Assembly (NCBI GenBank): GCA_024742415.1
Contig: JANSYN010000006.1
Location: 124,001-188,000, forward strand
Length of the DNA: 64,000 nucleotides
From: Gammaproteobacteria bacterium
Lineage (GTDB): Bacteria > Pseudomonadota > Gammaproteobacteria > Pseudomonadales > Halieaceae
Reading direction: 5' to 3'
Shown: positions 1 to 64,000 of the stretch, piece after piece
How positions within the stretch are numbered: the first letter of the stretch is position 1
Layout of the letters: every line of letters starts with the position of its first letter
Notes under the pieces: model-generated
Told to the model about the DNA's origin: nothing
The model's database searches: none
Seen by the model: only the letters and a program-made list of their open reading frames with translations
Made by a program: the position numbers and the translations under genes

Positions 1-165
1 GAGGGCTGGATCGAGAATCTCGAACTCGAAGGCGAGGCGCGCTGGGTACAAAAGGCCGATACTCGCGAGGGCTACTGGCTGGGCCTGGAACTGCGCGATA
101 CCCACCGCGAGAATATGGAAAAGTGGTTCAAAATCGTCAGTTTGCTCGGCAAGGGCGAGGACTGA
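1..165 (+). CDS. C-terminal end of a PilZ-like domain protein (partial)
   Basis: An open frame runs from the first base to a TGA at 163-165 (54 residues). It contains a pattern typical of the last strands of a PilZ domain: EARWVQKAD, then GYWLGLELRD, then a short helix HRENMEKWFKIV. PilZ domains usually bind cyclic di-GMP and control motility or polysaccharide output. The ligand-binding RxxxR and DxSxxG motifs would lie before the window, so binding cannot be judged. The family call is an inference from a short tail; another small beta-barrel domain is possible. Confidence 0.5.
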   Translation, partial: EGWIENLELEGEARWVQKADTREGYWLGLELRDTHRENMEKWFKIVSLLGKGED

Positions 166-227
166 ACCGCCAGCGCCGGATCGGCCATCAGGCGCAGGGC
201 ACTTACCGTTAACGTCGGCTACAGAAA

Positions 228-266
228 AAAGTACCGCAACAAAGTACCGCAACAAAAAACCGCAAC
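228..266. repeat. Three tandem 13-bp repeats
   Basis: AAAGTACCGCAAC occurs at 228-240 and 241-253. A third copy at 254-266 reads AAAAAACCGCAAC. The array lies in the leader region between the PilZ-like gene and the PEP-CTERM-like gene, more than 200 bp upstream of the sigma-54 promoter match. That is a reasonable distance for enhancer-binding-protein sites, but this role is only an inference. Confidence 0.7.
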
Positions 267-489
267 TACGCCCCACAGCGCGCCCTGGCCACGGCATACA
301 GCGCGAAGATATAACTCCAGCAGCAATCAGTGACCGCTCCCCATAACTGAAACCCTGTCCCGGCCGGCAGGTCGTTCTGCATTGCCGCCCCCAAACCGGC
401 CCTGCATGTCAGAATTTTTAACAACTGCACATGTCCCGGTTCTGTCTAAATGACTCTATCTATCTGTAATTATTAGGGTTTTAGGCCCG

Positions 490-505
490 TGGCACGATAT
501 CTGCT
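490..505 (+). promoter_or_regulatory. Predicted sigma-54 (RpoN) promoter
   Basis: TGGCACGATATCTGCT matches the sigma-54 consensus TGGCACG-N4-TTGCW at all but one of its specified positions. The GG and GC dinucleotides have the required 10-bp separation (491-492 and 503-504). Transcription would start about 12 bases after the GC, giving a leader of roughly 38 nt before the ATG at 554. PEP-CTERM genes in several bacteria are known to be driven by RpoN with the PrsK/PrsR system, which fits the gene downstream. Confidence 0.65.
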
Positions 506-553
506 CCACTCCCATACAATCAGAAATACGCGCTTTTAAACGGAGAAAGCATC

Positions 554-1411
554 ATGACAGCCCCAAGGATGATCAAAACTGGCCTTGCCAGCCTCGTAAC
601 CTGCCTCAGCCTGGGCGCCACCACTGCCAAGGCTGATCTTATCGATGGCATCGTTGATATCTGGACAGTCGGCGTCTCTGCCGAATTCGTCTGTAGCACG
701 GCGCAGTTTTCGCCAGGTACCGCCAACACCGCATGTGCCCCTTCGGCCATGTCCTGGGGTGAGCCTGCACTGGCAGATCGCAGCGGCCTGTCCATCACCA
801 ACCTGCCCCCCGCGCTGGTAACAACCAACGGTGGGCTGCAAGCCAACACCGCTGTAACGCACAACAACCAACCTGTTACAGGCAACTCCCTGGACAGCGT
901 GACCTTGCGTTCAACACTGACACTGACCCCTTTCGACCCGCTGGGTGGACTGGGTTTGCCACCCGCCTCAGTTGACTTCCTGATCGACTTCGAAGAAACC
1001 GATAACGGCGCCAACCCCTGCGCCAACGGTGAAGCGAACGACCAGGGCGTTAACATCAACGGCTGTGCCGACATCTTCGTTCTCGACCAGACTGCCCTGA
1101 ACTTCCCGTTCCTTTACGACCTGGACGGCGCGGGCGGCCCGCTGGAAGCTCGTGAGTACTTCATCAGCTTCTTCGAGTTGACCAACGGCCTGAACCCGCT
1201 GGCAGCAGCGGCGTGTGCGGCAGCTGGCGCGACCACCGACCCCTGCTTCGGCTTCCTGACCCCGGAAAGCCAGAGCACCACGTTCCAGTTTGCTTCGCTG
1301 ATCACCACTGAGCCGGTTGTGTTTGAAACACCCGCGCCAGCATCGATCGCGCTGTTCGGCCTGGCCCTGACTGCACTGGGCTGGTCCAACCGTCGCAAGC
1401 GCAAAATTTAA
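554..1411 (+). CDS. PEP-CTERM-like exported surface protein
   Basis: This 285-residue protein starts with a Sec signal peptide (about residues 1-27, ending AKA) and ends with a sorting tail. The tail is a Pro-Ala-Pro-Ala-Ser motif near residue 261, a hydrophobic helix and a basic terminus RRKRKI. This is the architecture of PEP-CTERM proteins, which exosortase cuts and releases or anchors at the cell surface, usually in bacteria that make exopolysaccharide. The PAPAS form is a variant of the usual PEP. The body is Asn/Thr/Ala rich with a few cysteines and resembles no catalytic family I know. GGAG lies 8 bases before the ATG. The gene stands alone behind a sigma-54 promoter match and ahead of a terminator. 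No exosortase gene is in this window. Confidence 0.75.
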   Translation: MTAPRMIKTGLASLVTCLSLGATTAKADLIDGIVDIWTVGVSAEFVCSTAQFSPGTANTACAPSAMSWGEPALADRSGLSITNLPPALVTTNGGLQANTAVTHNNQPVTGNSLDSVTLRSTLTLTPFDPLGGLGLPPASVDFLIDFEETDNGANPCANGEANDQGVNINGCADIFVLDQTALNFPFLYDLDGAGGPLEAREYFISFFELTNGLNPLAAAACAAAGATTDPCFGFLTPESQSTTFQFASLITTEPVVFETPAPASIALFGLALTALGWSNRRKRKI

Positions 1412-1432
1412 ACCCCAGGCACCTCTGACGAG

Positions 1433-1457
1433 ACCCGCCCTTGTGGCGGGTTTTTTT
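1433..1457 (+). terminator. Rho-independent terminator
   Basis: ACCCGCC (1433-1439) pairs with GGCGGGT (1445-1451) around a 5-nt loop, and the stem is followed by a run of seven T. It lies 21 bases after the PEP-CTERM-like stop codon. Confidence 0.85.
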
Positions 1458-1592
1458 ATGCCTGACAATACCTCCCGATCGTCAACACGCTACCGTCAAT
1501 ACACTCATACGCACGTTGCACAAGCATTGCACAGAACTCTGGTTCTGCACGATACCAACCCGCAGCACTCTTATGAGCAACAGGAGTCAGCC

Positions 1593-2849
1593 ATGAGCCA
1601 ATGTCCGTTTACCAATCTGCTGGACCCAGACACCTACGCCGCAGGCATGCCCTACAACAAGCTGAGCGAGATTCGCCAGGCGGGCCCCGTGGTAAAACTG
1701 GACGACCCGATCACCGGCGTGCCGTACTGGGCAGTGACGCAGATTGCGGAGATGGATTTCGTCTCCAAGAACCCCAAGCTGTTCTCATCCGCTGAGCGCT
1801 CTGCCTTTCCAATGGAATACGACCAGGACATGGTCGAAAACATCCACCGCCTGAGCATCATCAACATGGACCCGCCTCAGCACCAGCGGGTGCGCCGCAT
1901 TGTACGCAACGCCTTCACACCCAAGCGCGTGGAGTCCTATGCACCGGCGTTTCGCGAGCATGCACGACGCATCGTGGATGCCGTAGCCAGCAAAGGTGAA
2001 TGTGAGTTCGTTGAAGAGGTGGCCGCAGAGTTGCCCTTGATCGCCATTCTCGAGCTGCTCGGCGTGCCAATGGAGGATCGCAAGAAGTTCTTCGACTGGA
2101 CCAACACCATGATCTTCGCCGACGACCCGGACATGGCCATCTCGATCGAAGAGGGCCAACTGGCCTCGCTGGAAGTGATTCAATACGCCATGGCACTGGC
2201 AGCAAAACACCGCGAGGAACCGATGGATAACATTACCGGTGCGCTGCTGGACGGCAAGCTCGACGGTGCGCCGATCAGCGAGGAAATGTTCGGCTGGATG
2301 TTCATCCTTATACTGGTCGGTGGCAACGAGTCCACGCGCACGGTAACCGCACAGGGCATGCGCCTGTTAATGGAAAACCCCGATCAGTTGCAGTACCTGG
2401 TCGACAACCCCGACAAGATCGGCGGCGCCTGCGAAGAAATACTGCGTTACAACACCGCTTTCATCTCAATGCGTCGCACCGCCATGGAAGACTGCGAACT
2501 GGGCGGCCAGCAAATAAAGAAAGGCGACAAGGTCTTGCTGCACTACCACGCGGCCAACCACGACGAGAACATCTTTGGCGAAGACGCCATGACCTTCGAC
2601 GTGACCCGCGCCGAACGCATGCCTGACCTCTACAACCAGCTGCGTTCGTTCGGTATCGGCCAGCATTTTTGCATTGGCTCCCACCTGGCACGACTTGAAC
2701 TGAACATCATGATGGAAGAAGTGATTCCAAGATTGCGCAACCCGCGCTTCAAGGATGACCCAAAGTACGTGCGTTCCTTCTTTGTCAATGCCATGAAGGA
2801 AATGAACATCACCTTCGATCCGGAAGTCACAGACGCCAACGCGGCCTGA
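1593..2849 (+). CDS. Cytochrome P450, class I bacterial type
   Basis: This 418-residue soluble heme monooxygenase has all the landmark motifs: I-helix oxygen-binding segment GGNESTRT near residue 244, the K-helix ExxR (EILR near 281), and the cysteine loop FGIGQHFCIG with heme ligand Cys360. The MDPPQHQRVRRIV motif and overall length resemble the CYP124/125/142 and linalool-hydroxylase group, which hydroxylate sterol side chains, methyl-branched lipids or terpenes; the substrate cannot be read from sequence. The frame stays open back to 1443, but the ATG at 1593 has CAGGAG in front and gives the normal family length. Ferredoxin and reductase partners are not nearby. The gene converges on the beta-oxidation genes, which could process an oxidised side chain. 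Confidence 0.9.
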   Translation: MSQCPFTNLLDPDTYAAGMPYNKLSEIRQAGPVVKLDDPITGVPYWAVTQIAEMDFVSKNPKLFSSAERSAFPMEYDQDMVENIHRLSIINMDPPQHQRVRRIVRNAFTPKRVESYAPAFREHARRIVDAVASKGECEFVEEVAAELPLIAILELLGVPMEDRKKFFDWTNTMIFADDPDMAISIEEGQLASLEVIQYAMALAAKHREEPMDNITGALLDGKLDGAPISEEMFGWMFILILVGGNESTRTVTAQGMRLLMENPDQLQYLVDNPDKIGGACEEILRYNTAFISMRRTAMEDCELGGQQIKKGDKVLLHYHAANHDENIFGEDAMTFDVTRAERMPDLYNQLRSFGIGQHFCIGSHLARLELNIMMEEVIPRLRNPRFKDDPKYVRSFFVNAMKEMNITFDPEVTDANAA

Positions 2850-2859
2850 AACTCCTGAC

Positions 2860-2900
2860 GAGGGTCCCTATGGGCACTGCTACCTGTCCATAGCGCCCTC
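2860..2900. terminator. Hairpin between convergent genes, possible bidirectional terminator
   Basis: GAGGG plus CTATGG (2860-2864, 2868-2873) pair with CCATAG plus CCCTC (2888-2893, 2896-2900), with small internal loops. The hairpin sits between the ends of the P450 and the FadJ-type gene. There is no T-run, so function is uncertain. Confidence 0.4.
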
Positions 2901-2924
2901 GCCGCTACCCGGGTGGGCAATGCA

Positions 2925-5081
2925 CTAGGCAAACACCTCGCCTTTTGCAGCCATATCTACCAGCAGTTGTGGTGGCCTGAATACCTCCCCGTACTTCTGC
3001 GCCAGCTCAGTGGCTCGATCCACAAACGCCTGCACGCCATAGGCATTGACGCACTGGAAGACACCGCCGGTGTGCGGCGGAAAGCCAATACCCATGATCG
3101 AACCGATGTTGCCATCGCCGACGCTGGTCATCACGCCATCTTCCATAATGCGCACTGCCTCCAGCACCTGTGGAAACAACAGGCGATCCTTAACGTCCTC
3201 GAAGGGTATGTCGATGTAACCATTGGCGGCAAACAGGTCTTTCAGGCCTGGCCACGTACTGACTTTCTTGCCGTGCTCATCGTAATCGTAGAATCCCTCG
3301 CCACGGGCCTGCCCCAGCCGCTTTGCCTGCTCGACCATGATGCGAATAACCTCGGCCTCCGGGCCCGGGTTCCACTCCTGCCCGGCTGCCTCCGCATCGG
3401 CCTTGCGCTGCTGCGCACCGTGATAGGCCGTTTCCAGTGAGATACTATCAAGTGTCTCAAGGGGCCCCATGGGTGAGCCGTTGAACCGGGCGGCGTTTTC
3501 GATCAGCGCAGGATTCACGCCTTCGGCGAGCATCATCTGGCCCTGCGTAATCGTTTGTCCGATCACGCGCGTGGTAAAAAATCCGGGCGCGTCTTTCACC
3601 ACGATGGGCTTTTTACCCAACTGCTGCGCCAGATCGAAAGCGCGCGCCAGCGTTTCATCAGACGTTTTCTCGCCGGTGATAATCTCTACCAGTGGCATGC
3701 GCTCGGCTGGAGAAAAAAAGTGCATCCCGATAAAGTTTTCCGGGCGCACCGAGGCCTGGGCCAGTTCGGTTATCGGCAGCGCAGAAGTATTGCTGGCAAA
3801 CACTGCCGAGTCTGCCAGCACCGCTTCTGTTTCGCGGGTGACGGTGGCCTTGATGTCGCGATCCTCGAACACCGCTTCGATAACCAGGTCGCAATCGGCA
3901 AGGTCCTGGAGACTGGCCGTGGGATGTATCCGCGCAAGAATGTCTTTTGCCGCGGCTGCATCAATACTGCGGCTCTTGTCACAGGCAGAGGCGGCGTAGG
4001 CCTTGCCCTTGTCGGCATTTTCCTGTGACAAGTCCTTGAGCACGACCTCGATACCAAACTTCGCGGCATTGAACGCGATACCCGCACCCATCACGCCAGC
4101 ACCCAGGATGCCGAGTTTTTTCACCGCGGTCTTTTCGATGCCATCGGGCCTTGATGCCCCGGCATCCATAGCGTTCATCTGTACGAAGAAGGTCGTCATC
4201 ATGTTGCGCGCCACCTGGTCCAGCAACAGTCGCTGAAAGTAACGCGCCTCGATTTTATGTGCCGTATCGTAGTCAACCCGGGCGGTATCGATAACCGCCG
4301 CCATGATGACCTGCTGGGCGGGCATGTTGCCCCAGGTTTGCGTCATCACGTTCACAGGGCCGAAGTAGGTCAGCCCCTGCGTGGCAGGGTCCGAAGGGTC
4401 ACCCCCGGGAATGCGGTAATCGGGTTCCTCCCAGGGTTGCCTGGCCTGCGGGTTCGCCTTGATCCAGGCCTTGGCTTGTTCTGCCATCTCGTCTTCGCTC
4501 GCCGCCAACCCATGGATGAGGCCTTTTTCCAGTGCCTTGGCGGCGTTGAGCTGCTTGCCCTGTGAGATCAAACCCACGGCGTCCTGCATGCCGAGCAAAC
4601 GTACCAGGCGCACCACGCCGCCCGCGCCAGGCATCAGGCCAAGCATGGCCTCGGGCAAACCCACTTTCACTCGGGGGCTGTCCAGTGCGATACGGTGATG
4701 GCAGGCCAGGGCAATTTCATAGCCGCCGCCCAAAGCCGGCCCATTGATACCCACGACTACCGGTACGCCCAGTGCTTCCAGTCGGCGCAGCGGGGCCTTC
4801 GCCTCGATGATTCCGCGCAGCATCTCGGCACGCTCTTCGTCATCCGGATCCAGGTTCATCTCCAGCATCATGGTGATATCACCACCGGCAAAAAACTGGC
4901 CGGGCTTGCCACTGCGCACGTACACACCCGTGATCTCGCTGCGCATGGCTTCCAGATCGTCCAGCGCCCTGGGCATCGCCTCGGCGTACTCATCACCCAT
5001 CACGTTCACTTCTTTGCCGGGCTGGTCAAAAATCAGCTCTACGATGCCGTCGGCGTCTTTTTCCAATCGGATATAGCTCAT
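2925..5081 (-). CDS. fadJ: Fatty-acid oxidation multifunctional enzyme (enoyl-CoA hydratase / 3-hydroxyacyl-CoA dehydrogenase)
   Basis: This 718-residue protein has the FadJ/FadB order. The N-terminal crotonase domain covers about residues 1-190, with GPALGGGYEIALA and the LGLMPGAGG segment. The NAD-binding 3-hydroxyacyl-CoA dehydrogenase domain opens with LGILGAGVMGAGIAF near residue 325, and C-terminal dehydrogenase domains follow. It catalyses hydration and oxidation of enoyl-CoA in beta-oxidation. The ATG at 5081 is preferred over an upstream GTG at 5096 because GGGAG precedes it at normal spacing. It follows the thiolase by 58 bases on the same strand, so the two form the usual two-gene unit. 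I use the symbol fadJ because of length and order; FadB is the close alternative. Confidence 0.88.
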   Translation of the reverse strand: MSYIRLEKDADGIVELIFDQPGKEVNVMGDEYAEAMPRALDDLEAMRSEITGVYVRSGKPGQFFAGGDITMMLEMNLDPDDEERAEMLRGIIEAKAPLRRLEALGVPVVVGINGPALGGGYEIALACHHRIALDSPRVKVGLPEAMLGLMPGAGGVVRLVRLLGMQDAVGLISQGKQLNAAKALEKGLIHGLAASEDEMAEQAKAWIKANPQARQPWEEPDYRIPGGDPSDPATQGLTYFGPVNVMTQTWGNMPAQQVIMAAVIDTARVDYDTAHKIEARYFQRLLLDQVARNMMTTFFVQMNAMDAGASRPDGIEKTAVKKLGILGAGVMGAGIAFNAAKFGIEVVLKDLSQENADKGKAYAASACDKSRSIDAAAAKDILARIHPTASLQDLADCDLVIEAVFEDRDIKATVTRETEAVLADSAVFASNTSALPITELAQASVRPENFIGMHFFSPAERMPLVEIITGEKTSDETLARAFDLAQQLGKKPIVVKDAPGFFTTRVIGQTITQGQMMLAEGVNPALIENAARFNGSPMGPLETLDSISLETAYHGAQQRKADAEAAGQEWNPGPEAEVIRIMVEQAKRLGQARGEGFYDYDEHGKKVSTWPGLKDLFAANGYIDIPFEDVKDRLLFPQVLEAVRIMEDGVMTSVGDGNIGSIMGIGFPPHTGGVFQCVNAYGVQAFVDRATELAQKYGEVFRPPQLLVDMAAKGEVFA

Positions 5082-5139
5082 TTGCTGTACTCCCACTCTC
5101 TCTGCCTGCTGCCTGTGCCTGCGCAGCGTTCGTATCTTC

Positions 5140-6342
5140 CTAGACGCGCTCGATGATGGTGGCGATGCCTATGCCTCCACCGGCACACAGGGTGACCAGG
5201 GCGGTATTGAGATCCCTTCGTTCCAGTTCGTCCAGCACACAGCCCAGAATCATGGCGCCGGTAGCGCCAATGGGGTGGCCCATCGCAATCGCTCCACCGT
5301 TCACATTGATCCTGGCGTCATCGATATCCATCAACTTCTGGTAGCGCAACACAACCGAAGCGAACGCCTCGTTGAGCTCGAAAAGGTCAATGTCGTCTTT
5401 CGTCATGCCCGCCTGCGCCAGCGCCTTCTGTGAAGCCGGTGCGGGTCCCGCCAGCATGATGGTCGGCTCGGTGCCGGTGAGTGCGCAGGTCACGATGCGC
5501 GCCCGGGGCTTCAGACCCTGGTCGGCACCGGCCTGTTGGTTACCCAACAGCACCAGCGAAGCGCCGTCGACCACGCCCGAGGAATTGCCCGGCGTGTGAA
5601 TACATTCCACTTTTTCAACCTGCGGGTATTTGAATTTGAGAAAATCACCGTGGCCGTAATCGTTGAACATCGCAAAAGAAGGAGTGAGCTTTGCCAGACC
5701 CTCAGTGGTGGTCGGGCGAATCAACTCATCGTGATCGAGAACCGTCACGCCATTGAGGTCTTTGACAGGCACCAGTGATCTGGCGAAGTAACCGTTGTCA
5801 CGCGCATGCGCCGCGCGCGCCTGCGATTGCGCAGCGTAGCGATCGACATCTTCGCGGGTGAAGCCGTCCAGCGTTGCCATCAGGTCGGCACCCAGACCCT
5901 GTGAAATGCCGTAGCTTTTCATCGCTACCCAGGCATCGCCGGCGGCGGCGCCGGAAGCACCAATACCCAGGCGCGACATGCTCTCCACCCCCCCGGCCAC
6001 ACCCATGGATTCCATGCCGGACATGATCTTCATGGCCACGGTATTCACTGCATCCAACCCACCGGCACAGTAGCGGTGTAGTTGCGCACCTACCGTCACA
6101 TCGTCCCAGCTAGAGTACACAAGGGCGGTCTTGGCAATATTCTGGCCCTGCTCATTAACCGGCTCACCCGTGGCGCAGATGAAATCATTGACCTGGGTGG
6201 TGTCCAGCGCGTGCCGGGATTTCATTTCTTCGAGCAGGTTGGTCACCAGGTCAATCGGTTTGACCTCGTACAGGCCACCACCGGGTTTACCCTTGCCGCG
6301 CGGGGTGCGGATAGCGTCATAGATAAAGGCGTCGTTACTCAT
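5140..6342 (-). CDS. fadI: Acetyl-CoA C-acyltransferase (thiolase)
   Basis: This 400-residue thiolase cleaves 3-ketoacyl-CoA to release acetyl-CoA as the last step of beta-oxidation. The nucleophilic cysteine is Cys92 in [11 protein letters not shown], where most thiolases have CaSG. The C-terminal catalytic pair is His356 in GHPIGATGA and Cys386 in TLCAGGGIG. It is upstream of, and co-directional with, the FadJ-type gene, so the two products probably form the oxidation complex. GAGG precedes the ATG. FadI versus FadA cannot be settled from motifs; the symbol follows the pairing with FadJ. Confidence 0.88.
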
Positions 6343-6697
6343 GCAAGTACCTCAGATGGTTTAACAGCGCGCGTACATCACCGGTTTGCCGAAACTCGAC
6401 AGGGCGGCCCACGCCTGGAGCGGCCTGCAAACATACCCGAAAAGGGAGTATCGACAAGGACTTAACAGGAATTTTGGGGGGCTGTATGGGCTGTTGAACT
6501 AGCCCTCAGAACGTGGCTTTACACCAGATCGCTGCCGGCAACCGCCAGGGCAGTGACGGCCAGGGGCGGAATCCTTTCGATAACGGCCGCTGCTCCAGCG
6601 CTGTGCACAGCACAGCCGGGCAATGACCCCGCAAAGCGGTTGTATGAAGCGCCCAAAGGCCGCAGAATCTCCCCCCGATTTGCCTTTCAGGAGCGTC
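6343..6697. other. Divergent intergenic region, no gene seen
   Basis: These 355 bases separate the divergent thiolase and thioesterase genes and must carry both promoters. I see no clear -10/-35 pair, palindrome or RNA structure, and the short open frames here lack codon character. Confidence 0.4.
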
Positions 6698-7120
6698 ATG
6701 AGTACCGACAAGGAAACCATCGATGCGCTCAATGCACACGCGCCGCGCTTTATCGCACTGCTCGGCGGCCGCATTGTCTCGGTCGATAAAAAACAGCGCA
6801 CGTGCAGGTTCGAGTTCAACATTGGCACCGACTTCTGCCATTCCGTCGATATTGTGCAGGGCGGTTTTGTCACGGCAATGCTTGATGCAGCAATGAGCCA
6901 CGCGATGTTCGCGGAATCCGGGGCGCATCTGCAGAGCGTCTCTTCGCTGGAGATCAAAACCAGTTTTCTGGAGCCCACGCGCGCGGGCAAACTGACGGTG
7001 ATCGGAAAAGTGATGAAATCCAGTTACAAGACCGCCTTCCTCGAGGGGCACATTTACAATGCTGATGGCGCACTGACAGCCACCGCCAGTTCAGTTGCAA
7101 AGCTGGTGAGGCCCAAGTAG
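6698..7120 (+). CDS. PaaI-type hotdog-fold thioesterase
   Basis: This 140-residue protein has the hotdog thioesterase pattern. HSVDIVQGGFVTAMLDAAMSHA near residues 48-70 is the central helix of the PaaI/YdiI group (usual form H....HGG...tl.D...g.a), with VQGG in place of HGG. The SSLEIKTSFLEPTRAGKLTVIG segment follows. Such enzymes hydrolyse acyl- or phenylacetyl-CoA esters and often serve as release valves for CoA in catabolism. The ATG at 6698 has AGGAG upstream; the frame is open back to 6623 but lacks a better start. It ends 3 bases before the helicase start, so the two are probably cotranscribed. Confidence 0.8.
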   Translation: MSTDKETIDALNAHAPRFIALLGGRIVSVDKKQRTCRFEFNIGTDFCHSVDIVQGGFVTAMLDAAMSHAMFAESGAHLQSVSSLEIKTSFLEPTRAGKLTVIGKVMKSSYKTAFLEGHIYNADGALTATASSVAKLVRPK

Positions 7121-7123
7121 GCG

Positions 7124-9121
7124 GTGAACCAGCTCAACCCCCGACAACGCGAAGCCGTGCGGTATATTGATGGCCCCATGCTGGTACTGGCCGGGGCAGG
7201 CAGCGGTAAAACCAGTGTTATCACCCGCAAGATCGCCTACCTGGTGGGGGAGTGCGGCCTGGACGCCTCAACTGTTACGGCTGTCACCTTCACCAACAAG
7301 GCAGCGCGTGAAATGAAAGAGCGCGTAGCCCGACTGGTATCGGCAGAGGCGGCCGAAAAACTCACCGTCAGCACGTTTCACCAGCTAGGGCTAAAAATCA
7401 TCCGCGCCGAGCTCAAGGCGCTGGGCCTGAAGCCCGGCTTCTCCATTTTTGATGCAGAAGATACGCGCACGCTGATTCGCGATCTGTTGATACAGGAACA
7501 CGGTGCCGACGGCGATCAGGCAAGCGTTATTGCGCAGCGCATTTCGAGCTGGAAGAATGATCGCGTGATCGCACAGGAGGCGGTTGCAGCGGCCACAAGT
7601 CCTGCAGATATGCTCTGTGCGCAGGCGTACCTGCGCTACCAGCGCGCGCTATCCGCGTACAACGCACTGGATTTTGACGATCTGATACTGCGGCCTACCC
7701 TGCTGTTTGATCACTCTCCAGAAACCCTGCAGAAGTGGCGTAATCGCATTCATCACCTGCTTGTTGACGAATACCAGGACACCAACTCCAGCCAATATCT
7801 GCTGGTGAAGCAACTGGTGGGTGAGCACGGTCGCTTTACGGTTGTGGGGGACGATGACCAATCGATCTATGCCTGGCGCGGCGCGCGGCCGGAAAACCTC
7901 GTACAGCTACAGCAGGATTATCCCGGGCTGAAGATCGTCAAGCTTGAGCAAAACTACCGATCAACCGCTCGCATTCTGAAAGCTGCCAACACGCTGATCG
8001 CCAACAATGCGCACGTGTTCGAAAAGTCACTGTGGAGTGAACTGGGGTACGGGGATCCGCTGCGCGTCATCCGCTGTGCCGATGAGCATGACGAAGCGCA
8101 GCAGGTGGTCGCTGAAATTATTGACCACAAGCTGCGCAAGAAAACCCGTTACGGCGATTATGCAGTTCTTTATCGCGGCAACCACCAGTCGCGACTCATC
8201 GAGCTTGCACTGCAGCAGCAACAGGTGCCCTACCACCTCAGCGGCGGCACCTCGTTTTTTGCCCGTAACGAAGTCAAGGACATCATGTCTTACCTGCGCT
8301 TGCTGCTGAACGAAAACGACGACAACGCCTTCCTGCGCATCGCCAATATTCCGCGACGCAAACTTGGCACCTCAACGCTCGAAGCACTGGGAACATTCGC
8401 AACGGCCAATAACTGCAGCCTGAGCAGCGCCTGCTTGCGCATCACAGGCAGTGACGTGCCCGAAGCCGGGCTCAAGCGGCTACGCGAGTTTCGCCAGTGG
8501 ATGGACGACTGCAGGCGACACTGCAACAACGAACACGGCGTATCTGGAATTCGCAGAATGCTTCGCGAGATGGACTACGCAGGCTGGCTGGACCAGATCA
8601 GCTCCAGCGAGGACGTCGCGCAGCGACGTATGGCGAACGTGGACTTCCTGGTTGATGGGCTGCAGCGCATTATGGCGACAGACGAGGTTGCGCTCGACGA
8701 GGCGATCTCACGCATGGTATTGCGCGACTTGCTGGAACAGCAGGATGAAGAAGAGAAAGGCCCTGACAGCGTACAACTGATGACGCTGCATGCCTCCAAG
8801 GGCCTGGAGTTTCCGCATGTGTATATCATTGGCATGGAAGAAAAACTGCTGCCGCACCGCGTCAGCATTGATGAGGGCAGCATCGAGGAGGAGCGCCGCC
8901 TGGCCTATGTGGGCATTACCCGCGCACAACGCACGCTGGCCATGACGATGGCGATCAAACGCAGCCAGTTTGGCGAAACGATCAACTGCGAGGCCAGCCG
9001 GTTTATCGACGAATTACCTCAGGACGACCTGCGCTTTCACGGCGGGGCAGATGAGGCGAGCGAAGACAGCGCCGAGCGCGCGAAAGAAACCCTGGCTGGG
9101 CTGAAGGCGCTGTTCAACTGA
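7124..9121 (+). CDS. rep: ATP-dependent DNA helicase Rep
   Basis: This 665-residue superfamily 1A helicase reads like Rep along its length. LNPRQREAV opens the Q motif, GAGSGKT is Walker A near residue 25, AVTFTNKAAREMKERV is motif Ia, DEYQDTNSSQY is motif II, GDDDQSIYAWRGA is motif III, and LMTLHASKGLEFPHVY and EEERRLAYVGITRA are motifs V and VI. Rep unwinds DNA 3' to 5' and clears proteins ahead of replication forks. It starts with GTG three bases after the thioesterase stop, which suggests translational coupling. Length matches E. coli Rep (673). Confidence 0.93.
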   Translation: MNQLNPRQREAVRYIDGPMLVLAGAGSGKTSVITRKIAYLVGECGLDASTVTAVTFTNKAAREMKERVARLVSAEAAEKLTVSTFHQLGLKIIRAELKALGLKPGFSIFDAEDTRTLIRDLLIQEHGADGDQASVIAQRISSWKNDRVIAQEAVAAATSPADMLCAQAYLRYQRALSAYNALDFDDLILRPTLLFDHSPETLQKWRNRIHHLLVDEYQDTNSSQYLLVKQLVGEHGRFTVVGDDDQSIYAWRGARPENLVQLQQDYPGLKIVKLEQNYRSTARILKAANTLIANNAHVFEKSLWSELGYGDPLRVIRCADEHDEAQQVVAEIIDHKLRKKTRYGDYAVLYRGNHQSRLIELALQQQQVPYHLSGGTSFFARNEVKDIMSYLRLLLNENDDNAFLRIANIPRRKLGTSTLEALGTFATANNCSLSSACLRITGSDVPEAGLKRLREFRQWMDDCRRHCNNEHGVSGIRRMLREMDYAGWLDQISSSEDVAQRRMANVDFLVDGLQRIMATDEVALDEAISRMVLRDLLEQQDEEEKGPDSVQLMTLHASKGLEFPHVYIIGMEEKLLPHRVSIDEGSIEEERRLAYVGITRAQRTLAMTMAIKRSQFGETINCEASRFIDELPQDDLRFHGGADEASEDSAERAKETLAGLKALFN

Positions 9122-9354
9122 TCGCAGGCGCCTGATACACGGCGGGTTCGGATTGATTCAACAAAGGCATTGCGTCATCTATACTGCCGCCTATGACTCA
9201 TCAACACAGTGCAGCGCGCATGCGGCTGCTCGCTTTCCATGCACCATAAATCCCCGGGGGCGCACCATGCCGGCGGCAATACGCGCGGCCGGCGGCGTGT
9301 GTACCTTGCGCCAGGCTCAGCGCCCTCAGCCGGCCGCATGATGGACGCTTACCC

Positions 9355-10482
9355 TTGAGCCGCACTGCCGCTTGTTTTGCGTCACTGCCTGGCATCCTGC
9401 TCTTGTTGTATTGCAGCATCAGCCGTGCGAATGACCACTTGCCCATGGACTGCACGTCTGGCATTGCACGGCACGCCGAGTGGGCAACGCCAGTCATTCG
9501 CGCGGCAAGTCATGACTGGTTCTCACAACTGTTAAGCCCTGCAGCGCCGCTGGCGCCCAGCGCGGGCGAGGTCTATGGCGAGCACCGCTATGAGCATAAG
9601 CTCTCCAACGGCTGGGTTTTTTCTGTCACTGCGCAGGCGCAGGGCTATAGCGTGCGCCTGTACGACCGGCCAGGCGGTGTTGACCTGAGCCAGGTCAATC
9701 CGCCGCTGTCTGCTGCCGTACCCAATACGCGCGACATTTTTGGCTGGCACTTTCGTAACGCAGACAACACCGCTGCCAACGATGGCTCAGTCAATGCACC
9801 ACAGCAGCTTCGGCCCTTCGAGTTTGCCCTGTCCGCCGCAGAGGTTGCGCGCAGCCAGAACAGCGCAGGCACAGCAACCGCCACAGAAAACGCGGGCCGG
9901 GGCTGGGTGTGGGTAGAGGAGCTGGGGCTGACCCAACTCGAGCAGGGCGAGCGTGCGCGGGCTAACTACCTGAAGTTTTACGCCTGCGTGTCCTGGCCGC
10001 GCGTGCCGACCGAAGATGACGCGCACGACACACGTGCTCATCACACCGGCTACACGCCTGAGGAAGCAGAGATTTTTGGCGCCTGCGGACTCGACCTGCA
10101 ACGCTGGCAGCCCAACGCACTGGTGTTACCGCGACACCTGGGTGCAGATTTCGACGGCGACGGCGCACACGATGAAGTCATCCAGGTCGCGCGTGCCAGC
10201 GGCGAGCGCAACATCGCAATGTGCCGAGCAGGCACCTGGTTGCAGTTGCTGGCAGAGCTGGACACAGACCCGGATTTTCAGCACACCATAAACGCCATGG
10301 AGCGCTGGCAGGTCGTGCCGCCTGATTTCGCAGCGCCGGGCAGTCCGGGGGGAAACACCGTTTGGCCGGAAGCTGACGGTGATGTGCTGGTACTGGAGCG
10401 CATCGAGAAATCGATGTACCTCGTCTACAGGCAACGCGGCGTGTTCAAGGTGGCGCAAGTCTATCGGCTGGTAGCGTCATAG
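9355..10482 (+). CDS. Secreted protein of unknown function
   Basis: This 375-residue protein has a Sec signal peptide (hydrophobic residues about 9-21, then SRAND). No family is recognised. Tryptophan, cysteine and acidic residues are frequent. A short ADFDGDGAHDEV segment near residue 263 looks like the calcium-binding loop of FG-GAP or dockerin-type repeats. The start is a TTG at 9355; the next in-frame ATG (9445) would remove the signal peptide, so TTG is preferred. The 3' end overlaps the convergent sugar-transferase gene by 38 bases. Probably periplasmic or extracellular. Confidence 0.6.
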   Translation: MSRTAACFASLPGILLLLYCSISRANDHLPMDCTSGIARHAEWATPVIRAASHDWFSQLLSPAAPLAPSAGEVYGEHRYEHKLSNGWVFSVTAQAQGYSVRLYDRPGGVDLSQVNPPLSAAVPNTRDIFGWHFRNADNTAANDGSVNAPQQLRPFEFALSAAEVARSQNSAGTATATENAGRGWVWVEELGLTQLEQGERARANYLKFYACVSWPRVPTEDDAHDTRAHHTGYTPEEAEIFGACGLDLQRWQPNALVLPRHLGADFDGDGAHDEVIQVARASGERNIAMCRAGTWLQLLAELDTDPDFQHTINAMERWQVVPPDFAAPGSPGGNTVWPEADGDVLVLERIEKSMYLVYRQRGVFKVAQVYRLVAS

Positions 10483-11179
10483 CGCCTGCCGCGGTCAGTA
10501 TGTCCTGCACGCGCTGCATGGAGTCGCGCCGCGCGCGCGGTGACCACACCCGCGCCAGCGTGAGAAAGACGGTGCGAATGTCCAGCCAGAGCCGCCACTG
10601 TTGCACATAGCGCAGCTGCACTTGCGCCTTGACCGGCAACAACACTTGCAGGTAGTCCTGCTCCGCATTGGGCCGGCCGGCGAGCACGGCGTCCTCGGCG
10701 AAAAACAGTACCGATGCCGGGTCGGTCACGCCCGGTCGCACAGACCACAGCGCATCGCGCGTGGACGCATCGAGCGCATCGGCGTGACGTTGCACAATGG
10801 GACGCGGCCCCACCAGGCTCATATCGCCCCTCAGCAAGTTGTACAGCTGGGGCAGTTCATCCAGGCGCGTACGCCGCAGCGGCAGTCCGATGCGGGTGAT
10901 ACGCGCATCGTCTTCCGGTGCAATGCTCCGTTGGTGAGCGGTGCCAATGTGCAGGGTACGAAACTTGTACAGGGCAAATGGCTTGCCGTGACGCCCCAGG
11001 CGCTGCTCGCGGTAGATCACCGGGCCGCCGCTGCACACCCACACTGCCAGTGCCAACCCCAGCAGCAACGGCGCCAGTAGGAACAGGCCTGCCAGTGCCG
11101 CGCCGATATCCATGGCGCGCTTGAGTGCGTACTGCCAGGCTGGTGCAGCCTCTATTATTTGCAGGTCAGGCGTGACCAA
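10445..11179 (-). CDS. Polyprenyl-phosphate sugar-1-phosphate transferase (WcaJ/PglC type)
   Basis: The protein has one hydrophobic N-terminal segment ([20 protein letters not shown]), then the catalytic core of bacterial sugar transferases: [39 protein letters not shown]. The family moves a sugar-1-phosphate from UDP-sugar to undecaprenyl phosphate and starts polysaccharide or glycan assembly at the inner membrane. The frame has no ATG at its head. TTG starts are possible at 11179, next to the stop of the upstream prenyltransferase, or at 11218, inside it; I chose 11179. No other polysaccharide genes are adjacent, which is unusual for an initiating enzyme. Confidence 0.8.
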
Positions 11180-12083
11180 GCAGGATTCCCGCGGTGATGC
11201 CCGCTGACAACAACACAAACGCCAGCAGGGCCAGTGGCTGCGCCGGCTTGTGCCGGTGGAAAGTCTGCGGGTCCTGCCAGATCCAACGTACTGCTATTGC
11301 AGCAGGAAGTGCGCCAGCAAAGCCGAGAAACGCATAGTGGTGAAGAGCGCCTGCGGCAATCGCCGCGGCCAGTAGCAGTAGCGCGCCCCCATAAATGAAT
11401 GGAAGTACGCGGCTGGCACGGTGCTTGCCCAGTCGCACGACAAGGTTGTTCTTGCCGACGCTGCGATCTGCTTCGTAATCCGGAAATTCATTGGCCCAGA
11501 GAAAGGCCGTGGTGAACAGGCCCAGGGGCACTGAAGCCCAGATCACATCCATGCTGTAGTGATGCGTGAGCAAGGCATAAGTGGCCATGGCGATCAGCGG
11601 GCCATAACACAACACCACATCAAGCTCGCCCAGGCCGCGATAGGCCAGCTGCAGCGGCGGGCCGTGGTAGGACCAGCCCAGTACCAGTGCAAAGCTACCC
11701 AGCCAGAACAGCGAAAGTTCACGCACAAACACAATCAAGGCACCCAGCGCGAGGCCCGCCAGCCCAAACAGCAAGGCAATGGCCCAGGTTTGCCGGCGCG
11801 TGAGAATGTTGTCCACCAGCACCCGTTTGCCACCGGAAAAATCCGTGCGATCCTCGGGTTTGACGGCCAGGTCGGTGCCGGAGTCATAGTCGTACACATC
11901 GCCCCAGGCGTTCTTGGCCACTTCCATACAGAACATGGCAAGCCCCAACACCGCAAACCACCACCAGGAAAAACTGCCGTCCCGCGCCGCCAGCGCGCCA
12001 CCGATCGCCATGGAGGCCGCAGAAGTGATACTGATTTTAGGGTCGGCCAACCGCCAAAAGCCTTCGCTGAATTGTCTTTGCAT
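11166..12083 (-). CDS. UbiA-family prenyltransferase (MenA-like)
   Basis: This 305-residue integral membrane protein has about eight hydrophobic helices and both Asp-rich motifs of the UbiA superfamily: NAWGDVYDYDSGTD near residue 58 and NEFPDYEADRSVGKNN near 187. These bind Mg-diphosphate and the prenyl donor. The motif style and length resemble MenA (1,4-dihydroxy-2-naphthoate prenyltransferase), but the real acceptor is open because no menaquinone genes are nearby. Its stop overlaps the start region of the sugar transferase, so the two are likely cotranslated and may act on one lipid-linked product. Confidence 0.8.
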   Translation of the reverse strand: MQRQFSEGFWRLADPKISITSAASMAIGGALAARDGSFSWWWFAVLGLAMFCMEVAKNAWGDVYDYDSGTDLAVKPEDRTDFSGGKRVLVDNILTRRQTWAIALLFGLAGLALGALIVFVRELSLFWLGSFALVLGWSYHGPPLQLAYRGLGELDVVLCYGPLIAMATYALLTHHYSMDVIWASVPLGLFTTAFLWANEFPDYEADRSVGKNNLVVRLGKHRASRVLPFIYGGALLLLAAAIAAGALHHYAFLGFAGALPAAIAVRWIWQDPQTFHRHKPAQPLALLAFVLLSAGITAGILLGHA

Positions 12084-12231
12084 GGGCTGCCCGCTGTGGA
12101 TGAAACACGCCTGCCTACAGTTTAGCCCATTGGCACTTGCCGGTGAAAAGCACGCGCAGGCGCCCTACCCTGCTGCGTCAATCGTGTACCGGCGACTCTG
12201 GGGAGCGCCCGCAACTGCGGGCCAGACAAGA

Positions 12232-13350
12232 CTAGCGCATGACGCCGAGCAACGCCGCAACCACGCTGTCGTACGCGGGTTTCGCGCGCAGCTGGTCATC
12301 AAACAGCAACGGCCGATTGGGCGCGCTGGCCTGGGTCAGCTCGAAGCTGTCCAGCCAGGTGTTGGCGTCATCCAGCCCCCAAACGGTAATGCCGCTGCAC
12401 AGGGGCACCGCAAGACAGGCGTTGAATACGTCTGCGTAGGCGCCTGCCTGGGCAGCCAGTGGGTCAGGTTCTGCATTAAACAAAGGCAGTGGAATGTCCA
12501 GTTCGGTAATTTCCACTTTGAGCCCCATGGCCGCGATGCGCTGCAGTTGTTCCTGCAGCAGGCCCGCATCCGGTGGCTGGAAGAAAAAGTGCCCCTGCAA
12601 GCCCAGGCCGTGCAGCGGTGCACCCCGGTCGAGTACGCGCTGTGCCAGGGCTAACAAAGCGTCGAACTTGGTCGGCACAAATTCGGTAAACGTCTCGTTG
12701 ATATACAGCTCTGCCGATGGATCTGCCGCGTGTGCGTGCAGCAGTGCCAGGTCAATGTACTGTTCACCCAGCAGCTGCGAGAATACATTGTCAGTGTCAA
12801 GGTCGGCACCGACAATCGACAGCGGCTCGTTGATAACATCCCACTGCGCAACCTGCCCGGCGTAGCGACCGACCACCGTATCGATGTGATTCGCCATCAG
12901 CTCCCGCAGCCGGCCTGCCCGGTCACTGGCCTGGCCGAGTTCCGCCTCCAGCCAGCCGGGAAGCCCATTGAGCCTGTGCCAGAACAACGTGTGACCACGC
13001 ACGCGCTGCCCATTGGCCAGGGCCGCATTGACCAGCTGGTCTGCCGGACCAAACTCGTAGCGACCAGGAGCAGGCGCAAGGCTCGCCCACTTCATCGCGT
13101 TTTCCGCCGTCACGGAGGTAAACTCGCGCACGGCAGACCTGCGTTGTTCAGAGGCGGTCTCGGCTACGGCGCTAACGTTAAGCGCCACACCCACTTGCAG
13201 GCCCGCCTGCCGCGCAGCGCCGTTGAGCCCCACGGGGCCCAGGCTTTGGGCATCAGGGCCATCGGAACACGCCGCCAACCCCAGCAGAGCAAACGCCATG
13301 CCGGTGCAAACAACGACACGGCGCGCCTTGTTAAGGGTTAGCGGGAGCAA
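12232..13350 (-). CDS. GH10 family endo-beta-1,4-xylanase-like lipoprotein
   Basis: This 372-residue protein has a lipoprotein signal (LAAC, lipid-modified Cys28) and a GH10 TIM barrel. Landmarks are VTAENAMKW near 80, GHTLFWH near 119, WDVINEP with acid/base Glu175, ITELDIP with nucleophile Glu283, and VWGLDDANTWL near the end. It should cleave xylan or related glycans at the outer membrane. The frame extends upstream to 13437, but that would lie inside the preceding gene. The TTG at 13350 has AAGGA at 8-base spacing, overlaps the upstream stop, and yields a signal peptide with a basic n-region. The ATG at 13299 lacks a ribosome site and basic residues. No other plant-polysaccharide genes are close. 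Confidence 0.85.
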   Translation of the reverse strand: MLPLTLNKARRVVVCTGMAFALLGLAACSDGPDAQSLGPVGLNGAARQAGLQVGVALNVSAVAETASEQRRSAVREFTSVTAENAMKWASLAPAPGRYEFGPADQLVNAALANGQRVRGHTLFWHRLNGLPGWLEAELGQASDRAGRLRELMANHIDTVVGRYAGQVAQWDVINEPLSIVGADLDTDNVFSQLLGEQYIDLALLHAHAADPSAELYINETFTEFVPTKFDALLALAQRVLDRGAPLHGLGLQGHFFFQPPDAGLLQEQLQRIAAMGLKVEITELDIPLPLFNAEPDPLAAQAGAYADVFNACLAVPLCSGITVWGLDDANTWLDSFELTQASAPNRPLLFDDQLRAKPAYDSVVAALLGVMR

Positions 13351-13594
13351 CCAGCGCTTCCTTGACTTTATCCATGTCCACGGCTTCTGCGGCTTTGTCT
13401 TTATCCACAGCGTCATAGGCTTTTTGGTAATCAACATCGCCGTCTTTTACCGCGTCGGTCAACTGTTCTACATCAACGGATTCCTGCGCTTTTTCCGTGT
13501 CTACCGCTTCAACCAGTTTGCCAACATCCTGCGCCAGCGCATTGGCGCCGGCCATGCACAAAACCAGTCCAAGCGCCGTGGTGAATACTTTCAT
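13331..13594 (-). CDS. Small acidic secreted protein, unknown function
   Basis: This 87-residue protein has a clear signal peptide (cleavage after ANALA near residue 21). The mature part is acidic and helical, with loose repeats of the form AVD.(E/D)KA.E.VD: VEAVDTEKAQESVD, VEQLTDAVKDGDVD, AYDAVDKDKAAEAVD. AAGGAA precedes the ATG. Its stop overlaps the TTG start of the GH10 gene by 20 bases, so the two are probably translated together. No known family is recognised. A periplasmic helper or scaffold is possible but unproven. Confidence 0.75.
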   Translation of the reverse strand: MKVFTTALGLVLCMAGANALAQDVGKLVEAVDTEKAQESVDVEQLTDAVKDGDVDYQKAYDAVDKDKAAEAVDMDKVKEALVAPANP

Positions 13595-13920
13595 GGGTTA
13601 TTCCTTCTTCATTGGGTGATGTTACGAATGGGGCACCGCCGAGCACGACCCGCGCAAGAGGCGGCGGATACGGCAGTGCCAGATGATAGCGTAGCAGCAA
13701 ATGCCTGCCTTGCCCGCAAGATTGCCAAAAGACGCTTTCCACTGCCAGTTTGCGATTGCCCCAGGCTGGCGCGTTTCAGGAACACGGACGATTGCATGTC
13801 GGCAAATGCCTGGCGGGCGGCTTGTGGGCCACCACCGGCTTTCGAGGCGGCTCAAACCGGCAGGCATAAAAAAAGCCGCAGCGCCCGGCGCTACGGCTTT
13901 CTGCACCAGTACTTGTCCAG
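13595..13920. other. Intergenic region, no gene seen
   Basis: The 326 bases between cytochrome c5 and the small secreted protein contain the cytochrome terminator (13868-13900) and should hold the promoter of the small gene near 13600-13700. Open frames here look non-coding. Confidence 0.5.
13868..13900 (-). terminator. Rho-independent terminator of the cytochrome c5 gene
   Basis: Read on the minus strand, AAAGCCGTAGCGCC pairs with GGCGCTGCGGCTTT with one mismatch and a minimal loop, followed by a T-run. It starts about 20 bases after the cytochrome stop codon. Confidence 0.85.
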
Positions 13921-14355
13921 CTACTGGCTGTTTTCCACCATGTGGTCTACGGCAGCCTTGATCTCCTCATCAGAGCAGCTCATGCAGCCGCCCTTGGCGA
14001 TCATGCCGGTACCGGGCACGCCTTCTATCCCGGCCACGTAAAGTACATCCATGCCCTGGGCGATGCGATCACCCCAGGCGGCGGTATCGCCCACCAGCGG
14101 AGCGCCACCCGCACCGGTCGCATGGCAGGCCATGCATGCGGCGTTGTACACGTCTTCACCACTGCGCGCCACAGCACCGGCAACAGCACCGGCTGGCCCG
14201 CCGCAGCTGGCATCACCTTGCAGGCAGGACTCCCCTACCGGCTTGATGCGCGCTTCGATGTCAGCGCGCTGGGCATCGGTCAGATCCAGGGCGTAGACAC
14301 TGGCTGCCAGCAATGCGGCCGCGATGGCGACCAGAGCAGAAACTTTACGAATCAT
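13921..14355 (-). CDS. Cytochrome c5 family protein
   Basis: This 144-residue periplasmic monoheme cytochrome has a signal peptide (about residues 1-23) and heme motif CMACH (Cys74, Cys77, His78). Met118 in the GTGM segment is the probable sixth ligand. The KGGCMSCSDEE segment (Cys124, Cys127) carries the extra disulfide typical of the c5 group. It would carry electrons between respiratory complexes and oxidases. A small linker with GGPAGAVAGAVA precedes the heme domain. The gene is monocistronic with its own terminator. Confidence 0.88.
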   Translation of the reverse strand: MIRKVSALVAIAAALLAASVYALDLTDAQRADIEARIKPVGESCLQGDASCGGPAGAVAGAVARSGEDVYNAACMACHATGAGGAPLVGDTAAWGDRIAQGMDVLYVAGIEGVPGTGMIAKGGCMSCSDEEIKAAVDHMVENSQ

Positions 14356-14518
14356 GATTACTACCTCTTTTCCTGAAGGCGCGCATTATAGCTACTAATA
14401 CGCCCACATAAAACTCGCCCTGGCACGGCTTTGCACAAGCGCCTAGTATTGCTGATCAACCTGCTTTACGGCATGTTTGCAGACCACCTTGAAACCCGCC
14501 AAAGGACACCTCACCCCT

Positions 14519-15139
14519 ATGAAGCTCTACACCTACGATCCGGCCCCGAACCCGCAGCGACTCGCCCACTTCCTGAAATTCAAGGGCCTGCAGATTGACA
14601 CGCAGCAGGTCGATCTGGCTACCGCAGAACAGTTGACCCCCGAGCACCTGGCCGTCAATCCCAGCGGCACCGTTCCCGCACTGGTGCTCGATGACGGCAC
14701 CACGCTATCAGCCGTGATCGGTATCGTGACGTATCTGGACGCACTGCACCCTGAAAAACCCATGCTGGGCAGCACACCGCTGGAAAAGGCCCAGATCATG
14801 AGCTGGTGCCATAACCTGTTTAACGGCCTGACCACCGCCATCGCCAGTGTTTTTCGCAATCGCAGCCCGGGTTTTGCCGACCGCGCGCTGCCCGGACCAC
14901 TGAACGTACCGCAGATTCCGGCGATGGTGGAGCGCGGCCAGATGCAGATTGACTACTACCTGCCCGAAATCAATGCGCACCTTGCCGACCATACGTGGCT
15001 GGCGGGCGACAACTTCAGCTTTGCCGATATTGACCTGTACACCACCATCGGCTTCCTGGGCTGGATCAAGCGTGAAATACCCCAGGATTGCCCTCACCTG
15101 CTGGCCTGGTTTGAGCGCGCCCGGGCACAGCTTGCGTAA
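14519..15139 (+). CDS. Glutathione S-transferase family protein
   Basis: This 206-residue protein has an N-terminal thioredoxin-like domain (MKLYTYDPAPNPQRLAHFLKF, the cis-proline segment NPSGTVPAL near 56-64) and an all-helical C-terminal domain with the N-capping motif FSFADIDLY. The GST fold binds glutathione and conjugates or reduces electrophiles; the substrate is unknown. The ATG at 14519 gives the canonical N-terminus; the frame opens at 14477 without a better start. The next gene begins 67 bases downstream. Confidence 0.85.
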   Translation: MKLYTYDPAPNPQRLAHFLKFKGLQIDTQQVDLATAEQLTPEHLAVNPSGTVPALVLDDGTTLSAVIGIVTYLDALHPEKPMLGSTPLEKAQIMSWCHNLFNGLTTAIASVFRNRSPGFADRALPGPLNVPQIPAMVERGQMQIDYYLPEINAHLADHTWLAGDNFSFADIDLYTTIGFLGWIKREIPQDCPHLLAWFERARAQLA

Positions 15140-15206
15140 CCGGATTACCCGACAGCAGCCTCGCTCCGTGCACCGGCAGCGGGCATACCATCAACGCGCA
15201 CCGCGC

Positions 15207-16244
15207 ATGGTGGTACGCGGCGTGAAGGCGCTGGGCTGGTGCCTGATGGCGTGCCTGCTGTCGGCCTGCGGCGGTGCTTCACAAGACGCCGCCTTCGAGG
15301 ATTACCTCGACCGACTGGCCAGACCCCTTGGCGTGGATGTACCCCCGCGCAACCAGACCACCTACCCGCGCTCGCCGCGCGCTGGCAAGCTCAGACTCAC
15401 ACTGGAGAGCGACGCTATCGATGCGCTGGATTTTCTTGCGCTGTCGGGCTGCGAGCTGCAGGTCACTATCGGCAAGCGCAACAGCAGCCTGGGCAAACTG
15501 GCCCGCGCCTCGCAGCGCTTGCTGCTGGAGCTCGAGTATTTGAGGCTGGCACCGGCCTGCGTTGCGTCACTGCGGGCCCAGGAACGCACCACGCTCGCCG
15601 CAGCGCTGGAGTCCGCGTGGCGGCAAAAACGCGAGCAAGTGCCCGCCCTCATCTACAACGCCACCCTGGCCAGTGCCGAATATCGCGCCTTCTGGAGTGC
15701 ACAGCGCGTAGCGGCAGACTTTCCCACCGTGGGCAGCCATGTCTCACTGGCGGCACTGACTGCCATCAACGAAATGGCGCGGCGCTGGCTGGCAGGTGAT
15801 TACCGCGCCGATGATCAACAGTTCGAGATCTACCTCGGCGAAGTCGCCGGCGGTAGCGGTGGGGCTGTGCTGCGCTCACTGGTGCATCAGCAGGACTGGC
15901 TCGATGCCGCCAATCGCCTACTGGAAGCACGCATGGCCCTGGGCCCATTGTGCAGCGCAAGCACACGCCATGCCGCCGCCGACATTCTGCCGAACGTGAT
16001 TCGCAAATACTTTATTGAAGGCATACAGCCGCGCGCGGCGATCATGGAGCGGCAGCGCTTTGAACTGGTGTCACACATTCATGCACTGGAGCAACAACTC
16101 GACCCCGTACTTCCGCCGTTATACACACAGTGGCGCGCTGCAAGGGACAGCGCGCTGGACGTTGCAGCGGGAGCGCCGCGCCTGCATGTGGAGTACCTGA
16201 AGGAGATTCAGGCACCCTGTGCAAGCCAGGCCATCAACCGGTGA
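15207..16244 (+). CDS. DUF3080-like lipoprotein
   Basis: This 345-residue protein has a lipoprotein signal (hydrophobic core then LSAC, Cys near residue 19). It has no catalytic motif I recognise. The DYLDRLARPLGV start of the mature part, the repeated helical pattern and the length recall the gammaproteobacterial DUF3080 family; this is from memory and untested. The frame is open far upstream inside the GST gene, but the ATG at 15207 gives a proper signal peptide. A TTG at 15131 overlapping the GST stop is a weaker alternative. Probably in the outer membrane. Confidence 0.65.
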   Translation: MVVRGVKALGWCLMACLLSACGGASQDAAFEDYLDRLARPLGVDVPPRNQTTYPRSPRAGKLRLTLESDAIDALDFLALSGCELQVTIGKRNSSLGKLARASQRLLLELEYLRLAPACVASLRAQERTTLAAALESAWRQKREQVPALIYNATLASAEYRAFWSAQRVAADFPTVGSHVSLAALTAINEMARRWLAGDYRADDQQFEIYLGEVAGGSGGAVLRSLVHQQDWLDAANRLLEARMALGPLCSASTRHAAADILPNVIRKYFIEGIQPRAAIMERQRFELVSHIHALEQQLDPVLPPLYTQWRAARDSALDVAAGAPRLHVEYLKEIQAPCASQAINR

Positions 16245-16285
16245 CGGGGTTGCGGCACCCGCTATCACGATCACTGCGTATCGGG

Positions 16286-16317
16286 CCGGCGCCCTGTGCG
16301 TCACCGGGCAGGGCCGG
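16286..16317. terminator. Hairpin between convergent genes
   Basis: GCCCTG (16291-16296) pairs with CAGGGC (16309-16314), and flanking CCGG/CGG bases can extend the stem. It lies in the 106-base gap where two genes converge. There is no T-run, so the terminator call is tentative. Confidence 0.35.
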
Positions 16318-16350
16318 AGTAAACGTCCGCGTTACGGTCCTGCGCTGCAT

Positions 16351-17541
16351 TCAGAACGTTGCAGCCCACTGCTGCACCAGGTCGCGCACCGCATCAAACG
16401 TTGCCTTGCCTTCCACAAACGTGCCCACCTCGCCCTGGCGGGCCAGTATCCCGAACACCTGCTGTTGAAAATCGATAAAGGGGTAGCCGCCGAACGCACC
16501 GGCGCTGGAGTACCGCTCTGCTTCGCTACAGTTGTAGACAGGTTGTGCGCACTCCAGCCAGACCCCCATACCGTAGTGCCAGTCTTCACCCAGACTGGCC
16601 TGTGATGCCGAGAATCCAATCGTTGCATCGACCAGCTGGTCGGTGAACATCGCTTCGCGCGATGCCTGCGACAGTACATCGCCCTGAACCAGGGCGCGTA
16701 AGAAGCCCAGGTACTCCTGGCCGGTCCAGTTCATCCCACCCGCCAGGCGCGGGTTGCGCAGGCTGGGAAAGTCATAGGACGCACCCGCAAACAGGTTGGT
16801 TGTGTTCCTGAACAGGTCAAAGACCTGATCCCAGGACTCCAACGCCAGTGCCTCTATGGTCATCAGACCCGCCACCTGCATGTGCATGGGGCCGTAAAAA
16901 AACACGCTGCCTGCAGGGGAGGTGAAATCGTCGTTGGCATTGAGCACTGCCAGTTGCTCCACACAGTCACGCAGGGTGATCAATGGATTGCTGATGCACT
17001 CTGGCGCCTCCACCAGGCCCGAGGTAAAAGCCAGCAGTTGCTGCAGCGTGATATCCGCCAGTGGGCCTTCGGTAGGCCAGAATGACAGGTAGTCCTGCGG
17101 GTGGTCCGCCAGGCTCAGCATTCCCGCATCGACCTGCTGCAGAATCACCGCAGCCGTTACCCATTTGGCGGTAGAGGCCGAATCATAGCGCGTCTGCAGG
17201 CTGGAACCGGGAACGCTATGCACAAACCCCGCGCCACTGAAGGACTCCAGCGCAAGTGTAACCGGGGTGCTGGAGTCGTGGGCATCCAGCACATCGCGAA
17301 TATCCTGCTCAATCACCGCCCGTGCGGCCTGCGCTGTTGCTTCGCGTTGTGCAGCGTCTTCACTTGCCGTTGACGGTGGCACCTGCGCGGCGTCATTCGA
17401 ACCTCCGCCACAGGCAGGCAAGGCCAGACATAACAGAACAGTCACCAGTACAGGCAAAGCGGACAAGACGCAGAGCACGCGATAGACAACGTTGTGCAAG
17501 CCGTGTGAACACCCGCCGGTGTTGTGCATGACAGTTTTCAT
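16351..17541 (-). CDS. Beta-lactamase/serine hydrolase family lipoprotein
   Basis: This 396-residue protein has a lipoprotein signal (LPAC, Cys44, followed by GGGS) and the class C beta-lactamase/esterase fold. The nucleophile motif SxxK is Ser123-Thr-Ala-Lys126 in DSASTAKWV. A Tyr in VFFYGPMHMQ takes the place of the YxN motif, and SAGAFGGYPF occupies the third motif site, so the second and third motifs are atypical. Members include carboxypeptidases, esterases and amidases; true lactamase activity is unlikely. The ATG at 17541 has GAGGAAG in front; the frame opens at 17565. It diverges from the guanidine operon. Confidence 0.75.
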   Translation of the reverse strand: MKTVMHNTGGCSHGLHNVVYRVLCVLSALPVLVTVLLCLALPACGGGSNDAAQVPPSTASEDAAQREATAQAARAVIEQDIRDVLDAHDSSTPVTLALESFSGAGFVHSVPGSSLQTRYDSASTAKWVTAAVILQQVDAGMLSLADHPQDYLSFWPTEGPLADITLQQLLAFTSGLVEAPECISNPLITLRDCVEQLAVLNANDDFTSPAGSVFFYGPMHMQVAGLMTIEALALESWDQVFDLFRNTTNLFAGASYDFPSLRNPRLAGGMNWTGQEYLGFLRALVQGDVLSQASREAMFTDQLVDATIGFSASQASLGEDWHYGMGVWLECAQPVYNCSEAERYSSAGAFGGYPFIDFQQQVFGILARQGEVGTFVEGKATFDAVRDLVQQWAATF

Positions 17542-17899
17542 GAGCGCTTCCTCTGGGCGATGCAAAACGGGAGATTGCAGTGTAGGCAGAACCGGCGCGT
17601 GACGGACGTCAACAATTGTTAAGAAGATGCGCGGGAACGTAATGTTGGCGAATCAGCCGCGTTGCCTCTGACAGTACGATGCCGCACAGGGAACGCACTG
17701 CAGCGGCTTACCCGGCAGGTGCCATATCAGTGCACGCGACGCACCTATGCACCATAAAGAGTCGTGCTGCGTCCGCCTGCGCATCGCCAGGCGGCCGCAA
17801 AGCCTGACAGCGCGCGGTTTCAGCACCCATAGCCCGGCGTTGGCATGGTCATTGCAAACCCTTGGATGTACCCGAGAGATGCGGAGTTCGACCAACTAA
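17542..17899. other. Intergenic region upstream of the riboswitch, no gene seen
   Basis: These 358 bases separate the serine-hydrolase start from the guanidine riboswitch. They should contain promoters for both directions. I see no convincing coding frame and no strong promoter consensus. Confidence 0.4.
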
Positions 17900-17904
17900 T
17901 TCAA

Positions 17905-18007
17905 TAGAGAACTAGGGTTCCGATCCACCACAGCTGTGGTTGATGCCTGGTCCGAGAGTTCTCGACCTTTCTAAAAGGTTACACGGAGGGATAAAAGCCC
18001 GGGAGAC
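17905..18007 (+). ncRNA. Guanidine-I riboswitch (ykkC class)
   Basis: Three conserved blocks of the guanidine-I aptamer are present in order: CTAGGGTTCCG (17912-17922), TGGTCCGAGAG (17948-17958) and ACACGG, GGGATAAAAGCCCGGGAGA (17981-18006). Variable hairpins sit between them: ACCACAGCTGTGGT (17928-17941) and ACCTTT-CTA-AAAGGT (17965-17979). The RNA binds guanidinium and turns on downstream genes. After the aptamer I see GACTT/AAGTC and ATGG/CCAT pairings but no T-run, so control may be translational; GAGAGG at 18049-18054 is the ribosome site. The genes downstream match the classic ligand-related operon. Confidence 0.93.
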
Positions 18008-18060
18008 ACGACTTTGTAAGTCATGGGTACTCCGATCCATAAACCAATGAGAGGTTCGAC

Positions 18061-19101
18061 ATGTACAAACTAGCGAGCATTGTGCTTCTTCTGGCGCTGT
18101 CTTTTCCCGCCGCCGCTGCTGACAAATTCAAAATCTGCTGGTCAATCTACGTAGGCTGGATGCCCTGGGCGCTGGCCGACAACTCAGGCATCGTGAAAAA
18201 ATGGGCTGACAAATACGACATCGAGATCGAAGTCGTACAGATCAACGACTATATCGAATCGATCAACCAGTACACCGCCGGCGCCTTCGATGCCTGCACC
18301 ATGACCAACATGGATGCGCTGACCATCCCCGCCGCGGGCGGCGTGGACAGCACGGCACTGATCATCGGCGACTTCTCCAACGGCAATGATGGCATCGTCC
18401 TCAAGGGCACCGACAACCTCAAGGACATCAAGGGCCAGAACGTCAACCTGGTGGAGTTGAGCGTGTCGCACTACCTGTTGGCGCGTGCGCTGGAGTCGGT
18501 AGACATGACCGAGGCGGATGTGAAAGTCGTCAATACGTCCGATGCCGACATGGTTGCGGTGTACGGTACCGATGACGTGACCTCTGTCGTTACGTGGAAC
18601 CCGCTGCTCAGCGAGATCACTGCCATGCCCAACAGCTACCAGGTGTTTGACTCTGCCGACATTCCCGGAGAAGTCATCGACATCTTGCTGATCAATACCG
18701 AAACACTGGCAGCCAACCCTGCACTGGGCAAGGCACTGGTAGGCGCCTGGTATGAAACGATGGCGCTGATGGAAGGCGATAGCCCCGAAGCCATTGCCGC
18801 GCGCACCTTCCTGGCTGAAGCCTCGGGCACAGATCTTGCCGGGTACGATGCGCAGCTGGACTCCACCGAGATGTTTTATACCCCGCAGCAGGCGCTGGAA
18901 TTAAACAATTCCAAGACACTGATGGAAACCATGGAAAGCGTTGCTGAATTCTCATTCAAGCATGGCCTGCTTGGCGACGGCGCTCCCGATGCCGGATTCA
19001 TCGGCATAGAAACCCCGACGGGTGTATTTGGCAGCCCGGACAACATCAAGCTGCGCTTTGACCCAACGTATATGCAGCACGCCGCAGACGGCAAGTTGTA
19101 A
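18061..19101 (+). CDS. ABC transporter substrate-binding protein (guanidine-associated, NitT/TauT type)
   Basis: This 346-residue periplasmic protein has a signal peptide (about residues 1-20, ending AAA) and the SsuA/TauA-like fold, with FKICWSIYVGWMPWALADNSG at the start of the mature part. It is the first gene after the guanidine-I riboswitch and is followed by permease and ATPase genes. In this operon type it is annotated as a urea or guanidine binding protein; guanidine is the more likely ligand here. Acidic residues are frequent, which would suit a cation ligand. Confidence 0.85.
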   Translation: MYKLASIVLLLALSFPAAAADKFKICWSIYVGWMPWALADNSGIVKKWADKYDIEIEVVQINDYIESINQYTAGAFDACTMTNMDALTIPAAGGVDSTALIIGDFSNGNDGIVLKGTDNLKDIKGQNVNLVELSVSHYLLARALESVDMTEADVKVVNTSDADMVAVYGTDDVTSVVTWNPLLSEITAMPNSYQVFDSADIPGEVIDILLINTETLAANPALGKALVGAWYETMALMEGDSPEAIAARTFLAEASGTDLAGYDAQLDSTEMFYTPQQALELNNSKTLMETMESVAEFSFKHGLLGDGAPDAGFIGIETPTGVFGSPDNIKLRFDPTYMQHAADGKL

Positions 19102-19131
19102 AACCCAGGCCCAGCCTACCCAGAGACCACC

Positions 19132-19938
19132 ATGAAAAGACTGATCAATGCGGCACCCTCACGGGTGTCCGCCATGGCCTTGGGCATCCTGCCATTTGTG
19201 CTGCTACTCATCATCTACTCGATGGGTTCCGATGCGCGGCTGGAGGTTAACCCCAACGACAAGCTGCTGCCGAGCTTTGCGCAAATGGGAGATGCCATCC
19301 AGCGCATGGCCTTCGAACCCAGCAAGCGCACCGGTGAGTACCTGTTCTGGCAGGACACTCTGAGCAGCCTCACACGGCTGGGCATGGGCATGCTGATCGC
19401 CGCCAGCCTCGGGCTGGTGATTGGACTGAGCACCGGCGCACTGCCATTGGCCAGGGCCGGTTTCTCGCCGCTGGTGACAGTTATCTCTCTGGTGCCGCCA
19501 CTGGCATTGTTGCCGATTCTGTTCATCGTGTTCGGCCTGGGTGAGGTCTCCAAGGTGGCATTGATTGCCATTGGCATAACGCCGGCCATTGCGCGCGAGA
19601 TACAGCGCCGCACGGAAGAAATTCCCAGTGAGCAGATCGTCAAGGCGCAGACACTGGGCGCTAACACCGCGCAGATCTTCAGCCGTGTTCTGCTGCCACA
19701 GTTGCTGCCGCGACTGATTGATTCGGTACGGCTTACCATGGGCTCAGGGTGGTTGTTCCTGATTTCTGCCGAGGCCATCGCCTCTACCGACGGGCTGGGC
19801 TATCGCATCTTCCTGGTGCGACGCTACATGTCGATGGATGTGATTCTTCCCTACGTTTTCTGGATCACGCTGCTGGCCTTCCTGCTGGACCTGTTACTGC
19901 GCCTTGCCAACAAGCGCCTGTTCCCTTGGTACCAGTGA
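19132..19938 (+). CDS. ABC transporter permease (guanidine-associated)
   Basis: This 268-residue inner-membrane protein has about six hydrophobic helices. Residues from about 165 carry the ATPase-coupling loop in EIPSEQIVKAQTLGANTAQIFSRVLLPQLLPRL, the EAA motif of NitT/TauT permeases. It forms the membrane channel of the importer with the adjacent binding protein (30-base gap) and ATPase (28-base gap). Confidence 0.87.
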   Translation: MKRLINAAPSRVSAMALGILPFVLLLIIYSMGSDARLEVNPNDKLLPSFAQMGDAIQRMAFEPSKRTGEYLFWQDTLSSLTRLGMGMLIAASLGLVIGLSTGALPLARAGFSPLVTVISLVPPLALLPILFIVFGLGEVSKVALIAIGITPAIAREIQRRTEEIPSEQIVKAQTLGANTAQIFSRVLLPQLLPRLIDSVRLTMGSGWLFLISAEAIASTDGLGYRIFLVRRYMSMDVILPYVFWITLLAFLLDLLLRLANKRLFPWYQ

Positions 19939-19966
19939 TGCGGCCAATCGCGGCGAGGACCGAACA

Positions 19967-20752
19967 ATGATTGCAATTGACAACGTCAACAAGACCTATG
20001 GCGACAATGTGGTGCTGGAGCGCGTATCGGCCAGCGTCCAGGAAGGCGAGTTTGTCACACTGGTGGGTGCATCCGGCTGCGGCAAAAGTACCTTCCTGAA
20101 AATGTTACTGGGCACGGAAGTGCCCAGCTCCGGCAGTCTGTTACTGGACGGCGAACCGATTCCCAACGAGCCCGATTCCAGTCGCGGCATCGTCTTTCAG
20201 CAGTACTCGGTATTTCCACACATGACGGTACTGGCCAATGTGCTGGCGGCGCGCGGCTTTTTGCAACCGGGTATCACCGGTCGCCTGTGGGGCAAGAAAC
20301 GCGCACAGGCCCTGGGCGATGCCAAGGCCTTGCTACTCGAGGTGGGCCTTGAGCATGCCCTGAACAAGTATCCGCATGAACTGTCCGGCGGTATGCGCCA
20401 GCGCCTAGCGATTGCCCAGGCACTGCTGGACCAGCCGCGTATTCTCTTACTGGACGAACCCTTCGGCGCCCTGGACCCGGGTATCCGCGCAGACATGCAC
20501 AAGCTGGTACTGCGCCTGTGGAAGCAACACAGGTTAACGGTCTTTATGGTCACGCACGATCTGCAGGAAGCGTTCCACCTGGGCACGCGGCTGTGGGTAT
20601 TCGACAAAATCAGGCACGACCCCGATGCGCCACAGGCCTGGGGCGCCACCATCACCTATGACCTGAGCGTGACGGAAGTTGGCGTGGATGAGTACCAGAA
20701 GATGCAGGAAGATCTCGGTCAGCCCATCCCGCCCTTCTCACTGGTTTCCTGA
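19967..20752 (+). CDS. ABC transporter ATP-binding protein (guanidine-associated)
   Basis: This 261-residue ATPase has Walker A GASGCGKST near residue 36, Q-loop VFQQYSVFPHMTV, signature LSGGMRQR, Walker B ILLLDEPFGALD and the switch histidine in VTHDLQ. It energises uptake by the neighbouring permease. The frame opens at 19904 inside the permease gene, but ATG 19967 gives the usual N-terminus. The C-terminal tail after residue 205 describes a typical short extension. Confidence 0.9.
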   Translation: MIAIDNVNKTYGDNVVLERVSASVQEGEFVTLVGASGCGKSTFLKMLLGTEVPSSGSLLLDGEPIPNEPDSSRGIVFQQYSVFPHMTVLANVLAARGFLQPGITGRLWGKKRAQALGDAKALLLEVGLEHALNKYPHELSGGMRQRLAIAQALLDQPRILLLDEPFGALDPGIRADMHKLVLRLWKQHRLTVFMVTHDLQEAFHLGTRLWVFDKIRHDPDAPQAWGATITYDLSVTEVGVDEYQKMQEDLGQPIPPFSLVS

Positions 20753-20767
20753 TATCCGGACAAGACG

Positions 20768-21541
20768 ATGAGTTCCTATATACAGACGCCACACTACACA
20801 ACCACGTTGCCGCCAAATAGCCACTGGTCCTTGCGCGCCAGGCGCGGCACGTACCTGCGAATCACAGATATCGCAGGCGATGGCAACCTCGGTATGTTGT
20901 TGTACAACCCGCAGTGCCTGCTGGAACGCTACAACGCACCCGACACCCTCAAATGCCAACACACCTTCAAACTGACAGCCGGACACTGCCTGTACTCCGA
21001 CATGGGGCGCATTTTTGCGTCCATCGTTGAAGACTCACTGGGCTGGCACGAAACCGTTTGCGGTAACCTGCGTGCCGAGCAGGTTGCCCAGCGCTGGGGG
21101 GCGCGCAACTACCAGCGGGATCGCAATCAATGGCAGCAAAACGGTCACGATGCCTTTCTTGTCGAACTGGCCAAGTACGGGCTGACCGAGCGCGACATGG
21201 CGGCAAACATCAACTGGTTCAGCAAAGTCTGCGCCAGCGGGGAGGACGGCAGTATCGCGCGCGCCAGTGGACACAGCCAACCCGGCGACTCTGTGCTGCT
21301 GCGCTTTGACATGGACACGCTCGTCATCATGCACAGCTGTCCGCACCCGCACGACCACTGTGCAGAGTATCCGCTGCATGAGTTCAGTATCGAAATGGGT
21401 ACGGCACTTCCCGTGGCGGAAGACGACCCGTGTAAAAACCATTGCCAGGAAAACCAGCGTGGCTTTGCCAACAACGCCCTGTACAACCTTGGCCATGAAA
21501 CCACAGCCTTGGCAGGCGATGACAACAGGAGCGCGGGATGA
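20768..21541 (+). CDS. DUF1989 protein, carboxyguanidine deiminase subunit (urea carboxylase-associated)
   Basis: This 257-residue protein belongs to the DUF1989 family: [19 protein letters not shown], the [11 protein letters not shown] segment, and a Cys/His set in [10 protein letters not shown] near residues 185-195. Members in this operon, formerly urea carboxylase-associated proteins, form a two-subunit carboxyguanidine deiminase (CgdAB) that turns carboxyguanidine into allophanate and ammonia. Its stop overlaps the start of the second DUF1989 gene (ATGA), which fits a 1:1 complex. Which of the two is CgdA I leave open. Confidence 0.85.
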
Positions 21542-22179
21542 TTACCGACAGTCCACGCGACATCCTCCAGGCAACGCACCGCTGCACAGTCGATGCAGGG
21601 GACTACTACCTGGGCCATCTTGAACAGGGGCAGGTCATGCGCATTATTGACCTTGAAGGCAACCAGGCCGCTGACACGCTGTTCTACAGCGCCAGGGATA
21701 CCGCCGAGCGCTACAGCGCTTGCGACACCATCAGTCAGCAAGGCAAGGTCTACCTGGGCAGCGGGTCGGTGCTGCAATCGAATCGCAACAACGCCATGCT
21801 GCGCATAGTGGCCGATACCTGCGGGCGTCACGACACGCTTGGCGGCGCCTGTGCTACCGAGAGCAACACAGTGCGTTACGACCTGGAGAAGCGCTGCATG
21901 CACGCCTGCCGCGACAGCTGGATGCTCGCCATCAACGAACATCCCGAGTTCAACCTGTCCAAGCGCGACATCACGCACAACATCAATTTTTTTATGAATG
22001 TTCCGGTTACCCAGGAGGGTGGGCTCACCTTCGAGGACGGCATATCGGCACCGGGAAAATACGTTGAGCTGCAGGCACTCATGGACGTTGTGGTGTTGAT
22101 CTCCAACTGTCCGCAGCTCAACAACCCTTGCAACGGCTACAACCCGACACCCATAGAACTTGTCATATGGAATAAATGA
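21538..22179 (+). CDS. DUF1989 protein, second carboxyguanidine deiminase subunit
   Basis: This 213-residue paralogue of the preceding protein has the fuller DUF1989 pattern: [46 protein letters not shown] with candidate metal-binding Cys and His, and [19 protein letters not shown] at the end. It is expected to pair with its neighbour and act between the carboxylase and allophanate hydrolase. It starts in a 4-base overlap with the upstream gene. Confidence 0.85.
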
Positions 22180-22245
22180 ACACACACACTTCAGCGGACG
22201 GCCGCTGTCGTAATGAGTACGGGACGACCCGTTAACGACGATTCA

Positions 22246-25200
22246 ATGTTCGAAAAGATTTTGATCGCCAACAGAGGTGCCATCGCCGTGCGCATGGCAC
22301 GTACGCTCAGGAAGATGGGCATCGCCTGCGTTGCCGTGTACGCCGACAGTGACGCCGAGAGCCTGCACCTGCGCTGTGCGGACGAGGCCATTTGCCTCGG
22401 TGAGGGCGGCGCCACTGACACGTACCTGAACCAGGAAAAAATTCTTGAGATTGCGCGCGCCACCGGTGCGCAGGCCATACTGCCAGGCTATGGCTTCCTC
22501 AGTGAAAACGCCGACTTTGCGCGACGCTGTGAAGCTAGCGGCCTGGCGTTCATTGGGCCTACCGCCGAGCAGATAGACGCCTTCGGCCTGAAACACACCG
22601 CGCGCGAGATCGCCCAGAGTGCGAACGTACCCCTGCTGACCGGCTCGGGCTTGCTGGCGAGCGTGGAAGAGGCGCGCCACAAGGCGCGGGACGTAGGCTA
22701 CCCGGTCATGCTCAAGAGCACCGCCGGCGGTGGTGGCATTGGTATGCAACTGTGTCATGACGAAGCCGAGCTCAGTGACGCCTTCGAATCAGTGAAACGG
22801 CTGGGATCGAATAACTTCTCGAACGACGGCATCTTCCTTGAGAAGTTCATTGCACGGGCACGTCACATCGAAGTGCAGGTCTTTGGCAATGGCGCCGGTG
22901 AGGTTGTTGCGATTGGCGAGCGTGACTGCTCGGCGCAACGGCGCAACCAGAAGGTCATTGAAGAATGTCCTGCGCCGCACCTTGGCGATGCCCTGCGCCA
23001 GCAACTCTTTAGCACTGCCGAGTCACTGTGCGCAAAAATAGACTATCGCAGCGTGGGCACCGTGGAATACATCGTGGACGCCGACACGCAGGAATTTTAC
23101 TTCCTGGAAGTCAACACGCGCCTGCAGGTTGAGCACGGCGTGACGGAAGAGGTGTACGGCCTCGACCTGGTGGAATGGATGATCAGGCTGGCTGCCGGTG
23201 ATGAGTCGCTGTGCAGCCCCGCAGGGCTGCGCGAGGCACGCCGCAGGCTGACACCCAACGGTCATGCCATTCAGGTTCGGCTGTATGCGGAAGACCCTTA
23301 CCTGAACTTCCAGCCCAGTTCAGACTTACTCAGCCAGGTTCAGTTTGCGCAACTGGAAGACTGTCGTATTGATCACTGGATCGAGTCCGGATTAACCATA
23401 TCGCCGTTCTTTGACCCCATGCTGGCAAAAATCATTGCCCACGCCGACAGTCGTGCGGCCGCACTGGCGCGTTTACGCCAGGCGCTGCAGTCAACGCGCC
23501 TTTATGGCTGCGCCACCAACCTGGATTACCTACTGACATTGAGTCGTGACCCTGCCGTGGTGCAGGGCAAAGTCACCACCCGCTACCTGAATGACGTTGC
23601 GTTTCAACCTTGCCGCATCGACGTCATGAGCGCGGGCATGCTGACGACGATTCAGGATCTACCCGGACGGGCGGGATACTGGCACGTTGGTGTCCCGCCC
23701 TCCGGCCCCTTTGATCGCTACTCGTTCGCCCTGGGTAACGCCTTACTGGACAACGCGCCTGACGCGGCAGGCCTGGAGATCACACTGCAGGGTCCCACGC
23801 TGACGTTCAGCAGCCACAGCCAGATTGTCATCACCGGTGCCGCGATTGAAGCAGACCTGGACGGCAACGCCATACCGGGCTGGGCGGTCGTGGATGTGCG
23901 CGCCGGACAAACACTGCGCATAGGCGGCGTTGCCGAACAAGGTGCCCGCAGCTATCTGCTGCTACGCGGTGGTATTCAGTGCCCGAGCTATCTTGAGTCA
24001 CGCAGCACGTTCACACTGGGACAGTTTGGTGGGCACAATGGCCGCGCCCTGCGCGCTGGTGATGTGCTCGACCTTGACGCCAGCGTGCAGCCATGCCCGC
24101 CGGCATCGGCCATACCCGAAGCGCTGCGCCCGACTATCGACAACCTTTGGCAACTGCGCGTTATCTATGGGCCACACGGCGCACCTGACTTTTTCACCCA
24201 TGAAGACATCGCGCAGTTCTTCGACAGCCAATGGGAAGTGCATTACAACTCAAGCCGCACCGGTATTCGCCTGATCGGTCCAAAACCCGAATGGGCACGC
24301 GTTGATGGCGGCGAGGCCGGTTTGCATCCCTCCAACATTCACGACAACGCCTATGCCTTCGGTACGGTGGACTTCACCGGTGACATGCCTGTTATCCTCG
24401 GGCCAGACGGCCCCTCCCTCGGCGGCTTCGTTTGCCCTGCCACCGTAATACAGGCAGACCTGTGGAAGCTGGGCCAGCTGCGCGCCGGCGACAAGATCGA
24501 GTTTGTACCTGTTGACCACAACACCGCCGTAAAACTGTACGCCGGCCAAAAAGCCCAGATCGAATCGCTGCAGCTACAGCCTGTGCACTGGCAACCCCGC
24601 GACATCACATCGCCGGTACTGGCCCGGCTCAATGCCAGTGACGTGGGTGACGACGTGGTCTACCGCTGCGCCGGCGACCAGTTTCTCCTGGTTGAATACG
24701 GTGAGCAGGTACTGGATATTGCCTTGCGCTTTCGCGTGCATGCGCTGATGCAGTATCTGCACAACAGAAAGTTTGCGGGCGTGCTGGAACTGACGCCGGG
24801 TATTCGGTCACTGCAGGTGCACTATGACCCGCACCAGCTGCCGCTGCAGCAGCTTCTGGACCACCTGATCGATGCCGAGCACGCACTGCATGCGCAGCTC
24901 GATGAACTGGCGGTGCCCTCACGTATTGTGCACATTCCCCTGTCCTGGGACGACGACGCGTGCAAGGAAGCCATCGTCAAGTACGACCAGTCCGTACGGG
25001 CCAACGCGCCCTGGGCACCGAGCAACCTCGAGTTTATTCGGCGCATCAATGGCATAGCAAGCATCGATGCCGTCAAGTCCATTGTTTTCAACGCCTCCTA
25101 CCTGGTGATGGGACTGGGTGATGTGTACCTGGGCGCACCCGTGGCAACGCCGATGGATCCAAGGCATCGCCTGGTGACCACCAAGTACAATCCCGCACGC

Positions 25201-25863
25201 ACCTGGACGGCAGAAAATTCCGTTGGCATCGGTGGCGCCTATCTGTGCGTGTACGGCATGGAGGGCCCTGGAGGCTACCAGTTCATCGGCAGAACCTTGC
25301 AGATGTGGAATCGTTATCGCACTACGCCTGAATTCTCACAACCCTGGCTACTACGCTTCTTTGACCAGATACGTTTTTACGAAGTCAGCCAGGAAGAATT
25401 GCTCACCATACGGCGGCAGTTCCCCCTGGGGCAGTACCCACTCAAGATCGAACAGACGACGTTCTCGCTGACCGATTACGAGGAACATCTGGCGCGCAAT
25501 CACAGCAGTATCGAAGCCTTTACCCGGCAGCGTCAGCTGGCGTTTCAGGAGGAACTGGCACGCTGGCATGCGGATGGCCAGTTCAATTTTGCAACCAGCA
25601 AAGAAGACGAGACGCAGCAGGCCATCACTTTGCTTGCCTGCGAGCACGCCGTAGAGAGCACGGTGTCAGGCAGTGTGTGGCAACTGCTGGTAGAGGCGGG
25701 CGAACAGGTGACACAGGGCCAAACCCTGCTGGTCATGGAGTCAATGAAAATGGAGATTGCGATCACTGCAAACCACGCCGGCACCGTCAGTAAACTGCTG
25801 GTGAACCAGGGCAGCCAGGTTCGGGCCGGACAAACGCTGGCGCTGATCACCGATACGTCCTGA
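22246..25863 (+). CDS. Biotin-dependent urea/guanidine carboxylase
   Basis: This 1205-residue protein has the full urea-carboxylase order. Biotin carboxylase comes first (LIANRGAIAVR at the start, ATP loop STAGGGGIGMQL, ERDCSAQRRNQK, EVNTRLQVEHGVTEE). The AHS2/KipA-like half of the carboxyltransferase follows from about residue 460 (SAGMLTTIQDLPGRAGYWHVG), then the AHS1/KipI-like half (from about 800). The C-terminal biotinyl domain has Lys1168 in VMESMKMEI. Enzymes in riboswitch-controlled operons with DUF1989 proteins carboxylate guanidine in preference to urea. ATG 22246 matches the family N-terminus; an in-frame ATG at 22213 is an alternative, and neither has a strong ribosome site. Confidence 0.92.
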   Translation: MFEKILIANRGAIAVRMARTLRKMGIACVAVYADSDAESLHLRCADEAICLGEGGATDTYLNQEKILEIARATGAQAILPGYGFLSENADFARRCEASGLAFIGPTAEQIDAFGLKHTAREIAQSANVPLLTGSGLLASVEEARHKARDVGYPVMLKSTAGGGGIGMQLCHDEAELSDAFESVKRLGSNNFSNDGIFLEKFIARARHIEVQVFGNGAGEVVAIGERDCSAQRRNQKVIEECPAPHLGDALRQQLFSTAESLCAKIDYRSVGTVEYIVDADTQEFYFLEVNTRLQVEHGVTEEVYGLDLVEWMIRLAAGDESLCSPAGLREARRRLTPNGHAIQVRLYAEDPYLNFQPSSDLLSQVQFAQLEDCRIDHWIESGLTISPFFDPMLAKIIAHADSRAAALARLRQALQSTRLYGCATNLDYLLTLSRDPAVVQGKVTTRYLNDVAFQPCRIDVMSAGMLTTIQDLPGRAGYWHVGVPPSGPFDRYSFALGNALLDNAPDAAGLEITLQGPTLTFSSHSQIVITGAAIEADLDGNAIPGWAVVDVRAGQTLRIGGVAEQGARSYLLLRGGIQCPSYLESRSTFTLGQFGGHNGRALRAGDVLDLDASVQPCPPASAIPEALRPTIDNLWQLRVIYGPHGAPDFFTHEDIAQFFDSQWEVHYNSSRTGIRLIGPKPEWARVDGGEAGLHPSNIHDNAYAFGTVDFTGDMPVILGPDGPSLGGFVCPATVIQADLWKLGQLRAGDKIEFVPVDHNTAVKLYAGQKAQIESLQLQPVHWQPRDITSPVLARLNASDVGDDVVYRCAGDQFLLVEYGEQVLDIALRFRVHALMQYLHNRKFAGVLELTPGIRSLQVHYDPHQLPLQQLLDHLIDAEHALHAQLDELAVPSRIVHIPLSWDDDACKEAIVKYDQSVRANAPWAPSNLEFIRRINGIASIDAVKSIVFNASYLVMGLGDVYLGAPVATPMDPRHRLVTTKYNPARTWTAENSVGIGGAYLCVYGMEGPGGYQFIGRTLQMWNRYRTTPEFSQPWLLRFFDQIRFYEVSQEELLTIRRQFPLGQYPLKIEQTTFSLTDYEEHLARNHSSIEAFTRQRQLAFQEELARWHADGQFNFATSKEDETQQAITLLACEHAVESTVSGSVWQLLVEAGEQVTQGQTLLVMESMKMEIAITANHAGTVSKLLVNQGSQVRAGQTLALITDTS

Positions 25864-26032
25864 GAAAATCGCCTTATGTGGGGGACGCGTTGTGCAAGCG
25901 CTGGCCCGAGCAGATCGGACGTGAAGGACGCGAGCGACGCTGGAACAGCAACGCAGCAAAAGCAGTGCACAGCCAACGCAAAAACAACACAAAGACCCTG
26001 CAAAGACAGGCGAGAGAAACAAGACCAGGGTC

Positions 26033-27949
26033 ATGACGTCAATCATCAACCATTTTTCAACCAACACAACGAACACTGATACCGACATGAACACAAGCGT
26101 GCACACCCACGGGGTTACCGACCAAAAAACCGATATGAACATCGCCATGAATAGAGACATGAGCATTAGCGGGCTGCACAAGGCCTACCGCGAAGGCAGC
26201 ATCACACCAGCACAGGTGCTGGCAGCCATTCGCCGACAGGCCGCTGCCTGCGAGCAGCACAATATCTGGATTTACCTGTTGTCTGAATCCGAGCAGGCTG
26301 CATACCTGGCAGGGCTCGAGGCTCTTTCACCTGACACCGCGCCCTTGTGGGGCATACCCTTTGCCATCAAGGACAATATCCACCTGGCCGGCATACCGAC
26401 CACGGCCGGCTGCGAGGCGTTTACGCAATGCCCTGACGAACATGCCAGGGTTGTGGCGCGGCTAATCGAAGCCGGTGCAATTCCAGTAGGCAAAACCAAT
26501 CTTGACCAGTTTGCGACGGGACTCAACGGCACGCGCTCTCCCTATGGCGCCTGCAAAAACAGCTTTAACCCGGAATACATCAGTGGTGGATCCAGCTCCG
26601 GATCTGCGGTGGCCGTTGCCCTGGGGCTGGCGAGCTTCAGCCTGGGCACTGATACGGCGGGCTCCGGTCGTGTACCAGCGGGTCTGAATAATCTGGTTGG
26701 CACCAAACCCACTCTGGGGTTGTTGTCGTCTACCGGATTGATTCCTGCCTGTCGCAGCCTGGATACCATCAGCATTTTTACCTACAACGCCGACGATGCG
26801 AACCGTGTGCTGGGCGTCGCTGAAGGTTTTGATGCAGACGATGCCTACAGCCGTGCCAACACCTTTGACAACAGTGCGCGTCACTACGGCGCCGCAGAGT
26901 CTCGATTGACCCTGGCCGTGATCGCTGAAGAGCAGCTGGCATTTTTTGGTGACCAGGCATACCAGCGCGCCTACGAAAGCACACTCACAACGCTACATCA
27001 CGCGGGTTTCACACTACGCGAAATCGATTACGCACCGTTTCTGGAAGCCGCGCGATTGCTCTATGAGGGGCCCTGGGTCAGCGAGCGTTACCTCTCGGCC
27101 CTGCCTCTGGTGAAAGACCATCCGGACGCTATTTTTCCTGTCGTGCGCGGCATCATCGAGCAGGGAGCAACGCCCACAGCGACGGCGTTGTTCGAGGCGC
27201 AATACGCATTGAAAAGCCTGCATCGACAATGCAGGCAATTGCTTGAAGATTGCGATGCCCTGCTCACTCCCACCGCCGGCCGCCACTACACCATCGAAGA
27301 AATGCTGGATAACCCCGTTGAGTACAATTCCGCCCTGGGCTACTACACCAACTTCATGAACCTGCTGGATTTTGCCGCAGTGTCGGTACCGACCCAGATC
27401 ACCGGGCCGGGCCTGCCCTTTGGCGTGACGCTGGTGGGTGAGCATTTTACTGATCGCAAGTTGTTGTCTATTGCCAATCGTATGCAGCAGATATTTCCGC
27501 TGCCCATGGGCGCGACCGGACGACAGCAGCCGTGCCTGTCGCGCGACGGCGTGCAGTTCAGCGACCGTATCGAGGTGGTCGTTTGCGGTGCGCATCTGAA
27601 GAGCCAGCCCCTGAACTGGCAGCTCACCGAACGTGGTGCAGAGTTTGTCAGTCGCACAACGACCGCACCGGCCTACCGCTTCTACGCTCTGGCAGACGGC
27701 AAACGGCCAGGCCTTGTGCGCGACGAAGCCAGGGGGACGGCAGTTAGCGTGGAGGTCTGGTCCATGCCCCGTAAAAACTTCGGCAGCTTTGTCGCAGGCA
27801 TTCCTGCTCCGCTGGGTATCGGCAAGGTTGAACTGGCCGATGGACGCTGGATATGCGGGTTTATCTGCGAGCAGTACGCCATCGAGCATGCCACCGACAT
27901 CACGCAACTGGGAGACTGGCGCGCCTGGTTGAAGCAGTCCGACGCCTGA
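26033..27949 (+). CDS. atzF: Allophanate hydrolase
   Basis: This protein of up to 638 residues has an amidase-signature domain, with catalytic Lys in FAIKDN and the Ser-rich motif GGSSSGSAVAVALGLASFSLGTDTAGSGR. The small C-terminal domain of AtzF-type enzymes (VVVCGAHLKSQPLN onward) follows. It hydrolyses allophanate to ammonia and CO2, the last step of guanidine or urea use by this route. The start is uncertain: the first 40 residues are low-complexity with several ATG codons, and ATG 26159 (MSISGLHKAYREG) would give a normal length. A 169-base gap separates it from the carboxylase. Confidence 0.9.
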   Translation: MTSIINHFSTNTTNTDTDMNTSVHTHGVTDQKTDMNIAMNRDMSISGLHKAYREGSITPAQVLAAIRRQAAACEQHNIWIYLLSESEQAAYLAGLEALSPDTAPLWGIPFAIKDNIHLAGIPTTAGCEAFTQCPDEHARVVARLIEAGAIPVGKTNLDQFATGLNGTRSPYGACKNSFNPEYISGGSSSGSAVAVALGLASFSLGTDTAGSGRVPAGLNNLVGTKPTLGLLSSTGLIPACRSLDTISIFTYNADDANRVLGVAEGFDADDAYSRANTFDNSARHYGAAESRLTLAVIAEEQLAFFGDQAYQRAYESTLTTLHHAGFTLREIDYAPFLEAARLLYEGPWVSERYLSALPLVKDHPDAIFPVVRGIIEQGATPTATALFEAQYALKSLHRQCRQLLEDCDALLTPTAGRHYTIEEMLDNPVEYNSALGYYTNFMNLLDFAAVSVPTQITGPGLPFGVTLVGEHFTDRKLLSIANRMQQIFPLPMGATGRQQPCLSRDGVQFSDRIEVVVCGAHLKSQPLNWQLTERGAEFVSRTTTAPAYRFYALADGKRPGLVRDEARGTAVSVEVWSMPRKNFGSFVAGIPAPLGIGKVELADGRWICGFICEQYAIEHATDITQLGDWRAWLKQSDA

Positions 27950-27970
27950 GCCACCGCAGGCGCGTGGCAA
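27950..27970. repeat. Palindromic repeat, copy 1
   Basis: GCCACCGCAGGCGCGTGGCAA starts at the allophanate hydrolase stop region. It can form a GCCAC/GTGGC hairpin. A nearly identical sequence (two bases shorter in the loop) lies at 28354-28372, so the two copies flank the small membrane-protein gene. Confidence 0.6.
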
Positions 27971-27980
27971 TGCCAAGCGC

Positions 27981-28271
27981 TTAATGGTGTACTGACTTTG
28001 AAAACGCCAGATACGCCAGCGGACCTATGGACCCCAGAAATAGTGTTGCCCCAACCCAGGGCCAGGGATTACGACCATTGGCCCTGGCATCCGGTATCAA
28101 CCAACTCAGCACCAAAACAAGTGCCACTACGAGATCCAGTAACACCTGCCACCCTCCGGCATTCTGCATTTGATAGGTAAAAAGCCCCACATAGCCCACC
28201 TGCGTTAGTGCGTACACTGTGAAGGCCACAAAGGGCACCAGCAGCGTGATGGCGAGTGATTTTCTGTTCAT
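27981..28271 (-). CDS. Small membrane protein
   Basis: This 96-residue protein has about three hydrophobic helices: LAITLLVPFVAFTVYAL, then VLLDLVVALVLVLSWLI, then the tail LFLGSIGPLAYLAF. It resembles small DUF2834-type membrane proteins in size and topology, but I cannot assign it. ATG 28271 has GGGAG at 9-base spacing; the longer frame from 28331 has none. It diverges from the XRE regulator across a palindrome-bearing spacer, so it may be that regulator's target. Confidence 0.7.
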   Translation of the reverse strand: MNRKSLAITLLVPFVAFTVYALTQVGYVGLFTYQMQNAGGWQVLLDLVVALVLVLSWLIPDARANGRNPWPWVGATLFLGSIGPLAYLAFSKSVHH

Positions 28272-28328
28272 GTTAGTATTCTCCCTGTTTGAGCCAGGTG
28301 CCATCATTGCCGCTGCACTGCGCAGTGA

Positions 28329-28349
28329 CAATAACGTCAGATGTTATTG
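28329..28349. promoter_or_regulatory. Inverted repeat, candidate operator 1
   Basis: CAATAAC (28329-28335) and GTTATTG (28343-28349) form perfect 7-bp arms around a 7-base spacer, in the divergent gap between the small membrane protein and the XRE regulator. Confidence 0.5.
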
Positions 28350-28351
28350 AA

Positions 28352-28372
28352 TTGCCACCGCAGGCGTGGCAA
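28352..28372. promoter_or_regulatory. Inverted repeat, candidate operator 2 (palindromic repeat copy 2)
   Basis: TTGCCAC (28352-28358) and GTGGCAA (28366-28372) form perfect 7-bp arms around a 7-base spacer. Its centre is 23 bp from the first palindrome, about two helical turns. The same GCCACCGCAGGCG core recurs at 27950. Confidence 0.5.
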
Positions 28373-28406
28373 CAATAAGGCCCGACGTCAGCAAGACCTA
28401 GTCATC

Positions 28407-29222
28407 ATGCAGCAGCCCATAGCAGACAATTTCCAATCCGCATGCCGCCACTGGCGCCGACTGCGCAAGCTGTCGCAACTTGACCTGGCACTGGCTGCAA
28501 ATGTTTCCCAGCGTCATATTAGCTGGCTGGAAACAGGGCGCAGCCAGCCCAGTCGTGACATGGTCATTCGTCTCGCCGAGGCGCTGGCGATTCCGCTGCG
28601 TGAACGCAATGTACTGCTGCAGTGTGCAGGATTCGCTGCAATTTACCGGGAAACGGCACTGCAAGATCCGCAAATGACTCCGGTGCTGAGCGCACTCAAG
28701 CAGGTGCTGCACCACCACGACCCACTACCTGCCGTGGTGGTTGATCGCATGTGGAACATCACCATGCGCAACTCGGCAGCTGAACTGATGCTCGCACTGA
28801 GTCCACATGGCCAGCACCTGCAGGCCCAGGAGGCGCAGCACAACCACATGATCAACCTGCTGGAGCTCACGCTTCACCCGCATGGTCTGCGCCGCCACAT
28901 CACGAACTGGGAGCAGGCGGCAACCGCCCTCATTCGCCGCCTGCAAACGGAAGCACTGGCCTCGGGCGACCCAGCGCAAATGGCACGCTTCCAGGCGCTG
29001 CAGACATTGGCAGGGGCTGTTGATTCACCGGATATGCTAGGCGCCGGACTGCTGCCGGTACTGCCCATGGAAATGGACATAGACGGAGTCGCACTGAAAC
29101 TGTTCTCCGTGATCTCCACCTTCGGCACGCCACAGGACATCACCACCGACGAGCTGCGCATTGAAGCTTTCTACCCAGCCGATGACGCGACCGCAGCGTT
29201 TTTTACCGCCAGCGCAGCGTGA
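28407..29222 (+). CDS. XRE-family transcriptional regulator with MmyB-like ligand domain
   Basis: This 271-residue protein has an N-terminal helix-turn-helix of the Xre type (residues about 8-62: LRKLSQLDLALAANVSQRHI, SWLETGRSQPSRDMVIRLAEAL). A larger domain with PAVVVDRMWNITMRN, NLLELTLHPHGLRRHI and TLGAP-like FGTPQDITTDELRIEAFYP segments is typical of MmyB-like regulators that bind a small ligand, perhaps a fatty acid. ATG 28407 is chosen because the family starts there; the frame opens at 28341. It probably controls itself and the divergent small membrane protein through the two palindromes. Confidence 0.85.
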   Translation: MQQPIADNFQSACRHWRRLRKLSQLDLALAANVSQRHISWLETGRSQPSRDMVIRLAEALAIPLRERNVLLQCAGFAAIYRETALQDPQMTPVLSALKQVLHHHDPLPAVVVDRMWNITMRNSAAELMLALSPHGQHLQAQEAQHNHMINLLELTLHPHGLRRHITNWEQAATALIRRLQTEALASGDPAQMARFQALQTLAGAVDSPDMLGAGLLPVLPMEMDIDGVALKLFSVISTFGTPQDITTDELRIEAFYPADDATAAFFTASAA

Positions 29223-29332
29223 TCCTGTGGGAAAGGAACGCTTTTCACCAAGACAAAACGGAGCGCTATCGTAAGCTTCAAGATGCATTAGAAACGCTCG
29301 CATTCCACTAGTTCGCAATTTGATAACTGCGG

Positions 29333-30769
29333 CTAGTTGTTGTTCGCTTGCCTCTCGAGGCGGGATTCCATCAGATAGAGCGTTCGGTGTGTAGCCTCGA
29401 TAGCAATCTTCTCGTGAATGCGAAAACTCCGCTCAAAGGCACTCTCAAAGCCTGTTTCGTTGTACTCAGAAAATATATCGGTTCGCGCAGACATGAGGCG
29501 TTCGGTTTGACTGTCGTCCTTAGGGACGAACTCAATGATCAACCAGCGGCACCGTTCTGCAAAAAAAATCGCCACCTCATCGAGAGGCAAATTGTTACTG
29601 ATCGCAAGATGGTGAATTAGAGCTAGCGCGAGGATTACATCGGCGCCACATCTGTCTGCAAAACTCATTCGCTCGCTGTTTGCCCAGCCGACTGCGGGCG
29701 AAGGCGTAGTCAGATCAAGCTCAAGTGGCAGTATGTTCTTGGGTCCGTGCTGCGTGAGGTGTCTGTAGTTTGAATCAACAGCGTTTGCATCGACGTCCTG
29801 CGAAACTACGTATGCACCATATTTTGCAGCGACACGACTGTAGTGCCCATTGTTTGATCCAAGATCCTGAATTAATCGAATCGTTCCAGTCACCTTGCCA
29901 AGGAATGTTTCAAGAAGTTCTGCCTTATGGCTTGCGGCGCGCGATGAGTAGTTGGTCCGGTCATAGTAGTTTTTCCACTCGGTATCAAATGATGCAGGGT
30001 GTTGTTTTCTCACCGCGGCCTCCAGAGATTCCAGAAGAGCAAGTAGATGTGCTTTCGGGAGGATGCCAACATTTTTGCGAGCTTTTGAAGACTTGTCCGC
30101 GCTGTGATCTGCGTAATGCGCCTGCGCTCTGGCATGAAGGTGTAGGTGAGATAGCAACGAGTAGTGAAGCCATGTTTTTCCAGGAAGGAGCTTGCTGGCC
30201 AGATCCAGTGGTATGCCATCAATGTACGCCAGAGCTAGTTTCCTCAAGCGGTGCTCTTTATGGGCGGCGACCGCAAGTGGGGCAAGAAAATGCTGGCAGA
30301 ACTGCCTGTATGCAACCCAGGGCTTACCATCTTGGTATCGCTCGAAAGAAAGCGTGTCGATAAAAATGGGACTGCAGCCGTCGAACTGTACATTAAAAGC
30401 TGACGCATCTTTCAAACTGTAGCCATACTGCAGCGCCATGCGTTGCACGGAGAGCGTTAGAAGTGCCGCATCCTTGAGTTGCTGGAAGCTCCACTCATAC
30501 GGATAGCTAATGTATGGCAATTCGCGCGGCTGTAGGATACAACCTGATCCAGTTCTACCACGAGGATCTTGTACTTCGATGTGCTCAATGAGCCACTGTT
30601 TGTCTACTAAACACTGATACAAGCCGCAATCTACGAAACCCCGGTACTCCGCCTCTGCCTTTTCGTTCACCTGCCGATAGAGAATATTATCAAAAACAAA
30701 GACATACCCTGCTGGGTCGCGAAAGGAGGAGGCGTCCGCGCCTGAGGGGAATCTGTTAAGCCGGGTCAA
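29333..30769 (-). CDS. SAM-dependent methyltransferase, NoeA-like
   Basis: This 478-residue protein has an N-terminal half with FRDPAGYVFVFDNILYRQV and a C-terminal class I methyltransferase domain with motif I DLGSNNGHYSRVA near residue 300 and later ADVILALALIHHL. The two-part layout resembles proteins annotated as nodulation protein NoeA; a role in modifying a surface glycan is inferred. The start is TTG at 30769, overlapping the TGA of the upstream gene, with GAGGAAG in front. The gene is lower in G+C than most of the window. Confidence 0.75.
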   Translation of the reverse strand: MTRLNRFPSGADASSFRDPAGYVFVFDNILYRQVNEKAEAEYRGFVDCGLYQCLVDKQWLIEHIEVQDPRGRTGSGCILQPRELPYISYPYEWSFQQLKDAALLTLSVQRMALQYGYSLKDASAFNVQFDGCSPIFIDTLSFERYQDGKPWVAYRQFCQHFLAPLAVAAHKEHRLRKLALAYIDGIPLDLASKLLPGKTWLHYSLLSHLHLHARAQAHYADHSADKSSKARKNVGILPKAHLLALLESLEAAVRKQHPASFDTEWKNYYDRTNYSSRAASHKAELLETFLGKVTGTIRLIQDLGSNNGHYSRVAAKYGAYVVSQDVDANAVDSNYRHLTQHGPKNILPLELDLTTPSPAVGWANSERMSFADRCGADVILALALIHHLAISNNLPLDEVAIFFAERCRWLIIEFVPKDDSQTERLMSARTDIFSEYNETGFESAFERSFRIHEKIAIEATHRTLYLMESRLERQANNN

Positions 30770-31005
30770 TCGGGTGCTTCCTCCGAGCGCTGTTTCGAGT
30801 TCTCTGCCTCGTCTTCGGGGTTTTCCTTACTTCGACCAAAGAAGCGTAGCAGACGGTACCAGTAATGCTTTAGTGTTACGGCAGCCAAGGCTACGGCTGC
30901 CACCACTCCCTGTATCAGCATGCTGCCGGTGCCAGGATCAAGGTAGGCCTGGCCGGTGGAAGGGAGCAACAAAATCAACAGAACAATCAGGTGAGAAGTT
31001 ATCAT
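30766..31005 (-). CDS. Small YLDPGTGS membrane protein
   Basis: This 79-residue protein has an N-terminal signal or anchor helix, the motif AYLDPGTGSMLIQ near residue 20, a second helix and a charged tail rich in Glu, Lys and Ser. The YLDPGTGS motif recurs in small proteins near NoeA-like methyltransferases and sulfatase-family enzymes, to my knowledge without assigned function. It overlaps the methyltransferase start by 4 bases, which points to coupled translation. Confidence 0.75.
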   Translation of the reverse strand: MITSHLIVLLILLLPSTGQAYLDPGTGSMLIQGVVAAVALAAVTLKHYWYRLLRFFGRSKENPEDEAENSKQRSEEAPD

Positions 31006-31180
31006 AGAGGCAAGACTCGAAGTGAGTGCAGGCAGTTTGGGCAGCGTTGATTCTAACCGCTTACTGATTGGTCGTATATGCCACGGGGACCTGCAAGGCC
31101 ATGCAAACCGGGGTGCGGAAATTATTGAGAACTTGGATCAGGGTTAGACGCCTGCCTTGTCAAGCTGCCTCTGGGCGCAC

Positions 31181-31246
31181 CCAGCCCTGATGCCCTATCC
31201 AAACCAAATGCAAACGTTGGATAGGCGGAAGCAGCATCAGGACTGG
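31181..31246. repeat. 66-bp imperfect inverted repeat
   Basis: CCAG-C-CCTGATGC (31181-31193) pairs with GCATCAGG-A-CTGG (31234-31246) with one mismatch. Inside it, CTATCCAA (31195-31202) pairs with TTGGATAG (31217-31224). The two stems are separated by an uneven internal loop (1 versus 9 bases). It lies in the 254-base gap between the small YLDPGTGS gene and the sulfatase-family gene. There is no T-run. Confidence 0.65.
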
Positions 31247-31259
31247 TTGTCACCGCAAC

Positions 31260-33347
31260 TCAATATAGACGCACAGCGCCTCTGGACGACATATCACTGG
31301 TGTCGTATACCTCAATTACAGACTTACTGTCGCTGGCGCAATCCTCTCCAATGAAGGCGACAAACACTTCCTCTACCTGACTGTTAGCGTAGCTTCTGGT
31401 TACAGCGCATATTTCCCCATCGACGGCGACAGCCAGCGGTCGATATTGCAAACTCTTCTCGACGCTCACTAGTGAACCAGTAAGTGCCCAGGGCGCCCCG
31501 TTAGCCGCTTTGCGTGTGTCCAATGATACAGTAGGGGTAACGCCAGAATGGCGCGCCATTGGTAGCGCTGTTGTGGGTTGGCCGATAAGTGCATTGTTTG
31601 GCCCCATGCGGTATAAGCGGTCATTCGAACCACCCTCCCCAAACCACCTTAGCTTGGTATGCAGTAGATCTTCATACTCACGAAGCTCGCTCTCAGGGAT
31701 ATGTCTTACTTGCGCGCGAGATCTTCTACTCTGCAAGTGAACGGTGCGATGTGCTTTCGGTTGTGCTGACGTGTCCAAAGCGGATAATCCATCAACTTTC
31801 CATGGCAAGTCGATGTGCAAGAGGTCTGCAATGGTCGGAAGGATATCGACAGTTTCTACAACCCGGTCACTGATTTTGCCTTCGCGCTGCCCAGGGGCCT
31901 TGACAAAAAGCGGTACTCGCAGAATATCTGCCATATTCTTTTCGGTGATCGGTCGCCTGCTGTCTTGAGTGCGAAAGCTAACACCATGATCAGATGTAAC
32001 AACGATAAGGGCATCATCAAAAATCCCTTGTTTTTCCAACCTGTTAATCAAATCGCCCAGAAGGGTATCTACGTAACCAAGTTGCAATAGATGGCGCTGA
32101 TACCCCTGTTTGACCGGCCAATGATGAATGCCCCACCATTCACCCTTTACACCGGGCACACCGTATAACCCTTTTGCCTGTAATGTGTATTCATTGCCGT
32201 TGGGAAGGTATTGCCATGGTAAATGTGGCAGTAGCACGTGTAAGAAATAGAAACCCGGATCATCGCGAGAATGTATTGCGTCAACGAAAGTGTTGAACCA
32301 CCCAACGCGCGAGTTCCAAAGCTTGTTCAGGCGTCGGGATCGTTGCTCCGAGGGCGTCAGGTGCTGATTGGCAAAGTTCCGCCAGCCTTGCGTAATATCG
32401 GGAAGCTGCCCTCGCATACCCTCAGGTACGACAATGTGTGCGTAAACAACGGCGAGATCCTGAAACAGCAATGTCAAGCGCGTGCCAGACAGCTCATGTC
32501 GCGGACAGAGCTTCAGCGGACAAACACGGGTATAGGTTTCGTAGACGTGCATGTCATAGCTCCCACCAAGTAAAGTGAATACGCTGCGTTCCACTTCACC
32601 TCGGTGTTTCGAGCTACTAGGGTAAGTCCCAGTCATGATAGCGGGAATTGCACCGGCGACGGTATCATCCGAAACAGTGGTTGCATTACGAAACCACCAT
32701 GCGCGATTCGCCAAGCGAGCAAAATTGGGATACCGCTGGTTATCAATGTTACGTGCTTGGTCCAGCAAGGAAGAAAGCGGCAGTTCATCCAGCACCAGCA
32801 TTACCACTGGGGCGGTGGCGTCAACCTGATCGAGCACAAGGGCGTTGCGCTCGGGAAAAAGCTGCGCATTAACAGAGGGGCTTAGGACGAAAATTGCAGG
32901 GAACAGGAGGACTGTGACAACAAGCACACTAAGAATAGACTGCACTAACCTGAATTTTAGTAACAATACGCAAAACAATACGGCCAAGCATCCAGCGCTA
33001 GTCAGTGCCAGCCAGGCTGACTGATTGAACAGATCGTTTACAAGCGGAAGAAAGCATAGCGTGAACAAAGTAACTATCAAAACACAGTAAACGACTTCCT
33101 GTACCCGTCTTCCGAATACTCTGGCCAATGCAGTCAGAAGTATGAGCAGTGCTGGAATACCCAGAGAGAGTACCCCGATCATTAGAATGAGGTCTGGCCG
33201 CTCAGTGTGGTGAGCGGTGAAAAACTCTGGCGCACCGGCTAGCAAATGATAGAGCGGCTGCGCCAATGCAAATGAGCAAAGCGCAAACAGATGTATCGCG
33301 CGCTGACTAAATGTCATTTTCTCGACTGAAAGCATACTGGGAATCAC
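31260..33347 (-). CDS. Membrane-anchored sulfatase-family enzyme
   Basis: This 695-residue protein has about five membrane helices in the first 190 residues, then an extracytoplasmic alkaline-phosphatase-superfamily domain. Metal-site landmarks are VMLVLDELPLSS, the TTVSDDTVAGAIPAIMTGTYP segment with a possible Thr/Ser nucleophile, FYFLHVLLPHLPWQYLP, and VVTSDHGVSFR. The layout resembles LTA-synthase or phosphoethanolamine-transferase relatives that move phospho-groups onto surface polymers; true sulfatase activity is less likely because the CxPxR formylglycine motif is absent. It heads the low-G+C cassette. Confidence 0.78.
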   Translation of the reverse strand: MIPSMLSVEKMTFSQRAIHLFALCSFALAQPLYHLLAGAPEFFTAHHTERPDLILMIGVLSLGIPALLILLTALARVFGRRVQEVVYCVLIVTLFTLCFLPLVNDLFNQSAWLALTSAGCLAVLFCVLLLKFRLVQSILSVLVVTVLLFPAIFVLSPSVNAQLFPERNALVLDQVDATAPVVMLVLDELPLSSLLDQARNIDNQRYPNFARLANRAWWFRNATTVSDDTVAGAIPAIMTGTYPSSSKHRGEVERSVFTLLGGSYDMHVYETYTRVCPLKLCPRHELSGTRLTLLFQDLAVVYAHIVVPEGMRGQLPDITQGWRNFANQHLTPSEQRSRRLNKLWNSRVGWFNTFVDAIHSRDDPGFYFLHVLLPHLPWQYLPNGNEYTLQAKGLYGVPGVKGEWWGIHHWPVKQGYQRHLLQLGYVDTLLGDLINRLEKQGIFDDALIVVTSDHGVSFRTQDSRRPITEKNMADILRVPLFVKAPGQREGKISDRVVETVDILPTIADLLHIDLPWKVDGLSALDTSAQPKAHRTVHLQSRRSRAQVRHIPESELREYEDLLHTKLRWFGEGGSNDRLYRMGPNNALIGQPTTALPMARHSGVTPTVSLDTRKAANGAPWALTGSLVSVEKSLQYRPLAVAVDGEICAVTRSYANSQVEEVFVAFIGEDCASDSKSVIEVYDTSDMSSRGAVRLY

Positions 33348-33520
33348 GCTGAAGATTTTGGAACTATGCTAGCAAAGTCCGTTGATACTAGCTGTACTGT
33401 CGATCACAGTTCCTGGTTAGACTTTGCTGCCCAATACGCTACTATTTTCTACGCTAGAAACTGAAGCATTGACACTGGTTGAACAGGTGAGAATGCATCT
33501 TTGCACGCCACCTTAGGCAC

Positions 33521-33545
33521 AAAAAAGGGGCCGATAGCCCCTTTA
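33521..33545 (-). terminator. Rho-independent terminator of the peroxiredoxin gene
   Basis: On the minus strand AAAGGGGC and GGCCCCTTT pair around a short loop and are followed by a T-run. It lies about 30 bases downstream of the peroxiredoxin stop. Confidence 0.85.
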
Positions 33546-33575
33546 GTTCACTCTGACATCTATGCAAACCGGCGC

Positions 33576-34142
33576 CTAGCCGACAAACGACACCGACGGT
33601 TTGGCAACGCCACCTGACTCTTCACCCTTGAGATAGGCCATCATGGTGTCCGCATCTGACACCTCGAAGGGGTCTACCGGGCAGTTGTCGCCGAATTCCG
33701 GCTCGACGAACATTTTCTCGATGTGGCCATCGTCAACCAGCATCGAATAACGCCAGGAACGCATGCCAAAGCCGAGGTTGGATTTGTCGACCAGCATACC
33801 CATCTTGCGGGTGAACTCACCCGAGCCGTCCGGCAGCAGGAAAATGTTCTTGTTGCCGACGTGCTTGCCCCACTGGAACATCACGAACGCGTCGTTGACA
33901 GAAACACAGATGATTTCGTCGATCCCCTGGGCGCGAAACTCCTCATACAGCTCGTCATAACGCGGCAGGTGATTCGAAGAGCAGGTGGGGGTGAAAGCGC
34001 CGGGCAGCGAAAACACCACCACTCGCTTGCCGCCGAACAGGTCGGCGGTTGATTTGTCTTCCCAGCGGTAGGGATTGTCGCCCTCTACGGACTCATCGCG
34101 AACGCGGGTTTTGAAAACAACTTCAGGTACTGTGTCTCTCAT
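33576..34142 (-). CDS. Peroxiredoxin of the Prx5 type
   Basis: This 188-residue thiol peroxidase has the peroxidatic motif PGAFTPTC (Cys54) and a further cysteine, Cys154, in [17 protein letters not shown]. The latter segment is typical of the bacterial Prx5 group that in some species is fused to glutaredoxin. Here the protein stops about 30 residues after it with no glutaredoxin domain. It reduces hydrogen peroxide or organic peroxides in the cytoplasm. TGGAGG precedes the ATG. The gene is monocistronic with its own terminator. Confidence 0.9.
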
Positions 34143-34266
34143 TGCTTGGTGCCTCCATACATTGGGAATTGGGTCAGGAACAGGACTATCCTAGCCCAGG
34201 CGTCTTGATAACTAAAATTAAACATAAGTATTGATATGATTGCATTTTGCAATTAGCGTCGGCGCG

Positions 34267-35607
34267 CTATTGTGCCGTCGCCTCAACCCAGTTGCCATGA
34301 AAGCCGTACGGCACGCGTTGCGGTAGCTGGACACGGGCGATCGGACCCGCTGTGAAATCCTGAGCCGCCAGAATGACAACTTCACTGACGTGACTGGCGC
34401 TGTCATAGACGTAGGACATCAGCCAGCCGTCGTCCTCGCTTGCCGCGCTTGAGCGCGGCACGAATACCGCCTCCATGAAATTGCGCGACGGGCCTTCATC
34501 GTACACTTCCTTGCGGCCTTCCTGCAGGTCGTGCTTGATAAGGCCACCAAAGGCGAAGCCTTCTTCCACCATAACGCTGTAGCCATAGCGGTGCTGCGCC
34601 CCGGTGAGGCGTTCGTCTATGCGCGGAAACTCCTGACCCTGGTCATCCAGGCGCTGCTCACTGACGCGTGGCTGTCGCGGATCGATGGTCCAGCGGTCCA
34701 GCGTGGCGATGCCTTCATTGGGGCCATGCTTGTCCGTTGCAAACATGCGCGGATGGCGCACCACATCCAGCACCACGCGGCCCTGCGCATCCTCAAAACC
34801 ATTCATGGGATGAAACACATAACAGGGGTCAACCTCATGCCAGGTGATATCCGCCGCTCTTCCGGCGCGCGGCAGCAACCCTACCCGGGCTCCGTAGTCA
34901 TCGCTCCAGCGATAGGGAAACGGCTCTCCAGCGACAGCGGCTTCCATGTTCATCAACACTGGCAGGTCCAGCACGATGAAATAGTTGGGCGTTATCATGC
35001 AGTCATGCACCATGGGCTGGCCCGGCAGGGGAATGTTTTCCGCACGCGTCACCACACCTTCGCGGGACACAACCACATGTTGCACATAGTCCCAGAAGGG
35101 TGAATAAACGGCGCTATGAACTTCACCTGTCGCCGGATCGAGATGCGGGTGCGCAGACAAGCCGCCCGGCAGGGTGCCGCCAAAGTTGGTACGCGCAACC
35201 GTGTTGAGATCGGCATCCAGAACGACAGGAAGATTACCGCCCTCCACCAACGCCAAACGCTGCCCCGCATGATAAACAATATTGGTGTTGGCAACGCCGT
35301 TACCCAGTTGTAGCGGGTTGGTCGGGCCCGGTACCGGCGCGCCGCCGCGCGCGGCGACCAGTTCATCGTCCATCACGAAACGGCTGCGATACCAATCGGC
35401 ACGACCCTCTCGTAACTGCACGCCATGCACCATGCCATTGCCCAGAAACCAGTGGTGGCTGGCCGGGTCCGCGGCAATGGGATTGGGGCCGATACGCAAC
35501 AACTGACCGTTGAGCTCAGCGGGAATCTGGCCGGTCACCGCGAGCTGCGTTACCGACACTTCTTCTTCAATCGGGGCAAAATTGCCGCTGAGATAAGGAT
35601 TGTTCAT
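34267..35607 (-). CDS. Carotenoid oxygenase family protein
   Basis: This 446-residue protein has the beta-propeller of carotenoid cleavage oxygenases. The four iron-ligand histidines sit in SAHPHLDP, MVHDCMITPNYFIV, CYVFHPMNGFED and the C-terminal YGFHGNWV. NGQLLRIGPNP and HWFLGNGMVHG are family hallmarks at the N-terminus. Members cleave carotenoids, stilbenes or lignin-derived phenolics; the substrate is not clear. The outer-membrane protein gene lies 69 bases upstream on the same strand and may be cotranscribed. Confidence 0.9.
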   Translation of the reverse strand: MNNPYLSGNFAPIEEEVSVTQLAVTGQIPAELNGQLLRIGPNPIAADPASHHWFLGNGMVHGVQLREGRADWYRSRFVMDDELVAARGGAPVPGPTNPLQLGNGVANTNIVYHAGQRLALVEGGNLPVVLDADLNTVARTNFGGTLPGGLSAHPHLDPATGEVHSAVYSPFWDYVQHVVVSREGVVTRAENIPLPGQPMVHDCMITPNYFIVLDLPVLMNMEAAVAGEPFPYRWSDDYGARVGLLPRAGRAADITWHEVDPCYVFHPMNGFEDAQGRVVLDVVRHPRMFATDKHGPNEGIATLDRWTIDPRQPRVSEQRLDDQGQEFPRIDERLTGAQHRYGYSVMVEEGFAFGGLIKHDLQEGRKEVYDEGPSRNFMEAVFVPRSSAASEDDGWLMSYVYDSASHVSEVVILAAQDFTAGPIARVQLPQRVPYGFHGNWVEATAQ

Positions 35608-35676
35608 GGCTTGTTCTCTACCAAGTGCGGCAACTGCCGTGGGCTACCGGAAGCTGCCATCGATGAAGGTGCTGCG

Positions 35677-36450
35677 TCAGCCTGGCCCGGGAAAGATAAA
35701 CTTGGCGGTCACGCGGAAGGTGTTTTCTGGAACAATGCGGCTGTCTTCCAGGTTGTATTCGTATTCACCGCTGATCTGCACCGGCAGTTCACCGAAACGC
35801 ACCAGCTTGACCAGCTTGAGCCCAATGGGCAGGCTCGCCCAGCGGTTGTTTTCCCAGTCGTAGGTCACAGACATTTCTGACGTTCCCAGTGCCCAGCCAT
35901 TGCCAAGCGACTTGTTGAAAATGGGCTGGAAAACACTCACGTTGACGTCTTCGCGGCCCTGTTCGGCATCAAGACTGAAAATGTTCTGGTTGAACACGCC
36001 CAGTAACATGCCGGGAAACTGCGACACGAAACCAAAGGCAGGGCCCAGACCCCAGTTCTCGGCGCCGCGTTTCTCGCCACCGGTAGGCAAAAGCCCAACC
36101 GCGCCAACGCCCCAGCGGCCCCAGTCCTGGTCGAAGGTCACAAGATCAAAGACGGTCATGTCTGCGATGCCGCTGCTGCCCGACGGGCTATCGGTCACAT
36201 ACGGCGCAGTCACGCGAAAGATATGGTTTTGCTCAGCCAGCGTGAAGGGCACCGCCGAGCGCAATACCACCGAGTTCGCCTCTTCACCGCTGAGGTTGTG
36301 ATAGTCGGCGGTGTACCAGTCTGCCACCTGTACGTTCATGAGGCTGGCCGTTGGATCGTTTGCAGCCTGCTCCAGCGCCTGTTCCTGGGCGAACGTCACT
36401 GCTGACAGCAAACCCAGTTGCGCCACCAGCAGCGCTTGTATCGTCTTCAT
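35677..36450 (-). CDS. Predicted outer-membrane beta-barrel protein
   Basis: This 257-residue protein has a signal peptide (about residues 1-22, ending TFA) and alternating amphipathic strands with many aromatic residues, such as WGRWGVGAVGLLPTG and GNGWALGTSEMSVTYDW. The NDPTASLMNVQVADWY start of the mature part recalls barrel proteins often labelled neuromedin U or phenol-degradation MetA-like. It probably forms a channel or surface barrel. ATG 36450 has AAGGA at 8-base spacing; an ATG at 36459 overlaps that site. It is upstream of the carotenoid oxygenase. Confidence 0.7.
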   Translation of the reverse strand: MKTIQALLVAQLGLLSAVTFAQEQALEQAANDPTASLMNVQVADWYTADYHNLSGEEANSVVLRSAVPFTLAEQNHIFRVTAPYVTDSPSGSSGIADMTVFDLVTFDQDWGRWGVGAVGLLPTGGEKRGAENWGLGPAFGFVSQFPGMLLGVFNQNIFSLDAEQGREDVNVSVFQPIFNKSLGNGWALGTSEMSVTYDWENNRWASLPIGLKLVKLVRFGELPVQISGEYEYNLEDSRIVPENTFRVTAKFIFPGPG

Positions 36451-36643
36451 ACCGGTCATCCTTTATGTCACGCTCGAAAAGATTGCAGCCCTTCTACCGC
36501 GCTTCAGACTGCCGGCCCTTCGCTGCGGCCTGAAAGAAGTGGCGCGGTGCAACTGCGCCAGGTGGGTATCGTGCCCTGCTACTTCTGTCCTGCTACTTGT
36601 GCTCTGCGGCTTATGCCCTGCAAGTTCGGCAAGCACCATCGCA

Positions 36644-38824
36644 TTAGCGACGGCGCATACCGGAGCCGCGCATGCCGCCACCCATTGCACTACCACGCTG
36701 ACGCGCGTTGAATTCGCGATTCATACGCTGGTGATTCACCTGTGGGCGCGCCGGCATTCTTGAACGATCTACCTGTTTGGTCTGGGGGCGGTCGAAATCG
36801 CGCATCTTGTCTGCGGCCCCGGTGGACGGCTTGCTATCGCGCAATTGACCCTGGCGCTCGACATCCGCAGCCTTTTCCCAGTTCCTGTTCTGGCGCACTT
36901 CCCAGTCATCGCCGTTACGCCGCGCCACCTGGCCCTGCTTGTCTGCAAACAGGTCGTTCTTGCGATCCTTGCTCGGTCGGGCATTCCTGAGGTTTTCTCG
37001 CGCCAACGCCGGGTCGGACACGCGGTCGCGGTTTCTGGCGTTGTTGTAGAGATTCGTACGGCTGTTGTCACGCTTGATCGATGTCAAATCGTTGCGACGA
37101 TTGCCGATGTTCACGTTATTGCCGATATTGATATCGCCCGTATTGATATTGATATCGTTGTGTCGGTAACCGCCGCCATACCAGCCGCCACAGCACCCCG
37201 GTCGGCCATAGTAGCCACCGCCCCAGGATACGCCCACGCGCAGGAACGGCCCGCCCCAGCTCACGCCAAAGTTCCAGCCCGTCCAGGGGTTGTAGCCCAC
37301 GTGAAAACCCCAGGTCGGCGTGCGCGGATAGTAATAGCCGCCACCCCAATACGGCGGGTAATACCAACCGGTGCCATAGACCGGCACGCCGTAATACGGA
37401 AAAGACCACATATAACCCGGGGTATACCCTACGTAGACCACCTCAGGGGAAGAGTCGTAAATGTGCACATACGTCGTGTTGTACACCGGCGAGCTGGGCG
37501 GTATCTCGGCAATCTTGTCACTGGGGATCGTGTCTGCAACGACCCAGGGGCCAGTGGCCGACTTGGCCGTGAACCAGACACCTTCATCAACCGCATAGAA
37601 ACTGTCGTCTATCCGCAGGACCTGCGCGGCCGTATTCACTGCATAGGCAACGTCGGTACCTTTGATGGCCTCGAACTTCGGCGTGCCGTCATAGTCCACT
37701 GTGAGCGAGGCCTCTGAACGCTTGATGGCTGCCGTTTGGGGGATGGCCGCGTCGGCCATGGCTTCCTCCGCCTCCGGCGTGCCGGAAACCGATGAGCGCA
37801 CTCCGCCAATGTCAGATGCCGGCGGGATAGCGGCAAAGGCTTCGGGGAGTTTGTCGCTGCGTACGAACATCCAGGGGCCGGCCTCGTTTTTGGAGCGATA
37901 CCAGCGGCCAGACAATTGAATGTACATATTGCCCGTGGCCAGGTCACGCAGCCAGGGCGTCTCGGTATTGTCTACATACAGCAGGTTGCCGCCTTCCAGT
38001 GACACCCAATTGGGTTTGCCCTGTGACACCACCAGCTCGGTGGGCTCCGTCGCAACCACGACTTTGGGGATAGCCGTCGGCACAGGATCGTCAGACTTGG
38101 GAATCATCGCCACCAGTTCCGAGGGCGGCTGGGTCGTATGTGCAAACGGGCCCTGTGCATCCCCAGCCACGTACCACAAACTGCCTGAGGTCAGGTACAC
38201 CTTGCCGCCGCGCTTGCTTCGCGCAACCGCCAGGGGTGTGTTGAGAGCACGTTCATAGTCGGTGTTGTCTATGGGGCTGAAACGCGGCTTGCCGTCGTAC
38301 ATCAACAGAATGGCCAGCTCCTGCTCGAAGCGAATAACGGGGGGGTCGTTGTTCAGGTCGTCCAGGCTTTGGCGCGCCTTGTCTGATACCGCCAGCGATG
38401 CCTTCAGTGCAGACAGGCTGATGGTCAGCTCGCTGTTCTGCAGCGCCTCGTCCACAAACTGTTGAAAACGCTGCTCGCCGGTGTCCTTGGAATCCGGCCA
38501 GGTTGCGCGGGTGACCTTGATATTGCGAATCATCGCGATGTCTTGCGCGCGGTCGGTCTCGATAGTGGAAGACAACCAGACCGCGCCGAATATCGGATCG
38601 CTGCCGTCGTTCATTTCTATCGACATGGCCGCGCGCGCGATCAGCGTATTGCCGTTGAGTTCATCAGGCTGCGGCTGGTAAATGATGACAGTGCCGTTCT
38701 CGCCAGACAGCTCCTGGGGCCATTCAACCGCTGCCGCCAGTGGCGACTGCAGGCAGCCCATGCATACCAGGGCCATAACAAACAGCCAGTACATTGCCGG
38801 TGAATGCAGTAGTGATCTCTTCAT
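36644..38824 (-). CDS. Large exported Tyr/Gly-rich protein
   Basis: This 726-residue protein has a signal peptide (possible lipobox MGC near residue 24). An N-terminal half carries repeated modules pairing a predicted strand set with WYxSxxxxGPW (for example RWYRSKNEAGPW and VWFTAKSATGPW). A Tyr/Gly/Trp-rich middle starts after PPSSPVYNTTYVHIYDSSPEVVYVGYTPGY. Then comes an Asn/Ile patch around NININTGDINIGNNVN-like repeats, and a basic Arg-rich tail ending MRGSGMRRR. Similar proteins are labelled carbohydrate-binding family V/XII, on weak grounds. I cannot assign a function; an envelope or matrix role is plausible. Confidence 0.7.
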   Translation of the reverse strand: MKRSLLHSPAMYWLFVMALVCMGCLQSPLAAAVEWPQELSGENGTVIIYQPQPDELNGNTLIARAAMSIEMNDGSDPIFGAVWLSSTIETDRAQDIAMIRNIKVTRATWPDSKDTGEQRFQQFVDEALQNSELTISLSALKASLAVSDKARQSLDDLNNDPPVIRFEQELAILLMYDGKPRFSPIDNTDYERALNTPLAVARSKRGGKVYLTSGSLWYVAGDAQGPFAHTTQPPSELVAMIPKSDDPVPTAIPKVVVATEPTELVVSQGKPNWVSLEGGNLLYVDNTETPWLRDLATGNMYIQLSGRWYRSKNEAGPWMFVRSDKLPEAFAAIPPASDIGGVRSSVSGTPEAEEAMADAAIPQTAAIKRSEASLTVDYDGTPKFEAIKGTDVAYAVNTAAQVLRIDDSFYAVDEGVWFTAKSATGPWVVADTIPSDKIAEIPPSSPVYNTTYVHIYDSSPEVVYVGYTPGYMWSFPYYGVPVYGTGWYYPPYWGGGYYYPRTPTWGFHVGYNPWTGWNFGVSWGGPFLRVGVSWGGGYYGRPGCCGGWYGGGYRHNDININTGDINIGNNVNIGNRRNDLTSIKRDNSRTNLYNNARNRDRVSDPALARENLRNARPSKDRKNDLFADKQGQVARRNGDDWEVRQNRNWEKAADVERQGQLRDSKPSTGAADKMRDFDRPQTKQVDRSRMPARPQVNHQRMNREFNARQRGSAMGGGMRGSGMRRR

Positions 38825-39498
38825 AGTATTGCTCGCGTCATGATTAACAGTGGCTGGTTCTTATTGCCGCAGGGCATCAACAACCGCTACCGCGCACCCA
38901 AGGCCAGGTGCGCAGCGACGCGAAATGGCAAGCATGCAAGGCGGCAGGCCCATCCCTAGCATCTACTGGACGCCATTAGCATAGTGGCTCAGGCGATGGT
39001 TGGCCAGCCTCGGCTGAGCCACCCTCCAAGCCAGATGACTGTGCTGGCCAGTCGCACGGACGCAGATGACTGGCCCGGCCAACGGGTGCGGGCCGGGCGC
39101 ACTTCTACCCGGTTTACAGTGCTGCGGTTTTGGCCTATACGTAATGTAGGCGTGGGCGACACCGGAGCGCGATGGACAGCGCACCGCCGCCGGGGATGAT
39201 GCAGGCCTGTGGCCAGGTGGGGCACACGCGGGCGCATTCTCCCCAGGTACTGAGGTCAGGTGCTGCGGGTACTTCAGGTACTAAAGCCAGGTAGTGAAGC
39301 CATACACTACAACCAGATACTACGGGGGGTGCTGGAACAGCTACTACCGCAGGTACAGCCGGTACTACGGGGGGTGCTGGAACAGCTACTACCGCAGGTA
39401 CAGCCGGTACTACGGAGGGTGCTGGAACAGCTGCTACAGCAGGTACAGCAGGTACAGCAGGTACAGCAGGTACAGCAGGTACTACAGGACGTAACACT
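38825..39498. other. Intergenic region with tandem repeat array
   Basis: This 674-base gap lies between the divergent Tyr/Gly-rich protein and the amidohydrolase. The left part (38825-39240) shows no convincing gene. From about 39245 the sequence turns repetitive and leads into the ordered arrays at 39318-39480. Confidence 0.5.
39318..39480 (+). repeat. 45-bp tandem repeats followed by 9-bp repeats
   Basis: A 45-bp unit beginning TACTACGG starts at 39318, 39363 and 39408; the first two copies are identical and the third diverges in its second half. That copy runs into five exact ACAGCAGGT units (39436-39480), again 45 bp. All unit lengths are multiples of three. The frame of the downstream amidohydrolase stays open through the array and would read Gly/Thr/Ala repeats, but contains no start codon. 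The array ends 18 bases before the ATG. Confidence 0.9.
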
Positions 39499-41247
39499 AT
39501 GCGCAGAATAACGGTAACGCGGTTTCGGTTGCTCACCTTTGTCACGCTCATCACCAGTCTGGCAGCCGTCACCGCAGGCATGTCCGCCAACGCCCGGTCG
39601 GAAGCGGCTGACACTATTTATCTCGGCGGTGACATTGTCACCATGAACCCCTCGCAGCCATCGGCGGAAGCGCTGGCGGTGAAAGACGGGCGCGTGCTGG
39701 CTGTTGGCACCGACGCGGGCATGAAAAAGCACTATAAACACGCTGTCACACGCATTGTTGACTTACAGGGCAAGACTCTGCTGCCGGGGTTTCTGGACGC
39801 GCACAGCCACTACGTGCAGGCATTGACACTGCCCAACCAGGTCAACGTGTATGCCCCACCGGCGGGGCCCGGCAAGGATGTAGACAGCATCGTGGCGCTG
39901 CTGCGTGAATTTCGCGACAGCCGTGACATCCCGCCTGGCGAACTGATCCAGGCCTACGGCTATGACGATACCGTCATGCCCAACGGCCGGCTGCTCAATC
40001 GCGACGACCTGGACAAGGCACTACCCGACAACCCGGTGATCGTCAGCCATGTTTCCATGCACGGTGCGGTGTTCAACTCGGCAGCGCTGCGGCGTTTCAA
40101 CCTATCAGCGGCCACGCCAACGCCCGAAGGGGGCGTTATCGTGCGCGAGCCAGGCACCAATGAGCCCTACGGCCTGATCATGGAAACCGCCTACCTGCCC
40201 GTGTTTGCGCAACTACCCAAGCCTGAGGCTGCGGCTCTCAATGCGCTGTCGACTGCCACACAACGCATCTACGCTGCCAACGGCTACACCACCGTGCACG
40301 ACGGTGCAACGCACGCCAGCGAGCTGGCGATCATGCAGGACGCTGCCGCCAGCGGCGCCAACATCATTGACATTATTGCCTATCCTTTCATTACCGAACT
40401 TGATGCAATACTGCAGCGCAACCCCGCTGCTACCTGGGGCATCTATAACCAGCGTCTGAAAATTGGCGGCGTCAAAATCACCATCGACGGTTCCCCGCAG
40501 GGAAGAACGGCCTACTTCTCTACGCCCTATCTCACCGGTGGCCCCGGCGGTCAACAGGACTGGCGCGGCGAACTGACCTTCCCCCAGGGCGCCATCAATC
40601 AAATGGTAAAACGTGTCTATGACCTGGGCGTACCACTGAATCTGCACGCCAATGGCGATGCCGCCATCGACAGCTTTCTCAGTGCCCACGAAACTGCAGC
40701 AGGTGCAGCCACCGGGCAAGACCGCAACATCACACTGATTCACTCGCAGTTTGTGCGCCCCGACCAGTTAGACAAATTCGTGCAATACAAGGTGCAGCCC
40801 TCGCTGTACACATTGCATACTTTTTACTTCGCCGATGCACACATCGCCAACCGAGGCGCGGAGCAGGCGGCTTACATGAGCCCGATGCGCGATGCCATCG
40901 ATCGCGAGCTGTACCCGACCAACCACACCGATTACGTCGTCGCGCCGCTGGACCCAATGTTCATGCTGTGGTCGGCCGTTAACCGCGTGTCACGCAGCGG
41001 CCAGGTGGTCGGCCCCGCGCAGCGCGTGACACCGTGGGAGGGCCTTGCGGCGATGACCATCAACGTCGCCAGGCAATATGACGAACTGGCCTCGAAGGGC
41101 TCGCTCGAGGCAGGCAAGCTGGCGGATATGGTCGTGCTGGATCGCAACCCGCTAAAAATTGACCCGCAAGAGATCAAGGACATACAGGTGCTGGCGACGC
41201 TCAAGGAAGGAGTGGTGATCTATCCGCAGGGCGAGAGCCGCTACTAA
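39499..41247 (+). CDS. Exported amidohydrolase (YtcJ-like, amidohydrolase 3)
   Basis: This 582-residue protein has an N-terminal signal-like helix (LLTFVTLITSLAAVTAG) and the metal-dependent amidohydrolase fold: LLPGFLDAHSHYV with the HxH metal pair near residue 102, HDGATHASE, KITIDGSPQGRTAY, LHANGDAAIDSFL, LIHSQFVRP and the C-terminal GSLEAGKLADMVVLDRNP. Members hydrolyse amides or cyclic ureides; the substrate is unknown. The ribosome site is unusual because the repeat array ends just upstream (CAGGACGTAAC before the ATG). The ATG is the first start after a stop in this frame. Confidence 0.85.
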   Translation: MRRITVTRFRLLTFVTLITSLAAVTAGMSANARSEAADTIYLGGDIVTMNPSQPSAEALAVKDGRVLAVGTDAGMKKHYKHAVTRIVDLQGKTLLPGFLDAHSHYVQALTLPNQVNVYAPPAGPGKDVDSIVALLREFRDSRDIPPGELIQAYGYDDTVMPNGRLLNRDDLDKALPDNPVIVSHVSMHGAVFNSAALRRFNLSAATPTPEGGVIVREPGTNEPYGLIMETAYLPVFAQLPKPEAAALNALSTATQRIYAANGYTTVHDGATHASELAIMQDAAASGANIIDIIAYPFITELDAILQRNPAATWGIYNQRLKIGGVKITIDGSPQGRTAYFSTPYLTGGPGGQQDWRGELTFPQGAINQMVKRVYDLGVPLNLHANGDAAIDSFLSAHETAAGAATGQDRNITLIHSQFVRPDQLDKFVQYKVQPSLYTLHTFYFADAHIANRGAEQAAYMSPMRDAIDRELYPTNHTDYVVAPLDPMFMLWSAVNRVSRSGQVVGPAQRVTPWEGLAAMTINVARQYDELASKGSLEAGKLADMVVLDRNPLKIDPQEIKDIQVLATLKEGVVIYPQGESRY

Positions 41248-41265
41248 GGGGGCTGAGCGACGCGT

Positions 41266-42003
41266 TTACACCTGCTCCACCCTGCGCTTGCCATAGCGGG
41301 TGTACACAAACGGCCCCGGGGTTTCGGGCCCGCAATCCTGCTCCAGGCGCTGCTGCACCTGGGTTAATACCGCTCGGGTAATATGCGGCAACTGCTGCAT
41401 GTAGCGGGCCTTATCCAGCGTTATCCAGTGCAGGTCAAGCAACTCTCCCGACCCCTGGGGACGCTCATGCACATCGCCCTGTATGTGTTGTGCATCGACC
41501 ATAAAGAAACGCGCATCAAAACGGCGATTGCGATACGGCGGTGTGATAGCCCGTGCAACATAGTGCAGCACATCCAGGCGCGGGTTTATGTCGTAGCGCA
41601 AAAACTCCGACCACGCCGCCGAGCGCGTGCGCAGGGTGGGGGTGTCTGGCTCGCCCACGATCAGGCCTGTCTCTTCAAAGGTTTCGCGAATGGCGGCCAA
41701 CGCCAGCGCGCGCGCCTTGGCCGCACTGCAGCCCTGTGTAAGCCGGTTGAGCACTTGTGGATGCAGGTCATGGGGCGGCCTGATACGGCTATCGGCAGCA
41801 TCGACCTTGCCGCCGGGAAAAACAAACTTGTTGGGCATGAACTTGTGCTGGGCTGAGCGCTGGCCCAACAGCACGCGCGGCTCACGGCCATCGCTGCGCA
41901 CGATAATCAGCGTCGCTGCGTCCTTGGGTCGTACGGCGCGGCCCTGGTGTCGCAACTCTGCAGCACTGACATAGTTGGGGTCGTGCTGGCCGGTCTCTTT
42001 CAT
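41266..42003 (-). CDS. NUDIX hydrolase
   Basis: This 245-residue protein has a NUDIX fold. FVFPGGKVDAADS opens the box and AIRETFEETGLIVG closes it, giving the REUXEEXGU core. The segment between them is longer than in standard NUDIX boxes (about 30 residues including HDLHPQVLNRLTQG), as in the NUDT7/8/19-like group that acts on CoA derivatives. CoA pyrophosphatase activity is therefore an inference. It converges tightly (18 bases) on the amidohydrolase. Confidence 0.83.
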   Translation of the reverse strand: MKETGQHDPNYVSAAELRHQGRAVRPKDAATLIIVRSDGREPRVLLGQRSAQHKFMPNKFVFPGGKVDAADSRIRPPHDLHPQVLNRLTQGCSAAKARALALAAIRETFEETGLIVGEPDTPTLRTRSAAWSEFLRYDINPRLDVLHYVARAITPPYRNRRFDARFFMVDAQHIQGDVHERPQGSGELLDLHWITLDKARYMQQLPHITRAVLTQVQQRLEQDCGPETPGPFVYTRYGKRRVEQV

Positions 42004-42168
42004 TTCTATTCCCTTGTTCTGCAGACGCCTGGCGGGCCTATTCTGGCGCAGGTGAAAAAAGGTGCAACCCTTTGCATGTGACCAAGGCTTAAACTACCCT
42101 AACGCTTCCCGAGGCGCACCGCCATCACCGTGCGCGATGACCCCAGCCAATACACCAAGAAACTCGCC
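42004..42168. other. Divergent promoter region of NUDIX and MBOAT genes
   Basis: Both genes start from this 165-base gap. An in-frame GTG at 42130 could extend the MBOAT protein by 13 residues. I see no clear operator. Confidence 0.35.
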
Positions 42169-43722
42169 ATGCTGTTCAACTCTCCCGAGTTCCTTTTTGT
42201 TTTTCTGCCGCTGGTGCTGGGGGTTTATCACCTGCTCAATCGGCGTGAGGGACGCAGCGCACTCTACTGGCTGATTGCTGCATCGCTGTTTTTCTACGGC
42301 TGGTGGAACCCGGCGTTCCTGTTGCTTATTGGCGCATCCATTACGATCAACTTCCTGTTTGGCGCTGCCATACGCGACACCGTCGGGCGCCAGCGCAAAC
42401 TGCTTCTGATAACAGGAATTGCGGCAAACCTGGCCTGTATCGGTTACTTCAAGTACACCGGCTTTATCCTGGGCAACCTCAACGCGCTGATGAACCTGAA
42501 CCTCAACGCCGGAAGTATCGTGTTACCACTGGCTATTTCTTTTTTTACGTTTCAGCAAATCGCCTTCCTCGTAGACGCCTATCGCAACGCGGTAAAAGAA
42601 AACGATTTTGCCCGCTACGGTTTGTTTGTCGTGTTCTTTCCGCAGTTGATTGCAGGCCCTATTGTTCACCACCGTGAGATGATGCCGCAGTTCGGGCATC
42701 AGCTTGCAGGCAGCGCTATCGCCCGTAATATCAATATCGGGATCACTGTATTTGCCATTGGGCTCTTCAAGAAAGTCGTGCTTGCTGACACCCTTGCGCT
42801 GGTGGCAGATCCGGCCTTCGCCATGGCACAGGCCCAACAGGGGCTGTCGTTCCTCGACGCCTGGTCCGGCGCACTGGCGTATACCTTTCAGCTGTACTTT
42901 GATTTTTCCGGCTACAGCGACATGGCCGTGGGTATTGCCATTATGTTTGGCATTCGCCTGCCGCTGAACTTCTACTCGCCCTACAAGGCGCGCAGCATTA
43001 TCGATTTCTGGCGGCGCTGGCATATGACGCTGTCACGCTTTCTTAAAGACTACGTTTACATACCGCTGGGTGGCAATCGCAAAGGCAGGTACCGTCGCCA
43101 TATCAACCTGATGATCACCATGTTGCTGGGCGGCATCTGGCACGGCGCCGGTTGGCCATTTGTGGTGTGGGGCGCGTTGCACGGAATTTTTCTGGTCATC
43201 AACCATGCGTGGCGCAACCTGATGGGCCGGACGACAAATGAAGCCCTGCGACAATTGAACCGACTGATCGCGCTACCCCTCACTTTTGTTTGTGTGGTGG
43301 TGGCCTGGGTGTTCTTCCGCGCACCCACAATGGAGGCAGCGCAGTTTATGCTCGCTGCCATGCTGCCCCGTCCCGATACTTTTGCCGCTGGCCTTTCGTG
43401 GTCCAAAAGCCTTGTCAGCGCACTGCAGGATCACCCGCTAACGCTGCTCATCGAACCACTGAGCCACAATCCGGCGCACACCACGGCAGCCGTGGTGCTG
43501 GTGTTTTCCGCCCTGGTGGCATTGCTGATGCCCAATACAGTGAATCTGCTGGGCACATCTCACCCGGCCCTGTCGGCAACCGTGCCCGAGCAACAGAACA
43601 ACCGCTTGCGCTCGCTGCAGTGGCAGCCCAGCCTGCCATGGGCCGTGTGCGTCGCCGTGTTGCTGTTTGCCTGTGCCCTATTCTCGACGGGCCTGTCGCC
43701 CTTCCTCTATTTCCAGTTCTGA
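42169..43722 (+). CDS. MBOAT-family O-acyltransferase (AlgI-like)
   Basis: This 517-residue polytopic membrane protein begins MLFNSPEFLFVFLPL, a hallmark start of AlgI/PatA-type proteins. It contains FYGWWNPAFL, the QIAFLVDAYR and FFPQLIAGPIVHH segments, FWRRWHMTLSRFLKDYVYIPLGGN, and the catalytic-histidine motif GGIWHGAGWPF near residue 325. It moves acyl groups across the inner membrane for transfer to surface polysaccharides or peptidoglycan. The next gene starts 2 bases after its stop and is the likely periplasmic partner. Confidence 0.9.
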   Translation: MLFNSPEFLFVFLPLVLGVYHLLNRREGRSALYWLIAASLFFYGWWNPAFLLLIGASITINFLFGAAIRDTVGRQRKLLLITGIAANLACIGYFKYTGFILGNLNALMNLNLNAGSIVLPLAISFFTFQQIAFLVDAYRNAVKENDFARYGLFVVFFPQLIAGPIVHHREMMPQFGHQLAGSAIARNINIGITVFAIGLFKKVVLADTLALVADPAFAMAQAQQGLSFLDAWSGALAYTFQLYFDFSGYSDMAVGIAIMFGIRLPLNFYSPYKARSIIDFWRRWHMTLSRFLKDYVYIPLGGNRKGRYRRHINLMITMLLGGIWHGAGWPFVVWGALHGIFLVINHAWRNLMGRTTNEALRQLNRLIALPLTFVCVVVAWVFFRAPTMEAAQFMLAAMLPRPDTFAAGLSWSKSLVSALQDHPLTLLIEPLSHNPAHTTAAVVLVFSALVALLMPNTVNLLGTSHPALSATVPEQQNNRLRSLQWQPSLPWAVCVAVLLFACALFSTGLSPFLYFQF

Positions 43723-43724
43723 CG

Positions 43725-44885
43725 ATGCTGAAGAACTATACTGTCAGGGTTCTTCTTATTCTGCTCATGCTGGCAGCGGGCGTCGCAACGTTTACCTATC
43801 GGGTTGACCCGTACCGCGCGTTTCACCTTGATGCGGTTACAACCCGCAGTGATCTTATTCACTACCTGCGCACCATCCGGCCTTACCAGCTCAAGCAGGC
43901 GCCTGCACAAGCGCTGATTCTGGGCAGCTCGCGCGCTGCGCGCATCCGGCCAGAGCAGGCGTCAACCGAAGGGTTGCCCGGCTACAATGCCGCATTGCCG
44001 GGAATGACGACAACAGAAGCACTGGCACACCTGCAGCACACCATTCACTATGCAGATGTCCAACGCGTAGTGATTACGCTGGACTACACTTCTTTCTTGC
44101 AATCTACCGCACTGTTCCAGTTTGGATTCACGCCAGGGCGGCTGGCGAGCAAAACAGACCATGGCTGGCTTGAACCGTCGTGGCCACAGGTTGTCGGTGA
44201 CTGGCACACCCTGCTGCTTTCGGGCACAGCGGTGGCCAATGCCATCAACCTGAGCCGCGGAGCACAACGCAAACAGCTCGTGCTGCATCGCGATGGCACC
44301 TGGGAGATGCTGCCCTCAACAGTGAAGTTCACGCGCCAGCAGAAGTTTCTTCGCATCGCCAGGCAGTACCACGGATTGTCCGGGGCGCCTGTTGGCGACG
44401 CACACACGGCCGCCTTTGCCGAACTGGTGCGCTACTGCCATGAAGCCGGGATTGATGCGCGGTTTGCCATTGCACCTGAGCACTTTCTGGCCCTTGTAGC
44501 CTATGAGCGCGCCGGCGCACTTGAAGCTTATTTCGATTGGCACAGGTCCCTTGCCGGTATTGTGCACGACACCGCGCAGGCCGCTGCCGCCCCGCAGCCA
44601 TTTCCGCTGATTGGCCTGCACTTTCTGGTCGATGCGGCCGAGCCGATTGAAACACACTCTGCGACCGTTGATTTTGTGGATGCAGTGCACACGACTTACA
44701 GCGCAGGCAACAGAATAGGACAAACGCTGCTGGCACCGGGTATCGATACCACATGGCAGCTCACACCGGCATCTGTTGAGGCCTACCTGCGCGCCCTGCA
44801 GCAAGCACTGCAACGCTACAAATCGCAGAACCCGGCGCTGCTCAAGGCGCTGGATGACAGGCTGGCGTCAGGTGATCGCCGCTGA
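43725..44885 (+). CDS. SGNH-like periplasmic acyl-transfer partner of MBOAT
   Basis: This 386-residue protein has one N-terminal membrane helix (VRVLLILLMLAAGVATFTY). Its outer domain contains ALILGSSRAARIRPE near residue 62, resembling the SGNH block I serine segment, and DAVHTTYSAGNRIG near 310, with the Asp-x-x-His pair of block V. It has the build of AlgJ/AlgX/PatB-type enzymes that receive the acyl group from an MBOAT protein. The long open frame upstream is out of frame inside the MBOAT gene; ATG 43725 follows it directly. Confidence 0.8.
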   Translation: MLKNYTVRVLLILLMLAAGVATFTYRVDPYRAFHLDAVTTRSDLIHYLRTIRPYQLKQAPAQALILGSSRAARIRPEQASTEGLPGYNAALPGMTTTEALAHLQHTIHYADVQRVVITLDYTSFLQSTALFQFGFTPGRLASKTDHGWLEPSWPQVVGDWHTLLLSGTAVANAINLSRGAQRKQLVLHRDGTWEMLPSTVKFTRQQKFLRIARQYHGLSGAPVGDAHTAAFAELVRYCHEAGIDARFAIAPEHFLALVAYERAGALEAYFDWHRSLAGIVHDTAQAAAAPQPFPLIGLHFLVDAAEPIETHSATVDFVDAVHTTYSAGNRIGQTLLAPGIDTTWQLTPASVEAYLRALQQALQRYKSQNPALLKALDDRLASGDRR

Positions 44886-44981
44886 CGGCAGTGTTACACG
44901 GGTTTCTTCGCAACCTAGTGCACCACTGCCTGTTTGTGCGATGACGATGGCGCCAGCGCAGACCGCGGGCGCGAGTGCCTG

Positions 44982-45869
44982 TCAGGCCTGCAGGAATTTC
45001 GACGGGTCAGGCGCAATGGTGGTGCGGTGCAAAATGCGATCGTAACCCTCGTAGCCACCAAAAGCGCGGTGCAACACACTGCGGTTATCCCACATCACCA
45101 GCATATCGGGCTGCCATTGGTGGATGTACTGAAACTCCTCGCGTGTCTGCCATTCATACAGTTCAAACAGTAACTCAAAGGCCTCTGCTTCTTCCAAACC
45201 CTCGATGCCACAAATGTAGCCAACGCAGCCGAGCAAGGTATCGCGCTGGTTTTCAGGGTGGCGCAATATCAGTGGGTGCGCTCGCACATCCCTGGCCTCT
45301 TCAGAGAACCTGATCTTCATGCTGCGGTCCGCCTCGGTTTCCTTGTCGCCATACATGCCATCTGGCGCGTAGGCCGCAGCCGCAGAGTGCAGGGCGATTT
45401 TGTGTTGCAAGCGGTCGCGCAGCGACTGCGGCATGTGTGCCAGGGCCATCTGCTGGTTGATAAAACCGGTGTTGCCGCCGACCGGCGGAATCACCAGGCT
45501 GTACAACAAGGTGCCAACGGGCGGGTGCTCGAGAAAACTCCAGTCTGAGTGCCAGTTCTCGGCGAACAGTGGCGCCTTTTCATTGGCAAGGCGGGTCAGC
45601 GCCACCACGTGATCATTACCGTCAATCGTGCCGAAGAACGGCTCCTGCCCCAGCGCGCCAAAGTAGCGGGTAATGCGCACCAGGTCATCGTCGTTTAACT
45701 GCTGCTGCTCGAAGGCGATCACGTGGTGCTGCATCCAGGCAGCGCGAATGGCGTGTATGGTCCGGGCGTCGAGCTCGGCTGACAGGTCAACGCCGGTAAT
45801 CAGCGCGCCGCAAGCCTGGCCGCTGGGCTGGACATCTATCCTTGCTGTGTTTTTAGACTCGGTCTGCAT
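44982..45869 (-). CDS. TauD/TfdA family dioxygenase
   Basis: This 295-residue 2-oxoglutarate- and iron-dependent oxygenase has the HxD motif in WHSDWSFLEHPP, a second histidine in SVLHRAFGGY, and the 2-oxoglutarate-binding Arg in ILHRTTI near the C-terminus. The family oxidises taurine, herbicides and many side chains; the substrate is unknown. ATG 45869 has AAGGTGA in front and is preferred to 45884. It stands alone between the acyl-transfer pair and the acyl-CoA dehydrogenase. Confidence 0.88.
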   Translation of the reverse strand: MQTESKNTARIDVQPSGQACGALITGVDLSAELDARTIHAIRAAWMQHHVIAFEQQQLNDDDLVRITRYFGALGQEPFFGTIDGNDHVVALTRLANEKAPLFAENWHSDWSFLEHPPVGTLLYSLVIPPVGGNTGFINQQMALAHMPQSLRDRLQHKIALHSAAAAYAPDGMYGDKETEADRSMKIRFSEEARDVRAHPLILRHPENQRDTLLGCVGYICGIEGLEEAEAFELLFELYEWQTREEFQYIHQWQPDMLVMWDNRSVLHRAFGGYEGYDRILHRTTIAPDPSKFLQA

Positions 45870-46151
45870 CGCGTCACCTTGCACCGCAGCGTCGCTACGG
45901 GTATCCCACGTGAGGGATTATCATAGCAAGCCCCGGCAGTGAGCAACATCACTGTGACGCGCAAGCCCTGCCGGCAAACCACGGGCCACGCGATGGACCG
46001 CAAACCGGCGGGTTTGTATTTCCCGCGCGTTACACTATGCTGTGAGCCGCCTTGCGCCGTCATATTGACGTACCACGTTTTGCCGGCAATTCGTTTCACT
46101 GCGATTCCACAATCGCTGTTTTTTTGATTTTCTGTAAAGGGGACACATCCA

Positions 46152-47408
46152 ATGATCGCATGGTCAGAACAACAACTGATGATCAGGACAATGATGCGCG
46201 ATTTCGTCGAGAAAGAGATCGTACCGATCATCGACGACCTCGAATACAACGGTGTGCCACCCTACGACGTACTACGCAAACTGTTCACCACCTTCGGCAT
46301 GGACGAACTCGCCGGCAGCAACTTTGACAAGCAAATAGCCCGCGAAGAATCCCGGGCGTCAGGTGCAAGCGCTGAAGACAGCAACACGGAAAAACCGGCC
46401 ACTGGCACTGCCACTGAAGAAGCCATGGATGCCGTCGCTATGGGGCTGATACCCATTATCGAAATCAGCCGCCACTGCCAGGGTCTGATCACCGCCATGG
46501 GCGTGTCCGTTGGACTGACCGCGGGTGCGATCATGTCCAAGGGCTCACTGGCGCAGAAGAAAAAGTACGCGCGCGACCTGCTAACGCTGAACAAGGTCGG
46601 CGCATGGGCAATTACCGAGCCCAACTCCGGCTCGGATGCCTTTGGCGCCATGAAAGCCACGGCGCGGCGCGATGGCAAGGGGGGCTACATTCTCAACGGC
46701 AATAAAACCTTCATCACCAACGGCCCCTTCGCTGACACCATCGTATTTATCTGTCGGCTGGAAGAAGACGGCGTGGAGGCGCGCGACAGAAAAATCGTGT
46801 CATTCATTCTCGACAGCGGCATGGAAGGGCTGGAGCAAAGTGCGCCCTTCAAGAAAATGGGGATCGGCTCATCACCGACCGGCGAGCTGTTCCTGTCGGA
46901 CGTTCACGCCGGCCCTGAGCGCCTGATGGGCGAGTCCGAGGACGGCTACGGACGCTCTGGTGCCAAGACCACTTTCAGCGCCGAACGCTCCGGCGTTGCC
47001 TGTATGGCGCTGGGGCTGGTGGAGCGTGCCCTCGAGCTAAGCCTTGAGTACGCGCAAACTCGCGTACAGTTCGGTGAGCCTATTGGCAACTATCAGTTGA
47101 TACAGCTGAAACTGGCAAAGATGGAAGTGGCGCGCCTGAACCTGGAAAACCTCGTCTTTCGCTTTATCGAAACGCGCGCCGCCGGCAAGGACTTCTCGCT
47201 GTCTGAAGCCTCCGCGATGAAACTCTACGCGGCACAATCGGCGATGGAAGTCGCCACCGAGGCAGTACAGATTTTCGGCGGCGCCGGGTATATGCGTGCA
47301 ACGCGTGTCGAGCAGTTGATGCGCGATGCCAAGATCCTGCAGATCTATGCCGGCACCGACGAAATGCAGATCGTCGCTATTGCCAGGGATCTACTGGCGA
47401 ACGCTTGA
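46152..47408 (+). CDS. Acyl-CoA dehydrogenase
   Basis: This 418-residue flavoprotein shows the family motifs: GAWAITEPNSGSDAFGAMKATA, GNKTFITNGPFADTIV, ERSGVACMALGLVERALELSLEYAQTR, QIFGGAGYMRATRVEQLMRDAKILQIYAGTDE. It introduces a double bond into acyl-CoA, the first step of beta-oxidation. An acidic, Ala/Thr/Glu-rich insertion (about residues 62-105, SRASGASAEDSNTEKPATGTA) replaces the usual substrate-binding lead-in, which is unusual. The 282-base region upstream contains no recognised gene. Confidence 0.9.
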   Translation: MIAWSEQQLMIRTMMRDFVEKEIVPIIDDLEYNGVPPYDVLRKLFTTFGMDELAGSNFDKQIAREESRASGASAEDSNTEKPATGTATEEAMDAVAMGLIPIIEISRHCQGLITAMGVSVGLTAGAIMSKGSLAQKKKYARDLLTLNKVGAWAITEPNSGSDAFGAMKATARRDGKGGYILNGNKTFITNGPFADTIVFICRLEEDGVEARDRKIVSFILDSGMEGLEQSAPFKKMGIGSSPTGELFLSDVHAGPERLMGESEDGYGRSGAKTTFSAERSGVACMALGLVERALELSLEYAQTRVQFGEPIGNYQLIQLKLAKMEVARLNLENLVFRFIETRAAGKDFSLSEASAMKLYAAQSAMEVATEAVQIFGGAGYMRATRVEQLMRDAKILQIYAGTDEMQIVAIARDLLANA

Positions 47409-47468
47409 CGCACAGAGTGATCGGCAAGCTGGCACTTTCAGCAACCACCCCAAAGAAGGAGCGATACC

Positions 47469-48149
47469 ATGGCCAAACGACTACTCACCCTGCTTGCAGG
47501 CTGCATACTGGTCGGCGCCTGCCAGGGCACACCGGAAGTACAAACGGGTGAAGACGCCGAGGTTATCGGCAACAACCTGCACCGGGTAGACAACTCGCGT
47601 GCCGCGAAATCCTATGTTAATCCGGACGTCGACTTCAGCCAGTACAACCAGGTGCTACTGCCACCGCTGGTGCTCAACGACGTCACCATTATCCAGCCGA
47701 CGCGCAGCAACGGCCGACCAGGTAACACACGCTGGGAACTGACCGAAGACGACAAGGCCATGTTGCAGGAAGCCTTTCGCAAGGCGATGACGCAAAAAAT
47801 TGGCGAAAACGGCGGTTACGCTGTGGTCACCTCGCCCGGACGCGGTGTGATCGCAGTGATTGCCAAACTGCTCACCCTGGCACCCAGCGCTGCCAAGGAC
47901 GATATGAGCAGCCGCGCGACAGGGCGCTCACGGGTGTTCACAGAGGGCGCTGGAACGGCGACCATCGAAATTGCCTTCGTCGATGCGCAATCCGGCGAGG
48001 TCCTGGCCGTTGCGGTAGATGGTAAGTCTGGTCAATCCACCTGGGGCATTAATAACAGCGTCACCAACCGGGCTGACATACAGCGCATGTTCAACGCCTG
48101 GGCGGCGCAGATACGCAGCAGCCTCGATAATCTTCGTGCACGGCAATGA
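47469..48149 (+). CDS. DUF3313-like lipoprotein
   Basis: This 226-residue protein has a lipoprotein signal (LVGAC, Cys near residue 18). Its body has the DFSQYNQVLLPPLVL and GEVLAVAVDGKSG pattern of DUF3313 lipoproteins, a proteobacterial family with no known role. AAGGAG lies 8 bases before the ATG. It follows the acyl-CoA dehydrogenase by 60 bases and may share its transcript. Confidence 0.75.
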   Translation: MAKRLLTLLAGCILVGACQGTPEVQTGEDAEVIGNNLHRVDNSRAAKSYVNPDVDFSQYNQVLLPPLVLNDVTIIQPTRSNGRPGNTRWELTEDDKAMLQEAFRKAMTQKIGENGGYAVVTSPGRGVIAVIAKLLTLAPSAAKDDMSSRATGRSRVFTEGAGTATIEIAFVDAQSGEVLAVAVDGKSGQSTWGINNSVTNRADIQRMFNAWAAQIRSSLDNLRARQ

Positions 48150-48154
48150 GTTCG

Positions 48155-48174
48155 GGCCGGGCTGACGCCCGGCC
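48155..48174. terminator. Perfect hairpin between convergent genes
   Basis: GGCCGGGC and GCCCGGCC form an 8-bp stem with TGAC loop, 6 bases after the DUF3313-like stop and 33 before the SDR stop. No T-run follows on either side, so terminator function is likely but not certain. Confidence 0.55.
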
Positions 48175-48206
48175 AGTCATCGGTTACCGCTTGTTTCGCC
48201 GCGCAA

Positions 48207-48971
48207 TCAGAGACCGAAACTCACCCCGCCATTGACGCGCCAGACCTGGCCATTGACCCATTCGCCGTCGTCCGAAAACAGGAAGGCAACCGCACCGGCG
48301 ATATCTTCGGCCGCACCGTGGCGCGTACTGCGTGCCCCCTTGAGCATCCAGTCTTTCATTTCCTGCGGCATATTGGCATCCAGTTGTTCAGTGAGCACAA
48401 AACCCGGCGAGACCACATTGCAACGAATGCCCTGGGTACCCCACTTGGACGCAATGTGCCGACACAGCGAATTCACGGCGGCCTTTGAGGCCGCGTAGGC
48501 GGGTCTTTCGGGCTCACCCACCGCGTGCGCATCCGACGAGGTGAGCACGATGGCGCCGCTGCTTGCCGCCAGCATGTGCGGCAGCGCTGCCTTGATCAGC
48601 AGCGCCGTTCCCACCACATTAACGCGCAGGGTGTCGTCCCAGATCTGCGCCGAGTTTTGCAGCACGTCAGCGTCCTGCATGATGACGCCAAGATTGGCGA
48701 CGTTGGCGAACAAGCCGTGCAGCCCGTCGAAGTGCTGCGCTGCCTGCTCAACCAGCGCGTTGATAGACACTTCACTGGCCTGGTCGTAGTGCCAGGCCAC
48801 CACATCGGCCCCTCCTGCCACAAGCTCCGCAGCCAGTTCGAGCGCGCCACTGTGATTGAGATCGCCAATGCCCACACGCGCACCGTGCTCAGCAAGGCGC
48901 CTCACCGTTGCGGCGCCAATACCGGTGGCACCGCCACAAACAAGCACACTCTTGCCCTGAAAATTCTTCAC
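48207..48971 (-). CDS. Short-chain dehydrogenase/reductase
   Basis: This 254-residue oxidoreductase has the nucleotide-binding motif GGATGIGAA near residue 13, an NVVGTALLIKAALP helix, the catalytic Ser in VLTSSDA, and the YxxxK pair in AYAASKAAV near 155. The family oxidises or reduces alcohols, steroids and sugars. A strand-end GIGDLNHSG with Asp after the second strand suggests NAD(H) rather than NADP(H). Its substrate cannot be deduced. Confidence 0.88.
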   Translation of the reverse strand: MKNFQGKSVLVCGGATGIGAATVRRLAEHGARVGIGDLNHSGALELAAELVAGGADVVAWHYDQASEVSINALVEQAAQHFDGLHGLFANVANLGVIMQDADVLQNSAQIWDDTLRVNVVGTALLIKAALPHMLAASSGAIVLTSSDAHAVGEPERPAYAASKAAVNSLCRHIASKWGTQGIRCNVVSPGFVLTEQLDANMPQEMKDWMLKGARSTRHGAAEDIAGAVAFLFSDDGEWVNGQVWRVNGGVSFGL

Positions 48972-49093
48972 GCTGCTACTCCAACCGCTGTTTTGTTATG
49001 CTGCGAGTGGAGCAAAGAACGTATAAAAAATCCACCGCCTGCGACAGAAGCATCGCGCCAGGCCAACATACCAACCGCAAGGATCATTACGCA

Positions 49094-50566
49094 ATGCCGC
49101 TACTTCGTTCTATCTTGCGCAGCATTACCGCACTCCTGCGCACGCTGTTTTTACTCGTCATCGTCGTAGCGATACTGGTCGCGGTGCGCGCCTGCGCTCC
49201 TGAGCAGGTCGATGACAGCGAACGCGTTGCCGCCAAGCGGGATTACCTCGCCCGAATCCAGACGCTTGCCCCGGGTATCGTCCATCGACCCAATATTGTT
49301 TTTGTGCTCTACGATGACCTGGGCTATGGCGATCTTGGCTATGGCGCGCGTGATTCGCGCATGATCGCCACCCCAAGCATTGATGCACTGGCCAGCGATG
49401 GCGTTGTGCTCAGCGATTTTCATTCGCCTGCCCCGGTCTGCACCCCGGCGCGGGCGGGCTACCTCACAGGCCGCCTGGCACCGCGTGCAGGTTTACCCAA
49501 TGTGGTTTTCCCCACGGGCAGTCGCAAGGAATTTTTCTTCCATACACTGTCCGGCGGCGGCAACAAGCGCCTGCCTGCCGAAGAAATTACGCTGGCTGAC
49601 TTGCTCAGGGCTGCCGGCTACGCCACGGGCATGGTCGGCAAGTGGCACCTGGGAGATCGCAGCCCGTCGCTGCCCAACGACATGGGCTTTGACAGCTACT
49701 ATGGCGCGCTCTACAGCAACGACATGGAGCCCTTCGCTTTTTACAGGAACCGCGAAATCGCAGTGCCCGCTCCCGTCGACCAGACCCTGATGACACAGCG
49801 CTACACCGAGGCTGCCGTCACTTTCATTCGCGAGCAGGCAGGCCAGCCTTTCTTTCTCTACTTTGCGCACAACTTCCCGCATGACCCGCTGTCTGTGCGC
49901 GCTGAGCGCAGCGGGCGTTCAGCAGCCGGGTTGTTTGGCGATGTTATCGAAGAGATCGACGAGTCCATTGGTACCCTGGTCGAGACGCTGCGCGAGACCG
50001 GCCAGTTAGAAAACACCCTGTTTATCATCACATCCGACAACGGCCCGTGGTACCTCGGCGACGCGGGTAACCAGCGCGGACGCAAGGGCAACACCTTTGA
50101 GGGCGGAACGCGGGTGCCGTTTATCGCACATTGGCCACAGCGCATCGCCGCCGGCCGCACAGAACACGCCATGGCCATGGGCACTGACCTTTTACCCACC
50201 GTACTTGAGCTGCTGGAGTTACCGCCACCGGATGACCGTATACTCGATGGCAAAAGTATTCTGTCGGTGCTGACGGTGGGTGGGGCAACGCCGCATGACT
50301 ATCTCTACTACTACGATGGCCAGACGTTGTTCGCCGCACGCGACCAGCGTTTCAAGTATCGCGGCGCAGCCGGTGTGTTCTACAGCACAGACCAGATGCC
50401 GTTTGGTGCGGCAGTGCCACAAAAGGAATGGTTGTTTGATCTTGCCGGCGATGCGCGCGAGTCTTACGACACCTCCACACGCTACCCACAGGATCTGCAG
50501 CGCCTGCGCGCCGCCTTCGAAGCCAAACGCGCCTCGATGGCAGACAACCCGCGCGGCTGGAAGTAG
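49094..50566 (+). CDS. Arylsulfatase A-type sulfatase
   Basis: This 490-residue protein has an N-terminal membrane anchor (TLFLLVIVVAILVAV) and a classical sulfatase domain. The metal Asp pair (Asp74, Asp75) lies in LYDDLGYGD, and the formylglycine motif CTPARAGYLTG has Cys116. AVGKWHLG-like VGKWHLGD and ITSDNGPWYLG are further sulfatase landmarks. It removes sulfate esters outside the cytoplasm. The ATG at 49094 has AAGGA in front; the frame opens at 48908. The activating enzyme is not in this window. It converges on the SRPBCC gene within 19 bases. Confidence 0.9.
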   Translation: MPLLRSILRSITALLRTLFLLVIVVAILVAVRACAPEQVDDSERVAAKRDYLARIQTLAPGIVHRPNIVFVLYDDLGYGDLGYGARDSRMIATPSIDALASDGVVLSDFHSPAPVCTPARAGYLTGRLAPRAGLPNVVFPTGSRKEFFFHTLSGGGNKRLPAEEITLADLLRAAGYATGMVGKWHLGDRSPSLPNDMGFDSYYGALYSNDMEPFAFYRNREIAVPAPVDQTLMTQRYTEAAVTFIREQAGQPFFLYFAHNFPHDPLSVRAERSGRSAAGLFGDVIEEIDESIGTLVETLRETGQLENTLFIITSDNGPWYLGDAGNQRGRKGNTFEGGTRVPFIAHWPQRIAAGRTEHAMAMGTDLLPTVLELLELPPPDDRILDGKSILSVLTVGGATPHDYLYYYDGQTLFAARDQRFKYRGAAGVFYSTDQMPFGAAVPQKEWLFDLAGDARESYDTSTRYPQDLQRLRAAFEAKRASMADNPRGWK

Positions 50567-50585
50567 CCGCGCAAGCAATGATGGG

Positions 50586-51104
50586 TCAGGCTGGCTTGGC
50601 GCTGCGCGCGGCGTAATCTTCGGTGTACTGGCGGAACTTGCGAAACATGCGGCGATTGAACCAGCGCATCACCGGGAGCGTGAGAAACATAATGCGGTTG
50701 GAAAAGCCGCGTGTTTCCATCGCCATGTGCCATTGGACTTTACAGGTGCCGTCACCGAGATCTTCAACGCGATAGTCTTCGAGGAATTTTTCGGTGGCGT
50801 CCTTGCTTGCACCCAAAAAGGTAAAGGCCATGCGCTTGCCCGGCTCCCAGGCAATGAACTCCTCATAGCCAATCAAACCGCCCATCATGTGCACACTGCG
50901 GGTGGTGCCTACGCCATAGGGTTTGGGCGAGGTCCACTCAACCTTTTCAATCGGCATTGCCCAGACCGTCCACGCGTGGGCGTCTTCAAATACCTCGAAA
51001 ATCTGTTCGGGCGTGGCACGCACGATTTCCTCGGCGACAAACACGTTGCTGGTCTGCTCCAGAAACTCCAGTCCTACCGGCGTACATTCGAAATAGTCAG
51101 TCAT
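50586..51104 (-). CDS. SRPBCC-family (polyketide-cyclase-like) protein
   Basis: This 172-residue protein shows the START/SRPBCC pattern: FVAEEIVRATPEQIFEVFEDAHAW at the start, PYGVGTTRSVHM and YEEFIAWEPGKRMAFTF in the middle, and a long C-terminal helix. These proteins bind hydrophobic ligands and may act as cyclases or lipid carriers. No catalytic residues can be named. It lies 31 bases after the DUF3581-like gene on the same strand. Confidence 0.8.
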   Translation of the reverse strand: MTDYFECTPVGLEFLEQTSNVFVAEEIVRATPEQIFEVFEDAHAWTVWAMPIEKVEWTSPKPYGVGTTRSVHMMGGLIGYEEFIAWEPGKRMAFTFLGASKDATEKFLEDYRVEDLGDGTCKVQWHMAMETRGFSNRIMFLTLPVMRWFNRRMFRKFRQYTEDYAARSAKPA

Positions 51105-51135
51105 GCTCTGCCCTCACGGAATAGGGTAATACGGT

Positions 51136-51843
51136 TTACTTCCCGGGATACGCCGCCTTGCGCGCATTGAAGTCGGCTACGGCCGCTGCCATCGCTTGCG
51201 CATCGTACGGGCGCAGGCCGCTCAGCAACATGCGCTTGCAGCCACGGCCGACAACTTCGCCGCTATCGGTGAGCTGAAAGCCCAGCCTGGCCGCACCGCG
51301 CTTGCCATCAACCACCAACTCGTTGTGATCACTTTCGAGCATGGGCGCTGCGATGTCCAGCCTGTCCAGGTCAATGGTCATGCTCTGGTAAATCACCATT
51401 GGCCGGGTGGGATGGATCATGACCTGCTGCTGTTCCATCAATGGCTGGAGGATATGGGGGAATGTGTGCCCGGAAAACTCCACATAGCTGCGCGTGAGGT
51501 TCTGGATCAATGCCTCGGCAACAGAGCATTCACCGCTGCGCTTTACCTTGAGGTAGTCGCGGCCCTGCGCATCGAGCAGCGCAAACTCATCTGCCGGCGG
51601 CGGCAGCAAAAGTTCAACCCCATCGACCACCATACCGGAAAACACAAACTCCATATGCTGGCTGACACCATAGCGGGCCAGCACAATGGCGAACAGCAAA
51701 TCGCCGGGAATACAGAATCGTTTGGCATCGGCATCATGCAGGGGGTTGAAATCACCCGCCAGCGACTTGGCGAACGCACTGCCCTGCTCACGCGTAAACG
51801 ACAGCGTGTTGTCATTCTGGGAAAAATACTTTTCGATCAACAT
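51136..51843 (-). CDS. DUF3581-like protein
   Basis: This 235-residue protein starts MLIEKYFSQNDNTLSFTREQ and contains FAKSLAGDFNPLHDADAKRF, a pattern I recall from the gammaproteobacterial DUF3581 family; the DFNPLH motif also recalls MaoC-like hotdog hydratases. A role in acyl-CoA handling is possible. ATG 51843 matches that family start; the frame opens at 51927 without a better site. It is followed by the SRPBCC gene. Confidence 0.75.
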   Translation of the reverse strand: MLIEKYFSQNDNTLSFTREQGSAFAKSLAGDFNPLHDADAKRFCIPGDLLFAIVLARYGVSQHMEFVFSGMVVDGVELLLPPPADEFALLDAQGRDYLKVKRSGECSVAEALIQNLTRSYVEFSGHTFPHILQPLMEQQQVMIHPTRPMVIYQSMTIDLDRLDIAAPMLESDHNELVVDGKRGAARLGFQLTDSGEVVGRGCKRMLLSGLRPYDAQAMAAAVADFNARKAAYPGK

Positions 51844-52019
51844 ACTGGTGATTTCTGGATCCCTTGATGCGCCCGTGCGCAGGGGCCCGCGGTGGGCCGG
51901 TTCGCCGTGCGCGTGTTCATCATTCACTTTTTATGTGCCAACGCCGCTGGCCGCTCCCGGAGCACAATGCACGGACTGCCCAAGCCGCGACCGACCGTGC
52001 GCAGTGTAACAGGAGTCAC

Positions 52020-52754
52020 TTAGCAACGCTGCAAATGACTGGCGGCGAGTGGCGCCGGCAGTGGCGCGCGCACGCCCGGCCATGTTGCGCTTTGCCCCAC
52101 CTGCGCCTCGCGAAACAGGCTGACGCGCGGCGCCACATCGGGTGCACCGAGCCAGCACAGGGCCAGACGGTACGCGGACAGGGGCTCGTAGAGTGCGTAA
52201 TGCGCGGTATCGGGGTGCGCCGTGTCAGGGTGCGAGCCCTCACAGGCGCGCAGCGTCCAGGCCGGTGCCTGCTGGCCGCTCGGGACAAAGCTGAAGCAGC
52301 GCCTGGATAACTGCGGAGGCAGCGCCTCGCCACGCGCTTTGACCGCGGCCTCTTTCAACACCCACAAGTCATAGAAGCGCCCTGCGCGCTGCTCGACCGG
52401 CAGACCTTGCAGGGCCTGAACCTCCCGCGGGCTGAAAAAGCGCCGTGCCAGCTTCATTTCGTCCTGTCGCGTCACCGTGGTTTGCAGATCGACGCCCAGC
52501 GGGGCACTGGCCGCCACCGCCAGCACGCGCCAGTCTCCGCTGTGGCTGAGATTAAACTGCAGCGCCGGGCGTGCTGGCGTCGTCCGGCATAACGCCGGCT
52601 TGCCGTGCGCACCGCGCTCAAACGCGATTGACTGTGCGCCGCCCGCCCCGTAGCGTCCCAGTACACGGCGCTTGTACTGATCAGAATCCAGTGCGCTGTC
52701 GTGCCTGGCCAGCCACAGGTGCACATCCTGCTGTTCAAGGGTTATCTGTTCCAA
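52020..52754 (-). CDS. 4'-phosphopantetheinyl transferase (Sfp type)
   Basis: This 244-residue enzyme has FNLSHSGDW, the metal-binding GVDLQ (usual GVDIE) and FYDLWVLKEAAVKARG motifs of Sfp transferases. It attaches phosphopantetheine from CoA to carrier proteins, either a fatty-acid ACP or secondary-metabolite carriers. An exact small repeat HPDTAHPDTAH lies near residue 180. No polyketide or peptide synthase gene is in the window, so its target is elsewhere. Confidence 0.88.
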   Translation of the reverse strand: MEQITLEQQDVHLWLARHDSALDSDQYKRRVLGRYGAGGAQSIAFERGAHGKPALCRTTPARPALQFNLSHSGDWRVLAVAASAPLGVDLQTTVTRQDEMKLARRFFSPREVQALQGLPVEQRAGRFYDLWVLKEAAVKARGEALPPQLSRRCFSFVPSGQQAPAWTLRACEGSHPDTAHPDTAHYALYEPLSAYRLALCWLGAPDVAPRVSLFREAQVGQSATWPGVRAPLPAPLAASHLQRC

Positions 52755-53097
52755 TGCGTGAATCTGCCTGCCTGTTTACGGTAAAAGTACCGAAATACCA
52801 CCAGAGCTTACGCTTGCCAATGTCACTGCTACGCTTGAGCATAGACTTCGCCGCCCTTGCCGCGCATCAACGAAAACGGCGCGACCCCAGTGTTTACGCG
52901 GCTTTGGCGCAAGGTAGCACGGCCAGCGTGCCGTTCTTTATTGAATTTTCACATCGTGGGATTTTTTGCAGCCGGCCAGTGTCTGTACAGGTACCGGCCC
53001 GTGATACGTGCCGAAAATGTTAGACTACCTGCACCAGAGGTCGCCAGCAAAAACAGTCACTGCCTCAACGCCAACCCTCAAAACGGTTTTTATTTCG
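52755..53097. other. Divergent intergenic region, no gene seen
   Basis: The 343 bases between the phosphopantetheinyl transferase and the exported protein carry promoters for both. Several open frames cross it but none looks coding. No palindrome or RNA structure stands out. Confidence 0.4.
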
Positions 53098-53961
53098 ATG
53101 ATCCATAAACGCCGCCAACAAAGCCTCAAGCACAGCCTGCTTTGTCTCGGGTTGCTTCTTGCCAGCACCGCTGCCCTTGCCGCCGACAATGCGGCGCTGT
53201 TGCCTTCATGGCAAACGCTGGAGTTTGAGGAAAAGGCCTTCTGGGCCGTGGCCAACTCACGACTGGAACTGCTGGTCGACAGTGAAGATGACAGCAACGG
53301 CATCTTCGTAATCAACAGCTCCGTGCCGGGTAATTCCGAGCAAATCACCATCAACCTGGACATCGAAACCGGACAACTGCTCACACGCGAGCGGCTCAGT
53401 CAGGGCAAGAAGGACCGCCGCTTCAAATCCTACGACTACCGGCCCGACATGGTCGTGCGTGAGCGCCGCGAACCCATGGCGCAGAGCAGCCCCCAACCGG
53501 ACAGCTGGGAAGTGACCAGCGAAACCAGAATCCGCTATCCCGAGATGGCCGCGCAGAGCGTGATCACGGATCCCTACCTGCTCGTACTGCTGGCCGGACG
53601 CCTGCAGGCACAGAGCTCGGGTGCTTCAATGGAGGTGATGGTCAACACAGACCAGAACTTTTATCGCGTGTCCCTCACCCGCGGCAATGGCATTCCCGTT
53701 GAAACCAACTATCAACGCGCCGACGGCACCATCGTAGCGCAGCTCGTTGACACCGTGGGCGTGGTGTTGCGCGCGGAGCCCGCCGGCACCCTGCTGGACC
53801 AGGAAGATTTCTCGTTCATGGGCCTGCAGGGTGACATCATCTTGTTGTACGACGAACAATCTGACTTGCCGCTGCAAATCCGCGGTGAGGCACCGCGCGT
53901 TGGATCCACAGAGATCAATCTCAAGTCGGTGGGGCTAAGGTCGCAAAACAGTGGAGGCTAA
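53098..53961 (+). CDS. Exported protein of unknown function
   Basis: This 287-residue protein has a signal peptide (basic n-region KRRQQSLK, hydrophobic LLCLGLLLASTAALA, cleavage near residue 31). The mature part alternates beta-strand-like segments with acidic turns, and the central FKSYDYRPDMVVRERRE is distinctive. No family is recognised. The frame opens at 53008, but ATG 53098 yields the signal peptide. Its end overlaps the lipid-kinase gene by 11 bases, so it belongs to that operon and may help lipid transport or envelope assembly. Confidence 0.7.
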   Translation: MIHKRRQQSLKHSLLCLGLLLASTAALAADNAALLPSWQTLEFEEKAFWAVANSRLELLVDSEDDSNGIFVINSSVPGNSEQITINLDIETGQLLTRERLSQGKKDRRFKSYDYRPDMVVRERREPMAQSSPQPDSWEVTSETRIRYPEMAAQSVITDPYLLVLLAGRLQAQSSGASMEVMVNTDQNFYRVSLTRGNGIPVETNYQRADGTIVAQLVDTVGVVLRAEPAGTLLDQEDFSFMGLQGDIILLYDEQSDLPLQIRGEAPRVGSTEINLKSVGLRSQNSGG

Positions 53962-54913
53962 CGCCGACACCGTCGGCATGATCAGCAATCCCGCAAGCGG
54001 TCATAACCGAAGCCAGTTCCAGGCGCTAAAGCAACGCATCGACCGCTGCACTCCCATCCACCACGTCATCACCGCAAGCGCACAGGACATCGACAGCGCC
54101 CTACAGACACTGGCGGCGAAGAACATCTCCGTATTGGCCATCAACGGGGGTGATGGCACCAGCTCCGCCATTCTCGGCCGCCTGCTGGAAACCAGGCCAT
54201 TTGCACAACTGCCGAAGATCGCGCTCCTGCCGGGCGGCACCGCGAACATGAACGCCGGTGACGTGGGCATCAAGGGGTCCTTGAAAAAAGCCGTCGAGGT
54301 CTTTTGCCACTGGGCCGAGCAGCCTGCATCGGGCAGCGCAACTACGCAGCAACGGCGCCTGCTACGCGTACAGCTCGCCGACGGCCAGGTACAGCACAGC
54401 ATGTTCCTGGGTGGCGGCGCCATCATTCACGGCACGGAGTACGCGCATCGGGAAATCCACTCGCGCGGATTACGTGACGACTTCAGCCTGATTCTGGGCA
54501 CTGTGCGCACCGTGTGGGGTGTGGTGCGCGACGATCCACAGTTCAACCGACATATCAGTATCGAACTGCGCCTGGACGACTCCGAAGTACAGCACTTCGA
54601 CACACTGATTCTCGCTGTGAGCACATTGCAGCGCCTGTCTTTTGGTATGCGCCCCTTCTGGAGCGACGCCGCCGGTGCTATTCGCCTGACGTTAATGGAA
54701 CAGGGTTGCAGCAAGTTCGGACGCACGTTCACGTCCATCATTCGCGGGCGACCGAACAACAATGCCAAGGCGTCAAGCGGCTATCACAGCCACAATGCCG
54801 ACCGCATCGAATTGACCCTGTCCGGCCCGCTGAACCTGGACGGCGAAATCCTGCAATGCGACGGCCGCGTGTGTATTACCGCCACGCAGCCGCTGGAGTT
54901 CCTGCAGCTATGA
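53951..54913 (+). CDS. Diacylglycerol/lipid kinase family protein
   Basis: This 320-residue protein has the DAGK catalytic fold: MISNPASGHNRSQF near residue 10, the nucleotide loop NGGDGTSSAIL near 65, and LPGGTANMNAGDVGI near 95. The DGD-type GGDGT motif coordinates ATP in DgkB/YegS-like kinases. It should phosphorylate diacylglycerol or a related lipid to phosphatidate. It starts with GTG at 53951 (AAGG 10 bases before) and shares ATGA with the next gene. The coupled neighbour could use its product. Confidence 0.85.
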   Translation: MEANADTVGMISNPASGHNRSQFQALKQRIDRCTPIHHVITASAQDIDSALQTLAAKNISVLAINGGDGTSSAILGRLLETRPFAQLPKIALLPGGTANMNAGDVGIKGSLKKAVEVFCHWAEQPASGSATTQQRRLLRVQLADGQVQHSMFLGGGAIIHGTEYAHREIHSRGLRDDFSLILGTVRTVWGVVRDDPQFNRHISIELRLDDSEVQHFDTLILAVSTLQRLSFGMRPFWSDAAGAIRLTLMEQGCSKFGRTFTSIIRGRPNNNAKASSGYHSHNADRIELTLSGPLNLDGEILQCDGRVCITATQPLEFLQL

Positions 54914-55959
54914 TGCCCTACCCCTTGGTCACCGGGCCAGATCCGCAAACCGATGCCACGCTGGCAGCCCTGCTGGACGCACTGTATGCGCGCCACAACC
55001 AGGCTATCTGCTGCACGCTGGTCTATGGCTCGTGTCTGCGCAGCGGCAACATCTACGACGGCCTGCTCGACCTCTACCTGATTTGCGATGACTACCGCAC
55101 CGCCTATGGCCCCGGCCTGCTGGCGGGCGCCAACTGGCTGATGCCGCCCAACGTATTCTACGCGCAGCAGACGGCGCCGCTTACAGAGCCACCTGCACAA
55201 GTGCATACAGAACGATCAGAACGGGATACAGAACCCCATGCACAGCGCCACGCTGGGCAAAGCGCTGAAACCGGTGGTGGTGCACAGGGCACGAACGCGC
55301 AAACGCTGCGCGCCAAGGTCACGGTGATCTCCCTGCGGGACTTCGAACGCGGTTGCTCGTCGGCCTGGTTCGAATCTTACATCTGGGGGCGCTTCGCCCA
55401 ACCCACGCTGATTCTCAATCCGCGCAGCGACCTGCTGCGCAAGCGCATCGAACGTGCTCTGTACCAGGCAGCCAATACGCTGCTGCACAATGCACTGCCG
55501 GTGCTGCCGCAGCAGGGCAGCATTACGTCACTGTGGGAGCGTGCTTTGGGTCTAAGCTACGCCACTGAGCTGCGCACCGAGCGCAGTGGCCGTGCCGCCG
55601 AACTGGCCGATGCCGCCGCAACTTTCTATGTGCAAATGACAGCGCAGCTAGCCAGCCGGCTGGGCCACGGCTTTGCGCTCAGCGCCGATGGCCAGGCCTA
55701 CGTCAGCGCGCCGTCGGCGCTGGCCACGCGCCGCGCCGGGCTCGCCTGGGGCCTGCGCCGCGGCCAGGGGAAGCTGCTGTCGATCACACGCCTGGTCAAG
55801 GCGCTGTTTACCTTCGAGGGCGGGCTGGACTACATCGCATGGAAGCTCACCCGGCATTCCGGGCAACAAATCACCATTCCCGACAACGTGCGTCGCGCGC
55901 CCCTGATCCACCTGTGGGGTTTTTTCTGGGGGCTGTATCGCCAGGGCATCTTCAAGTAG
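54910..55959 (+). CDS. Tam41-like nucleotidyltransferase, candidate CDP-diacylglycerol synthase
   Basis: This 349-residue protein has VYGSCLRSGNIYDGLLDLYLICDDY near residue 36, a nucleotidyltransferase-type GS then D pattern, followed by MPPNVFY, KVTVISLRDFERG and WFESYIWGRFAQP. The order recalls Tam41/MMP37, which makes CDP-diacylglycerol from phosphatidate and CTP. This is inferred from motif order, not an alignment. A poorly conserved low-complexity stretch (about residues 95-130, TERSERDTEPHAQRH) interrupts the domain. The frame extends upstream to 54514, but the ATG at 54910 overlaps the kinase stop (ATGA), indicating coupled translation. Confidence 0.6.
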   Translation: MMPYPLVTGPDPQTDATLAALLDALYARHNQAICCTLVYGSCLRSGNIYDGLLDLYLICDDYRTAYGPGLLAGANWLMPPNVFYAQQTAPLTEPPAQVHTERSERDTEPHAQRHAGQSAETGGGAQGTNAQTLRAKVTVISLRDFERGCSSAWFESYIWGRFAQPTLILNPRSDLLRKRIERALYQAANTLLHNALPVLPQQGSITSLWERALGLSYATELRTERSGRAAELADAAATFYVQMTAQLASRLGHGFALSADGQAYVSAPSALATRRAGLAWGLRRGQGKLLSITRLVKALFTFEGGLDYIAWKLTRHSGQQITIPDNVRRAPLIHLWGFFWGLYRQGIFK

Positions 55960-56122
55960 TTCGAGCCACCTGTGCACTGCCGACGCCCGCTCACATGGCC
56001 GCACGCGCCACGGTAGATCGCAATATTCACGCTTATACCAAGCCCGCGAAAATGGAAAAAAACTCCATGTTCCTATATAGTTACGGCCATTCTGAGCAAC
56101 CCGCAGCGCCTCCCATATTGCT

Positions 56123-57067
56123 ATGAAAGCCAGCGTATTTATCCAGACCAACCACAAGCAAATCACCGGAGCGATCGTTGCCGAGCACGCTCTGCGCCGG
56201 TATTCACAAAACAACGACAAGTTTGATGTTGTGCTGATGGACACGCGCGACTACCCCTTTTTCGCCGAGCGCGAAGGGCAGGAGTACCTGCGTGACGGGG
56301 TCAAGCGCACCTGGCTCAACGACGACTTGCAGTCATTTACGCCAACCCGCTTTATGCCGCCCAAGCTGATGGGTTACGAAGGTCGCGCCGTTGTCATCGA
56401 CCCGGACATCTTCGCCACTACTGATATCTGGGAACTGCTCAGCCGCGATATGCAGGGCAAGGCCATCATGTGCCGCATGCGGTCCGGCCCCAAGGGCCTG
56501 GTCGACAAGTGCATGGCGTCCAGCGTGATGCTGCTTGAATGCAACCGGCTGACTCACTGGGATGCCGAGGCGAAATTCCAGGCGATGTTTGATTTTACCC
56601 AGGACTACCAGCCCTGGATCTGCCTGAAAGAGGAAGACCGCGACAGCATCGGTTTCTTCGAAGCAGAGTGGAACGATTTCGACAAGTTCACCGCCGCCAC
56701 CAAGATGCTGCACACCACACGCCGCAAAACACAACCGTGGAAGACCGGCCTGCCCACCGACTGGCGCCCGGCGGAACGCTTCCGCCTGTTTCCACCCGCC
56801 GCCTGGGTGATGCGCGCCCGGCGCAAGCTGTTTGGCGAGTACGCGTTCCTGGGGAACTACAAACAGCATCCCGACCAGAACCAGGAAGATTTCTTCTTCG
56901 GCCTGCTCAAGGAATGCGTCAATGAAGGCAAGATCTCTGAAGACTTCCTGCGTGCCGAGATGAAGCAAAACCACGTGCGCCATGACGCCTTTGCAATTCT
57001 CGACAAAACCGCTGACCTGCCGCCGGCGCCACAGCACCCGCTCAGCGCTGTATCAGAAGCTGCCTGA
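56123..57067 (+). CDS. GT8-like glycosyltransferase, paralogue 1
   Basis: This 314-residue protein starts FIQTNHKQITGAIVAEHAL and carries a DxD-type metal motif in VVIDPDIFATTDIWEL near residue 92, plus LHTTRRKTQPWKTGLP near 195, which recalls the HxGxxKPW ending of GT8 enzymes. A retaining GT-A glycosyltransferase using a nucleotide sugar is inferred. It is clearly homologous to the protein at 58363 across its length. No signal peptide; probably cytoplasmic or membrane-associated. Its 3' end overlaps the convergent ELM1-family gene by 26 bases. Confidence 0.65.
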   Translation: MKASVFIQTNHKQITGAIVAEHALRRYSQNNDKFDVVLMDTRDYPFFAEREGQEYLRDGVKRTWLNDDLQSFTPTRFMPPKLMGYEGRAVVIDPDIFATTDIWELLSRDMQGKAIMCRMRSGPKGLVDKCMASSVMLLECNRLTHWDAEAKFQAMFDFTQDYQPWICLKEEDRDSIGFFEAEWNDFDKFTAATKMLHTTRRKTQPWKTGLPTDWRPAERFRLFPPAAWVMRARRKLFGEYAFLGNYKQHPDQNQEDFFFGLLKECVNEGKISEDFLRAEMKQNHVRHDAFAILDKTADLPPAPQHPLSAVSEAA

Positions 57068-58139
57068 GCGCGACAGCCGAACGCGTCAGTTCCGCGGCCG
57101 CGTCATTCCCCGCGCTGGCCATCGGGGCCGCCTCCCAGTCGTGCAGTACTGACTTTTCCTCCAGCCAGCGCGCGCGCCCGGACGCCACCAGTGCACCCTG
57201 TATGCGGCCGATATCCCTGCGCATGCGCTGCGGCCCAAAGGCCATGGCCGCCCGAAAACTCAGGGGCTTGTAGCGCCAGGCGTGCGGCAACTGCCACCAG
57301 GGCGTCGCACCGTCGCCCGGATCAAAGATAAACAACCCACGGCCGGTGTCTGCGGCCTCTGCCAGCATGGACATGGATTCGCCGGTGACGATAAACACGT
57401 CTGCCAGGGCGAGCATGCCCTGGTAGGGGTTGTCCTGAGTCTGCGCACAGCGGTGCACAAAATGCGGCGCCGCAACGTGCGCCTGCAGCGCCGATACTGC
57501 ATCGGCGGGCGTGCGTGGGCTGTCTGTCACCAACAGGGAGCCGCCGCTGGCCCCGGCCAGTTGACTGGCAAGAACACCCAGCCGCGCACCCTTGCCAGGG
57601 GTGAGGACGTAGCGGCCGCTATCGCCACCTACCAGCACTGCAATCCACGGCCTGGGCAGGTGTTGCCAGCGGGGTTGCCAGTGCGCGGCGGCCGCGGCGC
57701 GCTGCTCGGGCTGTACGCTGTGCAGAGGCAGGGTATTGTGCAGGATGTTGGCCTGCTGCGGCAGGAAGTACTGCGGTGTGGTGACGATCAAATCCCAGCA
57801 ATCCAGCGGCGCCCAGGGTCTCCCAAGGTGCACCAGCCGCGTCGTGCCACCGGCCTGCTGCTGTATCCAGCGCGCCACCGGTTCATTGCGCCGCCCGGCC
57901 GTAATCACCAGATCTGGCCAGGGTGCGGCCAGGGGGCTGGACTCAGCCGTATCTATCCCCGCCAGGGTGACCTGCAGCGCCAGATGGGTGAGCAGCTCCC
58001 AGGGCCGCGCAACGATGTGTTTCTCCTCAATCACCACGTCCAAGAGGGCCCCCAGTGCGGTGGCCAGGGCCCGCACTTGCGTGTTGTCGCCGGCTTTTTT
58101 GCCCAGCAGGCACCATACGGTGCTCGGATTGTCAGGCAA
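57042..58139 (-). CDS. ELM1/DUF1022 family protein, GT-B-like
   Basis: This 365-residue protein shows the pattern of the ELM1 family: CLLGKKAGDNTQVRALATAL at the N-terminus, WPDLVITAGRRN, LVHLGRPWAPL, FDLIVTTPQY-like WDLIVTTPQYFLP, AVLVGGDSGRYVLTPGKG, and VTGESMSMLAEAADTGRG. The fold resembles GT-B glycosyltransferases. Bacterial members often sit near lipid A or surface-glycan genes; no biochemical role is settled. The start is TTG at 58139 with AGGAG 7 bases upstream. It is inserted, on the opposite strand, between the two GT8-like paralogues. Confidence 0.82.
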   Translation of the reverse strand: MPDNPSTVWCLLGKKAGDNTQVRALATALGALLDVVIEEKHIVARPWELLTHLALQVTLAGIDTAESSPLAAPWPDLVITAGRRNEPVARWIQQQAGGTTRLVHLGRPWAPLDCWDLIVTTPQYFLPQQANILHNTLPLHSVQPEQRAAAAAHWQPRWQHLPRPWIAVLVGGDSGRYVLTPGKGARLGVLASQLAGASGGSLLVTDSPRTPADAVSALQAHVAAPHFVHRCAQTQDNPYQGMLALADVFIVTGESMSMLAEAADTGRGLFIFDPGDGATPWWQLPHAWRYKPLSFRAAMAFGPQRMRRDIGRIQGALVASGRARWLEEKSVLHDWEAAPMASAGNDAAAELTRSAVALRQLLIQR

Positions 58140-58362
58140 AGGCCCTCTCCTGCTTGTTCATGTTCCCGCCTGTGCTCGTTGCTTCACTGTTGTCGGCGCT
58201 TGAGGCCGGGAGCGCCCCGCCCTCGCCGGCCTGCACGCGTCGTGGCGAACGCGCTCACCCTGCCCGAGGCCCGCAGGCTCGAAAAATTGCCAAAGCCTGG
58301 CGTTTATGCAAGACCCCACGAGCGTTAAACTATCCCACAACTCTTTGGCGAGAAGAACGGTT

Positions 58363-59256
58363 TTGAAACCCACTGTATTCATACATACCAATCACAAGCA
58401 AATGCTGGGCGCGCTTATCAGCCAATATTCGCTGAAAAAGCGTTCGGCCAATGCGGACAAATTCGATGTAAAGCTGATCCAGCCGCAGGATTTCCCCTGT
58501 ATGGCCGAACACGAGGGGAAGAACTTCCTGCGTGATGGCGACACCCGCCCGTGGCTCAACGATGACCTGCAATCCTTCACACCACTGCGTTTCGCACCAC
58601 CCCAGCTCATGGGATATGCAGGCCGCGCGGTCGTTATGGATCCGGATATTTTCGCCGTGGCAGACATCTGGGAGCTGCTTGAGCGCGACATGCAAGGCGC
58701 GGCGATCATGTGCCGGCCCAAGTCTGGCCGCAAAGGCCGCAAGGGGGCCTACGCCAGCAGCGTGATGCTGCTGGACTGCGCCAGGCTCACCCACTGGCGG
58801 TTTGAGGAAGACTTTGCGGGCATGTTCCAGCCCGCCAGGCACGACTACATGGACTGGATCTCGCTCAAGCGCGAAGACCCTGCCACCATTGGCCTGTTTG
58901 AGAACGAATGGAATGATTTCGACAACCTGACCGACAATACCAAGCTGCTGCACAACACCAAGCGCAAGACGCAGCCCTGGAAGACCGGACTGGCCATCGA
59001 TTACCGCCCCGCTGACACCTTCCAGCTGTTCCCACCGCGACACTGGTTCCGCCGCGGTCGACGCGCCCTGTTTGGCGACTACAAGTTTGCCGGCACCTAC
59101 GCGCAGCACCCCGACCCCAGGCAGGAAGCATTCTTCTTTAACCTGGTCAGGGACGCACTGGCCGACGGCGAGATTACCACGGCAATGCTCAAGGATGAGA
59201 TAGAAATGGGCCACCTGCGCCCCGATGCACTACACCTGATTGATCGCGCTGCCTAG
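58363..59256 (+). CDS. GT8-like glycosyltransferase, paralogue 2
   Basis: This 297-residue protein matches the product at 56123 from FIHTNHKQMLGALIS through VVMDPDIFAVADIWELLERDMQG, SSVMLLDC, NEWNDFDN and LHNTKRKTQPWKTGL. The DPD and KTQPWKTGL segments suggest a GT-A, GT8-like glycosyltransferase. Alignment with the paralogue puts the start at TTG 58363, with GAGAAG upstream; the ATG at 58306 would add 19 unlike residues. The pair probably arose by duplication and may add successive sugars. Confidence 0.65.
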   Translation: MKPTVFIHTNHKQMLGALISQYSLKKRSANADKFDVKLIQPQDFPCMAEHEGKNFLRDGDTRPWLNDDLQSFTPLRFAPPQLMGYAGRAVVMDPDIFAVADIWELLERDMQGAAIMCRPKSGRKGRKGAYASSVMLLDCARLTHWRFEEDFAGMFQPARHDYMDWISLKREDPATIGLFENEWNDFDNLTDNTKLLHNTKRKTQPWKTGLAIDYRPADTFQLFPPRHWFRRGRRALFGDYKFAGTYAQHPDPRQEAFFFNLVRDALADGEITTAMLKDEIEMGHLRPDALHLIDRAA

Positions 59257-59387
59257 GTAGCGCCCGGCCGCCGCAGCGGCGCCAGGCCGCCCGCGCAAAC
59301 AGGGGGTCACCCATGAACAACGTGCGGCGCCCGATCACTGACTTTGATCAACGCAAGAGCCTGGTTCGGCAGCAGAATCTGCAGTAA
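59257..59387. other. Intergenic region between convergent genes, no gene seen
   Basis: The 131 bases between GT paralogue 2 and the convergent sulfotransferase contain no clear hairpin or coding frame. Confidence 0.3.
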
Positions 59388-60326
59388 TCACACGTATTTG
59401 AAATACGCATCCAGCGTATCGCGCAATCGCGCATCAATCAGCGCAACCTCTTCATCACTGAAGTAATCGCGGTAGCCGCCCACTTTCGCGCGGCGCACTT
59501 TGTAGCTGTCCGGGTTGTCTTTATCGCGCGGCATCATGCGCCCCCCGGCAAGACGGAACTGTGCCTGGCTCTCCATTTTTTTCATATTCTCAAAGGAGGA
59601 ATACTCGACGGCGGCAGCCACCTGCTCGTCGGTCGCACTCACCCCCATAAAGTCGAGCATGCCCCGCAGTTGACCCGGGGAATCGGCGCGCAGGTCTTCA
59701 TAGCGCACCAGGTGAAAACGCTCGACGTTGTCCACTTCGCGTGCCCACACGTTCATGTACTGGATAACCTCCAGCATGCCGCCGCCTATATCGCTCATCA
59801 CGAAATCAAAAATACTGACGTCGTCCTCGCGCGAGGGGTAGTTGTTCAGGGCAACCTTGTTGTCCTTCAAACGGAACTTCCACTGAAAAAACTGCGATAC
59901 CGCCACGTCACGCGGGTCGCGCACCAGCAGAATCACGGGTTTGTCATAAAAGGGTTTTTTGGAGTCGGGTTCGCCGGTGTAGTCCTTGATGTAGTTGTCA
60001 TGGGTGAAAAAGGTCTTGGGGACGGCAGGTTCCATATTATGAAAATTGTCGAAGCTGAGGATCGCGTTCTCTGGCAGGTCGTGTTTTATGCGAAACAAGT
60101 GCGACACCATGACCCGCAACCAGGTGCGGCCACTCTTGCCAAAGGACACAAACACAACGTCGGCACTGCGCAGTTTCTTGTACTGCTCCAGGCCGCGCAG
60201 TTTGCGCTCGGCGAGCAGCACTTCGGCCTGCGGGCGATTGCGCATGCGCCAGTGCAGAATTTTGCGCGACAGCTTCTTCGCGCCGGTATGGGCACCATGC
60301 CGGAGGGTCTGCAGCCAGTGCTTCAT
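59388..60326 (-). CDS. Sulfotransferase 1
   Basis: This 312-residue enzyme has the PAPS-binding loop in VSFGKSGRTWLRVMVSH near residue 58 (usual form SYPKSGTTWL) and the 3'-phosphate motif LLVRDPRDVAVSQFFQ near 134. EEVALIDARLRD near the end is typical of cytosolic-type sulfotransferases. It should move sulfate from PAPS to a hydroxyl group of a lipid, glycan or small molecule. It starts in a 4-base overlap with sulfotransferase 2. Confidence 0.88.
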   Translation of the reverse strand: MKHWLQTLRHGAHTGAKKLSRKILHWRMRNRPQAEVLLAERKLRGLEQYKKLRSADVVFVSFGKSGRTWLRVMVSHLFRIKHDLPENAILSFDNFHNMEPAVPKTFFTHDNYIKDYTGEPDSKKPFYDKPVILLVRDPRDVAVSQFFQWKFRLKDNKVALNNYPSREDDVSIFDFVMSDIGGGMLEVIQYMNVWAREVDNVERFHLVRYEDLRADSPGQLRGMLDFMGVSATDEQVAAAVEYSSFENMKKMESQAQFRLAGGRMMPRDKDNPDSYKVRRAKVGGYRDYFSDEEVALIDARLRDTLDAYFKYV

Positions 60327-61267
60327 GAGGACTTACCGCTGCTGTGGGGTTGCGCATAGCCGAAGATCGGGTCCAGCGACTGCATCATTGCATCCAGCTC
60401 ATTGCACTGTTCGTCGGTGAAATAATCGCGAAAGCCACCCACCTTGGCCTTGCGCACCTTGAATGACTGCGGGTTGTCCTTGTCTGCCGCCTTGACGCGC
60501 GCACCCGAACCCTTGAAGAAGCTGTCCTGCTCCATTTTTTTCATGTTCTCGTAGGCGGCAAATTCAACCGCCTCGGCCACCTGCTGTTCGCTGATGTCCG
60601 TACCGGTGAACGCAAAAATGCGGCGCAATACCTCGGCCGGATCGCTGCGCATGTCTTCGTAACGCACCACCAGTACGTCTTGCAGTTCAGGTATGGCCCG
60701 CGCCCATCCGTTGAAATAATCGATAATACGCGGTACGCCGGCTTCCTTGTCGAGCACAAAATCCCAGGTGGTGATATCCGCGCCGTGGGGAGGGTAGTCG
60801 TTAATGAATTTCTTGTTGGGGCGCATACGGAACTGCCACTGGAAAAACTGTGACACCGCCACGTCTCGCGGGTCCCGCACCAGCAACACAATACGCTTGC
60901 CCTTGAAGTGGCTTTTCGACTGGGCATTGCCGGTGTAGTCGCGCAGGTAGTTGTTGTGCGTAAAAAACACGGCGGGTAATTCGGGGTGCACTGCCTTGAG
61001 ATTGTCAAAATCGAGCAGCTCGCTGGCTGGCAGGTTCGCCTTTAGCGTATAGGCACGCGATAACATCACACGCAACCAGGTACGACCGGACTTGCCCCAG
61101 CTCATCAGGACCCAGTCGCTGCGCTGCAGCTTCTTGAACTCCTCACGACCGCGCAGCCAGCGCTCGATCTTCTTGCGCCGCTGCGGCGGGAGCCAGAACA
61201 CCAGCACCATGATGATATGGCGTAGCGCGATGCGAGCCTTGTCCGCTGTGCTCCCAAAAGCAGCCAT
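60323..61267 (-). CDS. Sulfotransferase 2
   Basis: This 314-residue paralogue of the downstream enzyme has LMSWGKSGRTWLRVMLSRAY near residue 54, HNNYLRDYTGNAQSKSHF, LLVRDPRDVAVSQFFQWQF and KVGGFRDYFTDEQC. The first 35 residues are hydrophobic and basic (LRHIIMVLVFWLPPQRRKK), which could hold it to the membrane. The two enzymes are about equal in length and share most motifs, so they arose by tandem duplication and may sulfate two positions of one product. Confidence 0.88.
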   Translation of the reverse strand: MAAFGSTADKARIALRHIIMVLVFWLPPQRRKKIERWLRGREEFKKLQRSDWVLMSWGKSGRTWLRVMLSRAYTLKANLPASELLDFDNLKAVHPELPAVFFTHNNYLRDYTGNAQSKSHFKGKRIVLLVRDPRDVAVSQFFQWQFRMRPNKKFINDYPPHGADITTWDFVLDKEAGVPRIIDYFNGWARAIPELQDVLVVRYEDMRSDPAEVLRRIFAFTGTDISEQQVAEAVEFAAYENMKKMEQDSFFKGSGARVKAADKDNPQSFKVRKAKVGGFRDYFTDEQCNELDAMMQSLDPIFGYAQPHSSGKSS

Positions 61268-61414
61268 TGGCGCTAAACCCCCGGAATATAAGGAAATAGC
61301 GGCGCATTCTATCGTAATTCAGCAGTGCTGGCAGCGGTGATTTAGCGCACTATTAACACCGCAGGAGCCAACCTGCGGCTATGCTCCGCCCGTCGTGATC
61401 CGTAAAATACCGCC

Positions 61415-62041
61415 ATGGCACTGATTAATCTTGAAGCACTGCGCAGTGCGCAGTTGCACACTGACCCCTTCGACTACCTGGTCGCCCCGGGCTTCATCAG
61501 CCCCGAGGTTCTGGCGCGCGTGAATGCGGACTACCCCGCGATCGAGACTGCCGCAAATCATGCGCTTGAAAACCTCAGCTTTGGCCCCGCTTTTGCCGAA
61601 CTCATGGAAGACATACGCGGTGAAGATGTCGCGCAGACCCTCGGTGAGTTTTTCGATATGGAACTGGCCTCACTGCCCACTACCGTTACGGTACGCAAGT
61701 TCTGCGAGCGCACGGACGGCAACATCCACACCGACCACAAGAGCAAGGTGATTACTGTACTGGTGTACTTCAATGAGCAATGGGAACACGAAGAAGGCCA
61801 GTTGCGGCTGCTGCGCTCCAGCTCAGACATTGAAGACTATGCGGCACAGGTACCGCCGCTGGGGGGCACGCTGCTGGCCTTTCGCCGCACCGACCACTCC
61901 TGGCACGGCCACACGCGCTTTGTGGGTGAGCGGCGCATGGTACAGCTGAACTACCTTGACCAGAGCCCGATTGCAGTTGCCGCACAAAGGATCAGCCGCT
62001 TCGGCACGCACTTCATGAAAAACGTGCTGGGAATGCGTTAA
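61415..62041 (+). CDS. 2OG-Fe(II) oxygenase
   Basis: This 208-residue protein has the iron-binding HxD in NIHTDHKSKVITVLVYFN near residue 110, a distal His and the 2-oxoglutarate-binding Arg in HSWHGHTRFVGERRMVQLNY near 165-185. Prolyl-hydroxylase-like or lipid hydroxylases share this double-stranded beta-helix fold. It diverges from sulfotransferase 2 (147-base gap). It may hydroxylate the product that the sulfotransferases then modify, which is inference from neighbourhood. Confidence 0.83.
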   Translation: MALINLEALRSAQLHTDPFDYLVAPGFISPEVLARVNADYPAIETAANHALENLSFGPAFAELMEDIRGEDVAQTLGEFFDMELASLPTTVTVRKFCERTDGNIHTDHKSKVITVLVYFNEQWEHEEGQLRLLRSSSDIEDYAAQVPPLGGTLLAFRRTDHSWHGHTRFVGERRMVQLNYLDQSPIAVAAQRISRFGTHFMKNVLGMR

Positions 62042-62110
62042 GTCCCCGGCACTACAGCCATGCACTGCACCACGCATCCCAGTGACGCAAGACTGCAGCG
62101 AGGAAAAATA

Positions 62111-64000
62111 ATGAAGCCCTGCCGATACGGTCTTGTCCTGCTTAGCCTGAGCCTTGCCCTGTGGGGCTGTTCTGACGCAGCCAATAACGACAGCAGTGCC
62201 GCAATGGCCAGGCCTGCAGAACTGGTTGTTCACTTCCCTGCGCCGCGAGCGCGTTACCTGCTCGATTCGATTTCTGTGCATGGCGTGGTGCAAGGCGCAA
62301 ATCCGGAGCGCGTTGCCATCAGCGTTGACGGCGGTGCCGGGCCCGTTGCCGCAACCCTGGATAGCGACGGACGCTGGATCGCACGGGATGTTGCACTACC
62401 GAAAGGCGCACCCAGTACTGACATTACCCTCACCGCCACCGACAACCGGGGCTGGCACATTGAGCGGAGCATCAGCACACTTGAGCGTGCAACGGCACCG
62501 GCACAGCCCATTGGCCTTGCTCGCAGAGTTGCAGGTGCGGGTTTCATACTGGGGTTTCGCAACGCCCTGCACGAATATGATGGCAGCGGCGCACTGCTGC
62601 ACAGACACACCATCACGGGGCCGCCCCTGGGACAACAGAGCGCGCTTCGTACCTGGAATGCCACAGGCGAGGTTGTTGCCCTGGCCGTGAACAGTCAGGG
62701 GCGCTGCAGCATTGTTGCCTACGCGGTAGCTGCCGGCAGTGAGCGCATATTGCTCCAGCCAGACCAGCAGGACCCGCAGGGCCGCGAGCGCTCAGGATGC
62801 AATGGCATACAGTACGCGCTGCAGGGCGAGCATTTGTACCTGGCTGATTTTTTCCAGCGAACTTTCTCCCTGATTTCAAGCAGCGCTAGCGTAGAGGCAC
62901 AATTAGCGCTGGACGCAAGTCTGGTTGCGCCGGGCGTGTTGCTGGCCGACGCCGGACACGGCGCTGCCCTGGCGTTTGTTGAAGTGAACGACACCGATAG
63001 CAGCAGACCCGCGGGGGCCACTACGGTGAGCTTTCTGGAGCCCACGCAGGGCGGGGTTGTCGATGTGTTTGTCGGACGAGAACGCCCGCTATTCGACGAC
63101 CTTCCGCCCCTGGCTGCAGCCAACGACAACCTTATCCTGTACTGGAGCAACGCCAGCGCAGTTGTCTTTGACCGCGTCAATCGCGAAGAGCGCCTGGTAC
63201 CACCACAGGGCCTGATACCCACGGAACTGATCGACGTCAGTGCCACGGCAGACTCCGGCTTTTACCTGCTGGACGCGCGCGGCGGCGTGTACCGCTTTGA
63301 CCCCTCCAGCGGCAACATCCGCAGCATCTACCAGGCCGACGCCTACCAACTGCCGCAAATCCTGTTGACCGACAAGAGCACAGCCGACGGTTCTGTATTG
63401 CTGTACACAGCGCATATGCAGGAAAAACTGCTATCGGTGCCACTGTTCAACCGGGCAACCAATCTCATGAGTTCATGGCTTAATCTGGCGGCATTCAACC
63501 TCGAAACCCTGGAAGGCCGGCAAATCGTTGCAAGCTCCAACGCGGCCAACGGCCTGGGGCCATCGACAGCTCTGCGCGACAGCGCCCAATCTATCGAGCC
63601 TGCACCCGATGGCAGCCTGCAACACATTGATCACAGGACTGGTGCGCGCACTGCACTGGATTTTCCCGATAGGACGTGGCTGGCGCGCAATGGCGGGTGG
63701 CAGGAACGCAATGCAGCGGTGATCGATCCGCAAGGCCGATTCATCGTTATCAAATCGCGCGGCGGTATTTTTGAATTCTCACTTTCCAGCGGCACGCTGG
63801 TGCGCAGTATGGGCTACTCGGGTTTGAGTGACCCGGCGATCAACTATCGTGTAATAGCGCGAGGCGCTGGTGAGAATGCCAATGTGTACCTTGTTGATCA
63901 GCCACTGACAGCGATTTATCGCGTCGATTTTGCAGCGCGCCAGGTGCTGGAGGTCAGCGGGCCTGAACGCGGTGCGGGCCCGCTACTGGATGGCGCCACA
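62111..64000 (+). CDS. Large lipoprotein with Ig-like and propeller-like regions (partial at window end)
   Basis: An open frame from ATG 62111 runs in frame to the window end (630 codons, no stop). AGGAA precedes the ATG. The product begins with a lipoprotein signal (LALWGC, Cys20). The first part after it (about residues 40-120) resembles a bacterial Ig-like domain with VHGVVQGANPERVAISVDGG. A long series of strand-rich segments follows, such as GFYLLDARGGVYRFDPSSGN and GRFIVIKSRGGIFEFSLSSG, reading as beta-propeller repeats. No enzyme motif is seen. An outer-membrane binding or sensing role is plausible. Confidence 0.75.
   Translation, partial: MKPCRYGLVLLSLSLALWGCSDAANNDSSAAMARPAELVVHFPAPRARYLLDSISVHGVVQGANPERVAISVDGGAGPVAATLDSDGRWIARDVALPKGAPSTDITLTATDNRGWHIERSISTLERATAPAQPIGLARRVAGAGFILGFRNALHEYDGSGALLHRHTITGPPLGQQSALRTWNATGEVVALAVNSQGRCSIVAYAVAAGSERILLQPDQQDPQGRERSGCNGIQYALQGEHLYLADFFQRTFSLISSSASVEAQLALDASLVAPGVLLADAGHGAALAFVEVNDTDSSRPAGATTVSFLEPTQGGVVDVFVGRERPLFDDLPPLAAANDNLILYWSNASAVVFDRVNREERLVPPQGLIPTELIDVSATADSGFYLLDARGGVYRFDPSSGNIRSIYQADAYQLPQILLTDKSTADGSVLLYTAHMQEKLLSVPLFNRATNLMSSWLNLAAFNLETLEGRQIVASSNAANGLGPSTALRDSAQSIEPAPDGSLQHIDHRTGARTALDFPDRTWLARNGGWQERNAAVIDPQGRFIVIKSRGGIFEFSLSSGTLVRSMGYSGLSDPAINYRVIARGAGENANVYLVDQPLTAIYRVDFAARQVLEVSGPERGAGPLLDGAT

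Follow-up and report, generated by a model that had tools for sequence, protein, structure and literature searches.

A gammaproteobacterial locus for the probable synthesis and export of a sulfated glyco(phospho)sphingolipid

What product would unite a lipid kinase, glycosyltransferases and sulfotransferases encoded side by side at positions 53098-62041 of a 64,000-nt stretch of DNA (hereafter the window) from a Gammaproteobacteria bacterium of the Halieaceae (GCA_024742415.1, JANSYN010000006.1, 124,001-188,000, forward strand)? The original prediction listed nine genes here and assigned them to one pathway of lipid activation, sugar addition, hydroxylation and sulfation. All nine proved real, with ORFs at or very near their predicted coordinates, but they form only part of a locus that continues ~20 kb beyond the window end and is bigger than first reported. 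We consider it probable, at roughly two chances in three, that this region is the left half of a ~30 kb locus making and exporting a sulfated glyco(phospho)sphingolipid. Neighborhoods were counted in 80 named GT8 loci (the named loci below) and co-occurrence in 369 gammaproteobacterial genomes (the class set).

The region opens with an exported protein (53098..53961, + strand) lying 5' of the lipid kinase, with an N-terminal signal sequence judged by eye. It belongs to no known family: neither it nor the three homologs tried matched Pfam, and it had no NCBIfam match. Its homologs, which we aligned, occur in 16 of the 80 named loci and adjoin the kinase in 15 of those. The kinase itself (53951..54913, +; DAGK_cat, E 1.1e-14; GGDG at residue 66) adjoins a Tam41-like nucleotidyltransferase gene (54910..55959, +), an arrangement conserved in relatives; by domain, motif and position it resembles a CpgB-type ceramide kinase. 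The match of its neighbor to Tam41_Mmp37 (PF09139) lies below the gathering score (E 2.6e-4; 20.9 versus 24), and it is the fold that supports the predicted Tam41 assignment: Tam41 CDP-DAG synthases (E 2e-7 to 3e-6) fill the first five places among the PDB matches of an AlphaFold2 model (pLDDT 76). Because PF09139 found no match in 14 control genomes, Caulobacter vibrioides included (and none above cut-off in nine given genomes), the link to CpgC rests on fold and position. A Tam41-like gene also stands beside the kinase in Roseomonas and other genomes of the phylum, and the modeled enzyme is predicted to carry out CTP-dependent activation of ceramide-1-phosphate.

Next to this pair lie three candidate glycosyltransferases. 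GT8-like a (56123..57067, +) and its paralog GT8-like b (58306..59256, +; start perhaps near 58354) are 57% identical, and the DPD of the DxD motif of GT8-like a is invariant in 16/16 aligned sequences. Neither has a relevant Pfam match or a GT8 family match, and their family profile gave no credible match to a solved GT8 among solved-structure sequences. A Foldseek search with the AlphaFold2 model of GT8-like a (pLDDT 78) nevertheless returned GT8-type best matches (LARGE1, 3tzt, XXYLT1, GlyE, LgtC and glycogenin), with E-values of 4e-8 to 1.2e-5 and modest TM-scores by query length of 0.33-0.44 among the matches listed. By this model, the family is GT8-like in fold, with a DxD motif, and is not part of GT8 by sequence. 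Between them, on the opposite strand, lies an ELM1/GtrOC1-family putative GT-B glycosyltransferase (57042..58139, -; PF06258, E 3.6e-57). Three ELM1 genes in the full locus exceed the PF06258 gathering score of 27 (194.2, 162.8 and 208.5 bits), and one relative, G150, has a fusion of an ELM1 domain with a GT8-like stretch (L037:7728-10025).

Two PAPS-type sulfotransferases follow in tandem: sulfotransferase 1 (59388..60326, -; PF00685, Sulfotransfer_1, E 5.5e-25) and sulfotransferase 2 (60323..61267, -; PF00685, E 3.9e-27). Both carry GKSGRTWL, RDPRDVAVS, FTH and KVGG motifs, from which we take the 5'-phosphosulfate loop, the 3'-phosphate site and the catalytic His to be present in each; a third sulfotransferase beyond the window (L004:5417-6442) has Tyr where the His is expected. 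Most of the solved relatives recovered are SULT-type enzymes acting on small acceptors, and sequence does not reveal the specificity here. A 2OG-Fe(II) oxygenase (61415..62041, +; PF13640, 2OG-FeII_Oxy_3, E 1.2e-8), with HTD at residue 105 and a distal His and Arg picked out by eye, completes the region and has homologs in 27 of the 80 named loci.

The flanks are less regular. A 4'-phosphopantetheinyl transferase (52020..52754, -; ACPS, E 1.5e-13) possibly serves the ACP of the locus; it recurs in 7/80 named loci, and its membership is uncertain. The sulfatase gene at 49094, mentioned in the original prediction as a nearby gene, is genuine (PF00884, E 4.9e-51) and yet an inconsistent neighbor, present in 4/80 named loci and missing from L102 and L152 despite the SDR, SRPBCC and DUF3581 neighbors there; we do not count it as a fixed part. 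A large protein from window position 62060 onward was likewise set aside, since of the loci compared none but the host's encodes it.

Beyond the window end, we recovered the third sulfotransferase, two further ELM1-like genes and a set of genes for ceramide (AasR-, CerR-, ACP-, SPT- and putative bCerS-like), along with LptF/LptG and an MsbA-like transporter. The SPT exceeds the cut-off of the curated equivalog model NF047599 (577.9 bits; cut-off 500), and in the PDB it matches bacterial SPTs such as 2jgt/2jg2 best (396 bits). The ACP was assigned by PF00550, the C-terminal part of the AasR-like gene matched the fatty acyl-AMP ligase family, and the CerR-like gene is an NAD epimerase (PF01370, 1.7e-29). 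A GNAT-like protein, whose neighbors are unchanged in relatives, is a putative bCerS by its position and a sub-threshold GNAT match (E 0.0018). In the same stretch as SPT, ACP and LptF/G are a MobA-like NTP transferase and a metallophosphoesterase; a fatty-acid hydroxylase is flanked by two LpxL-like acyltransferases (PF03279), which lie at the right end of the locus together with an O-antigen-ligase-like gene (Wzy_C, PF04932; 83667 in extended numbering). Given this ceramide set, with its SPT, ACP, acyl-AMP ligase, CerR-like and putative ceramide synthase genes, the lipid of the locus is most likely a sphingolipid. In one relative, G127, the acyl-AMP ligase gene is followed at once by genes for Sat-CysC, a PAPS synthase, and for a CysQ-like PAP phosphatase, both named from sequence; among the loci compared, this one alone showed the PAPS synthase adjacency.

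Is this assemblage a unit? The genes lie on both strands, as an accidental cluster of unrelated genes might. However, the host genome has just two GT8-like genes and just three that match sulfotransferase 2 (E<=1e-3), all within ~10 kb here, and the neighborhood recurs in Roseovarius records and across five families of the class set; the clustering therefore exceeds chance, which we reject as scarcely credible. The check for a conserved neighborhood was run, and the neighborhood was kept in relatives rather than absent: six genomes (G080, G127, G150, G205, G337 and G343) hold largely the same genes as far as their contigs extend. The predicted grouping of lipid-activation, glycosyltransferase and sulfotransferase genes thus stands as one conserved neighborhood; its probable sphingolipid nature had been missed.

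At E<=1e-3, GT8 matches occur in 13/369 genomes of the class set, sulfotransferase matches in 54/369 and Tam41/CpgC-like genes in 21/369, the last including G017 at E 3.9e-5 only. Strong GT8-like (at least 300 bits) and strong sulfotransferase 2 matches (at least 150 bits), both cut-offs having been chosen after the score gap was seen, fall in the same 7/369 genomes; outside these, the next-best scores are 44 and 107 bits, respectively. All seven belong to the 21 genomes with a CpgC-like gene (hypergeometric 7e-10, with no correction for kinship), as do 10 of the 13 with GT8 matches, the other three being weak (G106, G111 and G326). CpgA-like genes of at least 300 bits were detected in 11 of the 21, one of them interrupted by a stop, and full-length copies in one of the seven strong-match genomes versus 10 of the other 14 (Fisher p 0.024). 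CpgA is thus rare beside the glycosylation-sulfation arm. A whole-genome search of the host with a CpgA profile built from gammaproteobacterial homologs gave short matches of at most 26 bits and no full CpgA; CpgA-like genes occur in 0/80 named loci, and no CpgD-like gene was found in the window, in L004 or L005, or in the named loci (0/80). The pattern has exceptions: G150 holds CpgA, CpgD, GT8-like and sulfotransferase genes at once, three genomes (G279, G333 and G005) have neither a full CpgA nor the sulfo arm, and 13/80 named loci, four of them with full flanks, have no sulfotransferase, ELM1 or core gene in the DNA examined. The rarity of CpgA and CpgD beside the sulfo arm suggests that the charge of an outer-leaflet sphingolipid may be a swappable module.

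Our best reading is of a phosphosphingolipid locus in which an arm for glycosylation and sulfation would take the place of the CPG2 arm, the product being a sulfated, anionic glycosphingolipid destined for the outer membrane. From gene content we infer its lipid, reactions, order, membrane side, sugar and sulfate acceptors and destination as follows. The AasR-like ligase and ACP would supply SPT; the putative bCerS and the CerR-like reductase would yield ceramide, which the fatty-acid hydroxylase may hydroxylate; and the CpgB-like kinase would form ceramide-1-phosphate. The CpgC homolog would then activate this with CTP, or help to build a first phospho-head group. GT8-like and ELM1-like enzymes might attach one or more sugars in place of the second phosphoglycerate (added in Caulobacter through CpgA, a CDP-alcohol phosphotransferase, and CpgD, a CTP:phosphoglycerate cytidylyltransferase), two or three PAPS sulfotransferases would sulfate these sugars, and the 2OG oxygenase could hydroxylate sugar or acyl chain. 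Finally, the MsbA-like ABC transporter may flip the product and the sphingolipid-type LptF/LptG pair send it toward the outer membrane. In Caulobacter, according to the relevant part of PMC11087976, CerR is periplasmic, and neither a flippase nor a transporter for sphingolipids was known at the time of that paper; kinase, CTP and PAPS steps that all take place in the cytoplasm would fit badly with this.

The LptF/LptG genes of such loci group in a clade of their own, one outsider excepted. The host's pair belongs to this clade and is the only one detected in its genome, which also has LpxC and LptD; a single Lpt bridge might then have to handle two lipids. Part of the gene set could act on LPS, given LpxC, LptD and the LpxL-like and O-antigen-ligase-like genes. 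In its extended form, this becomes a composite outer-membrane lipid locus, in which a phosphosphingolipid would come from the ceramide and Cpg genes, and the GT8-like, ELM1, LpxL-like and sulfotransferase genes would modify LPS, in its core sugars and their sulfation, the two sets being linked via the common LptF/LptG. The predicted role of ELM1 (Mito_fiss_Elm1/GtrOC1) proteins as LOS outer-core glycosyltransferases in Acinetobacter, given in the pertinent section of PMC4172580, would fit, as would the right-end genes and the sole Lpt pair. Against this, the GT8-like/ELM1 pair also accompanies SPT in Roseomonas mucosa and on an IncP plasmid of Diaphorobacter, in stretches with no annotated LPS gene except the Roseomonas LptF/LptG (the Roseomonas stretch also has GT4, GT39 and an oligosaccharide flippase), and strong GT8/sulfotransferase matches are confined to the 21 CpgC-like genomes; we regard the composite as unlikely. 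Conversely, the sulfated glycosphingolipid might be built on lipid A logic as a bacterial counterpart of sulfatide: ceramide hydroxylated, secondarily acylated by the two LpxL-like enzymes, phosphorylated, glycosylated and sulfated rather than given a second phosphoglycerate, flipped by the MsbA-like transporter and exported by the sole LptF/LptG pair, which would serve both LPS and this LPS-like lipid, with sulfate supplying the charge otherwise carried by phosphate in sea water that is poor in phosphate and rich in sulfate. We offer this elaboration tentatively, as a doubtful one.

A free surface glycan is disfavored as the product. Sulfotransferases and glycosyltransferases are frequent in polysaccharide and capsule loci, and the Wzy_C gene would suit a sulfated capsule locus merely adjoining a sphingolipid locus; yet no Wzx, Wzc or sugar-nucleotide gene was found among the family-searched ORFs of 53098-82772 (some small ORFs excepted), and even in distant families the kinase, Tam41-like, LptFG and SPT genes alternate with those for sulfotransferases and GT8-like enzymes, making this improbable enough to reject. 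A capnine-type sulfonolipid, its PLP enzyme condensing cysteate instead of serine, was rejected as very improbable indeed: the enzymes are homologous, and the cysteate-C-fatty acyltransferase 28eh was matched at 177 bits, but the SPT model and structures far outscore it, and sulfonolipids, to our knowledge, require no sulfotransferase.

Animal sulfatide synthesis likewise places sugar and then sulfate on a ceramide lipid; its enzyme families are different and the host locus likely has a phospho-head group, so the likeness is one of analogy only. Among bacterial systems, the view that no described system has this gene set holds for one arm only. The Caulobacter crescentus CPG/CPG2 locus CC_1152-CC_1168 (PMC11324152, PMC10331486 and the pertinent part of PMC12275187) shares AasR-, CerR-, AcpR- and SPT-like genes and a putative CerS, a CpgB-like kinase, a CpgC-like CDP-DAG-synthase-type enzyme, CC_1153-like NTP transferase and CC_1158-like phosphoesterase genes, a flippase-type ABC transporter and locus LptF/LptG, which is a second pair in Caulobacter and the only one found in the host. 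In contrast, the host genome has no full CpgA, the stretches examined have no CpgD, and the host adds two GT8-like, three ELM1, three sulfotransferase and two LpxL-like genes and the 2OG oxygenase. The GT8/ELM1/sulfotransferase arm is undescribed in the corresponding parts of these Caulobacter reports, and the word "sulfotransferase" is absent from PMC11324152 and PMC10331486. The Roseomonas mucosa HV3 plasmid locus (NZ_CP025058.1) shares SPT, ACP, acyl-AMP ligase, CerR-like, Tam41-like, kinase, phosphoesterase and LptF/G genes and the GT8-like plus ELM1 pair, but retains CpgA-like and CpgD-like genes and has no sulfotransferase in the 31 kb examined. Acinetobacter GtrOC1 is, like the host proteins, a member of the ELM1 family predicted to glycosylate an outer-membrane lipid, which in its case is LOS. 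Literature searches on sulfated bacterial sphingolipid genes, Roseovarius lipids and Roseomonas sphingolipids gave no direct match among the matches listed. Sulfate-bearing bacterial sphingolipids are nonetheless known by mass spectrometry from the Black Sea; these sulfate-1-deoxyceramides, as characterized in the relevant portion of PMC11334938, which gives no genes for the sulfate step, are 1-deoxy and carry sulfate on the fatty acid chain, without head-group sugar or phosphate. For bacterial sphingolipids, the pertinent part of PMC12275187 reports sugars, phosphoglycerol, phosphoglycerate and phosphoethanolamine as head groups. A glycosyl head group that bears sulfate and comes from a dedicated locus would, if true, add a new class to the anionic lipids of the outer membrane, one directly testable in cultured strains.

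The original prediction of an undescribed sulfated glycolipid or surface-glycan locus (53098-62041) captured a real locus, but one more specific than stated: judged from its gene families, it is a conserved phosphosphingolipid locus, already partly known, with a putative sulfated-glycosyl arm as a variant. No description of sulfotransferases in such a locus was found in the literature searched, in which coverage of subscription journals was thin. All nine predicted genes are present as open reading frames, and Pfam agrees with the kinase, ELM1-like, sulfotransferase and 2OG-Fe(II) oxygenase identities. The Tam41 assignment has a weak sequence match (20.9 bits against a cut-off of 24), but the predicted fold agrees: the top five matches of the model (pLDDT 76; 5-row alignment) are Tam41 CDP-DAG synthases (E 2e-7 to 3e-6), with the next match only at 2e-3. 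Similarly, the GT8-like proteins have no relevant Pfam match, but the model (pLDDT 78; 16-row alignment) matches GT8-type enzymes, among them LARGE1, 3tzt, XXYLT1, GlyE, LgtC and glycogenin, at E 4e-8 to 1.2e-5, with TM-scores by query length of only 0.33-0.44 among the 50 rows listed. Both the DPD motif and an H-x-T-x-R-x-x-Q-P-W-K-x-G-L block are kept in 16 of 16 aligned GT8-like proteins. Sulfation by the locus sulfotransferases is plausible from their conserved residues: the phosphosulfate loop, the 3'-phosphate site and the His can all be recognized in ST1 and ST2. A third sulfotransferase (ST3) has a Tyr in place of the His.

The window occupies G000:C26:124001-188000 of the host genome, and the locus continues past its end into adjoining DNA, where we carry the window numbering on. 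An ELM1-like gene (64314-65414, minus strand) and ST3 (65417-66442, minus) are followed by LptF (66481-67653), LptG (67650-68720), an ABC transporter (68908-70650), a third ELM1-like gene (70642-71691, minus), an ACP (71769-72011), serine palmitoyltransferase (SPT; 72132-73352), MurA (73352-74602), a metallophosphoesterase (74632-75576), a MobA-like NTP transferase (75584-76465, minus), a GNAT-like protein (76407-77633, minus), a fatty acyl-AMP ligase (78276-80066) and a CerR-like epimerase (about 80117-81022). Ceramide is very probably the backbone of the lipid, since the SPT scores 577.9 bits against the cut-off of 500 of the NCBIfam serine palmitoyltransferase equivalog NF047599 and has bacterial SPTs as its best solved relatives. 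The 2OG gene is separated from the next ELM1 gene by that of a large exported protein (62060-64000, extending to L004:4282 in the adjoining DNA) with no homologue among the other loci compared. The stretch L005:5947-9535, adjoining the locus, encodes an FkbM-like methyltransferase and an oxidoreductase that carries a fused PhyH-like domain, two identities assigned from sequence by eye. It also has a further 2OG-like gene, homologues of which occur in 12 of the 80 named GT8 loci (best 80 of 209 relatives).

A conserved neighborhood, proposed as the check on the prediction, was found in 7 gammaproteobacterial genomes from five families and in loci of named genomes. Among 369 gammaproteobacterial genomes (E<=1e-3), a match to the CpgC-like gene (named after the Caulobacter ceramide phosphoglycerate genes) occurs in 21, to the GT8-like protein in 13 (above 300 bits in only 7; next best 44 bits) and to sulfotransferase 2 in 54 (above 150 bits in only 7; next best 107 bits). 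The two strong sets are identical (the host G000, G080, G127, G150, G205, G337 and G343) and fall entirely inside the 21 genomes with a CpgC-like gene. As far as contigs and stretches extend, their loci share the kinase, Tam41-like, GT8-like, ELM1, sulfotransferase, SPT/ACP, NTP transferase, ceramide-synthase-like and transport genes. Weaker GT8-like matches in G150, G247, G262 and G279, each with a CpgC-like gene, are long frames beside, or fused to, an ELM1 domain, as in the 766-aa frame of G150 that joins both stretches (L037:7728-10025); those in G106, G111 and G326 occur in genomes without a CpgC-like gene.

In the named-genome scan (best 80 of 209 relatives, several loci coming from one assembly), a sulfotransferase is present in 53 of 80 loci, ELM1 in 59 and at least one of ten core genes in 48, with 13 having none of the three. 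The 32 loci with full flanks gave 25, 26 and 21, respectively, with none of the three in 4. These best 80 include Halieaceae (Mangrovimicrobium sediminis), Thiogranum, Thiohalobacter and Roseovarius (R. mucosus DSM 17069 and Roseovarius sp. 217), and the closest listed matches to host GT8-like protein a (84-89%) are mostly labeled Haliea, Halioglobus or Halieaceae, from which the host too probably belongs to the Halieaceae. One record with the locus (L128) is labeled a Klebsiella pneumoniae MAG; its label or bin is probably wrong.

The distribution of CpgA- and CpgD-like genes shows that the second-phosphoglycerate (anionic) arm is usually absent where sulfotransferases are present. A CpgA-like protein of at least 300 bits was recovered in 11 of the 21 CpgC-like genomes, the G120 copy being interrupted by a stop; it occurs in 1 of 7 genomes with the GT8-like, ELM1 and sulfotransferase genes (G150) versus 10 of the 14 others (Fisher p 0.024, kinship ignored), and in 1 of 5 versus 10 of 11 (p 0.013) after dropping genomes below 90% completeness and G017. 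Four genomes, G005 (62% complete), G017, G279 and G333 (82% complete, with a 50-bit piece), have neither a full CpgA nor the sulfo arm. In ten CpgA-positive genomes, G150 included, the locus also has a CpgD-like gene. No such gene was found in the 80 named GT8 loci (best 80 of 209), many of which are short and 29 of which include the kinase.

The presence of an APS kinase is not specific: all 12 genomes tested have a match, that of G134 being short (20 bits), and so do 11 of 14 control genomes. In G127, genes for a PAPS synthase (Sat-CysC) and a CysQ-like protein, the second identified from its sequence, come directly after the acyl-AMP ligase, with Sat-CysC in none of the other loci compared; in G337, APS kinase lies on the LptF contig, about 7 kb away.

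The LptF and LptG of the locus form a group distinct from the other pairs in this set of genomes, the third pair of G247 being the one exception. The host genome (99.65% complete) has LpxC and LptD and only two LptF/LptG matches, both in the locus (L004:6481-8720), and this sole detected pair falls in the sphingolipid-locus clade. The locus pair may also serve LPS, or the assembly may have missed a canonical pair; the former is more likely, because G262, assembled as one contig, is in the same state, with LpxC present and its LptF/LptG pair only in the locus. Separately, the single-contig 3.7 Mb gammaproteobacterial genome G323 (L084/L085) has LptD, and its sole LptF/LptG pair lies in a locus that also carries CpgA-, CpgB- and CpgC-like genes; a genome search returned no LpxC match, making G323 a candidate LPS-less gammaproteobacterium using sphingolipids. 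A fatty-acid hydroxylase (82143-82772) between two LpxL-like acyltransferases (81179-82174 and 82811-83743) is present in the host (L005:2179-4743, or 81179-83743), and this arrangement recurs in G127, G337, the KatS3mg124 MAG and six Roseovarius loci. On lipid A, hydroxyacyl chains are the acceptors of LpxL enzymes; by analogy, and speculatively, a hydroxyacyl ceramide might receive secondary acyl chains here, or these genes might act for lipid A instead.

In Caulobacter, PMC11324152 describes CC_1152-CC_1168 as making, and probably exporting, the ceramide phosphoglycerates CPG and CPG2; PMC10331486 identifies CpgB as a ceramide kinase, and PMC11087976 places CerR in the periplasm and reports that no flippase or transporter had yet been identified. 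CpgC is described as having a CDP-DAG-synthase-like domain and being required to convert ceramide-1-phosphate to CPG. We equated CC numbers with Cpg names ourselves, by matching CpgB = CC_1160 = CCNA_01218. By gene family or predicted fold, gene order and neighboring genes, the window kinase and Tam41-like genes resemble CpgB and CpgC. Counting against this, PF09139 has no match in any of the 14 control genomes, Caulobacter included. The locus of G374 (L223) follows the published gene order: AasR, CerR, ACP and SPT, then reversed CpgC-, CpgB- and CpgA-like genes, phosphoesterase, LptF and LptG. The conjugative IncP Diaphorobacter plasmid pDCB2 (L231) carries acyl-AMP ligase, ACP, SPT-like, GT8-like, ELM1, CerR-like and CpgD-like genes adjoining an NRPS and a P450. 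Roseomonas mucosa has an annotated locus of the same type, whose products share 50% (SPT), 32% (Tam41-like), 26% (kinase) and 44-47% (GT8-like) identity with their host counterparts; with no sulfotransferase in the stretch examined, it differs in keeping both CpgA-like and CpgD-like genes alongside the GT8-like/ELM1 pair.
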